DNA of 64,000 bases from Actinostola sp. cb2023. Lineage: Eukaryota > Cnidaria > Anthozoa > Actiniaria > Actinostolidae. Positions 1 to 64,000 of the stretch are shown here, piece after piece; within the stretch, counting starts at the first letter, position 1; the number at the start of each line of letters is the position of its first letter. The stretch covers positions 65,001 through 129,000 of the forward strand of contig JAUJYZ010000376.1 in NCBI GenBank assembly GCA_033675265.1. Reading direction: 5' to 3'. Both the position numbers and the translations under genes were made by a program. Below the pieces are notes generated by a model that was not told where the DNA came from, did no database searches, and saw nothing but the letters and a program-made list of their open reading frames with translations.

Positions 1-162
1 GTGAGTAAAAATACTCAAATGTTATTTCAGTCAAATGTTCGTACTTTACTCTTACATTAAAGACAAACAAGTTTCATAAGTAACTTACCTATTGATTTGT
101 TTGGAATGACGATAATTTGTGACAATCTATCTGTTTATTAAAACAGTACAAGGATATTCCTT

Positions 163-461
163 CAGGGTAGCAAAGGGCGTGACTTGACCAAAAAATGGAG
201 CGTGAATCGTGATATTCATTAAAATTCGAGCGTGATGCGTGAATTTATGTTTCAACGTGATGCGTGATCGTCCCTTTTGACCGACTGTGATTCGTGATTT
301 ACCGCTGTTATGCTCTGTGAAACGTGGACGTTTAAGATCTAAACATTTTCACACGTGAAATTCCTAAATTTTGGCTAGCGCTCGTGATTCGTGAATTTCG
401 GACATTTTGGTCCGTGACGCGTGAATTTACAACAAAATCGCCCTTGAAGCGTGATCATGAC

Positions 462-509
<48 letters not shown>

Positions 510-521
510 TTTGCTACCCTG
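163..521. mobile_element. MITE with 15-bp TIRs and internal poly-C
   Basis: Ends are CAGGGTAGCAAAGGG and its reverse complement, flanked by a 6-bp direct repeat TTCCTT (157-162 and 522-527). The interior is a degenerate array of GCGTGAT/TCGTGAATT words. A run of 47 C (463-509) abuts the right TIR. Confidence 0.7.
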
Positions 522-1225
522 TTCCTTCCGATGAAATTATTGATGAAGTATCAAGAATGGTACTTTTGACAAGAGAAGAAGTGAAACTGATGTGGCTTGA
601 ACATCTCAATCTGGTCCAACTGTGGACCTGAATAACTGAAGTTTGGGTTTTGATGATCGTTTTTTGTTGTATTTTTCAAAAACTAACAAATGCGTTTATA
701 TAAACTATATCTCTCACAAAATGAAGAACATTTTGCTCTGGGTATGCAATTTTTTTACCACATTTGATCTTTCCTTTTAGCCCCTGGGGAGGGAATTTGA
801 CTGAAAATTTCTTGAAAAAATCAAATCCCCGCCATAGGCCCGGCCTCCCCCCGCCGTCTTAACATTGATAGGTGCATTATATGGTAAAATGACGCACTAG
901 TGGAATAATAAATGTATATAGTATTATTGTAACATTGTTGTGTGCAAGCTGCTACATGTGGTTAAGGGTTGTTGAGGATGGAAAGTCAAAATGCCGCGAC
1001 AAAAGTTGCAACTCATATAAATGTGTCAAACTATCAAAGTATATCAAAGCTGTGGCCTAAGTTAGAAGAGCTGGAACCCCTAGGCTTAGGAAAACCATGA
1101 CTTTGTGATAAATACAAATCGTTTGACTTTAATAGCTGTGGCTTCACTAGTAAAACTTGGTCTGTATGTTAAGGATATATTAAGATGATTTGTGATTTAC
1201 TGCATTTAATGTTATATTTTCTTAG
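522..1225. other. CC2D1 intron remainder
   Basis: Intron sequence between the MITE and the first visible CC2D1 exon. It contains short AT-rich stretches and no recognisable exon. Confidence 0.5.
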
Positions 1226-1284
1226 ATGTGTATTAAGAATGGAAGACATTATCAACAATTAGGAGATTTAAATAGTGCAAAGAT
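1226..1284 (+). CDS. CC2D1: CC2D1 exon, end of fourth DM14
   Basis: Acceptor TTTTCTTAG ends at 1225 and donor GTAAGT begins at 1285. It reads [18 protein letters not shown] and leaves two bases for the next exon. The ATG at its first base is an internal codon, not a start, because the homologous region lies deep within the protein. Confidence 0.8.
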
Positions 1285-4200
1285 GTAAGTACACCAGGCA
1301 CTGTGAACCTGAGTAATTGAGATACATGTTCATTGTTTACTCTATGTCGTCAACAAATTGACCACCTTTCTTATCAATACTTTTGCCCTGATTGTCAGGT
1401 ATGAGAAAATGGCCAAAACTCTTTACCAGGATTTAGATTCAGTAAAAAGTGCCAAAAAACACAAGGATCCACCTCCTAAATTCCATTATGAAAATAAAAC
1501 TTTTACTCTAGTGCAGTAAGTATGCTAGTAGTCAACTGTATTTCACCCATTCATTTATCCATCCATCCATCTCCATCATTAATTCATTCATCCATCTATC
1601 TCCATTCATTCATTTATCCATCCTTCCATCTCCATTCATTCATTCCATCCATCCATTTGTTCATTCCATCCATCCATTCATCCATTCATTTATCCATCCA
1701 TCCACCCATCCATTCATTCATTCATTCATTCATTTATCCATCCATCCATCCATCTCCATTCATTTGTCCATCCATCCATTTGTTCATTCCATCCATTCAT
1801 CCATTCATTTATCCATCCATCCATCTCCATTCATTCATTTATCCATCCATCCATTTGTTCATTCCATCCATTCATCCATTCATTTATCCATCCATCCATC
1901 CATCCATCTCCATTCATTCATTCATTCATTTGTCCATCCATCCATTTGTTCATTCCATCCATTCATCTATCCATTCATTTATCCATCCATCCATTCATCT
2001 CCATTCATTCATTTATCCATCCATTCATTTATTCATCCATTCATTTATCCATCCATCCATTTGTTCATTCCATCCATTCATCATCCATTCATTTATCCAT
2101 CCATCCATCCATCTCCATTCATTCATTTATCCATCCATTCATTTATTCCATCCATCCATTCATTCATTTATCCATTCATCCATCTTCATTCATTCATTTA
2201 TCCATCCATCCATCTCCATTCATTCATTTATCCATCCATTCATTTATCCATCCATTCATTTATCCATCCATCCATTTGTTCATTCCATCCATTCATTCAT
2301 TCATTTATCCATCCATCCATCTCCATTCATTCATTTATCCATCCATTCATTTAGCCATCCATTCATTTATCCATCCATCCATTTGTTCATTCCATCCATT
2401 CATCCATCCATTCATTTATCCATCCATCCATCCATCCATCCATCTCCATTCATTCATTTATTCATTCATTTATCCATCCATCCACATGATCATTCCATCC
2501 ATTCATCCATTCATTTATCCATCCATCCATCCATCTCCACTCATTCATTTATCCATCCATCCATTTGTTTATTCCATCCATCCATTCATTCATTTATCCA
2601 TCCATCCATTTGTTTATTCCATCCATCCATTCATTCATTTATCCATCCATCCATTTGTTTATTCCATCCATCCATTCATTCATTTATCCATCCATCCATT
2701 TGTTTATTCCATCCATCCATTCATTTATCCATCCATCCATTTGTTCATTCCATTCATCCATTCATTTCCATCCATTCATTTATCCATTTATTTATCCATC
2801 CATCTCCATGCATTCATTCATCCATCCATCCTGTTTTTTTCTCATTCATCACACATGACATAATCAGCCTTGTTTCACATGTTTGTGTTCATAGTTCATT
2901 CCCAGAACTGAGTGATTCTCAGGTGGAAATAGAGATTGTTCGATGTCTTAATATTCCTCTTCCGTCAGGTATGTCAGTATTATCGTACAATCAATACAAG
3001 GTTAATGTTTCGCTCAAGTAGTGCGCGTAACAATACATAATTGATTCATATGAAAAACATGTGAACTGATGAAAGTGAGGACGACCATCTGGTAAATATA
3101 CTTTGACGTTTTGAATATTGCCTTAACTATAAGTGCTCACCAGTGTAACTTTAATATCTCTAGATATTTGTGACTTACGAATAATGTAATAAAGGACAGT
3201 TTGAAACTGGTGGCAACATATTCATTCAGTTCTGACCATTAATTATCGTAATATCTGTGTAATCATACAATTCTCTGTACATTCAGGTTATGAACCAAAG
3301 GACATGTATACCTATGTATCGTTTGAATTCCCATATATCTGTGTAATCATACAATTCTCTGTACATTCAGGTTATGAACCAAAGGACATGTATACCTATG
3401 TATCGTTTGAATTCCCATATATCTGTGTAATCATACAATTCTCTGTACATTCAGGTTATGAACCAAAGGACATGTATACCTATGTATCGTTTGAATTCCC
3501 ATATATCTGTGTAATCATACAATTCTCTTCAGGTTATGAACCAAAGGACATGTATACCTATGTATCGTTTGAATTCCCATATATCTGTGTAATCATACAA
3601 TTCTCTGTACATTCAGGTTATGAACCAAAGGACATGTATACCTATGTATCGTTTGAATTCCCATATATCTGTGTAATCATACAATTCTCTGTACATTCAG
3701 GTTATGAACCAAAGGACATGTATACCTATGTATCGTTTGAATTCCCATATATCTGTGTAATCATACAATTCTCTTCAGGTTATGAACCAAAGGACATGTA
3801 TACCTATGTATCGTTTGAATTCCCATATATCTGTGTAATCATACAATTCTCTTCAGGTTATGAACCAAAGGACATGTATACCTATGTATCGTTTGAATTC
3901 CCATATCCAAATGTAAGTATGTGCTGAGTGCATAATTACAGTGAAGGAAGAAAATGAAGCTTTTTTGATTTTTTTTCTTCTTCCTTTAGCCAGAGGAACC
4001 TCAGAGTGGAAGAAGTAAAACGGTTAAACACTCCATCAATCCTGGTGAGATTGCTATTCTTTTCTTTTTCTCCTCTCGATGGAAATGAGGATGATCTGCA
4101 GTAATGACCCTACAATTCTCTAGCCCTATCAGGTTTGCACCATCCATGCCCCTAGGCCACCATCACTTCCCCTATCTTCCTAGGGTCCTACACCCTATTC

Positions 4201-7200
4201 ATGCACCAAATCCATGCCCACCATCCATTCCCCAATTCCCATCCCTTCCTAGGGTCCTACACCCTATCATTGCACCATCCATGCCCCAAGGCCACCATCA
4301 CTTCCCCATCCCTTCCTAGGGTCCTACACCCTATCATTGCACCATCCATGCCCCAAGGCCACCATCCCTTCCCCATTTTTCCTAGGGTCCTACACCCTAT
4401 CATTGCACCATCCATGCCCCAAGGCCACCATCCCTTCCCCATCCCTTTCTAGGGTCCTACACCCTATCATTGCACCATCCATGCCCCAAGGCCACCATCC
4501 CTTCCCCATCCCTTCCTAGGGTCCTACACCCTATCATTGCACCATCCATGCCCCAAGGCCACCATCACTTCCCCATCCCTTTCTAGGGTCCTACACCCTA
4601 TCATTGCACCATCCATGCCCCAAGGCCACCATCACTTCCCCATCCCTTCCTAGGGTCCTACACCCTATCATTGCACCATCCATGCCCCAAGGCCACCATC
4701 CCTTCCCCATCCCTTCCTAGGGTCCTACACCCTATCATTGCACCATCCATGCCCCAAGGCCAACATCCCTTTCCCATCCCTTCCTAGGGTCCTACACCCT
4801 ATCATTGCACCATCCATGCCCCAAGGCCAACATCCCTTCCCCATCCCTTCCTAGGGTCCTACACCCTATCATTGCACCATCCATGCCCCAAGGCCAACAT
4901 CCCTTCCCCATCCCTTCCTAGGGTCCTACACCCTATCATTGCACCATCCATGCCCCAAGGCCACCATCCCTTCCCCATCCCTTCCTAGGGTCCTACTCCC
5001 TATCATTGCACCATCCATGCCCCAAGGCCACCATCCCTTCCCCATCCCTTCCTAGGGTCCTACTCCCTATCATTGCACCATCCATGCCCCAAGGCCACCA
5101 TCACTTCCCCATCCTTTCCTAGGGTCCTACGCCCTATCATTGCACCATCCATGCCCCAAGGCCACCATCCCTTCCCCATCCCTTCCTAGGGTCCTACGCC
5201 CTATCATTGCACCATCCATGCCCCAAGGCCACCATCCTTCCCCATCCCTTCCTAGGGTCCTACACCCTATCATTGCACCATCCATTAATGAAATGAAAAT
5301 TAATGTTTGTGTCGATTGTAAATGATCACCTTTATTACAGACTTTAATGAATCGTTCAAAGTCAACATAGACCGAAAGAACAGAGCTTTAGCAAGAATAT
5401 TCAGAAGACAGACAGTCAAATTTGAAATCAAGTACGAAAGGTGAGTCTTCGGTCAGTATGGTCAGCAGCCTTTCTCCCAAGCATCTTATAAACGCGTTAG
5501 TAAGAGCATGTTGAGCAAGGAAGCGCTGAGCAAGGAAGCGCTGAGCAAGGAAGCACTAAGCAAGGAAGCACTAAGCAAGGAAGTGCTGAGCAAGGAAGCA
5601 CTAAGCAAGGAAGTGCTGAGCAATCCAAGCACTAAGCAAGGAAGCACTAAGCAAAGAAGCGCTGAGCAAAGAAGCGCTGAGCAAGGAAGCACTAAGCAAG
5701 GAAGCGCTGAGCAAGGAAGCACTAAGCAAGGAAGCACTAAGCAAGGAAGTGCTGAGCAAGGAAGCGCTGAGCAAGGAAGCGCTGAGCAAGGAAGCACTAA
5801 GCAAGGGAAGCGCTGAGCAAGGAAGCACTAAGCAAGGAAGCGCTGAGCAAGGAAGCACTAAGCAAGGAAGCACTAAGCAAGAAATGCTGAGCAAGGAAGC
5901 ACTAAGCAAGGAAGTGCTGAGCAAGGAAGCACTAAGCAAGGAAGCACTAAGCAAGGAAGTGCTGAGCAAGGAAGCACTAAGCAAGGAAGCACTAAGCAAG
6001 GAAGCGCTGAGCAAAGAAGCGCTGAGCAAGGAAGCGCTGAGCAAGGAAGCGTTGAGCAAGGGAAGCACTAAGCAAGGAAGCGCTGAGCAAAGAAGCGCTG
6101 AGCAAGGAAGCGCTGAGCAAGGAAGCACTAAGCAAGGAAGCACTAAGCAAGGAAGTGCTGAGCAAGGAAGCACTAAGCAAGGAAGTGCTGAGCAAGGAAG
6201 CACTAAGCAAGGAAGCACTAAGCAAGGAAGTGCTGAGCAAGGAAGCACTAAGCAAGGAAGCACTAAGCAAGGAAGCGCTGAGCAAAGAAGCGCTGAGCAA
6301 GGAAGCGCTGAGCAAGGAAGCGCTGAGCAAGGAAGCACTAAGCAAGGAAGCACTAAGCAAGGAAGTGCTGAGCAAGGAAGCGCTGAGCAAGGAAGCACTA
6401 AGCAAGGAAGCGCTGAGCAAGGAAGCGCTGAGCAAGGAAGCGCTGAGCAAGGAAGCGCTGAGCAAGGAAGCGCTGAGCAAGGACGCGCTGAGCAAGGAAG
6501 CGCTGAGCAAGGAAGCGTTGAGCAAGGAAGCGCTGAGCAAGGATGCGCTGAGCAAGGATGCGCTAAGCAAGGAAGCGCTGAGCAAGGAAGCGCTGAGCAA
6601 GGAAGCGTTGAGCAAGGAAGCCGTTGAGCAAGGAAGCGTTGAGCAAGGAAGCGTTGAGCAAGGAAGCGCTGAGCAAGGAAGCGTTGAGCAAGGAAGCCGT
6701 TGAGCAAGGAAGCGTTGAGCAAGGAAGCGTTGAGCAAGGAAGCGTTGAGCAAGGAAGCGTTGAGCAAGGAAGCGTTGAGGAAGGAAGCGCTGAGCAAGGA
6801 AGCGCTGAGCAAGGAAGCCGTTGAGCAAGGAAGCCGTTGAGCAAGGAAGCGTTGAGCAAGGAAGCGTTGAGCAAGGAAGCGTTGAGCAAGGAAGCGTTGA
6901 GCAAGGAAGCGTTGAGCAAGGAAGCGCTGAGCAAGGAAGCGCTGAGCAAGGAAGCGCTGAGCAAGGAAGCGCTGAGCAAGGAAGCGCTGAGCAAGGAAGC
7001 GCTGAGCAAGGAAGCGTTGAGCAAGGAAGCGTTGAGCAAGGAAGCGTTGAGCAAGGAAGCGCTAAGCAAGGAAGCGCTGAGCAAGGAAGCGTTGAGCAAG
7101 GAAGCGTTGAGCAAGGAAGCGTTGAGCAAGGATGCGTTGAGCAAGGATGCGCTGAGCAAGGATGCGCTGAGCAAGGAAGCGTTGAGCAAGGAAGCGTTGA

Positions 7201-8247
7201 GCAAGGATGCGCTGAGCAAGGATGCGCTAAGCAAGGAAGCGCTGAGCAAGGAAGCGTTGAGCAAGGAAGCGTTGAGCAAGGAAGCCGTTGAGCAAGGAAG
7301 CGTTGAGCAAGGAAGCGTTGAGCAAGGAAGCGTTGAGCAAGGAAGCGTTGAGCAAGGAAGCCGTTGAGCAAGGAAGCGTTGAGCAAGGAAGCGTTGAGCA
7401 AGGAAGCGTTGAGCAAGGAAGCGTTGAGCAAGGAAGTGCTGAGCAAGGAAGCGCTGAACAACCTGGGTACTAAACATGTTTAGGGAATCTCTTTCTTCTG
7501 TCTTTTTCAGAGGTTTTCTCAAAGGAGACAAAGCTTTGGGTCAGGCTCAAGTTAAACTCGCCCCATTTGACTCGAAATCTGAAATACACGAATGTCTCGA
7601 TGTAAGTATTATTTGCCTGTCTGTCTGCCTGACTGTCTGTCTGTCAATCTGACTCTCTGCCTGACTGTCTGTCTATCTGTCTGACTGACTCTCTGCCTGA
7701 CTGTCTGTCTGTCTGTCTGTCTGTCGGTTTGACTGACTGTCGGTCTGGCTGTCTGTCTGTCTGTCAATCTGACTCTCTGCCTGACTGTCTGTCTGTCTGA
7801 CTGACTCTCTGCCTGACTGTCTGTCTGTCTGACTGTCTGTCGGTTTGACTGGCTGTCGGTCTGACTGTCTGTCTGTCAATCTGACTCAAGTTTATCAGTC
7901 TGAGACTGTTTAGTGTCACCCTCATAAAATAAAGTCTTTTGATTTGATTTGATTTGATTTGACTCTGCCTGACTGTCTGTCTGTCTGTCTGACTGACTCT
8001 CTGCCTGACTGTCTGTTTGTCTGTCGGTTTGACTGACTGTCGGTCTGCCTGATTGTCTGTCGGTTTGACTGACTGACTGTCGGTCTATCTGTAGTCTATC
8101 TGTCTGTCTGTCTGTCTGACTGACTCTCTTTTAATTATTTAATTATTTAATAGATAAAATTATTAACTTAATTTATTAATCATTTTAACGACTTTCATGT
8201 AAGGATGGGCTCCTGACTTATGGAATTATCGTTTTTAAATAAAGGTG

Positions 8248-8285
<38 letters not shown>

Positions 8286-11200
8286 GCCTGACTGTCTGTC
8301 TGTCTGACTGTCTGTCTGTCTATCGGTTTGACTGACTGTCGGTCTGACTGCCTGACTGTCGGTTTGACTGACTGACTGTCGGTCTATCTGTAGTCTATCT
8401 GTCTGTCTGTCTGTCTTTACATATTGCTTTTCTAATATATATTTTGTTTCGTGTTGTTCTCAGTTGATGGACACAGAGCGCGGTCGAAGGGCTGTTGGCG
8501 GTAAAGTAGAAGTGAGATTAAAAATACGAGAACCGCTGACTGACAAAGACGTGCAGATAGAGAACTGGAAATGGCTTGTTATTGATATGCACATCGGAGG
8601 ACGAAGAGTAAGTACCATTAGACTAGACGTCATTATCTCCATGACGACAATGGCACTTTGACCCAGTGAAATAATATGTACTTATTGACTGAGTGGGAGG
8701 TGCGCTCGTTCCGTACAAATGACCAAGAGCCAAACATTTTCCCGTCATATTTTATCAAAAGTCTTCTTTCAGTCTGAGCTAAAACCAAAATACATCTGAG
8801 TTCACTTATTGTTCTTCGAGAGCGTTCATAGTCACTATAATTGAGTGTGGAGTACGTCCGTGAGCTCCTGTCTTCACGACGGTTTGACATCAACTGAATA
8901 ATTTTAAATTTTACCCATGATTCTGCGCGGGGTAGTGACCATCCTCCTCTGACCCAGTTTTTTGTTACATAAAGGAATGAAGAAACCCTGTAAAACAAAT
9001 AAAAATAGCGCGCGGAAACTGATAAAATTCAGTTAGGTTGGTCCCTTACGCCATCACGTCCGTACTCCATCACGCGACTTTTTCCGAAGGATTTATTAAG
9101 AGCGCGCGAGTCGGGAAATACCGGTCATACTTCCCACAAAACGACTCTAACCACTGGATTTCACTTTAGTTTTGCACCCCAACTGTAGAGTTACTTGAGT
9201 TTTTGATGCGCTTCTCTTCCAACGAATATTTACAAGACTGACTAGCAAAGACATGATTTCCTTGGCATGCAATGTGTCATGCAATCCAATGAGAACGAAT
9301 ACATTGTTAAAGCCTCACAAGCTTTAGTTGCCGTTGCCCTCGTCGTTGCTGGTTTAATCCCTGGAGATTTAAAGTACAAAGACTATCCATGTTGGTTGAA
9401 CAAACAAGAGAAGCTAATGAGGAATGCTTTGTAATCGGGAACCAACATGGCCACCATGACGTCACGTGCAAACCAGCAATAGAGCTCGGTAAACGATGAG
9501 GTCAAGTCAGTAGAAATCTTAACCTTAATGTTTCTGTTCTTTTTATTCCTTCTGCAGGCGCCAGAACTCGATGTGGTAAGTCATTGTGACATTTCCTCTT
9601 CTTCTTCTTCTCCTCGTTCTCTTTCTTCTTCTCCTCGTTCTCTTTCTTTTCCTTCTCGCTCATCCACCACCACGTTGTGCTCAAATGCATGGTTTGTTAT
9701 TTTCTGTTCAGGAATCTATAACAGCACGAAAATCGCCCAAACCAGGACGAACAGTGAACCAGGGAAGGTAGGCCACTGTCAAACTGTCATCTTATGCCTT
9801 CACTAGCGATGCAAGCACACTTCAGGTGTCGTGTAAAAACGGGCCCGACTCAAGCACACAAGCACAATAAATAGTTCCTTGTGCTTATGCTTGCATCAGG
9901 CCAGTTTTCACAGTGACATAAGGTCTATTGTGCTTATGCTTGCATCAGGCCAGTTTTCACAGTGACATAAGGTCTATTGTGCTTATGCTTGCATCAGGCC
10001 AGTTTTCACAGTGACATAAGGTCTATTGTGGTTATGCTTGCATCAGGCCAGTTTTTACAGTGACATAGGCTTTATTGTGCTTATGCTTGCATCAGGCCAC
10101 TTTTCACAGTGACATGAGGTCTATTGTGCTTATGCTTGCATCAGGCCAGTATTCACAGTGACATAAGGTCTATTGTACTTATGCTTGCATCAGGCACAGT
10201 GAAATAAGTAAGGTCTATTGTGCTTATGCTTGTGTCGAAAAGCAAGCTTTAGTTTTTAGTGTAGCTACTTTTAGTTTGCACTGGAAAAACGCACTTATAC
10301 TCATATGTTTAAACTTCTGAAAATTGCATTTCTGCAATGGCAGCGTTTTTCCAATTTCTCCATCGACGCGTTGAATATCACAGTTACCAAAAGCAACTCA
10401 CCCATATTTTCCTTCCCATAATTCTGGTACGTTTGATCCTAACTCGTGCTTTTCGTTAAGAGTTTTTGTAGCCCCTGAATGCAGGGAACCCACGTGTATT
10501 TGGGCCTGCGTACATATATCTATGTGTTGATTAATTCAGAGAAATTCCTGACACGTGTTTTATTATTACATAGCACAGATACTACGCGCGCTCTTATTGG
10601 TCAATTAGCGGGCCGTAACTTCCCATACAGCCCGCTGAAAACAGAAACGTAAGGAAAACCTATATAATAAATATCTTATTAACCTCGCTTGCTCGTTCCG
10701 TACGGGAAGTTATGGATCCTCGCTTTTTCCGCGCTCGGTTAATAAGAGGTATTTATATTTATTGGTTTGGTTTGCTATTTCGAAATAGTGTTTTATTGTT
10801 CTGCTTTAGTGTCTGGTCCAGGCCCACTCGTATACGTTTTGGTCCTGACTGGTAAGCTTTTTAAAAAAAACTCCGTTTTCAAATCGCTTACTTGTGGACG
10901 GAAGACCAAAACGGAGAAAAAAATCGTTTTCAAATACAAACGTTTACGTGTGGAAACAGGCAGCCCAGCATAATACATGTTGCGCGCATACAAATATCTT
11001 TTAGCCTCAGAAGCAATGGTTGGGCTGCCTGTGGTGTGGACGGGGCCTTGCTACGTAAAGCTATATTGTTTTTTTCGTCTTCTCATAGACGTTTTCTTCT
11101 TTCATCTTAGTGCCAACTCCAAAATCTGTTCTCTTTCTTGACTAGCTGAGAGTGAACGACAACAATATCACAACCTGGCTGAAGGCTGTTCCTGACTCCT

Positions 11201-13936
11201 TGTATTCACTCATTCCCTCCCCGACTTCATTCCTCCATTCTTCCATCCATCTTTCCATCTTTATTCGCTTCTCTTTCTATAATATTATTATATCCACACA
11301 ATGATTGTTATTAGGCTTACTGGGCTTATAAAGACAATGAATCGAATTATGTCAGCCGGCCAGTTACACGAGTTTGTACAGAATTAGTCGAATAATAAAT
11401 AATGTTTATGAATGAATTTCACAAGAAAATTAAACAATATGCATTGATTCTGCCTATTATTTCCACTCTGCGTGATCGACAACCAACGAACAGAATTTAG
11501 AATCGTTTTCGTACGAGTGGGAAGCGTAATGAAAGAGTTTGATTGGATTAGATACATCTGCACGCTTTTTGATTGGTTCAAGGAAGCCATTTGAGTGTCA
11601 CGGTACTGTAGGGTTCCCAGGATCCCGGTTCCCACTCGTACGAAAACAACTCTATTGTTTTTGGTAACTGTGATAAACGGAGCGTGTATGATTTTCATTT
11701 ATACATAATGGCATATGACCAATATACCTTGGTTTGCTATTATTCCTTGTACAATATGATGAACCAAAACGCGCCGGTGTCACAGAATGTGTCACAGTAT
11801 TATTGTATCCCCATGAGGCCGTGAGGCCGTGAGGCCGTGATATGTGTATCGTCGTGAGGCCGTGATATGTGTATCCCCGTGAGGCCGTGATATGTGTCCC
11901 CATGAGGCCGTGAGGCCGTGAGGCCGTGAGGCCGTGATATGTGTATCGTCGTGAGGCCGTGATATGTGTATCCCCGTGAGGCCGTGATATGTGTATCCCC
12001 GTGAGGCCGTGATATGTGTATCCCCGTGAGGCCGTGATATGTGTATCCCCGTGAGGCCGTGATATGTGTATCCCCGTGAGGCCGTGATATGTGTATATCC
12101 CGTGAGGCCGTGATATGTGTATGTGTATCCCCGTGAGGCCGTGTGATATATCCCCGTGAGGCCGTATGTATATGAGGCCCTCGTGAGGCCGTGATATGTG
12201 TATCCCCGTGAGGCCGTGATGTGTATCCCCCGTGATATGTGTATCCCCGTGAGGCCGTGATATGTGTATCCCCGTGAGGCCGTGATATGTGTATCCCCGT
12301 GAGGCCGTGATATGTGTATCCCCGTGAGGCCGTGATATGTGTATCCCCGTGAGGCCGTGATATGTGTATCCCCGTGAGGCCGTGATATGTGTATCCCCGT
12401 GAGGCCGTGATATGTGTATCCCCGTGAGGCCGTGATATGTGTATCCCCGTGTGATATGTGTATCCCCGTGAGGCCGTGATATGTGTATCCCCGTGATCCC
12501 CGTGTATCCCCGTGATATGTGTATCCCCGTGAGGCCGTGATATGTGTATCCCCGTGAGGCCGTGATATGTGTATCCCCGTGAGGCCGTGATATGTGTATC
12601 CCCGTGAGGCCGTGATATGTGTATCCCCGTGAGGCCGTGATATGTGTATCCGTGAGGCCGTGAGGCCGTGATATGTGTATCCCCGTGAGGCCGTGATATG
12701 TGTATCCCCGTGAGGCCGTGTGATCCCCGTGAGGCCGTGATATGTGTATCCCCGTGAGGCCGTGATATGTGTATCCCCGTGAGGCCGTGATATGTGTATC
12801 CCCGTGAGGCCGTGATATGTGTATCCCCGTGAGGCCGTGATATGTGTATCCCCGTGAGGCCGTGATATGTGTATCCCCGTGAGGCCGTGATATGTGTATC
12901 CCCGTGAGGCCGTGATATGTGTATCCCCGTGAGGCCGTGATATGTGTATCCCCGTGAGGCCGTGATATGTGTATCCCCGTGAGGCCGTATCCCCGTGAGG
13001 TATCCCCCGTGATATGTGTATCCCCGTGAGGCCGTGATATGTGTATCCCCGTGATGATATCCCCGTGAGGCCGTGATATTTGTATCCCCCCGTGATGGTA
13101 TCCCCGTGATGATATGTGTATCCCCGTGAGGCCGTGATATGTGTATCCCCCGTGATATGTGTATCCCCGTGAGGCCGTGATATATCCCCGTGAGGCCGTG
13201 ATATGTGTATCCCCGTGAGGCCGTGATATGTGTATCCCCCGTGATATGTGTATCCCCGTGCCGTGATATGTGTATCCCCCCGTGAGGCCGTGATATGTGT
13301 ATCCCCGTGAGGCCGTGATATGTGTATCCCCGTGAGGCCGTGATATGTGTATCCCCGTGAGGCCGTGATATGTGTATCCCCGTGAGGCCGTGATATGTGT
13401 ATCCCCGTGAGGCCGTGATATGTGTATCCCGGTGTATCCCCGTGAGGCCGTGATATGTGTATCCCCGTGAGGCCGTGATATGTGTGTATCCCCGTGAGGC
13501 CGTGATATGTGTATCCCCGTGAGGCCGTGATATATGTGTATCCCCGTGAGGCCGTGATATGTGTATCCCTGTGTATCCCCGTGAGGCCGTGATATGTGTA
13601 TCCCCGTGAGGCCGTGATATGTGTATTCCCCGTCTTCACGTTACGTAGTGTTTATAAATGGACTCGTTATTATCGATACAGCATAGATGACCTAGTAAGC
13701 TTTGAAGAGTTGAAGATGGAAAAGCTGTTGGCTGACAGACAGGTACGCCATCTTCCTTTCTCTTTGATTAGCATACATATACTTTACAGTTTTATGGTAA
13801 TCATTATTATATTCTTAGTTATTTCTTAAAATTTCTTAATTATTGTAATTAGTATTATTGTAATTAGTAATCGAGGGCCACAAGTTTATCAGTTACTTTA
13901 CATTACTGTCAAGTGTTACCCTCTCTAAATAAAGTC

Positions 13937-13976
<40 letters not shown>

Positions 13977-16430
13977 ATTATTATTATTATTATTATTATT
14001 ATTGTTATAGTATTTTTATTATTATTATTAGGAGTTGTTCCAGGTTTAGGACTGGATTGAATGGGTACCCTGTGTTAACGGAAGGGAAGAGGAAGGTCTG
14101 GGGACGATGAGGTAACGAGAGAGGAAACATCAACCTCGTCTCCAGAGCCATCTCTTCTCGCTCTTTTCAAAATGGCGCTCGTGAAAATGGGGAGAAGAGA
14201 GGGCCCTGGGGACGAGGTTGACCCTTTCCTCTCTCGTTCCCAGACCTTCCTCTTCCCTCCGTTAACACAGGATACCCATTCAATCCAGTCCTAATCTACT
14301 GGCCCCGGTTGTACGAAAGGTGAATAGCGCTATCCACCGGATATAAAGTGGATAAAATTTATTGGATAACTGCATCAGTTTTATCCGTTGGATAAGAGTT
14401 ATCCGGTGGATAGCGCTATTCACCTTTCATGCAACCGGGGACTGGAGTCGAAGCTGGAACAACTCCAAAGAGAAAGACACTTTTTTTTTGTTTAATTGCT
14501 GGTTTGCAATACACGTCACGGCGGCCATCTTGGTTGAACTTCAACAAAAGATTGCTCATTAGTGTCTATTGTTTGTTCAACCAACATGGCCGCCGTGTTT
14601 TTATCTCTTGATTCTCAAGCGGGGATTGATTGAAAACCAAGAATTGGTTACCACAGGTAACCCACTCGAATAATGGAGTAACTTCAAGTGTGTTTCTTAT
14701 TTTAAGATTTCAGCACAAAAAGCCAAAGGCCAGTCACCATCTCTACCCCTTGTCAATCGATACAAAGAGATTAACCAGAAGATGAATGAAACCCAGTCAA
14801 TGCTTAACAGTGCTGATAAGAAAGCTCTTCAGAGTAAGTCTGTAACACCCTTCCCTCCTTCTCCCCAGACCCCCAACCCTTCCCTCCTTCTCCCCAGACC
14901 CCCAACCCTTCCCTCCTTCTCCCCAGACCCCAACCCTTCCCTCCTTCTCCCCAGACCCTTCCCTCCCCCCAACCCTTCCCTCCTTCTCCCCAGACCCCCA
15001 ACCCTTCCCTCCTTCTCCCCAGACCCCCAACCCTTCCCTCCTTCTCCCCAGACCCCCAACCCTTCCCTCCTTCTCCCCAGACCCCCAACCCTTCCCTCCT
15101 TCTCCCCAGACCCCCAACCCTTCCCTCCTTCTCCCCAGACCCCCAAACCTTCCCTCCTTCTCTCCAGACCCCCAACCCTTCCCTCCTTCTCCCCAGACCC
15201 CCAACCCTTCCCTCCTTCTCCCCAGACCCCCAACCCTTCCCTCCTTCTCCCCAGACCCCCAACCCTTCCTTCCTTCTCCCCAGACCCCCAAACCTTCCTT
15301 CCTTCTCCCCAGACCCCCAAACCTTTGCAGACAAGTTAATACGAAATATATGGCAGTTTAATAAGAAGTTTAAAATATATGGAGGTACGTTTCAGTGGCC
15401 TGGGACCGAGCGGGTATCCATAAGGGGAGGTTCCACTGTAGTTTAGACTGAGGTTTGACACAAAGATTTAAAACTATCTACAGATTACGTGTACCAGCTT
15501 ACGAGTCAGATGAAGGTGGAGCAGGCGAATGCCCAGACGGCTTTGCAAACCGGCAATAAAGTAAGAAATATTCATCAGCTCTGCGATGCTAATCGTAGGG
15601 TTCAAAAAGATTTCAGTGTTTCCATTTACTTCAGATAAAATACGTATTAAATGTATCGTCAATAACTCAGGGTTGGTTGAGTAGCGTCGGTTGCTTCAAA
15701 ATAAAACCATTTGAGAGCAGCTGTCACGATGAAGCCATTCAAGTGTTCTGACGCGATTGTGAATGGTTGAGATTAACGCTTTATGATTGGTCCAGAATAA
15801 AGCCTTTGGAATCCACCTGGCACTGAAAAAATGGCCCCATAAAAAATAATCCAATTTTCGTTGTTTTAATTCTTTTTTATTGTTTGACTTCTATTCGTCA
15901 CCAGACCGAGGCTCAACTCTGTCTTACTCGCAAGAAACTAATGCAGAATGAGGTGAGCATAAGAAGAAAAACTGTTTGAGAAAACTGTCTCTTTACATGT
16001 GACTTCTCAGTAGAACCACAGGGGGGGGGGTACTTATGGATTAAGAGTGACGGGGAGGTGCGAAAGAAGTCAAAATTAAACACCCCCCCCCCCCCCCCCC
16101 CAAATAAAAGTCCAATACGAATAAAACTCAACCCCCAAAAAGTACAGTCTATTACGTAACCCCATTTTCCCCTTGGCAAAAACGTGCTATAGCCCAAAAA
16201 AGTCCTCCAGAAAATTCGGAACCCAAAACCGTTAATTGATGGTTGTATATTTGTTATTATAGATTATCTCTCTAAAGCCAAAGCTTGGATTGAAGTGAAC
16301 AGGACCTATAGCAAATAGATAGAAAAATTGAAAGTAATTTTCGTAAAAATTTTCGTTAAATTTGGGCGAAGAATTATCAATATGGTAGTTTTGTAAGAGC
16401 ATAGAGAAAATAGTATTATGCTCCCAATAC

Positions 16431-16461
<31 letters not shown>

Positions 16462-19312
16462 GGGGGCGAACTAATCAATTGCCATCAATCTCTCTATCCA
16501 TGATGATTTCGCTCATGACCATAATGTTGAATAAAACCCACATAATCAACACATAATCTAATAAAATTATAGACAAAGCGGATGCATGTTTTCCAGTATT
16601 GCTCTATTGGCGCGAGAAGCGAGTATTTTGGTTCAGTCACCGTGAAACAAACGATTATGTTCTATCGAAATAAGGCCATTTAGTCGGTTGCTTGGATGTT
16701 AATGTTTGAAGGTCTTAATCAGGAACAAGGTTTTATACAACCCGTAATATAAAATCGGAAGACTGTGACGCCGGGGAAAAGTAGTGGTACTTGAAATCGG
16801 ACCTTTTTTGTTGACAGTGATACAGCTAGCCCGAGCATGCAAAACCATTTACCACTCAGGGGCGTAGCTAGCCTTTTTTGTTGACAGTGATACAGCTAGC
16901 CCGAGCATGCAAAACCATTTACCACTCAGGGGCGTAGCTAGCCTTTTTTGTTGACAGTGATACAGCTAGCCCGAGCATGCAAACTATTTACTACTCAGGG
17001 TCGTAGCTAGCCTTTTTTGTTGATAGTGATACAGCTATCCCGAGCATGCAAAACCATTTACCACTCAGGGTCGTAGCTAGCCTTTTTTGTTGATAGTGAT
17101 ACAGCTAGCCCGAGCATACAAAACCATTTACTACTCAGGGTCGTAGCTAGCCTTTTTTGTTGATAGTGATACAGCTAGCCCGAGCATGCAAAACCATTTA
17201 CTACTCAGGAACGTAGCTAGCCTTTTTTGTTGATAGTGATACAGCTAGCCCGAGCATGCAAAACCATTTACTACTCAGGAACGTAGCTAGCCTTTTTTGT
17301 TGATAGTGATACAGCTAGCCCGAGCATGCAAAACCATAATTTACTACTCAGGGTCGTAGCTAGCCTTTTTTTTGCTGCTATGCAAAAGTGAACCAAGGCC
17401 GCAGCAAAGGGAAAATAAGTGAGGGCACGGGTAGCGAGCGCCGTAGGCGTGAGCCGCTAAGGGGGCTTGGCATGCCCCCCAGAAACGTTTGATAATCATA
17501 ATAATCATCATCATCATCATAATTATCATCATCATCTTTATTGTGAGTGGGTTACAAATACAGCAAATACAACCTAGAAGCTCGGAAATGCTATTTCCAG
17601 CGTTCTCCAAGAGGTATTTGTGAATTACGCCTATCGCTAATTAATTCCTAAACTGTCTCAGCAAACCAAAGCATTTTGAAAAAAGTATAACACTTGCGAA
17701 TTTCGATGACTGAATCGATAATCCTTTACTTCGCGAAAGTCCCGGTCCCTAAGAATGCGCTACGAATCGTGCTCTCTGGTTTCCTTCCATATGATCGCTG
17801 CGATCGCTACGGATCGTCCAAATGTGTTCAGCGATCGTAGAGATCAAAAATTCACGCAAATGCAAAGTGCAAGAGGTTTATGTTGTGTAATACTATTCTA
17901 AGAGTGAAAATCCAAAATATTCTATTCTGAGTATAAAATGATTTGTATTGATATATTTTCATAATTTTTCACCATGACAACAATATTAACAAGTTTTAAA
18001 AGCGTGTTTCTTACATACGGTTTGCAGAATTCTACCGCTTGGAAATAGCCGATTACAAATATCAAACATGTACCCCCCCCCCCCCCTTCCCCCTCCCCCC
18101 TATTCGTAGAACCAGGCTGATGTAAATAAGCCATTTATATGTTAATTCTACTTCTTTATTTAATATTTGTTCATATTCGTTGTTTAGTATTTCTATTTAG
18201 AGTTTCTTGTTTTATCTTTTTTGTTGTTAACATTAGTTACATGTTCAGACTTATTTTGTCAATAATCACAATTGTTTATGTTGAATGTGTAACCAGCAGT
18301 CATCATGATCACTGCAACATCCTCAGTGATCAATTGTGGAAACATTTTCTCCAGCCCTGGCTGCAGCAGAGCTTCTGGAGGTTAAAGCACTATACAAAAG
18401 GCTCCTACATCATAAATTAATATGCAATATTGGATCGTAAACAACAATTATGATAATGTATACATTAAAATTTTACCAATAAACATTTTACAAAGTTGAC
18501 GCCAGAAGTAAGTAAGTAAGTAAGTAAGACTTTATTTAAAGAGGGTAACACGTGACAGTATAGAAGTAACTGATAAACTTGAAGAAGTGGGAGCCATGCT
18601 CGAGAATCCAGCTGTGCTCTTCGGCGCGGGCTCGAATGAATTAAACGTCGCCCCGCCGGGGCGATGTTTCATCCGAGCCCGCGCCGAAGAGCACCGCTGG
18701 ACTCTCGAGCATGAAGTGGGAGCTGGCCTAGCCTGAATGCTTATGAACCGTCATGCACTTCGCTCGCAACGTCACTTTTACATTCATACGCCAGAAATGT
18801 AACATTCTTAATTATCGTCTCGGTTCATGTGGGCGACAACACGTGGTCTTACATGTGGGCGAGATCGTTTGGTTATCTGATTGTTTATCCTTGTCTCTCA
18901 TTCGGTTGCTCAATTACTCAGCCAGTTAAAACCCGTGTATAAGAACCTAGGTTTTCTCAGGTTAGCGGCGAAAAAGGTTCTTATGTATTTGGTGTCTAAT
19001 GAAAATATAGGCTATTTAAAACAATGCTTGCTATTGGTCCAACAACTAGTTCAATATGGGTGTGGTCACTGAAACTATATAAATCTATAATTATTAATCA
19101 TTATTATTATTATAACAGGGAGAGGCAATTATTTGTGTAGAGTATATCAATTTTTTATTGTGAGATTACAAGAGATTTCATAGAGTTTGATTGACAGATA
19201 GACTGGTTTTATTTCATTTTTACTCGGGCCCTTCCGAAGGAAGCCCGAGTTAGAAAATACACTTTCTTTTTTTTATTTTTATTATTTTTTTTTTTTTCAG
19301 GTGAAGGAATGA
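1226..19312 (+). CDS. CC2D1: CC2D1A/CC2D1B (Lgd) orthologue, 3' part, spliced
   Basis: CC2D1/Lgd proteins bind ESCRT-III CHMP4/Shrub through DM14 domains and act in endosomal sorting and signalling; the C2 domain binds lipid. Exons that join in phase: 1226-1284, 1399-1515, 2895-2968, 3857-3912, 3990-4044, 5341-5440, 7511-7601, 8464-8607, 9558-9575, 9712-9767, 13682-13742, 14734-14833, 15484-15560, 15905-15952, 19301-19312, together 1068 nt (355 residues plus stop). The product starts inside the fourth DM14 ([14 protein letters not shown]), runs through a C2 domain ([53 protein letters not shown]) and a C-terminal helical tail ([16 protein letters not shown]). Spacing matches my recollection of human CC2D1A. 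Upstream exons lie outside the window, and position 1 begins with GTGAGT, which looks like the preceding donor. The C-terminal end is the least certain part. Confidence 0.9.
1399..1515 (+). CDS. CC2D1: CC2D1 exon, DM14-C2 linker
   Basis: Acceptor TTGTCAG, donor GTAAGTATG. It encodes [16 protein letters not shown] then [15 protein letters not shown], the conserved lead-in to the C2 domain (compare the family's RFEQRTFSVIK pattern). Phases match on both sides. Confidence 0.88.
1545..2835. repeat. CCAT/TCATT satellite in CC2D1 intron
   Basis: About 1.3 kb of CATTCATTTATCCATCCATC-type 4-bp words with higher-order units of roughly 40-100 bp. Three frames remain open, producing long I-H-P-S-rich translations that are artefacts. 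Confidence 0.95.
2895..2968 (+). CDS. CC2D1: CC2D1 exon, C2 strand 1
   Basis: Acceptor TTCATAG, donor GTATGT. It reads [18 protein letters not shown] then NIPLPS, the first C2 beta strand and the NLPxPxG turn. It lies immediately after the CCAT satellite. Confidence 0.88.
3251..3912 (+). repeat. CC2D1: Eight-copy tandem duplication of 3' splice site plus C2 exon
   Basis: Units of 84 or 78 bp (the difference is a 6-bp GTACAT in the acceptor region), order 84-84-78-84-84-78-78 and a final copy. Each unit has about 34 bp of intron end (TAATCATACAATTCTC, then CAG) and 50 bp of exon (GTTATGAACC through CCATAT). Exon copies start at 3287, 3371, 3455, 3533, 3617, 3701, 3779 and 3857. Copies look identical and both lengths are multiples of three. 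Confidence 0.95.
3857..3912 (+). CDS. CC2D1: CC2D1 exon, C2 strand 2 (last of eight tandem copies)
   Basis: It reads [19 protein letters not shown], matching the family's DVFVRFDFPYPN strand. Acceptor CTCTTCAG at 3849-3856, donor GTAAGT at 3913. Only this eighth copy carries the final six exon bases and a 5' splice site. Using its acceptor gives a normal-length C2 domain. The seven upstream copies have equivalent acceptors and would lengthen the exon in frame. Confidence 0.85.
3990..4044 (+). CDS. CC2D1: CC2D1 exon, C2 loop
   Basis: Acceptor CTTCTTCCTTTAG, donor GTGAGA. It reads [18 protein letters not shown], matching the EEAQxxKTxVIKxTxxP pattern of the family. The exon ends with one base of the following Asp codon. 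Confidence 0.88.
4130..5285. repeat. 67-bp minisatellite in CC2D1 intron, about 17 copies
   Basis: The unit contains GGGTCCTACACCCTATCATT, then CCATCCATGCCCCAAGGCCA and a pyrimidine tract CCCCATCCCTTCCTAG. The tract plus TAG resembles a 3' splice site in every copy. The real acceptor is at 5340. Confidence 0.95.
5341..5440 (+). CDS. CC2D1: CC2D1 exon, C2 middle strands
   Basis: Acceptor TTTATTACAG, donor GTGAGT. It reads [17 protein letters not shown] then [16 protein letters not shown], the conserved central C2 strands (F-K-x-x-I-x-R and K-F-E). It sits between a 67-bp minisatellite and a 15-bp minisatellite. Confidence 0.9.
5505..7465. repeat. 15-bp minisatellite in CC2D1 intron, about 130 copies
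   Basis: Unit GCAAGGAAGCGCTGA with variants GCACTAA, GTGCTGA, GCGTTGA and a 16-bp GCCGTTGA form. The left part mixes CACTAA/TGCTGA/CGCTGA types; the right part is mainly CGTTGA with CCGTTGA insertions. The multiple-of-three length keeps frames open on both strands. Confidence 0.95.
7511..7601 (+). CDS. CC2D1: CC2D1 exon, C2 strands
   Basis: Acceptor TCTTTTTCAG, donor GTAAGT. It encodes [18 protein letters not shown] then [12 protein letters not shown], matching the family's GLFKTDRVLGTAQLKL. Confidence 0.9.
7885..7960 (+). mobile_element. Retroposon 3' end with TTGAT tail
   Basis: CAAGTTTATCAGTCTGA, GTGTCACCCTC, AATAAAGTC, then (TTGAT)n. The same text recurs at 13877-13940 with an (ATT)n tail and inverted near 18519-18594 with an (AAGT)n tail. 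Confidence 0.6.
8150..8284 (+). mobile_element. Retroposon 3' end with CTAT tail
   Basis: TTTTAACGACTTTCATGTAA, GGAATTATCGTTTTTAAATA, AAGGTG, then (CTAT)n. It is nearly identical to 47800-47912, and both copies sit inside pyrimidine-rich satellites. Confidence 0.65.
8464..8607 (+). CDS. CC2D1: CC2D1 exon, last C2 strands
   Basis: Acceptor TTGTTCTCAG, donor GTAAGT, 48 complete codons. It reads [19 protein letters not shown] then [15 protein letters not shown], with the family-diagnostic GRLEVxVRIREPL and RWLVID stretches. Confidence 0.92.
8610..9550. other. CC2D1 intron, no gene
   Basis: No exon seen. 9395-9480 resembles the dispersed repeat at 14493-14640 (GTTGAACAAACAA, CCAACATGGCCACCATGACG, GCAAACCAGCAATA). 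Confidence 0.5.
9558..9575 (+). CDS. CC2D1: CC2D1 18-nt micro-exon
   Basis: Six codons (APELDV) between acceptor TTCCTTCTGCAG and donor GTAAGT. It is in phase 0 on both sides, so skipping it would keep the frame. It lies in the poorly conserved linker between the C2 domain and the C-terminal helices. Confidence 0.65.
9712..9767 (+). CDS. CC2D1: CC2D1 exon, basic linker
   Basis: Acceptor TTTTCTGTTCAG, donor GTAGGC. It reads [18 protein letters not shown] and leaves AG for the next exon, whose first base C makes Ser. Confidence 0.75.
9870..10235. repeat. 59-bp tandem repeat, about 6 copies
   Basis: Unit TTGTGCTTATGCTTGCATCA then GGCCAGTTTTCACAGTGACA and TAAGGTCTA, in the large CC2D1 intron. 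Confidence 0.92.
10236..11490. other. CC2D1 intron with dispersed repeat fragments
   Basis: No exon seen. Fragments include a GGGAAGTTATGGATCCTCG-type repeat (10590-10750) and an inverted pair containing CAGGCAGCCCA (10957-11040). The right part, TAGCCTCAGAAGCAATGG then TTGGGCTGCCTGTGG, recurs at 31405-31440. Confidence 0.5.
11490..11660. mobile_element. Palindromic MITE
   Basis: Inverted ends GTTTTCGTACGAGTGGGA and TCCCACTCGTACGAAAAC about 150 bp apart. Confidence 0.55.
11805..13628. repeat. 25-bp minisatellite in CC2D1 intron, about 70 copies
   Basis: Unit GTGAGGCCGTGATATGTGTA plus TCCCC. Partial units and indels cluster at 12115-12240, 12450-12520 and 12990-13290; the rest is nearly perfect. 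The 615-codon open frame across it is not a gene. Confidence 0.95.
13682..13742 (+). CDS. CC2D1: CC2D1 exon, C-terminal helix
   Basis: Acceptor TATCGATACAG, donor GTACGC. It reads [20 protein letters not shown] plus Q, aligning with the family's SLSVLAFDQERLERKIL segment. It lies about 50 bp after the 25-bp satellite. Confidence 0.85.
13869..14035 (+). mobile_element. Retroposon 3' end and (ATT)n tail
   Basis: CAAGTTTATCAGTTACTT, GTGTTACCCTC, AAATAAAGTCC, then about 95 bp of ATT repeats. Same family as 7885-7960. Confidence 0.6.
14049..14291. mobile_element. TA-flanked palindromic MITE
   Basis: Long inverted ends GGACTGGATTGAATGGGTA and reverse complement, pairing over about 80 bp, flanked by TA on both sides (TA at 14047-48 and 14292-93). 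Confidence 0.75.
14303..14440. mobile_element. Palindromic MITE of the GGTTGTACGAAAGG family
   Basis: Ends CCCCGGTTGTACGAAAGG and complement with inner TAGCGCTATCCACCGGATA; flanked by ACTGG (14298-14302 and 14441-14445). Related palindromes at 41630-41737 and 55781-55883. Confidence 0.7.
14493..14645. repeat. Dispersed repeat with ATGGCCGCC motifs
   Basis: Reverse-complement copy at 33910-34062, about 150 bp long. Contains two inverted GGCGGCCAT / ATGGCCGCC motifs. Confidence 0.75.
14734..14833 (+). CDS. CC2D1: CC2D1 exon, C-terminal helix
   Basis: It reads [20 protein letters not shown] then [13 protein letters not shown], then donor GTAAGT. The start is chosen at the GGCCAG acceptor (14728-14733) because it keeps the frame. 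The stronger-looking TTTCAG ending at 14713 would put the exon out of frame with the previous one. Confidence 0.75.
14855..15325. repeat. 29-bp minisatellite in CC2D1 intron, about 16 copies
   Basis: Unit CCTTCTCCCCAGACCCCCAA plus CCCTTCCCT, starting about 20 nt after the exon donor. Every unit has a pyrimidine tract ending CAG, resembling a 3' splice site. The purine/pyrimidine strand bias is near-complete. Confidence 0.95.
15484..15560 (+). CDS. CC2D1: CC2D1 exon, C-terminal helix
   Basis: Acceptor CTATCTACAG, donor GTAAGA. It reads [20 protein letters not shown] then QTGNK, with matching phases to both neighbours. This corresponds to the family's final coiled helices. Confidence 0.8.
15905..15952 (+). 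CDS. CC2D1: CC2D1 exon, near C-terminus
   Basis: Acceptor CGTCACCAG, donor GTGAGC. It reads [16 protein letters not shown], aligning with the end of human CC2D1A (KEALYRRNLVESELQ). Reading through the donor would add EVSIRRKTV and stop. Confidence 0.75.
15953..16800. other. CC2D1 intron, poly-C tracts and ATT
   Basis: No exon. G-run at 16021-16030 and a C-run of about 20 at 16083-16102 flank a short purine-rich segment; ATT microsatellite at 16432-16462. Confidence 0.5.
16802..17370. repeat. 70-bp tandem repeat, about 8 copies
   Basis: Unit CCTTTTTTGTTGACAGTGAT, ACAGCTAGCCCGAGCATGCA, AAACCATTTACCACTCAGGG, then GCGTAGCTAG. It abuts 17370-17486, which looks like the body of an element starting GGGCGTAGCTAGCC and ending GGCATGCCCCCCAG. 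Confidence 0.92.
17490..18510. other. CC2D1 last intron, possible alternative terminal exon
   Basis: Contains a CATCAT microsatellite (17500-17540) and a C-run (18073-18086). At 18355-18420 the sequence reads [20 protein letters not shown] in the frame one base off from the upstream exon, with AATAAA at about 18479. Left unassigned. Confidence 0.35.
18519..18594 (-). mobile_element. Retroposon 3' end, inverted, with AAGT tail
   Basis: (AAGT)n, GACTTTATTTAAAGAGGGTA, ACACGTGACAGTA, AACTGATAAACTTG. It matches 13877-13940 inverted and is interrupted by a 119-bp palindrome. Confidence 0.6.
18595..18713. mobile_element. 119-bp near-perfect hairpin element with 10-bp TSD
   Basis: CATGCTCGAGA at one end and TCTCGAGCATG at the other, GC-rich arms pairing over about 50 bp. 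Flanked by AAGTGGGAGC (18585-18594 and 18714-18723). Inserted in a retroposon fragment. Confidence 0.8.
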
Positions 19313-21801
19313 AGAAAAAATGCGAAGAATGCGATGTATTTGATCCTATCGAGTTTCAAGATTTCTCATCATAGATCTTCAAGCTATTAAGTTCAGGATT
19401 GTAGTTGATCATTCCACGATGAAGCTAAGGCGCGTTTGCTTTTGTTATAAATGAAACGACATCTTTCAGAGTGGGCCCACACGAATAGCCGTATGCTTTT
19501 GTCTGTGAAATGAGCCTGTTTAAAGCCCGTGTTTTATCGGCTGTTCTATAACGCCTTTCCACGAACTCGAACTCATATCCAAAAATGAATTGAGACAAAG
19601 GCGATCGAGCAAGGTCAATGTTCGAAAATCCGTGTTCTTTTCAGTAAGATGACAGTTGTAAAGTGATCCTTATCTGAGTCATACATCTATTACCGGCGAC
19701 CTAATTTTAGAACCGTTGATTTAAAACCGAATTTCCACTCTCAAAACAGGTCAGTGAACGGCAAAAATACAATCGAAATCAAAACGTCCTTAGATTTTAG
19801 GGATCCATTGCAGAAGAAGACGCTCAGTGACAAGGGAGACTATTTCGGTCGGTGACTCATAGATAAAGATCTCCGACTCTTGAAAGTACGCTGTCATACG
19901 TATTTAAGTAACGCTCCTGATAAGAACTGTAGCAAGAACAATAGGCCCGCGGCAACGGGAGCCGTTAGTAAAATCCGATGTCGAAGTGATAATTAAATTT
20001 TAGAAACCAATTTCATTGGTTTAGAGCTGTAAAGCGCCAAATTCAAATGGCTTTTCGAAAAGAACAAAATATTTACAGCAATCCAAATATCAAGACTTTG
20101 TCAGAAGCTTTGCAATTGAATTATCCATTGTATTATAAGTTTCTATGGGATTTGTATGTGGGGAAGTTCACTTTTCGGAGTTGTTTACTGCGCTGAATGG
20201 GAATGCCGAGATCTGGCTACAATCGTAGATGACATTAATGACTGAAATTGTCGTGCTATTGGAGCGGCATAAGACATGCTGCTGACAAATGAAGTCCCTG
20301 ACGTTATAAAGGCGAAGCGTTGTATACACAGAATACGTAAAGGGTACAAGAAAACTAACAAAATGCGAACAACTAAGTATGCAGGTTAATTTTTATCGAA
20401 GTAGATCGAACTTCGAACAACATTTCCTGCCGATTTATAATAAAGCGAACACACTTAGAATCAGTCAACAGGCAATCAATATTTGCCGGGAAATGTTACC
20501 TCGAGCGCGCATTATTCTACCGCCAACAAAACAATAACAAAATGTATGTTCAAAGTTTAGTTCTTCAAAGAGTTAGTTCGTCATTGGCCATGGCGACAGT
20601 GTCCATATGTGTCCAGGATATCAAAATCCGTTTGTATCAGTTTCTAGTTGGATTTCTCCATTCCCAATAGCGACGGAGCATTTGCATCACTTTATAATTC
20701 CAGCCTACGAAATTCTCATTGCACAGAAGATACCCTCACGATGAATAAATGGCCAAACAAGCAATTATCGAGAAGCAAGGGCCGGTCTTTGTGCTTTGCT
20801 TCATGTAAGGGCTATTTGATATCAGAATGTATCACCTTGTGATTTTGTTCATGTACCAGCAGGCAAAGGTCAACACGTACGCGTTCGCTCGATCTCGGCT
20901 TCAGCGCAACTCTAGCTAACTCAGCTCGAATACATCTACATCTATGTATAAAATGTTCGACTGATCAGTAGTAGTGACTAGAATTGACTAAAAGAGGCCA
21001 AAAGATCGACAAAACCAGGTAAAAGTTCTCGATTTACAAAGACGAGAAAAGCATGGCGTCGCAGCGGAATGAGTGGAATGTCCATGTGGCTGTACGCCGA
21101 ACACACTTCGATTGGTTCCCCACATACGATTCCCACGGAAATCGGCCGAATGATGGTTTGGACAATGAACTCGTGGAATATCATTAAAAATCGGAATAAA
21201 TCGGAACTTTTACGGGAAATAATCGGGAAAAAGCATTTTTAACCAATCAGAGGGCCGTATTTAATTGAATATTGGATAATTGGATTAAAATAAGCTCTTA
21301 CTGCGCAGCCGTTGCCGTAGAGCGCTACAGTTCTTATCAGGAGCGTTACTTAAACGTATTTGAGGTCACTTGAGGTCACATCTTAATCTAACAGAAGCAG
21401 CTTTTGATTTTTAATCGATAATTCCTTTCTGATTTCGAGATAAATCGAACAAGATTTTTTAATGTATAGGCAGAGACAGCAGATTGGTCGAGCTTTGTCA
21501 CATCATACTGAATAAACTGGATGTTTAAAAATACGAAGTTCTAACTCATGATGGATGTTTATTTTATTCCACGTTTGAAAAATTCAGAAGGAAAAGGAAT
21601 CGTAAAAATCGTACTTCAAAACTACATCAAAGCATTTAAGGCAAGTAAGGTCAATGTTCGTAAATCGAGATCGTATAGCCCTTCATCTGGCAGACATATA
21701 GTCTCCCTCGTCACGCAACTGTCAGTCATTGTCAGGTCTCTCCTCACGCAACTGACATTGTCCTTTTCATAAGCCCGAGTGTACGCTCATTGAGCGTCTT
21801 G
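19224..21801 (+). mobile_element. Helentron-like non-autonomous element
   Basis: The 5' end has a hairpin (TCGGGCCCTTCC, GGAAGCCCGA). The 3' end has AAGCCCGAG, then hairpin ACGCTCATTGAGCGT and CTTG. Subterminal inverted repeats followed by a 3' hairpin are the Helentron pattern. Only short ORFs. The 3' layout is shared with 58007-59613. Confidence 0.5.
19301..19312 (+). CDS. CC2D1: CC2D1 candidate terminal exon (V-K-E-stop)
   Basis: A long T-tract and CAG precede GTG AAG GAA TGA, which in phase 0 closes the protein about where the family ends. The site lies inside a Helentron-like element (19224-21801), so the end may be supplied by a transposon. Two competing last exons exist: the same acceptor read one base out of phase (to a TAG at 19371-19373), and an exon near 18355-18420 followed by AATAAA at about 18479. 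Confidence 0.4.
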   Translation: MKE

Positions 21802-21839
21802 TTATATTTATAATAAGAACCTGTTTTAAATTTAGGGTC

Positions 21840-24236
21840 AACAGGTTCTTATATAATGGGGGGTTTATAGATCTTAGCCTACAGGTTCTTATCACTATAG
21901 GTTCTTATATAATGGGAGGTTTATAGATCTTAGCCTACAGGTTCTTATCACTAGGTTCTTATATAATGGGAGGTTTATAGATTTTAGCCTACAGGTTCTT
22001 ATCACTATCACTAGGTTCTTATATAATGGGGGGGTTTATAGATCTTAGCCTACAGGTTCTTATCACTAGGTTCTTATATAATGGGAGGTTTATAGATCTT
22101 AGCCTACAGGTTCTTATCACTAGGTTCTTATATAATGGGAGGTTTATAGATTTTAGCCTACAGGTTCTTATCACTAGGTTCTTATATAATGGGGGGTTTA
22201 TAGATCTTAGCCTACAGGTTCTTATCACTAGGTTCTTATATAATGGGAGGTTTATAGACTTTAGCCTACAGGTTCTTATCACTAGGTTCTTATATAATGG
22301 GAGGTTTATAGACTTTAGCCTACAGGTTCTTATCACTAGGTTCTTATATAATGGGAGGTTTATAGACTTTAGCCTACAGGTTCTTATCACTAGGTTCTTA
22401 TATAATGGGGGGTTTATAGATTTTAGCCTACAGGTTCTTATCACTAGGTTCTTATATAATGGGAGGTTTATAGATTTTATCCTACAGGTTCTTATCACTA
22501 GTAGGTTCTTATATAATGGGGGGTTTATAGATCTTAGCCTACAGGTTCTTATCACTAGGTTCTTATATAATGGGAGGTTTATAGACTTTAGCCTACAGGT
22601 TCTTATCACTAGGTTCTTATATAATGGGGGGTTTATAGGTTCTTATCACTAGGTTCTTATATAATGGGAGGTTTATAGACTTTAGCCTACAGGTTCTTAT
22701 CACTAGGTTCTTATATAATGGGACTGAGGTTTATAGATTTTAGCCTACAGGTTCTTATCACTAGGTTCTTATATAATGGGGGGTTTATAGACTTTAGCCT
22801 ACAGGTTCTTATCATCACTAGGTTCTTATATAATGGGGGGTTTATAGACTTTAGCCTACAGGTTCTTATCACTAGGTTCTTATATAATGGGAGGTTTATA
22901 GACTTTAGCCTACAGGTTCTTATCACTAGGTTCTTATATAATGGGGGGTTTATAGATCTTAGCCTACAGGTTCTTATCACTAGGTTCTTATATAATGGGA
23001 GGTTTATAGACTTTAGCCTACAGGTTCTTATCACTAGGTTCTTATATAATGGGGGGTTTATAGATTTTAGCCTACAGGTTCTTATCACTAGGTTCTTATA
23101 TAATGGGAGGTTTATAGATTTTAGCCTACAGGTTCTTATCACTAGGTTCTTATATAATGGGAGGTTTATAGATTTTAGCCTACAGGTTCTTATCACTAGG
23201 TTCTTATATAATGGGAGGTTTATAGATTTTAGCCTACAGGTTCTTATCACTAGGTTCTTATATAATGGGAGGTTTATAGACTTTAGCCTACAGGTTCTTA
23301 TCACTAGGTTCTTATATAATGGGGGGTTTATAGATTTTAGCCTACAGGTTCTTATCACTAGGTTCTTATATAATGGGAGGTTTATAGATTTTAGCCTACA
23401 GGTTCTTATCACTAGGTTCTTATATAATGGGAGGTTTATAGATTTTAGCCTACAGGTTCTTATCACTAGGTTCTTATATAATGGGGGTTTATAGATTTTA
23501 GCCTACAGGTTCTTATCACTAGGTTCTTATATAATGGGAGGTTTATAGATTTTAGCCTACAGGTTCTTATCACTAGGTTCTTATATAATGGGAGGTTTAT
23601 AGACTTTTATTAGCCTACAGGTTCTTATCACTAGGTTCTTATATAATGGGAGTTTTATAGATTTTAGCCTACAGGTTCTTATCACTAGGTTCTTATATAA
23701 TGGGGGGTTTATAGATTTTAGCCTACAGGTTCTTATCACTAGGTTCTTATATAATGGGGGGTTTATAGATTTTAGCCTACAGGTTCTTATCACTAGGTTC
23801 TTATATAATGGGAGGTTTATAGACTTTAGCCTACAGGTTCTTATCACTAGGTTCTTATATAATGGGGGGTTTATAGATTTTAGCCTACAGGTTCTTATCA
23901 CTAGGTTCTTATATAATGGGGGGTTTATAGATTTTAGCCTACAGGTTCTTATCACTAGGTTCTTATATAATGGGGGGTTTATAGATTTTAGCCTACAGGT
24001 TCTTATCACTAGGTTCTTATATAATGGGAGTTTTATAGATTTTAGCCTACAGGTTCTTATCACTAGGTTCTTATATAATGGGAGGTTTATAGACTTTAGC
24101 CTACAGGTTCTTATCACTAGGTTCTTATATAATGGGGGGTTTATAGATTTTAGCCTACAGGTTCTTATCACTAGGTTCTTATATAATGGGAGGTTTATAG
24201 ACTTTAGCCTACAGGTTCTTATCACTAGGTTCTTAT
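21840..24236. repeat. 54-bp satellite, about 44 copies
   Basis: Unit AGGTTCTTATATAATGGGAG, GTTTATAGACTTTAGCCTAC, AGGTTCTTATCACT. The word AGGTTCTTAT occurs twice per unit. It begins at the 3' edge of the Helentron-like element and ends inside the GPCR stop region. Open frames here are artefacts of the 54-bp (18-codon) length. Confidence 0.97.
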
Positions 24237-25385
24237 ATGCGGGTTTTTACTGTATTGGATGTTAACCGAGTGACGCTTTCTCGCTTTCCTGCAAAGCATC
24301 ACGGTTGCAAAGGCCTGTGCGTAAAACTTACTCATTGTTCCATAGCATATCGGGTGCAGAGCGCTGGGAAAGCATGTCAATAGGTAAGCATACTTGCGTG
24401 TTACCATAAAGTACCTCCATGTCTTGACCGCGCCAGTGTTAAAGTACTCTAACAGAAACAACGTCTGATAAGGAATATAGCAAATCAGATAGACGATGAT
24501 GGCGATGTAGATCATCCTCAGCAAATCACCCTCCATCTCCATTAGCTGTTCGAGGCTTGTCTGCTTATCCTGTACCCCCGTTTGCTTTAAGATACTGATG
24601 GGCTCGTTGGGTAGCGTCTCTACTCTGGCTTCAGGCTCTGCGTCTATCACGCTCGTTATCTGTGAGGTGCTCACCACGTTACAAGGACCTTCTTGTGCGG
24701 TGAGGTGACGTTGGAGCTTCTTTGCGACACCTCCGTACGCAACAACGATGATGACACCTGGCAGCGCAAAATTGAGGATGAATCGAGTGAAGTAGTACTT
24801 TGTAAGCTTGGCAGATGGAAATGTGGCAAGGGTATCGCCGGGAAAGAGCTCTATGCACCAGTACGCCGAGAGATTATTGTTGTAGACGGTTTTAATCTGC
24901 ACGGCAAACATGAATGTTGGACCGCTGACCAGGGTTCCAAGAAACCATAGCAGGACAAGGAAAGAACAGACAAACCTTCCTGACACGTTCAACAGTTGGC
25001 CATTTGAAAAAACCTTGTACCTGAGGAAGGCAATAGCTGCAAGAGACCAAGGAATGACAAAATAGGACGTCAACATAAAAGCATTCACAAGACGACACAT
25101 TGAATCACCAAATGGCCAGGTCATCAGCTCGTCGTACACTTGGAAAAATGGCAGGCAGACCGTCCCTACGAGCTCTGCAATCGCAAGGTTTGTCACCACG
25201 TAGTAGGTACACGGTTTTTTCAGGTGTGGATGCTGACGAAAAGCTTTGACCACCACGAAATTACCGATCAGCGAGGAAACGATAACGATGCCAAAGACGG
25301 CTTGGCGAAACCACACAGAAGCTTTAGGTTCTTCGTATGACACTATAAATGTCGCGGCGGAACTGAGTGAGTGCGAGCTGTTCAT
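24225..25385 (-). CDS. Class A (rhodopsin-like) GPCR, intronless
   Basis: A 386-residue single-exon receptor of the plasma membrane; its ligand cannot be told from sequence. Visible: N-terminal NSS sequon, TM1 with the GN motif (LIGNFVVVKA, about residue 40), TM2 NLAIAEL (E instead of D at 2.50), Cys before TM3 (MCRLV) paired with the ECL2 Cys (YWCIEL), LRY in place of DRY, TM4 Trp (LLWFLG), TM5 Pro (FALPGVII), TM6 CYIPYQ in place of CWxP, TM7 HPICYG in place of NPxxY. The third intracellular loop is long and polar (about residues 230-290). The stop codon and last codons (I-R-T) are formed by the adjoining 54-bp satellite. It shares NLA-I/V-AEL and a non-DRY motif with the receptor at 63462. 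Confidence 0.93.
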   Translation of the reverse strand: MNSSHSLSSAATFIVSYEEPKASVWFRQAVFGIVIVSSLIGNFVVVKAFRQHPHLKKPCTYYVVTNLAIAELVGTVCLPFFQVYDELMTWPFGDSMCRLVNAFMLTSYFVIPWSLAAIAFLRYKVFSNGQLLNVSGRFVCSFLVLLWFLGTLVSGPTFMFAVQIKTVYNNNLSAYWCIELFPGDTLATFPSAKLTKYYFTRFILNFALPGVIIVVAYGGVAKKLQRHLTAQEGPCNVVSTSQITSVIDAEPEARVETLPNEPISILKQTGVQDKQTSLEQLMEMEGDLLRMIYIAIIVYLICYIPYQTLFLLEYFNTGAVKTWRYFMVTRKYAYLLTCFPSALHPICYGTMSKFYAQAFATVMLCRKARKRHSVNIQYSKNPHIRT

Positions 25386-26356
25386 GATAGCGCAGTCTCT
25401 GTATACAAGGCGACTCTAAACTTCTTTTATAGATGTCTTGTCTTTTACTTAACACTAAGCCGTATATCGGAAATGGTCACTCTATAGCTCCCGGTACTGT
25501 GCGGTACTGAGTGTACGTATCCATCGATCACCTACGTGTAAATCCCGAATGACCATTTACCGGTGATTGTCGTCCCAAGAGGTATCAGTATAAGCTGTCG
25601 ACCGAATAAAAATATGCCTTTCTCGAAGCGTCGTACTGACAGAAAACTGTACTTCACATACAATTTCAAGTGCACTCAAGACGCCTTTCAGTACTACTGA
25701 ATGAATGTCAATATCACGATCTTGTAAACTTTTTGTTAAATATCTTTATAGAGCCGACGGCGTTTAATAGAACCATGGTTAGTTTATAAGAGAATAAAAA
25801 ACAAGTTGTCTACGTGTCTCGGCCATTCCAGAATTGTTTGTTTTTTCCGAGAAATGCCTTACACTTAGCCGGGGCACTTAGCTCCAATAACGATGACTTT
25901 CCGGGGATTGAAATCTACATTTGAATTTTCGCCATAAACTGTTTGTTTTCACTAGAGAACTAGCTACAGGCGCTTTTCGTTTGGCTGCATGAAAAACACT
26001 CGGTACTTGACACTGGAATTTCTCCTGCGCCTTCCGGCCGGAACAACGCACGCTCCGGCTTCAAACCTTGGAAATCAGAACTGAACTATTCACAAGGGAT
26101 ATAATTCAACCCCCTTATGAGTTCCTGTGGAAATTCAATCATTGGAAATTCAATTCATTTTTCCGTCACTATCCGTTTAATGCTTTTAGACACGAACACT
26201 TAGTAATGTTGCAAATAAACGATTTAAAACCGACGGAGCTTTTTGGAAACGCTTTCCAAAGTGGTGGGGGGAAACCTTTTTCTGAAAATGCTTGTTTGGA
26301 ACCGAAAAATTTGCTTTCGAAAAATTCGTTTTCATGCCGTTGACGTCGTGTGGGTG
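25386..26356. other. GPCR upstream region
   Basis: Presumed promoter side of the minus-strand receptor; no TATA box or upstream exon could be assigned. No other gene seen. Confidence 0.4.
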
Positions 26357-26366
26357 GGGCCTACTG

Positions 26367-27803
26367 CATTCTCGTACCCAGAGCCCACTCCTCATTTGGT
26401 TCGTCGCTGGCTCTGGGAAACCCTGTTGCTCGGTCGTCAGATTTTGACGACCAAGTCGTCAGAGCGCATGCTCATACTAAAGACCGCTGAGAGCGGGTAC
26501 TGTGGAAGAGTCTACTGGCTACGTAGTGTTCACGTTGGTTTGAATATTCAAACAATGTAACAAGTACACAAGTTTGTACATTTATCTTCGTGTAGCCGTT
26601 TAAAATCCCTTCGACGTTCATCACCGGTTCTTCTCTGGCTCTGTTGCGATAAAGGCTGGACGATAAATACATGTTCTAATATAATCTTGCATGTGAACCT
26701 TCCTGTCTTCCGCTTTGTTATTGTTTCTCTTGAATTATAAAAATATTCCTTTGAATACTCAAAGCGAGTACGATCGATTGTGTCTGTAGCCGTTACTTTT
26801 ATAATTTATGTATTGTTATATCTCCCTTTACGAATTTATGTCTACACAGTCAATGAGTCACTCATTTCCATTGATTTATTATTCAAAAAAGGTATATAGT
26901 TTTTGAAAATAATATTGTATGAAATTACTACAACCGTCGCTGTCCAATTCGCTTCGTTCGCTTTGCAAGTTTTAGACTCTTCCACAGTCCCCGCTCGGCC
27001 GTTGCACTCTCTCGCATAGGGACTGTAATGGTACAATGGTAGCGTTATTCTGATTGGCTGGTAGATCTGATCTACTTATCAAGGTTCTTATTGGTTGATT
27101 AGGACGACCGTTGGTTTCGGTACCGCCAAGACGTCACGTACGGATTTATACACGGCGACTCGACGGCGATTTGGGTAGAATTATGTTGGATTATCGTGAA
27201 TTTCTCGCTTGCATCGAGACAAATTAGGTATGGATGGAGAGCAAATTTATCGATCTAGCCGTCTTTGGGGATGATAGGTCTTCGGATGAATTTTCTACGG
27301 AGATAAAAGCATTTGAGCGAGCGACTAAAAATTCCACTAAATGACTCGTAAAAAGACCACAAAATAAGTGTAAATAAAGGTGACTTTATTTATGTATATA
27401 TTTGTTATATTTTAGTTACTTATTTTATCAGTTGTTGGTTCGTGTTGATGTCTCATACCGTAATAAATGCATGTCTGTTTTGGGCTTCCTGTGGAAACCT
27501 CAACCGTGTTGATCGTCGTTGGGATCCCTGTTTTTCGTTTCGCAAGGCATCATGGGTCCAAGATTCTTGGACCCAGAATCCCTTTCGGCATTGTACCATT
27601 ACAGTCCCTATGCGAGAGAGTGCAACGGCCGAGCGGGGACTGTGGAAGAGTCTATGCAAGTTTGAATCTTTGTTTATCTCATGGACCAATCAAATACGAT
27701 CATTCATTGTTGATTTCAACAGCCATTGAAATTCGCTAAAATTTCAGGGTTTCCCAGAGCCAGCGACGAACCAAACGAGGAGTGGGCTCTGGGTACGAGA
27801 ATG
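26367..27803. mobile_element. TIR element, copy A, 10-bp TSD, interrupted
   Basis: TIRs of about 58 bp beginning CATTCTCGTACCCAGAGCCC; TSD GGGCCTACTG (26357-26366 and 27804-27813). Without the nested 682-bp insert it is about 746 bp, the same element as at 38061 and 38754. No transposase. Long TIR and 9-10 bp TSD suggest a Mutator-type non-autonomous element. Confidence 0.85.
26973..27654. mobile_element. 682-bp TIR element nested in copy A
   Basis: TIRs of about 70 bp beginning TAGACTCTTCCACAGTCCCC; TSD TGCAAGTTT (26964-26972 and 27655-27663). Non-coding interior. Its terminal sequence also resembles an internal stretch of the host element (near 26500-26515). Confidence 0.85.
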
Positions 27804-28054
27804 GGGCCTACTGAAGTACTTACCATTTAGTATTGGATAAACATTTTAAATCTGCAACAGCATCAGGTAAGCACATTAAAGTAAAAATTATATGCCCAAG
27901 GGAGTGGTCACGTGACTTGAAGAAAGAAAAGTTAAACACTTGGTGGTTTACTGAAGTAAACAAGTTACCGAACCTTGAATCAGAAAACTATTGTTTCTTA
28001 ATCGGCTAACCTTGTAAAGCACTCAAATGTAAACTAGACTGATTCTACATGAAG

Positions 28055-28120
28055 TCGGTCTGTTCGCTCTTCAGGGTCGGCCTAAAATAGTCTGTAGCAA
28101 TCTCGTGCCCAGAGCCCAAC
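28055..28120 (+). repeat. Left direct repeat flanking 17-bp satellite
   Basis: GTCGGTCTGTTCGCTCTTCA, GGGTCGGCCTAAAATAGTCT, GTAGCAATCTCGTGCCCAGA; repeated with two changes at 29896-29965. Confidence 0.85.
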
Positions 28121-29890
28121 AGTTACAACAGCCACAACAACCATCTCCTCACAACAGCCATCTCCTCACAACAGTCCTCTCCTCACAACAGCCACCTCCC
28201 CACAACAGTCATCTCCTCACAACAGCCACCTCCCCACAACAGCCACCTCCCCACAGCAACCATCTTCCCACAACAGCCATCTCCCCACAACAGCCACCTT
28301 CCCACAACAGCCACCTCACTACAACAGTCACTTCCCCACAACAGCCATCTTCAGCCACCTCCCTACAACATCCACCTCCCCACAACAGCCACCTTCAAAC
28401 ATCAGCCATCTCTCCACAACAGCCACCTCCAAACATCAGCCATCTCTCCACAACAGCCATCTCCCCACAACAGCCATCTCCTCACAACAGCCATCTCCCC
28501 ACAACAGCCGTCTTCCCACAACAGCCACCTCCCCACAACAGCCACCTCTCCACAACAGCCACCTCCCCACAACAGCCATCTCCCCACAACAGCCGTCTTC
28601 CCACAACAGCCATCTCCTCACAACAGCCATCTCCCCACAACAGCCGTCTTCTCACAACAGCCACCTCCCCACAACAGCCGTCTTCCCACAACAGCCATCT
28701 CCCCACAACAACCACCTCTCCACAACAGCCATCTCCCCACAACAACCACCTCTCCACAACAGCCATCTCCCCACAACAGCCACCTCCCCACAACAGCCAT
28801 CTCCCCACAACAGCCGTCTTCCCACAACAGCCATCTCCTCACAACAGCCATCTCCCCACAACAGCCGTTTTCTCACAACAGCCACCTCCCCACAACAGCC
28901 GTCTTCCCACAACAGCCATCTCCCCACAACAGCCACCTCTCCACAACAGCCATCTCCCCACAACAACCACCTCTCCACAACAGCCATCTCCCACAACAGC
29001 CACCTCCCCACAACAGCCATCTCCCCACAACAGCCATCTCCCCACAACAGCCACCTCCCCACAACAACCACCTCTCCACAACAGCCATCTCCCCACAACA
29101 GCCACCTCCCCACAACAGCCATCTCCCCACAACAGCCACCTCCCCACAACAGCCATCTCCCCACAACAGCCGTCTTCCCACAACAGCCATCTCCTCACAA
29201 CAGCCACCTCCCCACAACAGCCACCTCTCCACAACAGCCACCTCCTCACAACAGCCATCTCCCCACAACAGCCGTCTTCCCATAACAACCATCTCCTCAC
29301 AACAGCCATCTCCCCACAACAGCCGTCTTCTCACAACAGCCACCTCCCCACAACAGCCGTCTTCCCACAACAGCCATCTCCCCACAACAGCCACCTCTCC
29401 ACAACAGCCATCTCCCCACAACAGCCACCTCCCCACAACAGCCATCTCCCCACAACAGCCACCTCCCCACAACAGCCATCTCCCCACAACAGCCGTCTTC
29501 CCACAACAGCCATCTCCTCACAACAGCCACCTCCCCACAACAGCCACCTCTCCACAACAGCCACATCCCCACAACAGCCATCTCCCCACAACAGCCGTCT
29601 TCCCATAACAACCATCTCCTCACAACAGCCATCTCCCCACAACAGCCGTCTTCTCACAACAGCCACCTCCCCACAACAGCCGTCTTCCCACAACAGCCAT
29701 CTCCCCACAACAGCCACCTCCCCACAACAGCCATCTCCCCACAACAGCCATCTCCCCACAACAGCCATCTTCCCACAACAGCCGTCTTCTCACAATAGCC
29801 ACCTTCCCACAACAGCCATCTCCTCACGACAGCCACCTCCCCACAACAGCCACCTCCCTACAACAGCCATCTCCTCACAACTACCATCTC
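28121..29890. repeat. 17-bp satellite, about 104 copies
   Basis: Unit CATCTCCCCACAACAGC with variants CACCTCCCC, CGTCTTCCC, CATCTCCTC arranged in higher-order blocks (similar blocks near 28620-28870, 29290-29490 and 29600-29760). The 629-codon frame is an artefact; 3 x 17 = 51 bp. Confidence 0.96.
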
Positions 29891-29895
29891 CCCGG

Positions 29896-29965
29896 TCGGT
29901 CGGTCTGTTCACTCTTCAGGGTCGGCCTAAAATAGTCTGTAGCAATTTCGTGCCCAGAGCCCAAG
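29896..29965 (+). repeat. Right direct repeat flanking 17-bp satellite
   Basis: Second copy of the 28055-28120 sequence, with TTCACTC for TTCGCTC and AATTTCG for AATCTCG. Confidence 0.85.
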
Positions 29966-30671
29966 CTCCTCTTGGTCTCGTTTCTCGGTGCTGATCAAGG
30001 GGAACGTGGGCTCTGGGCCTGTAGTACCATGATATGCATGCGCATGCGTGTAACCGCTGAACCACAAAAGCGGGAGACAAGAAGCCACCATCTTTAAAAG
30101 TTCCCATCTCACCGGTTTAATGTAGCGATTTCTTTTAATAGGATGTAACAGTTAAAATATTTTGTAGAGGGTTTTGACTTATGCTTAGTCAAAATATAAA
30201 TATTAAAACTTGCAAAAAAGAACACAATTCAGATTTGTCGAGCGCTGGCCGATATCCTATCGAAGGAAAAATCCGAAAGTTTCACGGAAAAGTGCACCAG
30301 AAAAGTGCCATGCGGCGCACATCGGGCCAGGAGGCGTAAAATGTCAAAATTAAAGTTTCTCAGCGTACGGTGAAGTTAGACGACTGACACTTATAAAGTG
30401 TTTCGAGAATACGGTAAAGTTTAGTTATTCGAAGAAAAAGTGAATTCTCACGTCACATTGACAAAAAATAGGAGCAAAAACGTACTTGGCACGTGACCGA
30501 GTTTCACACCTTGTTTCACTTCTACACTCTGCGGGCGCTTCTTGTGGGACGCACACAGGAAGCCCAACATAGGACGTTACTCAGCACAGGGAGCCCGACA
30601 TACGTCGCGCACGCTCTACCACAGGAAACCCATCAAAAAAAGACGCAAATATCATTTTATTTTATTATTAA

Positions 30672-31398
30672 GGACGTTCGCGCGCATTGTTCACGCGCAT
30701 CTTTTCTGCGCATAAAATCAAGGTTCGAATCATCTCGGTCCAGTCCTCTTTCCTCACGTCCAAGATGGCAGCCAGTCACGCATGTTACGTAGACGATTTT
30801 CATCGGCTAATATCTCGAGAACGATACCGGTGACCCCCATTTTTTATTTTGTGATTTTACAAAGAATCATAAAAGCTCCCCATGTACCAAATTTAAAGAA
30901 AAAAACATGTTTAGATTTTGATAAAAACACGAATTTATATGAAAACTTCAACCTACCTTCACGCGAAAGAGTCGTCGATGGCTACGTGGTGACTGTAAAC
31001 ATGAGCCAAAAACTACAGGTTGTTTCTACATATTCACAAATCTTTGTACATAATTTTATTCTATAAACTCTTAGATAGCCATTTGAAGAAAATTTTAGCA
31101 ATCCGTTTAGTTTTTCTACCAAAAAATTCCTGTCATTCTCGACTTTCCGTGGATTGAACGCACGTAATTTTCGATCAGAAAAAGGGTATACTTTGAAAAA
31201 ATCTGGCTCCATAGCGAAGTCGGTGACCCCCATTTTTTATTTGCTCATTTAGCTTCTATAATGATCTTATTTCACCATATATTATTATATTTGTTTATTT
31301 TCGTGTACGTGTGATGAATTGTGAATAAACTATTATTATTATTACCATACGAAGTTTCAGGGAAAAAACATGTTTAGTTTTTTTGCCCGCGAACGTCC
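30672..31398. mobile_element. TTAA-flanked 727-bp element (piggyBac-like)
   Basis: Termini GGACGTTCGCG and CGCGAACGTCC, flanked by TTAA at 30668-30671 and 31399-31402. Interior has two diverged direct repeats (GGTGACCCCCATTTTTTATT at about 30830 and 31222; AAACATGTTTAG at about 30903 and 31367). No transposase. Confidence 0.7.
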
Positions 31399-31693
31399 TT
31401 AAGTAGCCTCAAAAGCAATGGTTGGGCTGCCTGTGGTTACGTTTGCATTGTACCGTTACACTCAGAAATGAAAGCGAAAGCTCGACATGTTCATAGCGAC
31501 TATTAAACAGTGAATATTTAGCGAGATTGTCTACCAGCCGTGTATGGGGGAATGGTGAAAGTTCGGTGGAAATCGTTCTAGAATTGATAAATAAACGAAT
31601 AGCTGGTCGTCTGTCTTCACATCTTCCGATTTTCCGATTTTATTCCATTTACACCATTTTTTACAATATTGATAAATAAGGTAGAATTTTTTG

Positions 31694-32007
31694 CAGATAG
31701 TTAGGTGTTGGGATACCTGAAAATAGTTTGTAGACTAATCAAAGTCAGGTACCCCAGTACAATGAAAGGTTACAGATAGTTAGGTGTTGGGATACCTGAA
31801 AATAGTTTGTAGACTAATCAAAGTCAGGTACCTCAGTACAATGAAAGGTTACAGATAGTTAGGTGTTGGGATACCTGAAAATAGTTTGTAGACTAATCAA
31901 AGTCAGGTACCTCAGTACAATGAAAGGTTACAGATAGTTAGGTGTTGGGATACCTGAAAATAGTTTGTAGACTAATCAAAGTCAGGTACCCCAGTACAAT
32001 GAAAGGA
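31694..32007. repeat. 78-bp tandem repeat, 4 copies
   Basis: Unit CAGATAGTTAGGTGTTGGGA, TACCTGAAAATAGTTTGTAG, ACTAATCAAAGTCAGGTACC, plus CAGTACAATGAAAGGTTA. GGGATACCTG and CAGGTACCCC can pair within each unit. Confidence 0.93.
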
Positions 32008-32421
32008 AATTACAAATATCTCTGAATTTTGGTCATAAAATATTTATTAAATTTATATACTGAATACATCTATAATCTATGTGTTCAATTCTTATTCAAC
32101 TATATGTTCAAGGTAATTTAACGGAGCAGAAGCCGTCAAAGTTCGTTCTACGATGACGTCGGCAAATACTTTAGTTATATACCTCACATATATTCAGCCG
32201 GTCAAGCTGGCCCTAAAATACTAGTGCATAAATCTTCTTCCTTATATAATTCAGTGTAGTACGTACTAATATTCAAGACTAGCTTTTGATTAAACGTGAT
32301 GAAAAGGAATTGATGTGTATTATCAAGCGAAATAAATTCATGTTTTACTGACTCGTCAGAAAGCCAATTTGAAGCACAGGAAGCCCAAACATATAAGTGA
32401 ACTTATCTCGTGTTATTGTTA

Positions 32422-32710
32422 GAGTCATTTGCAAAAATTCTGGCCGCCACGAAATATCAATATATCAATATATCGGGTGCATTATGGGTAATTAAATAAT
32501 ACTATTTTGAGTTTCCTAACTTATTAAATGAAGCAAAATTTACAAACAACAAACATAAGACTAAAATAAACATTATACTAAATATTTCTACCAACTTTGC
32601 TGGCGTTAACCCGCTTTAAGGGGAATTTTCGATTATTTAATTACCCATAATGCACCTGATATATTGATATATTGATATTTCGTAGCGGCCAGAATTTTTG
32701 CAAATGACTG
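32422..32710. mobile_element. TA-flanked palindromic element with TGCAAAAATTCTG TIR
   Basis: Inverted ends (G/C)AGTCATTTGCAAAAATT, arms about 100 bp, TA on both sides (32420-21, 32711-12). TIR related to 60437-60715 and 61295-61509. Confidence 0.75.
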
Positions 32711-32719
32711 TATTTGCCT

Positions 32720-33500
32720 GAAATGTAGAATGAATGTGCCAATTTGAAGCACAGGAAGCCCAAACATATAAGTGAACTTATCTCGTGTTATTATTATTTG
32801 CCTGAAATGTAGAATGAATGTGCACAGTTACATTTTTTTTAAAGGTCAAAACCTGCAAATAATTCAACGCGCAGTACTTCACTTTCTATTTCCTCACAGC
32901 ATTATTTTTTAGCGCATTTGCCTGAACATTGTATGGAATTTGCGCTTTATAAATTAAATTATTATTATTATTATTCTAAGGTAAGTTATTTAAGCTAGTG
33001 ATTTTCAGTTTAAATATACCACTGATGAAGCCTTCACCGGCGAAACGTCTGAATACGCGTTTGTCGTCTATTTCCTTTGCCTGAGAACGAGTGTAATTAG
33101 AGAAACAATGAGCGAGAGTTCTGCATGACTGAATTTCTTATTTTGTAAATGGCAACGTTTTTTGAAAACAGCCAGTGTATTGTGTATTATAGTAAACTCG
33201 ATAGTAAACAAAACATTCACTCAGAATTGGCGCTTGATGACAAAGGATTCAAGATCAGACTGGGTGCTGGGATATTGGAGATGAGTTTGGAGAAGATTGA
33301 ATCGGAATGATTTAGCTTTGGAAGGCATACAGTCCAGATTAGTATTAATTTTGATAACGCTCTTTTGTTTTGATATTTGAGAAATCAAAACATTCGTTAG
33401 CCAATCAGAAGTCAGTATCAGGCAGCAGTGATGACGAATGTAGGCAGCCAACAAATGTTTCAGTTGAGAATTCCGATTACAGTTTGGTTGAGGTAGGGAG
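32720..33500. other. Intergenic, repeat fragments
   Basis: No gene. 32731-32788 repeats 32364-32419 in direct orientation (AAGCACAGGAAGCCCAAACA), and TTTGCCTGAAATGTAGAATG occurs twice (32713, 32798). A hammerhead-like motif lies at 33022-33046. Confidence 0.5.
33022..33046 (+). ncRNA. Hammerhead-core-like motif
   Basis: CTGATGA, then GCC-loop-GGC, then GAAAC: the CUGANGA / stem II / GAAA order of hammerhead ribozymes. An extra A lies before stem II and stems I and III are not clear. Such motifs are reported in Penelope-like elements. Confidence 0.25.
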
Positions 33501-33506
33501 CTCCCA

Positions 33507-33765
33507 TGCAAGCACAGGTAGCCCAAGCTCAACATTTGTATAAGAGAATGTATAGGAATTATTCAATGGTCGATTTTCAGCGTAAATATTGAATAAATGT
33601 TATTGTAAATTCTGAAACTCGCTCCAGACATTGGCAGGAACTACTTCAAGACACATAGTAAGTTACAATAACATTTATTCAATATTTACGCTGAAAATCG
33701 ACCATTGAATAATTCCCATACATTCTCTTACAAATATACACAAATGTTGAGCTTCCTGTGATGCA
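33507..33765. mobile_element. Foldback element
   Basis: Arms of about 110 bp (AACATTTGTATAAGAGAATG, ATTATTCAATGGTCGATTTT, CAGCGTAAATATTGAATAAA and complement) with outer ends TGCA, ACAGGTAGCCCAAGCTC / GAGCTTCCTGT, TGCA. Confidence 0.75.
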
Positions 33766-33909
33766 AACAGCGTTACTATATTGTGTTATTATAAAACATG
33801 GAACTGTATTACATTGTAAATGATTTTTATAATTGTACACTTAATAAATTGTGATAAATTTAGTAAATTTGTTTGATCTTCTTTTTCATCACGTTTCATC
33901 AAACGCCAG

Positions 33910-34062
33910 TCTTTAATTCTTGGTTTTCAATCAATCCCTTGAGAATCAAGATATAAAGACACGGCGGCCATGTTGGTTGAACAAACAATAGACACTAATG
34001 AGCAATCTTTTGTTGAATTTCAATCAAGATGGCCGCCGTGACGTGTATTGCAAACCAGCAAT
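33910..34062. repeat. Dispersed repeat, inverted copy of 14493-14645
   Basis: Reverse complement of the earlier copy, including ATTCTTGGTTTTCAATCAAT and both ATGGCCGCC-type motifs. Confidence 0.75.
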
Positions 34063-34524
34063 ATTAATACTGCACTAAAGTATATAACGGAGAAGATCCA
34101 TGCGCATGCAGAATAAATGATTTTAGTACGGCTTGAATAAGTCGATGCGAGGTTATAAGTATTTGCCGCCGATCGTATAAGTAACTTTTACGGCTTCGAC
34201 TCCGATGACCTCCGATAAATTACTGTATAAATGTAAGCTTGTGGTTCTCTTTCTAGTAGAACATATAGATGTGTAGACAACCAGCTATTCGTTTGTTTAT
34301 TTTCGAACACGATTTTAGGATGTATATTTATATTGTTAAGATTATATATATATTGTTTAGATTATAGGCACGGAATACAAGTAGTGATTGGAACGCCAAC
34401 AACCTTGCCACTAGCGAGTAGGATCTTTAGATACCAGACGCAGATGTCATAAAGGATAACTAGTTGAGGATAAATGGTGTAGACATCAAGCGAACTACTT
34501 GCTGGTCCAATAACTTTATTAAAC

Positions 34525-34550
34525 GTTTCGGCCTGTTTGGCCTTCTTCAG
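34525..34550 (-). ncRNA. Hammerhead-core-like motif, minus strand
   Basis: On the minus strand: CTGAAGA, GGCC-AAACA-GGCC, GAAAC, followed by an AATAAA-containing end. It has the same architecture as 33022-33046, including the extra A. Confidence 0.25.
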
Positions 34551-34683
34551 TAATTGCCCCCGCAGGGTTTCGGCCCAGAGGCCGAAACCCGAGGAGGCAT
34601 ATATTGTAGTCCCCGCGTATTATGTAAATATATAGTTTACGACCGCTAAGGACCGCTGGGATTGTGACTGGCTGAAATAAACG

Positions 34684-34875
34684 CAGGCTCACATGCTGCA
34701 CGATGATTGGCTCTCTTGACAAATTCAGAAATGTTCCCACGGGAAAAAATGGGCATGCTGCACGGTGATTGGCTCTCTTGCTTTAGATGACAAATTCAGA
34801 AATGTTCCCACGGGAAAAAATAGTTATTTCTGGACATGCTGCACGGTGATTGGCTCTCTTGCTTTAGATGGCGAG
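34684..34875. repeat. Three-copy tandem repeat
   Basis: CATGCTGCACGGTGATTGGC, TCTCTTGCTTTAGATGACAA, ATTCAGAAATGTTCCCACGG; copies at about 34690, 34752 and 34836. Confidence 0.85.
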
Positions 34876-35514
34876 GTAAGACGGGCAGATTGCCAACGGT
34901 ATCGTCAGAAGCAAGCAATGCTTTTGAAGAACGAAGGAGCAGGAGTCTCAAAGGTATATAACAGTACCAATACATCACGGAAAAAAGAATGATACGTGTT
35001 CAGATCCACAATATAGACACACTGAAAACTACTACTCATGAGCTGCATACCAAATTACTGATGTGCAGAACTCGGAAGCTGAAGGAAACATTCCGTATGA
35101 AGAAGAATTTGACGCCGGCACTGGCATGTTGGAACCACTCTGAGGCGAAAAGTCATCTAATTTTCAAAATGGGTCACAGTACACGGACTATACGAACATT
35201 TGTATATCATTTAAGGTGCATTTTATGGCTCTTTTCGTCCTTTGTCTTTATCCTATTAGCAGAATATGTAGCATTTTTGAACGACATGCTTGTTAAACGT
35301 CGAGCGTGGGTCTATGTCTTACATTTATTAAATGTCGTCACATGTGTTCTTGTGTGTTATTTTCAAAAAGCCCAAGAATACACGAAATTTTTTTCGTAGT
35401 GAAATTTAAATGCATCGCAGATGTACATCGACAATTGTACTTTATTTATTGGCTATATTTACACTTGCATACTCGAGTATCGTAAATATAGAAGAGAAAA
35501 TCTACTTGATACAT

Positions 35515-35640
35515 GAATATCGAAGTGAATCTAATTACGCATGCATGCTCTGCCGAGTCACGCAACGAGTGACCAAACAATGTTTTAGTCACGCTGCGAT
35601 CCCAAGGGTTTTGCACTATTTTCTGAAATAGTTCCCTAAT
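35515..35640 (-). repeat. Dispersed repeat shared with 55485-55570
   Basis: Inverted match: TCACGCAACGAGTGACCAAA and CTATTTTCTGAAATAGTTCC against the 55-kb copy. It may be an internal segment of the Helentron-like family, since the 55-kb copy continues into sequence shared with 19727-19803. Confidence 0.6.
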
Positions 35641-36367
35641 GTAATTATTTAGCTAAAATATAAGGAGTTTAATTTGTTGTACTCGTTTGTAATCAATCAA
35701 TGATTTTCATATAAGAGATTGAATTAGAATATTGATGAAAATCTTGACCTTCAGTGATGAACAGAAATGAACACGTATTTACAACCAAATGTAACTAGTA
35801 GTTTACTTTTCAGATTAATTTATAGTTCTCAGTCAGTTTTTAAAGAACGGGGGCAGCTGTAGTGTCAACTATGACTAGTATAATGTATTTACAACACTTG
35901 GTGACTACTAAATGAAAATCTATAAGTATTTATAGTAATGATAGAATAAAAGGACAATAGATTAAGAATAAATTAAAAATGAAAACGTGGAATGAATGAA
36001 TGGATATAATGAACTATTGATAAGAAAGCTAAAAATGTTAAAAATACCTAAGGTCTATTATATCTAATTCGCTTGGTGGCATTAAATTCCTGCCTCTTAT
36101 TCAACCCATGGGGTGCTAGTGTACACAATTGCGCACTCCAAAAAGCCTCTAGTTAAAAGTATTTTGTCGATGTTACCAAAGCACTAATTTGTTCAATGGC
36201 AATGAAGACAAAGTCGGCGAGGGAATGGTTGCTCGCATTAAAATGTATGGCAACTTCGCATGTTTTTATATATTATTTAGATTATATATATATTATTTAG
36301 ATTAGGAGGGACATAAGTTTTTCAGCTTATAAGCTGTAATGTGTATTCCACCCTCGTGAAATAAAGT

Positions 36368-36426
<59 letters not shown>

Positions 36427-36512
36427 TTCGAGTTCAAGTAGTCAATTGTAAATTACCTACATGTAGTGAGATTTGCAATTGTTTGTGTAAAAAATATATG
36501 AAATAAAGTTTC

Positions 36513-36568
<56 letters not shown>

Positions 36569-37047
36569 TTATTATTATTTTTATTATTATTATTATTATT
36601 ATTATTTCCACCGAACTTTCTTCAGTCCTTCCGATACACGGCTAGTAGACCGGCAATCTCGCCAAATATGCACTGTCGAGCCTTCGTAAGCATATATGTA
36701 TATCCGCCAAAGACCAAAGAGAACGTGTCATAGTTCGAGCATCATGTCTTCATGTAAAACGCCTAAAACGTCTTACCACCGCTGGTCATGTTGACCACTG
36801 GTCTGAAGTACTAAGGACTCAGAAATCATTTCGTTCGATTCCGCAAAATCCAAAATCGAGAAAAGGGCCCAGTGCAAACGCGTCCACATACAACACATGT
36901 CAAGATTAGTTTCGCTGCGGTCGCTTCGCTCGCACGCAGCAATTAAGGAGAGAAGGAAATGTAAGGGGGCTTGTATCCGGGGGGGTAGGGGCTGTAAGAA
37001 AAGGAACGCCTGCCACTGTCTGCACTGTCTGTTTTTTACAAAGGTTT
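35641..37047. other. Intergenic, ATT microsatellites
   Basis: No gene supported. Two AATAAAGT-type retroposon ends carry (ATT)n tails at 36358-36425 and 36507-36606. Confidence 0.5.
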
Positions 37048-38060
37048 GTATCAAGGTAGCCTGCGTAGCAAGCGTTTCTTTTGGGGGAAATTGAAGGGCG
37101 AAAATGTTGTTTTCGATACGAAAATTCCGTTTTGGCCGCGCGAAACCTAAGTCGAGAGTGCAAAAAGCCGGAATTAGGGGGAGGGGGAGAGGAGGGAAGG
37201 AAACGCTTGCTAACAAACCCCAGGTTTTTGAAAACCCCCGTTCGTGGACGAACGGGCTCTCTGATTGGTGCGATACGTGACAAGCGTTACACTAGAATGG
37301 CTTCCCAGTAGTTTTACTACATAACTTGTTTGAAAACCGGTTTGACAAGAAAGTGTGAAGCGAGGTATTTCTAGCTCGACAGTGAACTGAACCTAAAACA
37401 ATCTTAAAATCAAACGTTTCCTCGACTTTGGTGTTGAAAACATTGTGATACACCGAGGAACTATGGATTTTTTGATGAAAAAGAACAAGAATGGTGAAGA
37501 AAATGGCAAGAAAGTTGAGGATTCTGTTGTGTTTTTGAATAAAATTGTAGTTGAAGTGCGCGCGCTACTGTCGGCGTCGCTATCATCACGTCGCCATTGA
37601 GCGCGCGCTGTTTTCTTCAGAAATTTGGTGTTTTTCAGTGAAATACTCCTAATGTTATATATCTTGAGACAGAGACAAACACCAATCCTTTAATAATGTA
37701 CTCCTAATGTTATGTTAATGTTTTTCATATATATTATTAGGAGTGAAATTTGAGCTCTTTGAAAACCCACGAGTTCACATTTCTTCCAAATTGCACTCGA
37801 AACTATATGTACTGACGTTTGTTTACATTCGGTGGGGGAATATGATTGGTCGGAATTTGACAGTTCTTATTGAAAGGTAAAAGGGGCGGTTTTCAAAAAC
37901 CTGGGGTTTGTTAGCAAGCGTTTCCTCCCCTCCTCTCCCCCTCCCCCTAATTCCAGCTTTTTGCTCTCGTCTTAGGTTTCGCGCGGCCAAAACTGAAACA
38001 CAGCTATCCCAAAACAACTTTTTCGTATCAAAAACAACTTTTTCGCCTTTTAATTTCCCC

Positions 38061-39529
38061 CATTCTCGTACCCAGAGCCCGCTCGTCATTTGGTTTGTCG
38101 CTGGCTCTGGGAATCCCTGAAATTTTAGCGAATTTCATTGGCTGTTGAAATCAACAATGAATGATCGTATTTGATTGGTTCATGAGATAAACAAAGATTC
38201 AAACTTGCAAAGCGAACGAAGCGAATGACAGCGACGGTTGTAGTAATTTCATACAATATTATTTTCAAAAACTATATACCTTTTTTGAATAATAAATCAA
38301 TGGAAACTGTGTAGACATAAATTCGTGAAGGGAGATCTAACAATACATAAATTATAAAAGTAACGGCTACAGACACAATCTGGACACAATCGATCGTACT
38401 CGCTTTGAGCATTCAAAGGAATATTTTTATAATTCGAGAGAAACAATAACAAAGCGGAAGACAGGAAGGCTCACATGCAAGATTATATTAGAACATGTAT
38501 TTATCGTCCAGCCTTTATCGCAACAGAGCCAGAGAAGAACCGGTGATGAACGTCGAAGGGATTTTAAACGGCTACACGAAGATAAATGTACAAACTTGTG
38601 TACTTGTTACATTGTTTGAATATTCAAACCAACGTGAACACTACGTCGCCAGTAGACTCTTCCACAGTACCCGCTCTCAGCGGTCTTTAGTATGAGCATG
38701 CGCTCTGACGACTTGGTCGTCAAAATTTGACGACCGAGCAACAGGGTTTCCCACATTCTCGTACCCAGAGCCCGCTCGTCATTTGGTTTGTCGCTGGCTC
38801 TGGGAATCCCTGAAATTTTAGCGAATTTCATTGGCTGATGAAATCAACAATGACTGATCGTATTTGATTGGTTCATGAGATCAACAAAGATTCAAACTTG
38901 CAAGGCGAACGAAAGCAGCGACGGTTGTATTTTCATACAATGGTATTCCGTTATTGAATTATAAAGCTATGGAAATGAGAGTGACTGTGTAGACATAAAT
39001 TGATCTGAATTCGTAAAGGGAGATCTAACAATACATAAATTATAAAAGTAACGGCTACAGACACAATCGATCGTACTCGCTTTGAGTATTCAAAGGAATA
39101 TTTTTATAATTCAAGAGAAACAATAACAAAGCGGAAGACAGGAAGGTTCACATGCAAGATTATATTAGAACATGTATTTATCGTCCAGCCTTTACCGCAA
39201 CAGAGCCAGAGAAGAACCGGTGATGAACGTCGAAGGGATTTTAAACGGCTACACGAAGATAAATGTACAAATTTGTGTACTTGTTAGTTTGAATATTCAA
39301 ACCAACGTAAATACTACGTAGCCAGTAGACTCTTCCACAGTACCCGCTCTCAGCGGTCTTTAGTATGAGCATGCGCTCTGACGACTTGGTCGTCAAAATT
39401 TGACGACCGAGCAACAGGGATTCCCAGAGCCAGCGACAAACCAAATGACGAGCGGGCTCTGGGTACGAGAATGGGTTTCCCAGAGCCAGCGACAAACCAA
39501 ATGACGAGCGGGCTCTGGGTACGAGAATG
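38061..39529. mobile_element. TIR element, copy B, nested in D, 9-bp TSD
   Basis: CATTCTCGTACCCAGAGCCC at both ends inverted; TSD AATTTCCCC (38052-38060, 39530-39538). About 740 bp after removing copy C. In opposite orientation to copy A. Confidence 0.88.
38754..39473. mobile_element. TIR element, copy C, nested in B, 9-bp TSD
   Basis: Same 720-bp element as its host, same orientation; TSD GGTTTCCCA (38745-38753, 39474-39482), a target within copy B's own terminal repeat. Confidence 0.88.
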
Positions 39530-41629
39530 AATTTCCCCCAAAAGAAACGCTTGCTACGCAGGCTAGTATCAAGGGAAAGATTGTTTGATTCTTGAGTTCA
39601 TCAGTGCGTGTCGACGCATGCGCACACAAAATTGGATTGGATACATTCTCGTACCCAGAGCACCTCGGTCGGTCGTTCCTTCTCCCGTCAGTGGCTCTGG
39701 TAACAGCCATTTCTAGGCCGATGCTGATTGGTCCAAATGTCCGCGCATGCGCGACTTTCATTTGAAACTGCTCAATCGTGATTGGTCAATCTATAACGAT
39801 GCTCGGAGCTTTTGAGAAGAGAATCCTCTGCGCATAGGTATAACACACAAAGCTGACTCTTTTTCTAACGGGCTCGGATGGATTTTCAAAATGGCGGACG
39901 GTCTGAATGGTGGTCATTGCTACTATTTTCTGCTAAGAAACTGCAATGATTTTACTGGTCACAAAGAAAAACACACAAGTTTGGTTCTGTACTTGTTTTC
40001 GCTTCTCTTCTGTCGAGGCAAGTGATTAATTTACGCTATAAATTACCTCCTTCAACAACGGACTACGATACCGTTGAGACAGAACAAAATCAGTTGGCTT
40101 CGTTTCGGGTTCCTTTGCAAAAAAATAAGCATCCATATAAAATGTCGTGTTTTTGTGAATGTTAAAAGAGTACAGAACAAGATTGGTGGGGTGTATTTTC
40201 TTCCCTTCTCAGTAAATGTGCAGATAAAAGTACAATCTTGTAAAGACTAATAAATTACTTGCCATATCATGTTGTTGTATTTGAGCCTTAATACCCTGTG
40301 TATCATTTGCCCTATTTTCCCCCAAGGTAGACTCAGTGAAGTCTATTGATGAGAAATATTATTAGGCTGTTTACATTCTTCTTTTTGAGAGACAAGCTAC
40401 ACAAATGTAGTACACTATCTCATGTAGAAGAGTAGTTATTTTAAAGCATTTTAATTTCAGCAGTCCCTTTGTCTTCAGAAATTACAATACAATACAATAA
40501 CTTTTATTTAAACACGATATTACTTATTTTAGCTAAAGCTTGTGGGGTCGTATGGAACAAAAGGATCCATATAAAAGGTGAACCACCCTCTTAGGGTAAC
40601 ACAAATCTAAAAGGACCACAAGAGACTAAGCCGGTACCATTTAGGGTGTTTGTCAGTAAATAAGATACCCAAGATCAATGACCCGAGATAAGATAATGAC
40701 AGCCGGAATGACAGTTATAGCTTTTGTCACTTTAGAGTTGGTACCTTTTAGGCGTAAAAATTATGTGCTGCCACCACCACATAAATTGTGTGATAATTGT
40801 GGTATGTTGCTCATGTGATGATTTTTTGCATCATAATATCAGATGATAATTCTGACTCAAGACACTCATGGTTGCTTATATACCTTAGGAACAAATAAGA
40901 TCTGACATTTTGGAACTAAGGTAGCTTAATTGAACCACCCTTTTTCCTAGAGCCTGCCTACGCAGGCTATAACTAAGGATATACCCCTAGTGTAATCAGT
41001 CTTAATTGACCCAGTAGTGGAGATTTGATGTTCTGAACTCTCTGACAGATGTTGATCGAAAACATAAATTTATATTTTTTGCACCATGCAGCCATGCTTC
41101 ACAGATCTGGGAGGTTGTAAATAGATACTTTTACAGTTGTAAATGTTGTTACTACTTTAACCACCACTGGTACATACCCTACAGTTAATTACATATAGAA
41201 TTTATGCACTTTCTTTTCATATTTGCTAATATAGTAAAACAGTGACATTCATTTGGCTTAGTTTGTTTTCATTTCCTGTAATATATGTGCAGAACCAAAT
41301 AAAAACTCTAAAAAATATGATTTATATATTTTTTTAATGCCAAAACTTACAATGTACTTGTAAGGTAATATCAAGCTAATACTTTCATTAATTTATGAAA
41401 TGGCTCAGGATTCTGTTGAATGTTGAGTAATAATCACTGGATTTCTTGTAACACTCTTGCTTTTCTTGCAGCCATTTACAGAAAAAATCCTACAGATTTC
41501 AATAATTAAACTCAGCTACTATAATAAGTACATAAAATGTACATGTATGTAATATTATTTTTAAATAGTATTTCTTGTACATTATATATACTTTATATAT
41601 AATTATTGATATCCTGTAGCTTGACATCT

Positions 41630-41737
41630 GGGCCCGGTTGTTCGAAAGCGTGTTAACGCTAACCCGGGGATAAATTCGCTAACCTAGTGTTAATTCTTAA
41701 TATTTTACCCTAGGTTAGCTATTTTAACCCTGGGCCC
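41630..41737. mobile_element. Palindromic MITE (GGTTGTTCGAAAG family)
   Basis: GGGCCCGGTTGTTCGAAAGC, inner GTTAACGCTAACCC, outer CTGGGCCCTGTT. Related to 14303-14440 and 55781-55883. Confidence 0.6.
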
Positions 41738-41844
41738 TGTTCATCAATTTAATTCAATACTCCAAGAGGGCATAAGGGACAGAGCCAAGGGAGTCTCGCT
41801 GTATTGCCCTTGAGATATCTTAATTTCACTAAATCTATTTTTAG

Positions 41845-41918
41845 AAACACCAGAAGTGGTGGATGCCAATGGAAACATACTTCCGGTACACATAGACTCT
41901 ATCAGAGAAGATGTGTAA
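41845..41918 (+). CDS. Exon-like terminal segment inside a foldback element
   Basis: After CTATTTTTAG the sequence reads TPEVVDANGNILPVHIDSIR then EDV and TAA. It lies in the 3.5-kb interior of the 39644-44573 element, so it may be a captured host exon. No matching upstream exon was found and the family is not recognised. Confidence 0.25.
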
Positions 41919-42406
41919 TATTTGACATTGTTTTCTGTGTTATTTAATTCAACTTTTTAATTATCATAACTATCCTCAGAGAAGACCAACTTAACACGGT
42001 ACATGTATAATCATCCAGGCTTAGATTGATCGTCAGAGGTAGCATCCCAAGGAACATTAGGTTATTTGTCAGTTTGTCTTGCATCTTTTCATCCACTGTT
42101 CCATTCTCACATGTCAATGTTTAGTGTGTCTAACATGCTCTTTGGCAGATTAGGGAATGATGGATGTGATATAATTGTCTCAAAATATTTCACCAACCAT
42201 TATGTGACTGCAAGTGCAGTAAAAATAATAAATAATAAATCTGTATAAATTATGAAATCTACAAATAGACTGTTGTAGATTTCATAATTTATTCAGATTT
42301 ATTCTACATTGTAGATTCCAACTTTTGACAATAATAATATTATTGTTGTAGTTTTCAAATACTCCAGTTTCACGTTGTTTAGAGATGACAGCTGTCCTTG
42401 ACAAAA

Positions 42407-42566
42407 GACGCATTTACTACAGGGTTAGCCTCGATTCAGAGAACAGTCCGTGCAATTCAAAAATGTTTCTATTGTTTCATGTAAACATTTTTTTTTTCGT
42501 GTTCTTGTTGATACATTGTATTTGATAATTTTCACTGACTCGAGGCTAACCCTGTACAAATGCGTC
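42407..42566. mobile_element. 160-bp MITE
   Basis: Inverted ends GACGCATTTACTACAGGG, TTAGCCTCGA and complement (GAGGCTAACCCTGTACAAAT, GCGTC). Confidence 0.7.
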
Positions 42567-44733
42567 TGATATCAATAAGTACAGCGGTTTCTGGGGGATC
42601 TGTGAATGCGAAAAGGGACTATTGCAAGAAATCCATTTTGACAATGTAATTACTATTATTTAACCATGCAACCAGAGCCCGTATTTTCAAAGAAATTTCA
42701 CTGAGAAAGCCTTTCCTAGTTGCATGGTTAGATATTGTAGCTAAGATAAACATTTGTATTTCACTTTAATCAGAGGGAAAGGAAAGAGGGAAAGAGAGGG
42801 TCATTATGCCTAAGACTTATTTGGAGATTTTTCAATAATGTGCATGACAGTGGCTACCCTGTGCCTCTTTCCTGGTGAGTAGAAAAAACTATGCTACATG
42901 TAGTAGGGTAGACAGTGACACAAAGGTGCAGGATTGCAGAAAGAGTATGCAAATTAAGGAAATTGAAGTATTTATTTTTATTACATGTAGATGTTTATGA
43001 CACTCTTGAATAAAACAAGAGGACACCCAGAATTGAGCGTGCTATGCAAAAGTAAGTATATTTAGAAACTGCAGGCTGAAATTTACCCCACCCTCCCAAT
43101 CAGACACTTTTCAATAAAACTTTTACAAGAACAATGGCTACACTTGTAAATTACAGTTGTAAAAGTGTCATTGAATTGTCCCGAGGCCAGGTTGACTTCT
43201 TATTTGTAGTAACCTTAGAGAACACAGGCTGGCCTAGACCAAAATGTGCTTCACAGGTCCTTTTATATTTTTGCATGTAATGCTGATCAGTACCCACTAG
43301 GTGAAGTTAAATATTTTACTTTATTGTATTTTGTGTCAAAGAATGCACGAAATATGCACGAGAGCACACGAAATATGGGACCGTATTTTGTGTGGTTACT
43401 TCAAACTGGCTTTCCAATCAATCATGCACAATCGTGTGATGAAAATTAACCAATCAGCGTCACTGAGAAATTCTACAGTTTTGGCTAGCGTGCGTTTCTT
43501 TGACAAAATATATAATAAACAATTTATTAACCGGCTAAGTATCTAATACGGCTGTGAATTTTTACTACACAGTATTATAGTCGTATTCAATGCTTAGCCG
43601 ACTAAACCTCTATTTATAAAATATAATCAAGGGGATAACAACAGCATAGTGTACTTCCCCTCTCAAAAATAAGAATGCATACAGCCTTTTAATAATAATA
43701 AAATAATAATAACGGTTTAATGAAGCATTTCTACATCTTCAAAACAGGCTAACTTGATATATTAGGAAAGAAAGAAAGAAAGCTAAAATATAAAATATGT
43801 TAAAATATATGTATTAAGCTTATATATGTAGAATACTACTGATACACGAAATATGCTGAAATATTTCTCATCAATAGACTTCACTGAGTCTGCCTTGGGG
43901 AAAAATAGGGCAAATGATACACAGGGTATTACTCAAATACAACAACATGATATGGCAAGTAAATTATTAGTCTTTACAAGATTGTACTTTTATCTGCACA
44001 TTTACTGAGAAGGGAAGAAAATACACCCCACCAATCTTGTTCTGTACTCTTTTAACATTCACAAAAACACGACATTTTATATGGATGCTTACTTTTTTGC
44101 AAAGGAACCCGAAACGAAGCCAACTGATTTTGTTCTGTCTCAACGGTATCGTAGTCCGTTGTTGAAGGAGGTAATTTATAGCGTAAATTAATCACTTGCC
44201 TCGACAGAAGAGAAGCGAAAACAAGTACAGAACCAAACTTGTGTGTTTTTCTTTGTGACCAGTAAAATCATTGCAGTTTCTTAGCAGAAAATAGTAGCAA
44301 TGACCACCATTCAGACCGTCCGCCATTTTGAAAATCCATCTGAGCCCGTTAGAAAAAGAGTCAGCTTTGTGTGTTATACCTATGCGCAGAGGATTCTCTT
44401 CTCAAAAGCTCCGAGCATCGTTATAGATTGACCAATCACGATTGAGCAGTTTCAAATGAAAGTCGCGCATGCGCGGACATTTGGACCAATCAGCATCGGC
44501 CTAGAAATGGCTGTTACCAGAGCCACTGACGGGAGAAGGAACGACCGACCGAGGTGCTCTGGGTACGAGAATGGTTGGATATTATTATCCAACGCATAAT
44601 GAACTCTTCGATCTCTTTTTTTTACGCCATGAATTTCCTTGTGATTAAAAAGACCCCTCATAATACACTAAACAAAATGAAGCAAACTTTTAATGAAACC
44701 TGACCTTTCACAAACTCGTGAGATATCAGCATA

Positions 44734-44874
44734 GAGTGCAAACACTAAAACCATGAAACAGTGCTAACTTTAATTAGCACTAAATAGTGCAATGTCTTTT
44801 GTTTTCTATTGTTTCATTGGTGCTATTTACCACTAAATAGTTTGTACTGTTTCATGGTTTTAGTGTTTGCACTC
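44734..44874. mobile_element. TA-flanked MITE, GAGTGCAA family
   Basis: GAGTGCAAACACTAAAACCA with complement at the other end; TA at 44732-33 and 44875-76. Same family as 50356-50496. Confidence 0.8.
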
Positions 44875-45016
44875 TAATAATCAAACGGAAATTTCATCTT
44901 TTGTGACTATTTATTGCTGTTATATATCAATAAGCAACAATGTTTCATGTTTTTCTTAATCAATATTTGCTATATTTTATTTCAAATATCAACTTTTAAA
45001 ACCGCGATTTCCACAC

Positions 45017-45545
45017 TTAATAACACACCTACAAAAAATACTCGTTTCTGATTGGCTCGATTGACTATGGATTTTTTCTTAATACCGTGCAATTAATGAG
45101 GGTTTATCACGTAATTTCAAAACTTATAGGAGACACATAGGACAAAAAAATGATTATCATAGCTGGAAAGTGCTCGTTGAAATTAGTAAAAATGTGAAGT
45201 TTGGAAAAGATCGCTTCACAAATTGCGATTTGAAATGGAATTTTCAAAAATCGAAATTTTGTATGAAAACCTTTGTTGGTATAGGCAAGAGTTTCATATA
45301 AAATTTCGATTTTTGAAAATTCATATCTTCGCAATTTGTGAAGCGATCTTTTCCTAACTTCACATTTTTACTAATTTCAACGAGCTCTTTCCAGCTATTT
45401 TTGTCCTATGAGTTTTGAAATTACATGATAAACCCTCATTAATTGCACGGTATTAAAGAAATTTGCACATTATTTTATTATTGGTGGTTGTGATTGCGTT
45501 TTTGCTTTATAAAGAAACTCATATTTTTTGTAGGTGTGTTATTAA
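45017..45545. mobile_element. 529-bp foldback element
   Basis: Outer ends TTAATAACACACCTACAAAA and complement; inner arms AATACCGTGCAATTAATGAG through GATCGCTTCACAAATTGCGA pair over about 200 bp around a centre near 45275. Confidence 0.8.
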
Positions 45546-45549
45546 TAGG

Positions 45550-46540
45550 AATTGACCACTTAGTTCTCGAAGAATTAATGAAAAATACCACTTGTATTTG
45601 ATGATATTTCCTATACAAAGTGCATTTGTTTTCTTCCAATTTGTAATTATATAGGAGCTAGCTAGAAGCCGGAAGAAGGTGCCGGTCAGTAAGTCACTTT
45701 GTGACGTGGTCTTGATATTATTACACGCTTTTGGCTGTCTAGTACTTGTCTTGTCGTTGTTTCTTTTCCTTTTCTGTCGTTGCTTGTATGGTCTTGTATC
45801 AGTCCTTCTTTGTTGTCTTTTCGTTTTGTTTCGGTGTGTTTATTTATTTTTTCATTTAATTGTCCGTTTTCTTAATTGTCATGGTTTTTTTCCTCGTCAG
45901 TTTTTTTTCTTATTACAAATTCTAATCCACTGAAATTAAACGTACAGTCTAATAAGGTGGGTGTTTATAATTTACTACTGGTTTCCAGATATTCCTCACA
46001 CTGATACGTCATCATGTCGTGTGGCTGAATAGAACTATTTACCATGGCAACCAGGTACACTTAGTGAAGTACCAAAAAATAACAACAATAAATGTCTTTA
46101 GTTCCAAAATTGCAGACTGAAATGAATAGCTTTTGAATTACAAACTGTAAAATATATAAAATAGATATTACAACAATATGAAAGTATAGAATATAAAATG
46201 GCAATAAGCAAATTCAATTTGAAACGTCTGAATTCGTTCTTATTAAGTGAACACTAAACTAAACCATATTTAAATTGATAAAACGTGGTTTTAGTTTCCA
46301 AATATGCTTGTCTATACACCGCTATTATCTTTCTATCTTCTATGTGGTTTTAGTTTCCAAATATGCTTGTCTATACACCGCTATTATCTTTCTATCTTTG
46401 TATTTTTTTTAATAACGAGGTCTCTATAGCATTTATGTCAATGAGGCTTCAATTCTTCTTCTTCAATTGAATTCAAAAACGTTCATGTTCAAGTTTTAGT
46501 CTTCTTTTCTGGCTTCATAGCTTATTTTTAATTTCGCTTC
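45550..46540. other. Intergenic
   Basis: No gene. A 55-bp direct duplication (GTGGTTTTAGTTTCCAAATA) lies at 46286-46397. Confidence 0.5.
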
Positions 46541-46624
46541 AGTCGTTTCTTTGCGCTTTTTCATTGCGTTTTTGTCTTGTTTCAGTATCTTTCTACTTCA
46601 CTTTCCCGTTCACATTTTCCTTTC

Positions 46625-46715
46625 CATCCATTTCCACTCCATTTATTTCCACTCCATTTATTTCCACTCCATTTATTTCCACTCCATTCCTTTCCACTCT
46701 ATCTATTTCCACTTC
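46625..46715. repeat. TTTCCACTCCATTTA short tandem repeat
   Basis: About five copies of a 15-bp unit. Confidence 0.8.
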
Positions 46716-46924
46716 GGTTTCATCAGTTTCAGGTCCCATCTAGTTTTTCCTTTCTTCCATTCCATTCATTTTGTTCGATTTCATAAACTCAATTTAGCTC
46801 TTATACTGTATACACATTCTGTATACACAATACTAGGATGCCGTGTAGTACTAGTGAAACAGATAGAAATCGAAGGAAGATTATCAAGTCAATGTCTGTC
46901 TATCAAAACAGTTTATGTACTATA

Positions 46925-47125
46925 TACAATATGAGCGGATATTGTATATTACTTATCGAATCCAACGATGTATAAGTGGATGTTTTACTATAATTTGGAT
47001 GATAGGAAACAGATTGGCCAAGAAAATCCAAGTTAAAGTTGAATGCAAATGAGGACGAATCTCTTGCCGGTTTACAGATGTCTGCTACGCTTATGATTTC
47101 TATTGTATTTCCCTCATTAATTATT
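46925..47125. repeat. Dispersed repeat, inverted copy at 60035-60225
   Basis: About 200 bp (GGCCAAGAAAATCCAAGTTA, CAGATGTCTGCTACGCTTAT) present inverted 13 kb downstream with a few mismatches. Confidence 0.8.
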
Positions 47126-47619
47126 CATGAATTCGATAACTATAAATATTATAATAAGATGATTAAAAGTTTTCGTTTTCGATATCGCAAAATCTAATGA
47201 CATCAGAATACATGTATAGAGCTTTTGTAATTACATCGATATACGTGATGAATTAACATAGCAATTAATGGCATTCTGATTCGTGTCACTGCAAATGCAA
47301 CACCTGGTCGCTAGCTACAAAAGAGAAAATACAGAGACATGAAAAATGGGAATTAGTTTGATCTCGGGATTGTACGGCTGAAGAGAGATATCGTTCTCAA
47401 ACTCATCAAGAGAAATGGCCGAATATTCATCACTAAGTTACGGTATCACAGAAAAAGTATGCAAATTAAGGAAATTGACACAACTGCGTTCGTCGTTTTC
47501 TTATAAATTGATTGAGCTTGCCGTAGTTTTTTAAGTCTCTTTCTTTCTTTCTCTCTTTTCTTTTCTTTTAGGTTTATAGGATCGTTGTATAACAACATTT
47601 ATTTATTTCTGTCTTGCTC

Positions 47620-47790
47620 TCTGCCTCTCTCTTTCCTTCTCTCTCTTTCCTTCTCTCTCTTTCCTTCTCTCTCTTTCCTTCTCTCTCTTTCCTTCTCTCT
47701 CTTTCCTTCTCTCTCTTTCCTTCTCTCTCTTTCCTTCTCTCTCTTTCCTTCTCTCTCTTTCCTTCTCTCTCTTTCCTTCTCTCTCTTTCG
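47620..47790. repeat. CTCTCTTTCCTT 12-bp array
   Basis: About 14 near-perfect copies, entirely pyrimidine on the plus strand. Confidence 0.95.
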
Positions 47791-47799
47791 TCGTCGTTA

Positions 47800-47873
47800 G
47801 TCGTTAATTATTTTAACGACTTTCATGTAAAGAAGTTTTATACTTATGGAATTATCGTTTTTAAATAAAGGTG

Positions 47874-47911
<38 letters not shown>

Positions 47912-47912
47912 C
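47800..47912 (+). mobile_element. Retroposon 3' end with CTAT tail, second copy
   Basis: TTTTAACGACTTTCATGTAA, GGAATTATCGTTTTTAAATA, AAGGTG then (CTAT)n; CTCTTTC words resume afterwards. Confidence 0.65.
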
Positions 47913-47949
47913 TTTCCTTCTCTCTCTTTCCGCCTCTCTCTTTCTGCCT

Positions 47950-48895
47950 CTCTCTTTCCTATCTCTTCGTCCTTTCCCCCCTTGTTATCTTTTTTCTCAT
48001 CTTACTGACTTATAATCCAATAATTTTGCGGCATGCGGAAACGGAGACGCGGAAACACATTGCTGTCAGCCTGTCACTAAACTAAACTCAAATCGATCAT
48101 GAGAATAATAATAAACTTCAAAGAGGGTAAACTAAGATAGTTTTCAAGTAAATACTAACTCTGGAGTGGGGGCACTTCATGTGCACATCAGGCGGTGTTG
48201 GTAACGGAAACGATCAAGTCTAACAACACTATGTGATAGAATAGATGCATGGCCATGGATCCATGAACAGACTGAGATGGATGGATGATCAGATGAATGA
48301 ACAGATAGAAGAGATGGACAGATGGGTGAATGGATATATGTAAGAATGATCCAATTAACTAACTTCACTGATTAAGTAGGATATCTCATAACTGATTAAT
48401 ACACGGCACGAAGCTTAAAGAACTATTAATTCCTTTCTCCAACATATGTGTCTAAGATTTAAAGTGGTTTTAAGTCACATTAATGGTTTTTGTAATAAAT
48501 GATTGATCCGACCACCCTTCAACTCTCTTTGATCTATTTCTCATACTTTTTCATCGTGCATGCAGTAGGCCTAAAACCATTATAGGAAGGTGTACTAATA
48601 GCGCTTGAGCTATTTAGGCCATTTCGATGGGAAATTGGTTTATTAAACATTATCTTACCGGACTTCCGATATCTTTAAATGGCCTTTTTCAATAACTTAT
48701 GAAGAAAGCAATCATCAAGAACTGGTAAGTAAACAAACAGATTATTCTAATGCATGTCCGGCTACGAACCCATCTGATCGTATATATTTATCGTGATACT
48801 GTGGATCTAGTGTAGCTGCTCTTGTTACTGAGAATTGCTACCTTTGGCACTCATTAAAATTGGGGAACTTCAGTTCTTTCGGCATTCAGTACAAA
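47950..48895. other. Intergenic
   Basis: No gene seen. A minor ATGGATGGATGA stretch lies near 48275-48330. Confidence 0.5.
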
Positions 48896-48898
48896 GTC

Positions 48899-49390
<492 letters not shown>

Positions 49391-50002
49391 TTCATTCTGT
49401 TGTTTGCTTGGTTTTTGGCTCACTCAGTTTTTGGCTTGGTTGGTCGGTTCTTTCTTAATTCTTTCTTTGCTTTCTTCATATAATTCTTCTTCATTTATTT
49501 GCTTCCTTGTTTCTTTATTTCTCTATTTCTCTTTTTGATTTGGTTGATTGTCGTTCTTTCTTTCCCAATTTTCTTTATCGTTCGGCGGCTTTGTTCGTTA
49601 TTTCTAATTATTTCGATCTCTCTTTCGTGCGTTGTACCTCTTGTCCTGGCTTACCTACTTTTCATGCGAACTCAATACTAATTAAACGATCTTAAACTTC
49701 GATTGACGTCTGACTATTGAACAATAGATAGACATTAATGTGAACATTATTTAATTGAGCTTGTCATCTCTTTGTGAGTGATTGATAATGTATAATATTC
49801 AAATAGTCACAAAAGAAAACAATGGAAATAATATCGCCATTAGTGTATTTCACGGTGAAACCACTGTATGTTTACAGATTTTATACACCCTTCAATGGAA
49901 AGCAACTCTTAACTGATGAAACTACAGTACAAAGGAGGTACAGTCATACATTACTTTAATACAATAAACTAGCTGTCTGAGATAGCGATTTCATATACTA
50001 CA

Positions 50003-50177
50003 ATAAATGTCACGTGTCTCATTCTATATTCGTTTTGCGCACGTGGAATTTTAATTTCAAAAGCATAAATCATGCACCTCTGCCCGGGCATTATTAACAT
50101 TCTCTTCTCACACTGAGGTAATGTTTGCTTCCACGCGTGCAAAACGACTGAATATAGAATGAGACATGTGACATTTA
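50003..50177. mobile_element. Palindromic element
   Basis: AAATGTCACGTGTCTCATTC, TATATTCGTTTTGCGCACGT and complement at the right end. Confidence 0.65.
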
Positions 50178-50355
50178 ACAACATTAATGACATTGACTGT
50201 ATATAATATTTGGATTGATATGATCATTTATCAGAGATGAATAATCTCCACAACTGAGCAACTTCTTGGCTAGAGCTAGACGACTGGCTATAAACGTTGA
50301 TTAAGGTAATTCAGTTAAATTTAATTTTGGGATACCATAAATTTAGCTGTGTATA

Positions 50356-50496
50356 GAGTGCAATTTAGAAAAGTGTGAAATAGTACTAATTTTAAATAGT
50401 ACTAAATAGTGCTATTTCTATTGTTTTCTATTGTTTCATTAGTGCTATTTAGTACTAATTAGTTATTTAGTTTTCAAGCTTTTCTAACTTGCACTC
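50356..50496. mobile_element. TA-flanked MITE, GAGTGCAA family
   Basis: GAGTGCAATTTAGAAAAG with TTGCACTC at the right; TA at 50354-55 and 50497-98; shares TGCTATTT and TTTTCTATTGTTTCATT with 44734-44874. Confidence 0.75.
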
Positions 50497-50963
50497 TAAA
50501 GAATGATTTCAAACTAGCTCTTTGCGATATCGTGGTACGCGTATTGCCGCTGGCGATGAGTATCACCGATTCACCAATCTAAATTTGATCTATATTTGCT
50601 TTGAGTCAGTATATCTGAACGCACCCAGGAAAGAGAGAACAAAAGCGTCACAGCCAATCAGATCAATTTCTCAAATAACTGACCAATCATAAGACACCGA
50701 CGAAGTTGTAACTTACTTTCTATGGTTCGTACGGTGAGATATTTCAACTACAGTCTGTGGTCACCGTACTCTCGGTAAACTCGCACACTTGTTTTATACA
50801 CGAACGTACCGCTCGTAAATATCATAGCGGAGAAAACACTATTAGCTCTGTGCCATAGGGTAGGAACAAATCAGTTTAACATCCAAATCCGGTACATTTG
50901 GAGTCAACATCACCCTTTAGTCGCCTAGCTTTCATTTCACAGTTTTTTCTTCTCTGTTTCCAG

Positions 50964-51071
50964 CGTTCACGGACGGACGGTTACCAGCCCAGCGGCCATC
51001 ACGAGAAGTCTGTTCGCAGCTCAGTTTCGCTTCTCGCTGACTCAAGCTCAAGGAGGATCAGCCAAAACTAG
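50964..51071 (+). CDS. Candidate exon of an unrecognised gene
   Basis: Acceptor TTCTCTGTTTCCAG and donor GTACAA bound a 108-nt exon. In one frame it reads VHGRTVTSPAAITRSLFAAQ then FRFSLTQAQGGSAKT, ending with AG. That phase joins the exon at 63086 to give Arg-Pro-Tyr. Another frame (GYQPSGHHEKSVRSSVSLL) ends in a TAG at the donor. I do not recognise the family, and no other exon between 45 and 63 kb convinced me. Confidence 0.3.
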   Translation, partial: RSRTDGYQPSGHHEKSVRSSVSLLADSSSRRISQN

Positions 51072-53280
51072 GTACAAACATTCGTGGTTGTTCGAGTATT
51101 TGAATATTTAATGATCTATATAATACCTAAGGGAATTAATCATATTTGTAGTGTTTTTAAACTGAGTGTTTTTTCAAACGCCGTCAGTTATTATCAGTCG
51201 ATCGAGAGTGCATTGGCAACATTCGCAACAATGCATTGCTGTCAATTCCAGAAATATTGAAAGCATAGCGGTACGGCCATATGATCATTAAAACTATATT
51301 TATCTTGAATGAAGCTATTGAATATTTTATGACTATATAGGACCGCACTGAGGTCTGTGGTTTGACTGGAGTTAAACAACGTCAAACTATCTAAATCAGT
51401 ATCAGTTCGATGTTATTACTCACTTGCGGTACTCTACAAAACTGCTCTTTCGCCCAAAAAATAAGCACTGTTAAAAGCTGTTCGTTTGTTATTTCAAGAA
51501 AAAGGAAAAGACAAAGACATACACGCACTCTGTAATTTCTGTAGGAAGCTAGTGGTAATGAGATTAATAATATTTTTTTCCAATGTAAATTGTCAAGTTG
51601 CTCTTCGCTCAGCTTTTACTCTTATTGATTTTAAAACTCGATTGCACGATTATATCCGGTGTGGAATGTTTGGAGTAGGTCGCCTAGGAAACACGGAACA
51701 ACAAAAGGTAAAGGAATTTAGCCAATACAAACTGATTCAGAGAACATACCGCGGCAGCTGGGACCTTGACCAGTAAACAAGGATGACTGAAATGAAAACA
51801 GAAAAACGAAAACAAAACACGATAAATTAAAAAGAGAAATGAACCCAACACAACACAAGAAATGAAAACAGAAAAACGAAAAAAAACACGAAAAATTGAA
51901 AAAAGAAATAAACCCAACACAAAGAAAAAAAGAAAATGAATATATGAAGTAAGCGGGGAAAAAAAGGAACTTAATAGAGTGTGGATGTATTTGATATTGT
52001 CTGTCATGTAGACTTTGTACTAGTGGTTTCTTTGTTAATGTATTTAAATTGAAATGAAATTTAAAACTGATGTCACGATGATATTTAAAAGATGAACTAC
52101 CATGAGCAGACGACGTGCAAGCGATTCCTGTTTGTCATCAGGGTTATTTCTACTCCGGCTGTCTAGCTAGTTTACAAATCATCCTACCAAACGCCATTTA
52201 TCTCAAACAATATTCAACTTGTCACGAGAAAGCATAACTGAAATGATAAAAAGTAATAGATTGATTTACTTTGTCATTACCCTGATCGATTTCTATCGGC
52301 AACGAAGAGATATCAATATGGATATCACTCAAACAACACATCGGGAAACATTACAAGCTGCTTCGCACTCGTTTTTTCTATCTTTCACTTTCATCCATCC
52401 ATTCATTCATCCGTTTAATTTTTCTTGTTTCCATCTTGTTTTCACTTTGATTATTTTTTCATTTCGCTTGCTACTTCTCAAATCTCTTGGTATTTTAAAA
52501 TTACTTTGTTTTCTTCACAGCCGGTAATTTTCTTGTCAAATAAAATCGATAATTCGAACGCATCTCGGCACACGATCAGTTAGTAGATTCAGATAGATTT
52601 GGTACATAATCAAGAGAATATCGCGAATATCGGCTGCAACAAGTAATTCACTTTGAAAGTAAATGAAAGTGTGTTCTTGCAGTTTTCAAAGTTAATCAAT
52701 GAAGTCAATGAAGTGTTTCTTGTGTACACTTGAACCTGAAATGTTTTTAAATACTGATTACAAGGAATTTGCATTGCGAATATCAAATGGCGGCGCCGAG
52801 GAGTACTGGTGAGCACTGTAGTATTTTGTTGTTAGTTCAATATTTGGAAACGACAAATAACTGACATATTTAAAAACAACTGATGCTTTGACAGTTTTTA
52901 TTGGTTATGTTAATTTTTGCGCCTGTAATAACAGACCGATAAAAACACTTGGTTGCAAAGCGTATCCGTAGAGCAATTTATAGATATGCGCTATATAAAT
53001 GTCATATATCATATCATATTATATATGTTTGAATTTTATTTTTAAGTTTCTGACTAGATGACGGTTACTGAAGTAGCTCTCACTGCAGTAAACAGCTTTA
53101 ATAATTTGTATGTATAACGCTGATCCGATGAAACTACAAAGCCACTTCCATTAGCGAATCCCCAAAAGATTGACTTGATTCGTTGATAAACCTGACATCA
53201 CTCTCACACAGTCTATTCTGTGTTCGTCGAGTAACTACAAAATTAGTGATTCTTGTCATATGTAATGTCGTTCTTATAAA
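51072..53280. other. Intergenic or intronic
   Basis: No convincing exon. AACGAAAACAAAACACGA and AACGAAAAAAAACACGA form a short diverged duplication at 51790-51930. Confidence 0.5.
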
Positions 53281-53281
53281 G

Positions 53282-53450
<169 letters not shown>

Positions 53451-53642
53451 CGGGGATGCAGGGTAACTGGGAAGAAAGAAAGAAATAAAACTTAATAAAA
53501 AAACTCTGGGAAAAATGAAACTATTAAAGAAAAATTAGAAGAAGAGAAATGAATACCAAATAAAGAAAGACAAGTACTAATAACAACTGCGGATAGAACC
53601 AACGATCGAGCTAGACTGACCCATGATGTCATCGGTGACTTA

Positions 53643-53927
53643 ATGAATCAGTACAGAAACATAATTTGTTTGGCAGCTATTCTCACGGCTCTTCAAGACA
53701 AAGCCGGATCGTGTTCTTTTGAGGTTAATGGTCCTACACTGAGAGATGAACGAAGACTGACAAAACAGGTTCGTCGTCTGTATTGGACGCACAATTTGCG
53801 AGAATACAGGGAACAAATTAATAAGTGGTCTTCCGCAGTATTTTCTTATGTCGACTCAATTTGCAGACCCCACATCGATAATATAAAAACATATCCAACC
53901 ATAATTATAGACTGTATTTTCATTTGA
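53643..53927 (+). CDS. Hypothetical ORF
   Basis: A 94-codon ORF whose frame stays open upstream to 53553, so up to 124 codons. The text is polar and charged (TTADRTNDRARLTHDVIGDL, RDERRLTKQVRRLYW, YREQINKWSSAVFSYVD), more protein-like than its surroundings. No domain or splice structure recognised. It could be a decayed transposon or exon fragment. Confidence 0.25.
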   Translation: MNQYRNIICLAAILTALQDKAGSCSFEVNGPTLRDERRLTKQVRRLYWTHNLREYREQINKWSSAVFSYVDSICRPHIDNIKTYPTIIIDCIFI

Positions 53928-53929
53928 AG

Positions 53930-54940
53930 CGAAAAAGCGAGGGGTCCGTGATAAAGGTAAGAATACTTTTTTTGAAACTAAGTTCGCGGTGTTCTCCAAC
54001 TATTGTCGTCATCAGTCAACGAAATAACTTTATACGGTTAAGTATCTAAAAGCAAAACAGATGCAACTGAAATTGAATAGGAAAAGAAATATTGAAATTT
54101 TGTTCAGTTCGGTTTCCGATGGCTTTCTTAGCATAGGCACTCAATGTCATGCATAATTTCAAAATCACGGATACAATTAAGTTCAGAAAGGTTTCTCTTA
54201 TTAAAAGAATAAGCGTTTTTCACTGAGTGCAGTTAGATAGATAGATCTAGCTAATGTGGTGAGACTAGCAAGTAACCAGCAATGAATGCCATGTTTGTGT
54301 TACGATTTTATAGATTATATATATTTTATATACAACTATATACAGTTTCCGAAAACAGTTTACCGCATTTCGACTCAAAACCATAATAATCTAGGGGCAA
54401 AAAGGAAATTATATTAGCTATATATCTATTTACGTTATAATTTATTTATTTTAATTACAACGAAATTCAGCAGCTTTGAATTTGAGACTGAGAGAAGACC
54501 AAGATTTGCATGTGTTGTTCAGCGAGGGTGTTTGGCGCTAGCAGTGAGAAAAATGAAGTGTCTTTGAATTGGCCTTGAATAATACTAAAGCAATTAAGTC
54601 TTGGTTAAATGAAAAAGATATAAACACATAGTGGGAAGTCGAGCATCCAACTGAGCTTAATGACCTAAGAACCTGACGGAACTAACACTTTTCGCAATCA
54701 CTTTAGATTCGCCGGGAATGAGTGTCACCTGTCACGTGATACTTAAAATTTTCATTGAAGACAAACGAAAATATCATAACGTGAAAGCGCATACTAAAAT
54801 TAGTAAGAGTTGAAAATTTCAAACGAATCAAGCAAATAAGACAAAAGTTAAAGGCTTTCAAAGTTTGAGTGGGTTTTTCGCTTGGAGCCGCACATACGGT
54901 TCCATCTGAGTGCAAAAAAGGCAAAGTTTGAATGCCTTAT
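53930..54940. other. Intergenic
   Basis: No gene or strong repeat seen. Confidence 0.45.
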
Positions 54941-54942
54941 AT

Positions 54943-54944
54943 CT

Positions 54945-54980
<36 letters not shown>

Positions 54981-54987
54981 GGGGGGG
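54943..54987. repeat. Poly-G tract
   Basis: About 36 G, an A, then seven more G. A second G-run of about 20 lies at 55308-55327; both sit in CTTATATC/GGGG-rich repeat text. Confidence 0.9.
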
Positions 54988-55403
54988 CGTATAACCGGAA
55001 TAAGAAAAACGTTTCGAAATAAGCTGATAAGATAAGTTGAGACGGTATAGCAGTATCAAAATACGTTTTCAATCTACTGGACTTTATTTAAAATTTACAA
55101 TAAACTCATAATTTCAATATTTGGAACAAAATTCACAACTGTAACTTGTTCCGCAATCTGTCCTAATTTTCAATTTAAAGTCATTATACGGTATTCTGTG
55201 AAAATGTTTATATCAAGGAAACATAGAGGGGGGCTTATATCCAGGAGGACATATTTTTTTATGTTTGAAAGTATATGGGCCTATAACCGGGGGGATTATA
55301 AACGGAGGGGGGGGGGGGGGGGGGGGGCTTTATATAAGCGGCAGTTTACGGTAGCTTATTTGAATCATCATACAGAAGTAGCTTTAGCCTATTACTTGCA
55401 CAA

Positions 55404-55570
55404 TTTAAAGCAGAATTTCCACGCTCAGAACGGGTATGTGAACGGCAAAAATACAATCGAAAACATCCTTAGATTTTAGGGAACTATTTCAGAAAATAGT
55501 ACAGAAAACAGCGTTTGGTCACTCAGCTCGTTGCGTAACTCAGTAGAGCATGCATACGTAATTAGCTTCA
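55404..55570 (+). repeat. Dispersed repeat shared with 19.7 kb and 35.5 kb
   Basis: GGCAAAAATACAATCGAAA and CCTTAGATTTTAGGGA match 19755-19805 inside the Helentron-like element; 55485-55570 matches 35520-35635 inverted. Confidence 0.6.
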
Positions 55571-55780
55571 ATACTGACACTGCTAGCTGACAGCCGGCGA
55601 AACTTCCGGATAACCTTGCAAGAAACGATTTCACAAACTCGTCAATAAAATTACGAGTTCTTACTAAGCCACAGACATCTGTTAGAAATACACTTTCAGA
55701 CAGACTGCAAGGCCAAATAATATTCAGTCTCTAGGATATTTGCTTATTTTAAACTTGAAGCAGTATTACTGAAAAACCAG

Positions 55781-55883
55781 GCCAGTTGTTCGAAAGGCGA
55801 TTAGTGCTAATCCTGGATTAGCGTCAATAGTTTTCTTAAGATTTAATCGTGGGTTAGCGCTAATCGCCTTTTGAACAACCGGG
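55781..55883. mobile_element. Palindromic MITE (GTTGTTCGAAAGG family)
   Basis: CCAGTTGTTCGAAAGGCGAT, inner GTGCTAATCC / GGGTTAGCGCTAATCGCC, outer GAACAACCGGG. Confidence 0.65.
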
Positions 55884-55889
55884 TCCACT

Positions 55890-57090
55890 TTAAAGTACTT
55901 ACACTTGTGTTTTTACATCGCTAGTCGTAAGCTTAAATACAAGGATATAAACAGTGAATACAATATATAATTTATTTGACCGTCATTTCACCTCGTGTGA
56001 TGATTCCACATGTTTTGTTCTTTATAGAGCCTTCGGTGATTTTGTACATTATTGAATTATGCGGGCACTTTGCTTCGTTTGTAATCACTCGGCAATCTCG
56101 TTCGACAACTTTCAGACCAGTCTTGGTTTTCTTGCAATATCAGAGTAGTTCCTTAGTTAAATTATTTTCAGCTTCAGAGTCTTCAGAGTTCGCGGCGTGT
56201 GCGTTTGTATGAAAGACGAGTGTATTAGACATACTTCGTTCAAATGTTTGTTTTTTCTCACAAGACAGCATAATCTTCCTTCAACAAGGTTTGTGAAGAA
56301 AGAGGTCGACACCTCGTCATGAAAATAAGAGAACGACCTTGTGATGAAATGTGTTTAGTCATCATAGGTGTATTCACCACTTAAACGTTACTCAATGTTT
56401 AGATCTGAGATATTGATTATAGCAGGGCGCATGCGCTGTAGAACCTATTTGCAGATTTGAGGTCGTACAACGACGACGACGACGGACTGCAGTTTTCGAC
56501 TCGGGAGTTCCTGGAAGGAAGCCCGAGTAAATATCACGTGACAAGTGACACAAGCTCACTTGTTGGACAAAACGCATACATACTTTATTGTTGCTCCCTG
56601 GAGGAGATATATAATGAGAAACATGACTACCAATATGGCCAAAACGTTTCTCTTTATTTCATAAGACGAAACTGATTACAAGCAGACTGTTAGTCTCGGC
56701 TTTTATTGACCATCTGTTGGTGACGGTATAACGCTGACTGAGTCACGACGTATTTTCTTTTATCAATTCTAAGACTCATTCTAAAATACGACTTTGATTA
56801 AAACGGCATATCTACGATCACTGTGGTGTTAAAAAGAACACTTATCGATCAAAGAGTAAGCTAAGCTTAGAACTTCTTTCTCATATTATTCAACCACATA
56901 TATTCAACCACTCCTTATTTTCATGCTAGACACAGTGTAGTTTGTCCTGTATTTGTCCTGCTGTATCATACGGCGTGCACATGAATAACTAAATACAAGC
57001 TGTCCGCTAGACATCGATAATAGAGAGACAGCTTCCTGTTATCAAGAAATTAAACATTTTTATGTAATTTATGTTTGCCACTGAAGGGGA
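55890..57090. other. Intergenic with Helentron-like 5' end
   Basis: No gene. 56497-56528 (ACTCGGGAGTTCCTGGAAGG, AAGCCCGAGT) resembles the hairpin that starts the element at 19224. Confidence 0.45.
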
Positions 57091-57092
57091 TT

Positions 57093-57950
57093 ATGCACGT
57101 ATCAGCGGCTTCCCAATCTTGATGATTTCCCCCAGGGTGGGAGAGTCGTCCCTTTCAAAGTCCCCTGGTTACAGGGTTAGGGTCTTCCATGACCTACAAT
57201 CCCCCGTCCTTTTGCATGAAACCAGCTTGAGTCGAGATCGATCGAGCCAATTGACTATAGTTTAATACTGAATCTCGTTACTAATGTTATTTCTATAGAC
57301 ACTCTAAGCTTAATTTCAACAGCAAATGGAATTTTAATTAACTTTATAACACTTCATACATTAAATGTACAAAAAGTACAAATGAATTAGTTGGTTGTTC
57401 GTGGGCTTTCATGAGTGCACACCGTCAAAGGACCGTCAAAGAGGTTCGTAAATGCCTATGGAATGGTTTAAAACGTACATTTGTGTTCCAATAAAATATA
57501 ACATGTTCAGTTCAGTTCAGTCCAGCTCCCAAATAGGTGTTACAAATAGAAGACATTTCTCAATTACTTATTTTGTCAAACAAACAATAACAAAGTTAGC
57601 TAAAATTGTATTTATGTGATACAGTTGTCAGTCGTCCCAGCCTCTCTGTTCCAAGTGGGATTTTCACACAGGTAGCCCAAGTCAAAAACACATCGAAATT
57701 CGTACATTGCCATCTACATCTACATTTATTTAGTCAGCAGTGATCTCATATCCCACTTATTCTTGTATTGAAAGACGAAAATCAATCGCCGTCGTTAGTT
57801 TCATGACGAAAACAATTTCAACAATTTTCCAACCATAAAACAAAGTCAAGCTTTTTCCCGATGTTTGCATCCAATCCCTCTGTATTCCCCCACATATCTT
57901 CGTGGTTAGCCCGGGGGTCGACCCCTCGGGGAAGCCGCTGATACGTGCAT
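57093..57950. mobile_element. TIR element, about 860 bp
   Basis: ATGCACGTATCAGCGGCTTC at the left and GAAGCCGCTGATACGTGCAT at the right; non-coding interior. Confidence 0.65.
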
Positions 57951-58006
57951 TATATTACCCTGGAATTAAATCAAGGTTATTACATTACATCAAGACTAAT
58001 TATTAG

Positions 58007-59613
58007 TCGGGTTTCCTGTGGAAGGCCCGACTCTAAAAATGAGATCCGGTCGTCGTCATATTCTTCTTTGTCCTCAAATCGCAAAATGGGTTCTACAGTG
58101 CATGCGCCCTGTGCCGGCCGCTAAGATAATTACCGAAGGCTCTGATCAACACGAGACATTCTTCACAAACAAATATTGCTCAAAACAACTAAAATATCGC
58201 TCAATTTTAGCATTATTGTTTAGAATCCTTTTAAATTGTATATTAAGTCCATCAATAGTATTTTTTATCAATTGTAATTTCCATGTAAAGTTTTTACACA
58301 ATTCAGCTATCCAGCTGCAATAGTATTTACTAATAATAAACTATCTATCTATCTATCTATCTATCTTGACCTCACATGTTGAGTTAAATGATGAAATAAT
58401 GGGGATCAAAGCAAAATGCGAGAAATATACTGACACAAGATTGAAATCTAAACGAAGTCAATGTCTTCTATACTTTGTACCCGGGGGGGGGGGGGGGGGA
58501 CTCCCTTATAAAAGGGGGTAGGGATGCTCGTCGGAAATTTTGAAAATGACCCCTAAAAGGGACCGGAGTCTTGTCTTGGTGGGCGTGGCAGCGAATATTT
58601 TTACCCCTAAAAGGGACCAATTTAAAAAGTCATTTTAATAGTATAAAAGACACTAGCATCAAACGCCTTCCACTCTTACAAGTTTAAGAAAACGTTGTCA
58701 TATAAATCTTTAAGCTATTTTTAAAGAACGTTCTTAAATATCGCTGTTGATTGAATACCCTAAAAGGGACCGGAAAACTCTATTGGTGGTCATTTTTATT
58801 TCTGACACCCTAAGTGGGACCAAAACACGGAAAAAAACCCTAAAAGGGACGACGAGCATCCCCGCCACTTTGGTATCGGACTCCCTCCCCCCCCCCCCCC
58901 CCCCCTCCGGGACTTTGTACCGCTGTAATTGTGTAGTTTGTGTGTTGTGGTATAAAGCTTATAACACTGATATATCTTTATTTTGCTGAGTTTTGAAATC
59001 GGTTCAGTTGTAGGTAAATCACTGATTTGAATGCCCAGCTGAATGCAGGAAATATTGTTCATGATTGTTCGAGTCCCCATATTGGATCACGCTGCGATGT
59101 CTAGTTTATTTAGCTTATATTTGTATTTGGTATGGATATATTTCCCGGATATATCTATGGCACCAACTGGTAAACTATGTCATTGTCATTCATGATTCGC
59201 TGAGTTTGTGAAATCAGTACTGAAATTTCAAGGAAAGGATCTTCTACCGAGTCACGCAACGATCGCACTAAGATACCCGATATTTAGTTCAAATAGCCGG
59301 GTTACATTTCAGTTAGAAGCTACAATTGGCGACAAAATAGATGACACTCTTAGATACTAAATTGTCTTTAAAGGTGAATTTGACGGAATAAGCCCCTTAT
59401 GGGGAGTTATAAATGTTCCATCCCCCCTCCCCTATTCAATGTTGTTGAACAAAGGGGGCAGGGGGGAGGAGGGGTTGAATATTGATTTATCTTAAAAAGC
59501 CATTTTGGAGACATATAACAAGGGGGTGTCATTCAATTTTGTCGCTGATTGTAGCCTGAGAGCCGGCTACGCAGGCTAGTTAGAAACCCGACTTCACGCT
59601 CTAGAGCGTCTAG
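58007..59613 (+). mobile_element. Helentron-like non-autonomous element
   Basis: 5' TCGGGTTTCCTGTGG; 3' GAAACCCGACTTC, hairpin ACGCTCTAGAGCGT (59596-59609), then CTAG. It has the same 3' layout as 19224-21801 and contains the 58481-58911 insertion. Confidence 0.5.
58481..58911. mobile_element. TIR element with poly-G/poly-C arms, 9-bp TSD
   Basis: Left CCGGG and G-run then GGACTCCC; right GGACTCCC then C-run and CTCCGGG; GATGCTCGTCG pairs inside. TSD ACTTTGTAC (58472-58480, 58912-58920). Interior has five ACCCTAAAAGGGACC-type words. Confidence 0.82.
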
Positions 59614-59619
59614 TTTTGA

Positions 59620-60030
59620 AATAAGGCGATCTTGGCCACACTACACATGTGAGATCTATAACTTATCTTTAATGTCGGTTGTATTTTAGTGCTGACTGAT
59701 CTCTTTTGGGATAAGCCACAGTACGTGTTATTCTTGTATTTCCCGGTGCACGTTTGTTAGCAGTAGTATGACGTGTCGTGTTGCGCAAAGAAATAGAGAA
59801 ATGTTAACCAGGTATATTCAATGTGGGATGAAAGGTATTTTTTTATACATTTTTATTTACAATAATTAATTAACTAATACATACTAATACTACACTTATA
59901 CGGCTCATTGTATAGTACGTAAAGGAGAGACTGATAATTAATACAAGCATTCATCTAAACTGACAAGGAACACCTAGGAGAGTCTATAAGTTTAATTTTG
60001 TACAGCTGCTTATTTAAATCATAGAGAGGA
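59620..60030. other. Intergenic
   Basis: No gene seen. Confidence 0.45.
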
Positions 60031-60034
60031 AGTT

Positions 60035-60225
60035 AATTAATGAGGGAAATACAATAGAAATCATAAGCGTAGCAGACATCTGTAAATCGGCAAGAGATTC
60101 GTCCTCATTTGCATTCAACTTTAACTTGGATTTTCTCGGCCAAACTGTTTCCTATCATCAAAATTATAGTAAAACATCCACTTATACATCGTTGGATTCG
60201 ATAAGTAATATACAATATTCGTGTC
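60035..60225. repeat. Dispersed repeat, inverted copy of 46925-47125
   Basis: ATAAGCGTAGCAGACATCTG and TAACTTGGATTTTCTCGGCC match the earlier copy inverted. Confidence 0.8.
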
Positions 60226-60299
60226 CGATCTGTATGGGATTTACAAACTCTCGCCTACGCGGCTCGAGTTTGTAAATCCCATACAGATCGGCCGCTCAT

Positions 60300-61292
60300 T
60301 GTATATAGTACTAATCCTAATCTAAACCTAATAGTAATACTAATATATATATATATAATCTTAAAAATATAAATATACATCCTAATCTATATCCTAATCT
60401 AAACCTAATAGTAATACTAATATATATATATATATACAGCCTTTTGCAAAAATTCTGTCGCGACCAAGTATAAAGTATATAAGTATATCAGTATATCACT
60501 ATATACCCGTGTGAGTTCCGCATGCCCGAACGCTACCCGTACACGCATTTCAAGATGGTTGACTGTACAAGCGTGGATTGGAGAGTCATGAATACGATAC
60601 AATCTACACACAAACGTTATTTTCACATTCATTTGATAGTATAAATCTTCGGGTATATAGTGATATAGTGATATACTGATATACTTGGTCGCGACATAAT
60701 TTTTGCAAAAGGCTGTAATCTTAAAAAATATAAATATATATCCTAATCTATATCCTAATCTAAACCTAATAGTAATACTAATATATATATATATATAATC
60801 TTAAAAATATAAATCTATATCCTAATCTATATCCTAATCTAAACCTAATAGTAATACTAATATATATATATATAATCTTAAAAATATAAATATACATCCT
60901 AATATATATCCTAATCTAAACCTAATAGTAATACTAATATATATATATATAATCTTAAAAATATAAATATATATCCTAATATATATCCTAATCTAAACCT
61001 AATAGTAATACTAATATATATATATATAATCTTAAAAATATAAATATACATCCTAATCCTAATCTAAACCTAATAGTAATACTAATATATATATATATAA
61101 TCTTAAAAATATAAATATATATCCTAATCCTAATCTAAACCTAATAGTAATACTAATATATATATATATAATCTTAAAAATATAAATATACATCCTAATC
61201 CTAATCTAAACCTAATAGTAATACTAATATATATATATATAATCTTAAAAATATAAATATATATCCTAATCTATATCCTAATCTACACCTAA
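60300..61292. repeat. AT-rich tandem array
   Basis: Unit of roughly 75-95 bp: ATATATATATAATCTTAAAA, ATATAAATATACATCCTAAT, CTAAACCTAATAGTAATACT. About nine copies, interrupted by one MITE and terminated by another. Confidence 0.92.
60437..60715. mobile_element. TA-flanked palindromic element in the array
   Basis: CAGCCTTTTGCAAAAATTCT, GTCGCGACCAAGTATA and near-complement at the right; TA at 60435-36 and 60716-17. The neighbouring array copies show the empty site. Confidence 0.85.
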
Positions 61293-61294
61293 TA

Positions 61295-61509
61295 CAGCAA
61301 TATGCAGAAATTCTGATCCTTTTGACTAAAATACACATATATCAAAAACCTACTTAAAACCATGGCATAGCTTCCATGAAATTTTTTTCATAAAGCCTCG
61401 CTGGCAGACGACTAGAAAAAAATTTCAGCGTAGACATCCCATAATTTTAAGTAGGTTTTTGATATATATGTATTTTAGTCAAAAGGATCAGAATTTCTGC
61501 ATATTGCTG
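61295..61509. mobile_element. TA-flanked palindromic element in the array
   Basis: CAGCAATATGCAGAAATTCT, GATCCTTTTGACTAAAATAC and complement; TA at 61293-94 and 61510-11, interrupting ACCTAATAGTAATAC of the array unit. Confidence 0.85.
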
Positions 61510-61920
61510 TAGTAATACTAATATACATGTATATACATATTATTGAGATATTTCTAAATATATAAAATAAATCAACTATGAATTGATCAATGCCTTCATA
61601 CTGGTTAATTAAAAAATTACGAAAATAATTCTTAAACTGAAACGAATACTAGAATATTGTTTTATAGAAGCTGGTAATGAGTTCCATAGTTTTGTAGATT
61701 TTACTATGAAGAAACTCAGCGCAACCCAGGAGATTTTTATTGACTGTCATCGATGCGCATGCTCATACGATGCGCAGTAAGAAATAACGGCTCTGGGGAC
61801 GAGATTAGTATTCCTAAGAACCAATCACAAAGCATGGATTGAAGTTTTCCAGAGCCAAGTTCTTTCGTCAAGCATGCGCAGTAAGAAATAACGGCTCTGG
61901 GGACGAGATTGGGATTCATT

Positions 61921-62241
61921 CAATCTCGTCCCCAGAGCCTGCGTTACTTTCGGCCAGCCGCGAACTACGTTCTTGGTCAATCCTTCATATATGGTACATT
62001 TTTATTATGCATGCCTCGTTCTATCATATGGTACATTTTTATTGTGTATATGCCTCGTTCTATCATATTTATATCGTATTTTAGCATCTCATAATAAGCA
62101 AAACATTAAGAATGTACCTAAAAATACGGATTATTGTATACAGACAATGTACTGTGGACCACCATAATGTACCATATATGAAGTCCTTACCGTGTTCTTC
62201 GCCGCTGGCCGAGAGTAACGCAGGCTCTGGGGACGAGATTG
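61921..62241. mobile_element. 321-bp TIR element, 9-bp TSD
   Basis: CAATCTCGTCCCCAGAGCCT with complement GGCTCTGGGGACGAGATTG; TSD GGATTCATT (61912-61920, 62242-62250). TIR resembles CATTCTCGTACCCAGAGCC of the 38-kb elements. Two partial related ends lie just upstream (61790-61911). Confidence 0.83.
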
Positions 62242-62494
62242 GGATTCATTTCGCAGTAGTCCATAACTTCAAATAAAAACAATCAAATTACTATAATGCC
62301 TTTCGAGCTTTGAAGAAGCTGGCGTTTGGTGCACGTCAGGTGTTTTCAAACATTATTTGTTCATTCGCAAAATGGTTGTCGGTGAGCCATGGTTTGTACG
62401 GTTGAGTACTGAATCGAAAGAAATAAAGTGACTCTTCAAAGAAGCCGATTGTTAGAAATAGTTTGTACAGATTTATTATTGATATGGGTTTATT

Positions 62495-62620
62495 TGAACA
62501 GGGTGTTTATCGTTATTTATTGATGTAGGTTTATTTGAGCAGTGTACGTGTTTATCGTTATTTATTGATGTAGGTTTATTTGAGCAGTGTACGTGTTTAT
62601 CGTTATTTATTGATATTCCA
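62495..62620. repeat. 46-bp tandem repeat, about 2.7 copies
   Basis: Unit TTATTGATGTAGGTTTATTT, GAGCAGTGTACGTGTTTATCG. Confidence 0.85.
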
Positions 62621-62629
62621 TGATACCGA

Positions 62630-63085
62630 GTCTGACAATATTTTAGAAGATAACGAAGCCGCTAATTGCATGCTTAGTCTACCCCTCCGTTCCGGGAAAA
62701 ATGTGTCTATTAAAACAAAGAGAACTTTTAAAACTGGTTTATTATAAGATTACCTTTGATAGTGGAATCGATAAGGAAAACATTATGCTTGGATCGATCG
62801 GAAACAGAGAAAATATCCAAGACGGGGAAAATAAGTTTTTTGCCCACGCAGCCGGGTAGCGATAAAAATCGACGTCATCGTTACTAAGTAAAGTTAAATG
62901 AGTAAATGTGCAAAAGTCTTATTATTAATAATAATAATAAATAAATTCATAATAATAATAACAATACAAACTAACCTTAAAATAAGGTAATGTTTAAAAA
63001 TGAGAGCAATAAATCATGATGATTTGACAGGATTAGTTCATGGCCACAATCTTTTTTCGAGTCTCAATTAATGTTTACATTTCAG
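62630..63085. other. Intergenic or intronic
   Basis: An ATA-rich stretch at 62920-62965; no gene seen before the candidate exon at 63086. Confidence 0.45.
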
Positions 63086-63293
63086 GCCATATGACCGGCA
63101 TTCCCTTGAGTATGACGTCTTTATGATGAACGTACGAACGAATAAAGACTGTTGTCCTGATCTCACGGGGTTTGAAATAACAAAACATCGAGACGGCAGA
63201 GAGTACTGGTTAAAGCCACTGAGCCACGTAAATGACGAGTCATGGAAACGTAGCTTTGGGAGTAGTCAGGTGTCATTTGTTATGCATACAGTA
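63086..63293 (+). CDS. Candidate terminal exon of an unrecognised gene
   Basis: After acceptor TTTACATTTCAG the sequence reads PYDRHSLEYDVFMMNVRTNK, then DCCPDLTGFEITKHRDGREY, WLKPLSHVNDESWKRSFGSS, then VSFVMHTV and TAA. A CAG/GT within (63268/63269) could instead be a donor. The composition is protein-like and unlike the surrounding AT-rich DNA. Phase fits the 50964-51071 exon across a 12-kb intron. It ends 169 bp before the GPCR start. Family not recognised. Confidence 0.4.
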
Positions 63294-63461
63294 TAAAGTG
63301 CACTGATGAATTTAGAGCTAAACGCGGAAAGCATCAGGTTATGTCGACAGGCGATGCTTGAGAACGTCAGTAAGAAGTGAGTTCTGTTAACAAAGTTGAA
63401 CCAAGTCTTAGTGTCATTTGATTCCTTTCTTTCACTATTTCGCAGGCATTTCCCCCAAGAT

Positions 63462-64000
63462 ATGAAAATGGCTTTCAATACATCAAACGGAACAACTCCT
63501 AACGTCACTGTCACCGAAGAAGAGAGCAGCGCCATCATGGAACCACCCGAGCTTAGAACATTTCGGCGAATTCTCTTTTCGTTTGTGATGCTTTTTGCTT
63601 TGTTTGGCAACGCGATAGTGATTCGAGCAATCCGTTGTGGAGGGAGGTCACGAAAGCCGTTTACACACTATCTGGTCACTAACCTAGCGGTCGCAGAGCT
63701 CTTGAATTCTTTCTTCTTCATCTTCATCTTCTGTCAAGAAGAATCATGGCGCTGGATGTTTGGTAGCTTCATGTGTCATGTTGTTATGCCTGGCGGGATT
63801 GTAACGTTCAGTGTTACTACTGCAACTTTGGCTTGCATTTCATTGTACCGATACCGCGTCTTAGTCACGCCCTACAAGAAATATCCCTCCAAGAAAGCCT
63901 GCCTGATTGTCATCGTTGTCATATGGTTGTACTCGTTTGCGTTTGCAATGCCAATAACGTTGACCACCAAGAATGACTACTACGGTAAGGATTACATTTG
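63462..64000 (+). CDS. Class A GPCR, 5' part, truncated by window end
   Basis: Open from ATG 63462 to the window end (179 codons). N-terminal sequons NTS, NGT and NVT suggest an extracellular N-terminus. TM1 FALFGNAIVIRAI, TM2 NLAVAELLN (E at 2.50), TM3 preceded by Cys (FMCHVV) and ending SLYRYRVL (YRY in place of DRY), TM4 IVVIWLYSFAFAMP. The MKM offers a second possible start at 63468. A strong acceptor (TTTCACTATTTCGCAG, ending 63445) sits 16 nt upstream, so a 5' non-coding exon probably exists. It is close in type to the minus-strand receptor at 24225-25385. Ligand unknown. Confidence 0.9.
   Translation, partial: MKMAFNTSNGTTPNVTVTEEESSAIMEPPELRTFRRILFSFVMLFALFGNAIVIRAIRCGGRSRKPFTHYLVTNLAVAELLNSFFFIFIFCQEESWRWMFGSFMCHVVMPGGIVTFSVTTATLACISLYRYRVLVTPYKKYPSKKACLIVIVVIWLYSFAFAMPITLTTKNDYYGKDYI

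Follow-up and report, generated by a model that had tools for sequence, protein, structure and literature searches.

Within CC2D1 of the sea anemone Actinostola sp., the end of one intron and the start of the exon that follows it are repeated eight times, forming a minisatellite in which eight acceptor-like splice sites precede a single exon donor. The array is read as a young minisatellite that was born across an acceptor. The account favoured here, to which we give close to an even chance, is that splicing mainly employs the last of the eight acceptors, with leaky and in-frame use of the others. All of this lies in a window of 64,000 nucleotides (contig JAUJYZ010000376.1, positions 65,001 to 129,000), in which positions are numbered from 1 and the features of interest are as listed in Table 1.

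The array consists of eight head-to-tail units of 84, 84, 84, 78, 84, 84, 78 and 78 bp, in that order, each joining the 3' end of the intron (36 nt in five copies, 30 nt in three) to the 5'-most 48 nt of the next exon. This exon is coding and 56 nt long, and the repeat unit ends 8 nt before its end; copy 8 alone continues through these 8 nt and into GTAAGT, giving a single exon donor at 3912/3913. Tandem Repeats Finder (TRF) placed the array at 3251-3906 (656 bp, period 84, 8.0 copies, score 1186) and, once a single 6-bp segment (indel) is set aside, the eight copies are one identical sequence. The unit listing and TRF thus agree with the initial annotation, which had described eight copies of an intron end plus exon in 84- or 78-bp units, with a 5' splice site in the last copy only; its remark that the copies look identical holds apart from the one 6-bp indel. 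Head-to-tail copies of a unit of 10-100 bp are what defines a minisatellite, or VNTR, and the array is of this kind. Tandemly duplicated exons are instead recognized by an acceptor and a donor bounding each copy; the array, with its one exon donor, is not of that kind.

Table 1. Features of the repeated splice acceptor of CC2D1 and its surroundings (positions in the window)
Feature	Position	Strand	Evidence and remarks
Upstream CC2D1 exon, first C2 strand	2895..2968	+	donor CAG/GTATGT, score 11.25; tblastn to Nematostella, Actinia and Oculina CC2D1
Unique sequence directly 5' of the array	3230..3243	+	two YTNAY matches, CTGAC (A at -52) and TTAAT (A at -45), relative to acceptor 1
Array of eight intron-end plus exon-start units	3251..3904	+	TRF, unit comparison
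Copy 1, exon part	3287..3334	+	acceptor 3286/3287, long class
Copy 2, exon part	3371..3418	+	acceptor 3370/3371, long class
Copy 3, exon part	3455..3502	+	acceptor 3454/3455, long class
Copy 4, exon part	3533..3580	+	acceptor 3532/3533, short class, better pyrimidine tract
Copy 5, exon part	3617..3664	+	acceptor 3616/3617, long class
Copy 6, exon part	3701..3748	+	acceptor 3700/3701, long class
Copy 7, exon part	3779..3826	+	acceptor 3778/3779, short class
Copy 8, complete 56-nt exon	3857..3912	+	acceptor 3856/3857, short class; donor AAT/GTAAGT, score 9.91
Next CC2D1 exon, beyond a 77-nt intron	3990..4044	+	homology, spliced frame

Within the assembly, the array was found at this locus only. 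A 31-base junction pattern, searched with up to three mismatches through the whole assembly (424,152,321 bases in 1594 contigs), occurs at exactly the eight places in the array, with no reverse or control match, and the whole array used as a query matches its own locus alone. No second haplotype of the array was found within the one assembly searched, and a megablast comparison of the array with plasmids returned no match, as expected.

The assignment of the gene to CC2D1, already made in the initial annotation, is borne out by domain content, structure and homology. Upstream exons encode DM14 (PF21528, 8.7e-34) and exons of the window a C2 domain (PF00168, 2.4e-10), with two DM14 stretches seen ahead of the C-terminal C2, the arrangement by which the CC2D1/Lgd family is recognized. 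The protein matches the solved Lgd/CC2D1 chains 6ei6 (6e-53) and 9vhm (1.1e-48) and has 149 CC2D1 homologues, the best two of which come from the sea anemones Nematostella and Actinia (74% identical); the homologue comparisons below draw on the query plus 120 listed of these 149 (121 sequences). The query used for the Pfam, structure and homologue comparisons included 11111-11145 as the last exon, an assignment since rejected, as homologues put the next exons at 13682, 14707, 15484 and 15905; the array is unaffected. The 5000 bases directly before the window (contig 60001-65000) read N, and the remaining DM14 exons probably fall in this stretch. The Actinia homologue P0002 is without a precomputed Pfam C2 domain, probably because its model runs into the intron past the same donor and not because of a repeat.

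Tandem arrays are also present in the CC2D1 introns 1516-2894, 4045-5340, 5441-7510, 7602-8463, 9768-13681 and 14847-15325, so that they occupy most of the larger introns of the gene, several at 75 nt or less from a splice site, with none in 8608-9557. In intron 5441-7510, a 15-bp unit is repeated 130 times (5512-7461), beginning about 70 nt past the donor; this unit is a multiple of three and open frames in the array reach 335 residues. A long 57-bp array that lies some 21-24 kb before the window begins, with the translation PYPNVIFCYITYMCMYISM, gives weak tblastn matches to the C2 region of CC2D1, which are probably due to chance.

Translation showed that the spliced frame is open into the following exons from all eight acceptors, with a predicted gain to the protein of between 0 and 190 residues, in blocks of 28 or 26. 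The initial claim that any of the acceptors would yield an in-frame CC2D1 mRNA with zero to seven extra blocks is thereby upheld. The same annotation had offered either selection or chance as the reason why two length classes both retain the frame, and of the two chance is sufficient. At 10 of the 19 placed CC2D1 acceptors, the intron tail is open for at least 36 nt in the frame of the exon, and a junction duplication would thus be in frame and open by chance in 1/3 x 10/19 of cases, roughly 1 in 6, with the 6-bp length class costing another factor of 1/3. Since these open tails, together with the one-in-three probability of a unit that is a multiple of three, suffice to account for the frame, selection for it was rejected as unnecessary. 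A dN/dS test is impossible, as the array copies are identical.

The frequency of minisatellites in this genome was estimated from 20 contigs, out of which 20 stretches of 10 kb were drawn at a fixed offset (200 kb in total, 39.3% GC), counting arrays with a period of at least 20, at least 2.8 copies and a match of at least 85%. The sample holds 22 such arrays, covering 5.7% of bases, with periods of 0, 1 and 2 modulo 3 in 10, 8 and 4 cases; the window holds 11, covering 10.8% of bases, 3 of them with a period divisible by three. Neither set of periods calls for selection on frame. Counted once each, the units of these arrays add up to 0.6% of the sample. The published, homology-based gene set of the species comprises 20,812 genes with 6.31 exons each (PMC10803348), which corresponds to about 110,500 acceptors, and an estimated 660 or so of these would fall within one unit if arrays were evenly placed and none had been purged. 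The survival of one in-frame case is therefore to be expected and is no surprise. The window has a second array across a coding boundary: a 54-bp minisatellite of 44 copies (21843-24238) takes in the TAG stop codon of a gene for a rhodopsin-family GPCR on the reverse strand (24225-25415; 7tm_1, 5.2e-32) and starts at this codon. Another rhodopsin-family GPCR begins at 63381-63998 (7tm_1, 4.7e-21) and is cut by the window end.

In such a minisatellite-rich genome, the CC2D1 array may have arisen through slippage or unequal exchange spanning the acceptor, and would then have grown by further exchange, possibly including that of a three-unit block of the long-long-short type. The class order, long-long-long-short-long-long-short-short, holds the long-long-short block twice, as a later three-unit exchange would give. 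The array would have been tolerated because an mRNA spliced at any of the acceptors remains readable.

The initial annotation took the identity of the copies to mean that the array is either young or homogenised. The first of these is the reading adopted here, with the reservation that the identity may partly reflect polishing. According to its description, which lists PacBio and Illumina genome reads, the PacBio reads were assembled in DBG2OLC, and the result was polished by means of Racon and Pilon before reduction in Redundans (PMC10803348). Polishing of this kind may render near-identical units identical, and the apparent 1-nt frameshift noted below is perhaps a residual indel error of the same assembly. 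That the copy number, or the perfect identity of the copies, is partly an artefact is nonetheless improbable: the 656-bp array is far below the 20-kb insert of the PacBio library (PMC10803348), and the two length classes are interspersed, unlike simple stutter. Short-read polishing combined with heterozygosity reduction does make copy identity and fixation uncertain, and a single-copy allele was perhaps discarded. The frameshift itself was seen by tblastn where an exon further 5' in CC2D1 has a run of A, about 9.9 kb before the window start, and suggests either a residual indel, that is, an assembly error, or a real lesion of the gene.

Which acceptor is used was approached along three lines, which point in different directions: splice matrices, the sizes of the resulting intron and exon, and branch-point motifs. 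The matrices were derived from the 20 donors and 19 acceptors of CC2D1 alone, hand-placed from homology and GT/AG, and discriminate weakly. On these matrices, acceptors of the short class (copies 4, 7 and 8) score 7.16 and those of the long class 5.59. The placed sites span both values: the lower score equals or exceeds 9, and the higher 11, of the 19 placed acceptors, and 2.5-3.8% of 1458 AG sites reach these values. One AG 5' of the array (exon start 3164) scores 7.37, higher than all eight array acceptors. Splicing to acceptor 1 would give an intron of 318 nt and an exon of 626 nt, as against 888 nt and 56 nt for acceptor 8, the other CC2D1 exons within the window measuring 18-144 nt. A YTNAY branch-point match whose A falls between -15 and -55 accompanies 17 of the 19 placed acceptors, compared with 486 of the 1458 AG sites. 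Within the array it is found for copy 1 only, in the unique sequence before the array, and for none of copies 2-8 (0/7), which carry relaxed NTNAY matches at -16 to -25. The original branch point was thus perhaps omitted from the repeat, and a scanning mechanism would use acceptor 1 by default.

These features lend some weight to a different account, in which the array is a coding minisatellite: acceptor 1 would be the default site, most mRNAs would contain all eight copies and the C2 loop of CC2D1 would gain 190 residues. In addition to the exclusive position of the YTNAY matches, the shorter intron that acceptor 1 defines fits this account, as does a frame that is open across the entire array and for a further 82 nt 5' of it. 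Against this account, copies 2-8 do carry the relaxed motif, 2 of the 19 placed acceptors likewise lack YTNAY, and the matches before copy 1 are more distant from their acceptor than the nearest match at most other acceptors. Furthermore, acceptor 1 belongs to the lower-scoring class and the exon that it would define is far outside the sizes of CC2D1 exons. Given also the structural evidence discussed below, this account is considered unlikely, while still deserving serious attention.

A further possibility is that each CAG/GTTATG junction acts as both acceptor and donor, such that the copies are removed singly, either as introns gained by tandem duplication or through recursive splicing, and the protein is unchanged. 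All eight junctions read AG/GT, the frame is kept whatever whole number of units is removed, GTT donors after AAG apparently occur in three CC2D1 introns as placed (GTTTAA, GTTAGA and GTTTGT), and intron gain by tandem duplication is known from potato, ATP2A1 and fission yeast (PMC4974935). Against this, CAG/GTTATG scores 0.53 as a donor, lower than 19 of the 20 placed donors and equalled by 22% of 1252 GT sites. Judged by this score, neither the Rogers/Hellsten AGGT model of intron gain by tandem duplication nor recursive splicing seems to describe the array, and removal of single copies is improbable. The best score of any internal GT in a unit is 2.3, as compared with 9.9 at the exon donor.

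The consequences for the protein depend on where in the C2 domain the extra blocks would be inserted. In an AlphaFold2 model of the homologue P0003, which was built with 19 others in the alignment and has a pLDDT of at least 88 in the blocks around the insertion point, this point falls between residues 177 and 178, within the segment 171-183 that separates the strands 161-170 and 184-195. On this predicted structure, the insert would fall between C2 strands one and two, in a loop and not in a strand. The Pfam C2 match begins at profile position 2 without inserts and at position 22 with either one or all seven extra blocks; the match thus loses the first strand. The proposal of a length-tunable C2 strand in the initial annotation must accordingly be revised, as the insertion point is in a loop of the predicted homologue model and the C2 match of the expanded protein starts past the first strand.

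In the query and in every one of the 120 listed homologues (121/121), the loop at the insertion point is 6-11 residues long, with 11 in 92 of these sequences. This uniformity speaks for the unexpanded product as the one that is needed, and the absence of a loop of more than 11 residues from all 120 listed homologues (0/120) argues against the coding-minisatellite account. In fly Lgd, regions flanking the C2 domain are required for protein stability or function (PMC11275157), from which we infer that a large insert in a C2 loop may well be harmful.

Predictions for the repeated peptide itself were also obtained. The eight-block peptide, modelled alone with AlphaFold2, is beta-rich, with 15 strands, a pLDDT of 70.7 and a pTM of 0.70, a point for the coding-minisatellite account. 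However, of the 136 matches that a Foldseek comparison of this model with the PDB gave at E <= 10, not one reached E <= 0.001. A regular appearance is also common when perfect repeats are modelled from a single sequence, for which reason the fold is given little weight. The 208-residue repeat block found no match at E <= 0.001 among 3684 candidates from a set of 5.8 billion proteins (0/3684); this search says nothing on expression, as the CC2D1 of the species itself is absent from the hits. When a 664-residue query with three extra blocks was scored over residues 398-512, four coral proteins matched 31% of the region, an extent that fits the single-copy exon.

Taken together, these considerations return us to the reading in which the last acceptor is the main site and the remainder leak, which this analysis would place at about even. 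Copy 8 would prevail on account of its better pyrimidine tract and because the exon that it defines is of normal size, 56 nt. It is favoured by the preference for the distal site in the human CBS 844ins68 duplication, the closest two-copy precedent (discussed below), and by the lack of any longer loop among the listed homologues. Splicing to an earlier copy would insert blocks of 26-28 residues into this loop, which separates the first two C2 strands. A bolder reading, which we regard as doubtful, is that of a live ladder, in which CC2D1 is made as a length series with zero to seven beta-rich blocks of 26-28 residues in its first C2 loop. The mix would be set by the branch point before copy 1 acting against the better pyrimidine tract of the last copy, and would shift as units are gained or lost. 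If true, a splice-site minisatellite would here act as an in-frame dial for one protein loop.

The array has parallels among several known repeated splicing units. Tandemly duplicated exons and viral repeat exons, such as the W repeats of EBV, have an acceptor and a donor in each unit. The array shares with them its many repeated splicing units and predicted in-frame products, and differs in that the exon donor is found in its last copy only. The VNTR in intron 18 of ABCA7 has a 25-bp unit with the exon 18 donor, and transcripts that retain one unit are observed (PMC5954066). In ABCA7 the minisatellite unit bears a splice site, so that several equivalent sites compete, as the acceptor-like sites of the array may do; in contrast, it is the donor that is repeated in ABCA7, and retention breaks the frame because the unit is not a multiple of three. 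The 31-bp VNTR of CBS straddles the border of exon 13 and intron 13 (PMC1395315, PMC2630376) and likewise spans an exon-intron border, although it lies on the donor side of the exon and 31 bp is not a multiple of three.

Two junction duplications are similar in geometry. In CBS 844ins68, the intron 7/exon 8 junction is duplicated, and splicing shows a strong preference for the distal site and gives a normal mRNA; the paper words the sites as donors (PMC2630376), whereas by geometry they are two acceptors before one donor, as in the array. CBS has two copies as opposed to eight here, and is a human polymorphism with RNA evidence. In a potato RdRp gene (PGSC0003DMG402000361), a junction duplication was followed by use of a cryptic donor in the exon, which made the second acceptor the end of a new intron (PMC4974935). 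Its unit, like that of the array, comprises the 3' side of an intron and the 5' side of an exon; it differs in having two copies and a cryptic donor that is used, the donors within the array unit being weak. The array thus appears to join both the splice-site VNTRs (ABCA7 and CBS) and the junction duplications (CBS 844ins68 and potato RdRp), and what is new is the greater number of copies, the location on the acceptor side and the retention of frame. No published case of many tandem acceptors before one donor was found in the literature searched, which covered few subscription papers and some sources in part.

With eight acceptors that are nearly identical, fall into two classes 6 bp apart in length and share one donor in a single transcript, the array constitutes a natural test of splice-site choice. 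Copy 1 would be chosen if scanning begins from the branch point and copy 8 under exon definition, whereas competition would give a ladder of products. As the frame is kept in every case, nonsense-mediated decay should conceal none of these outcomes. The array also illustrates how a minisatellite-rich genome could make intron sequence into repeated coding sequence in a single step.
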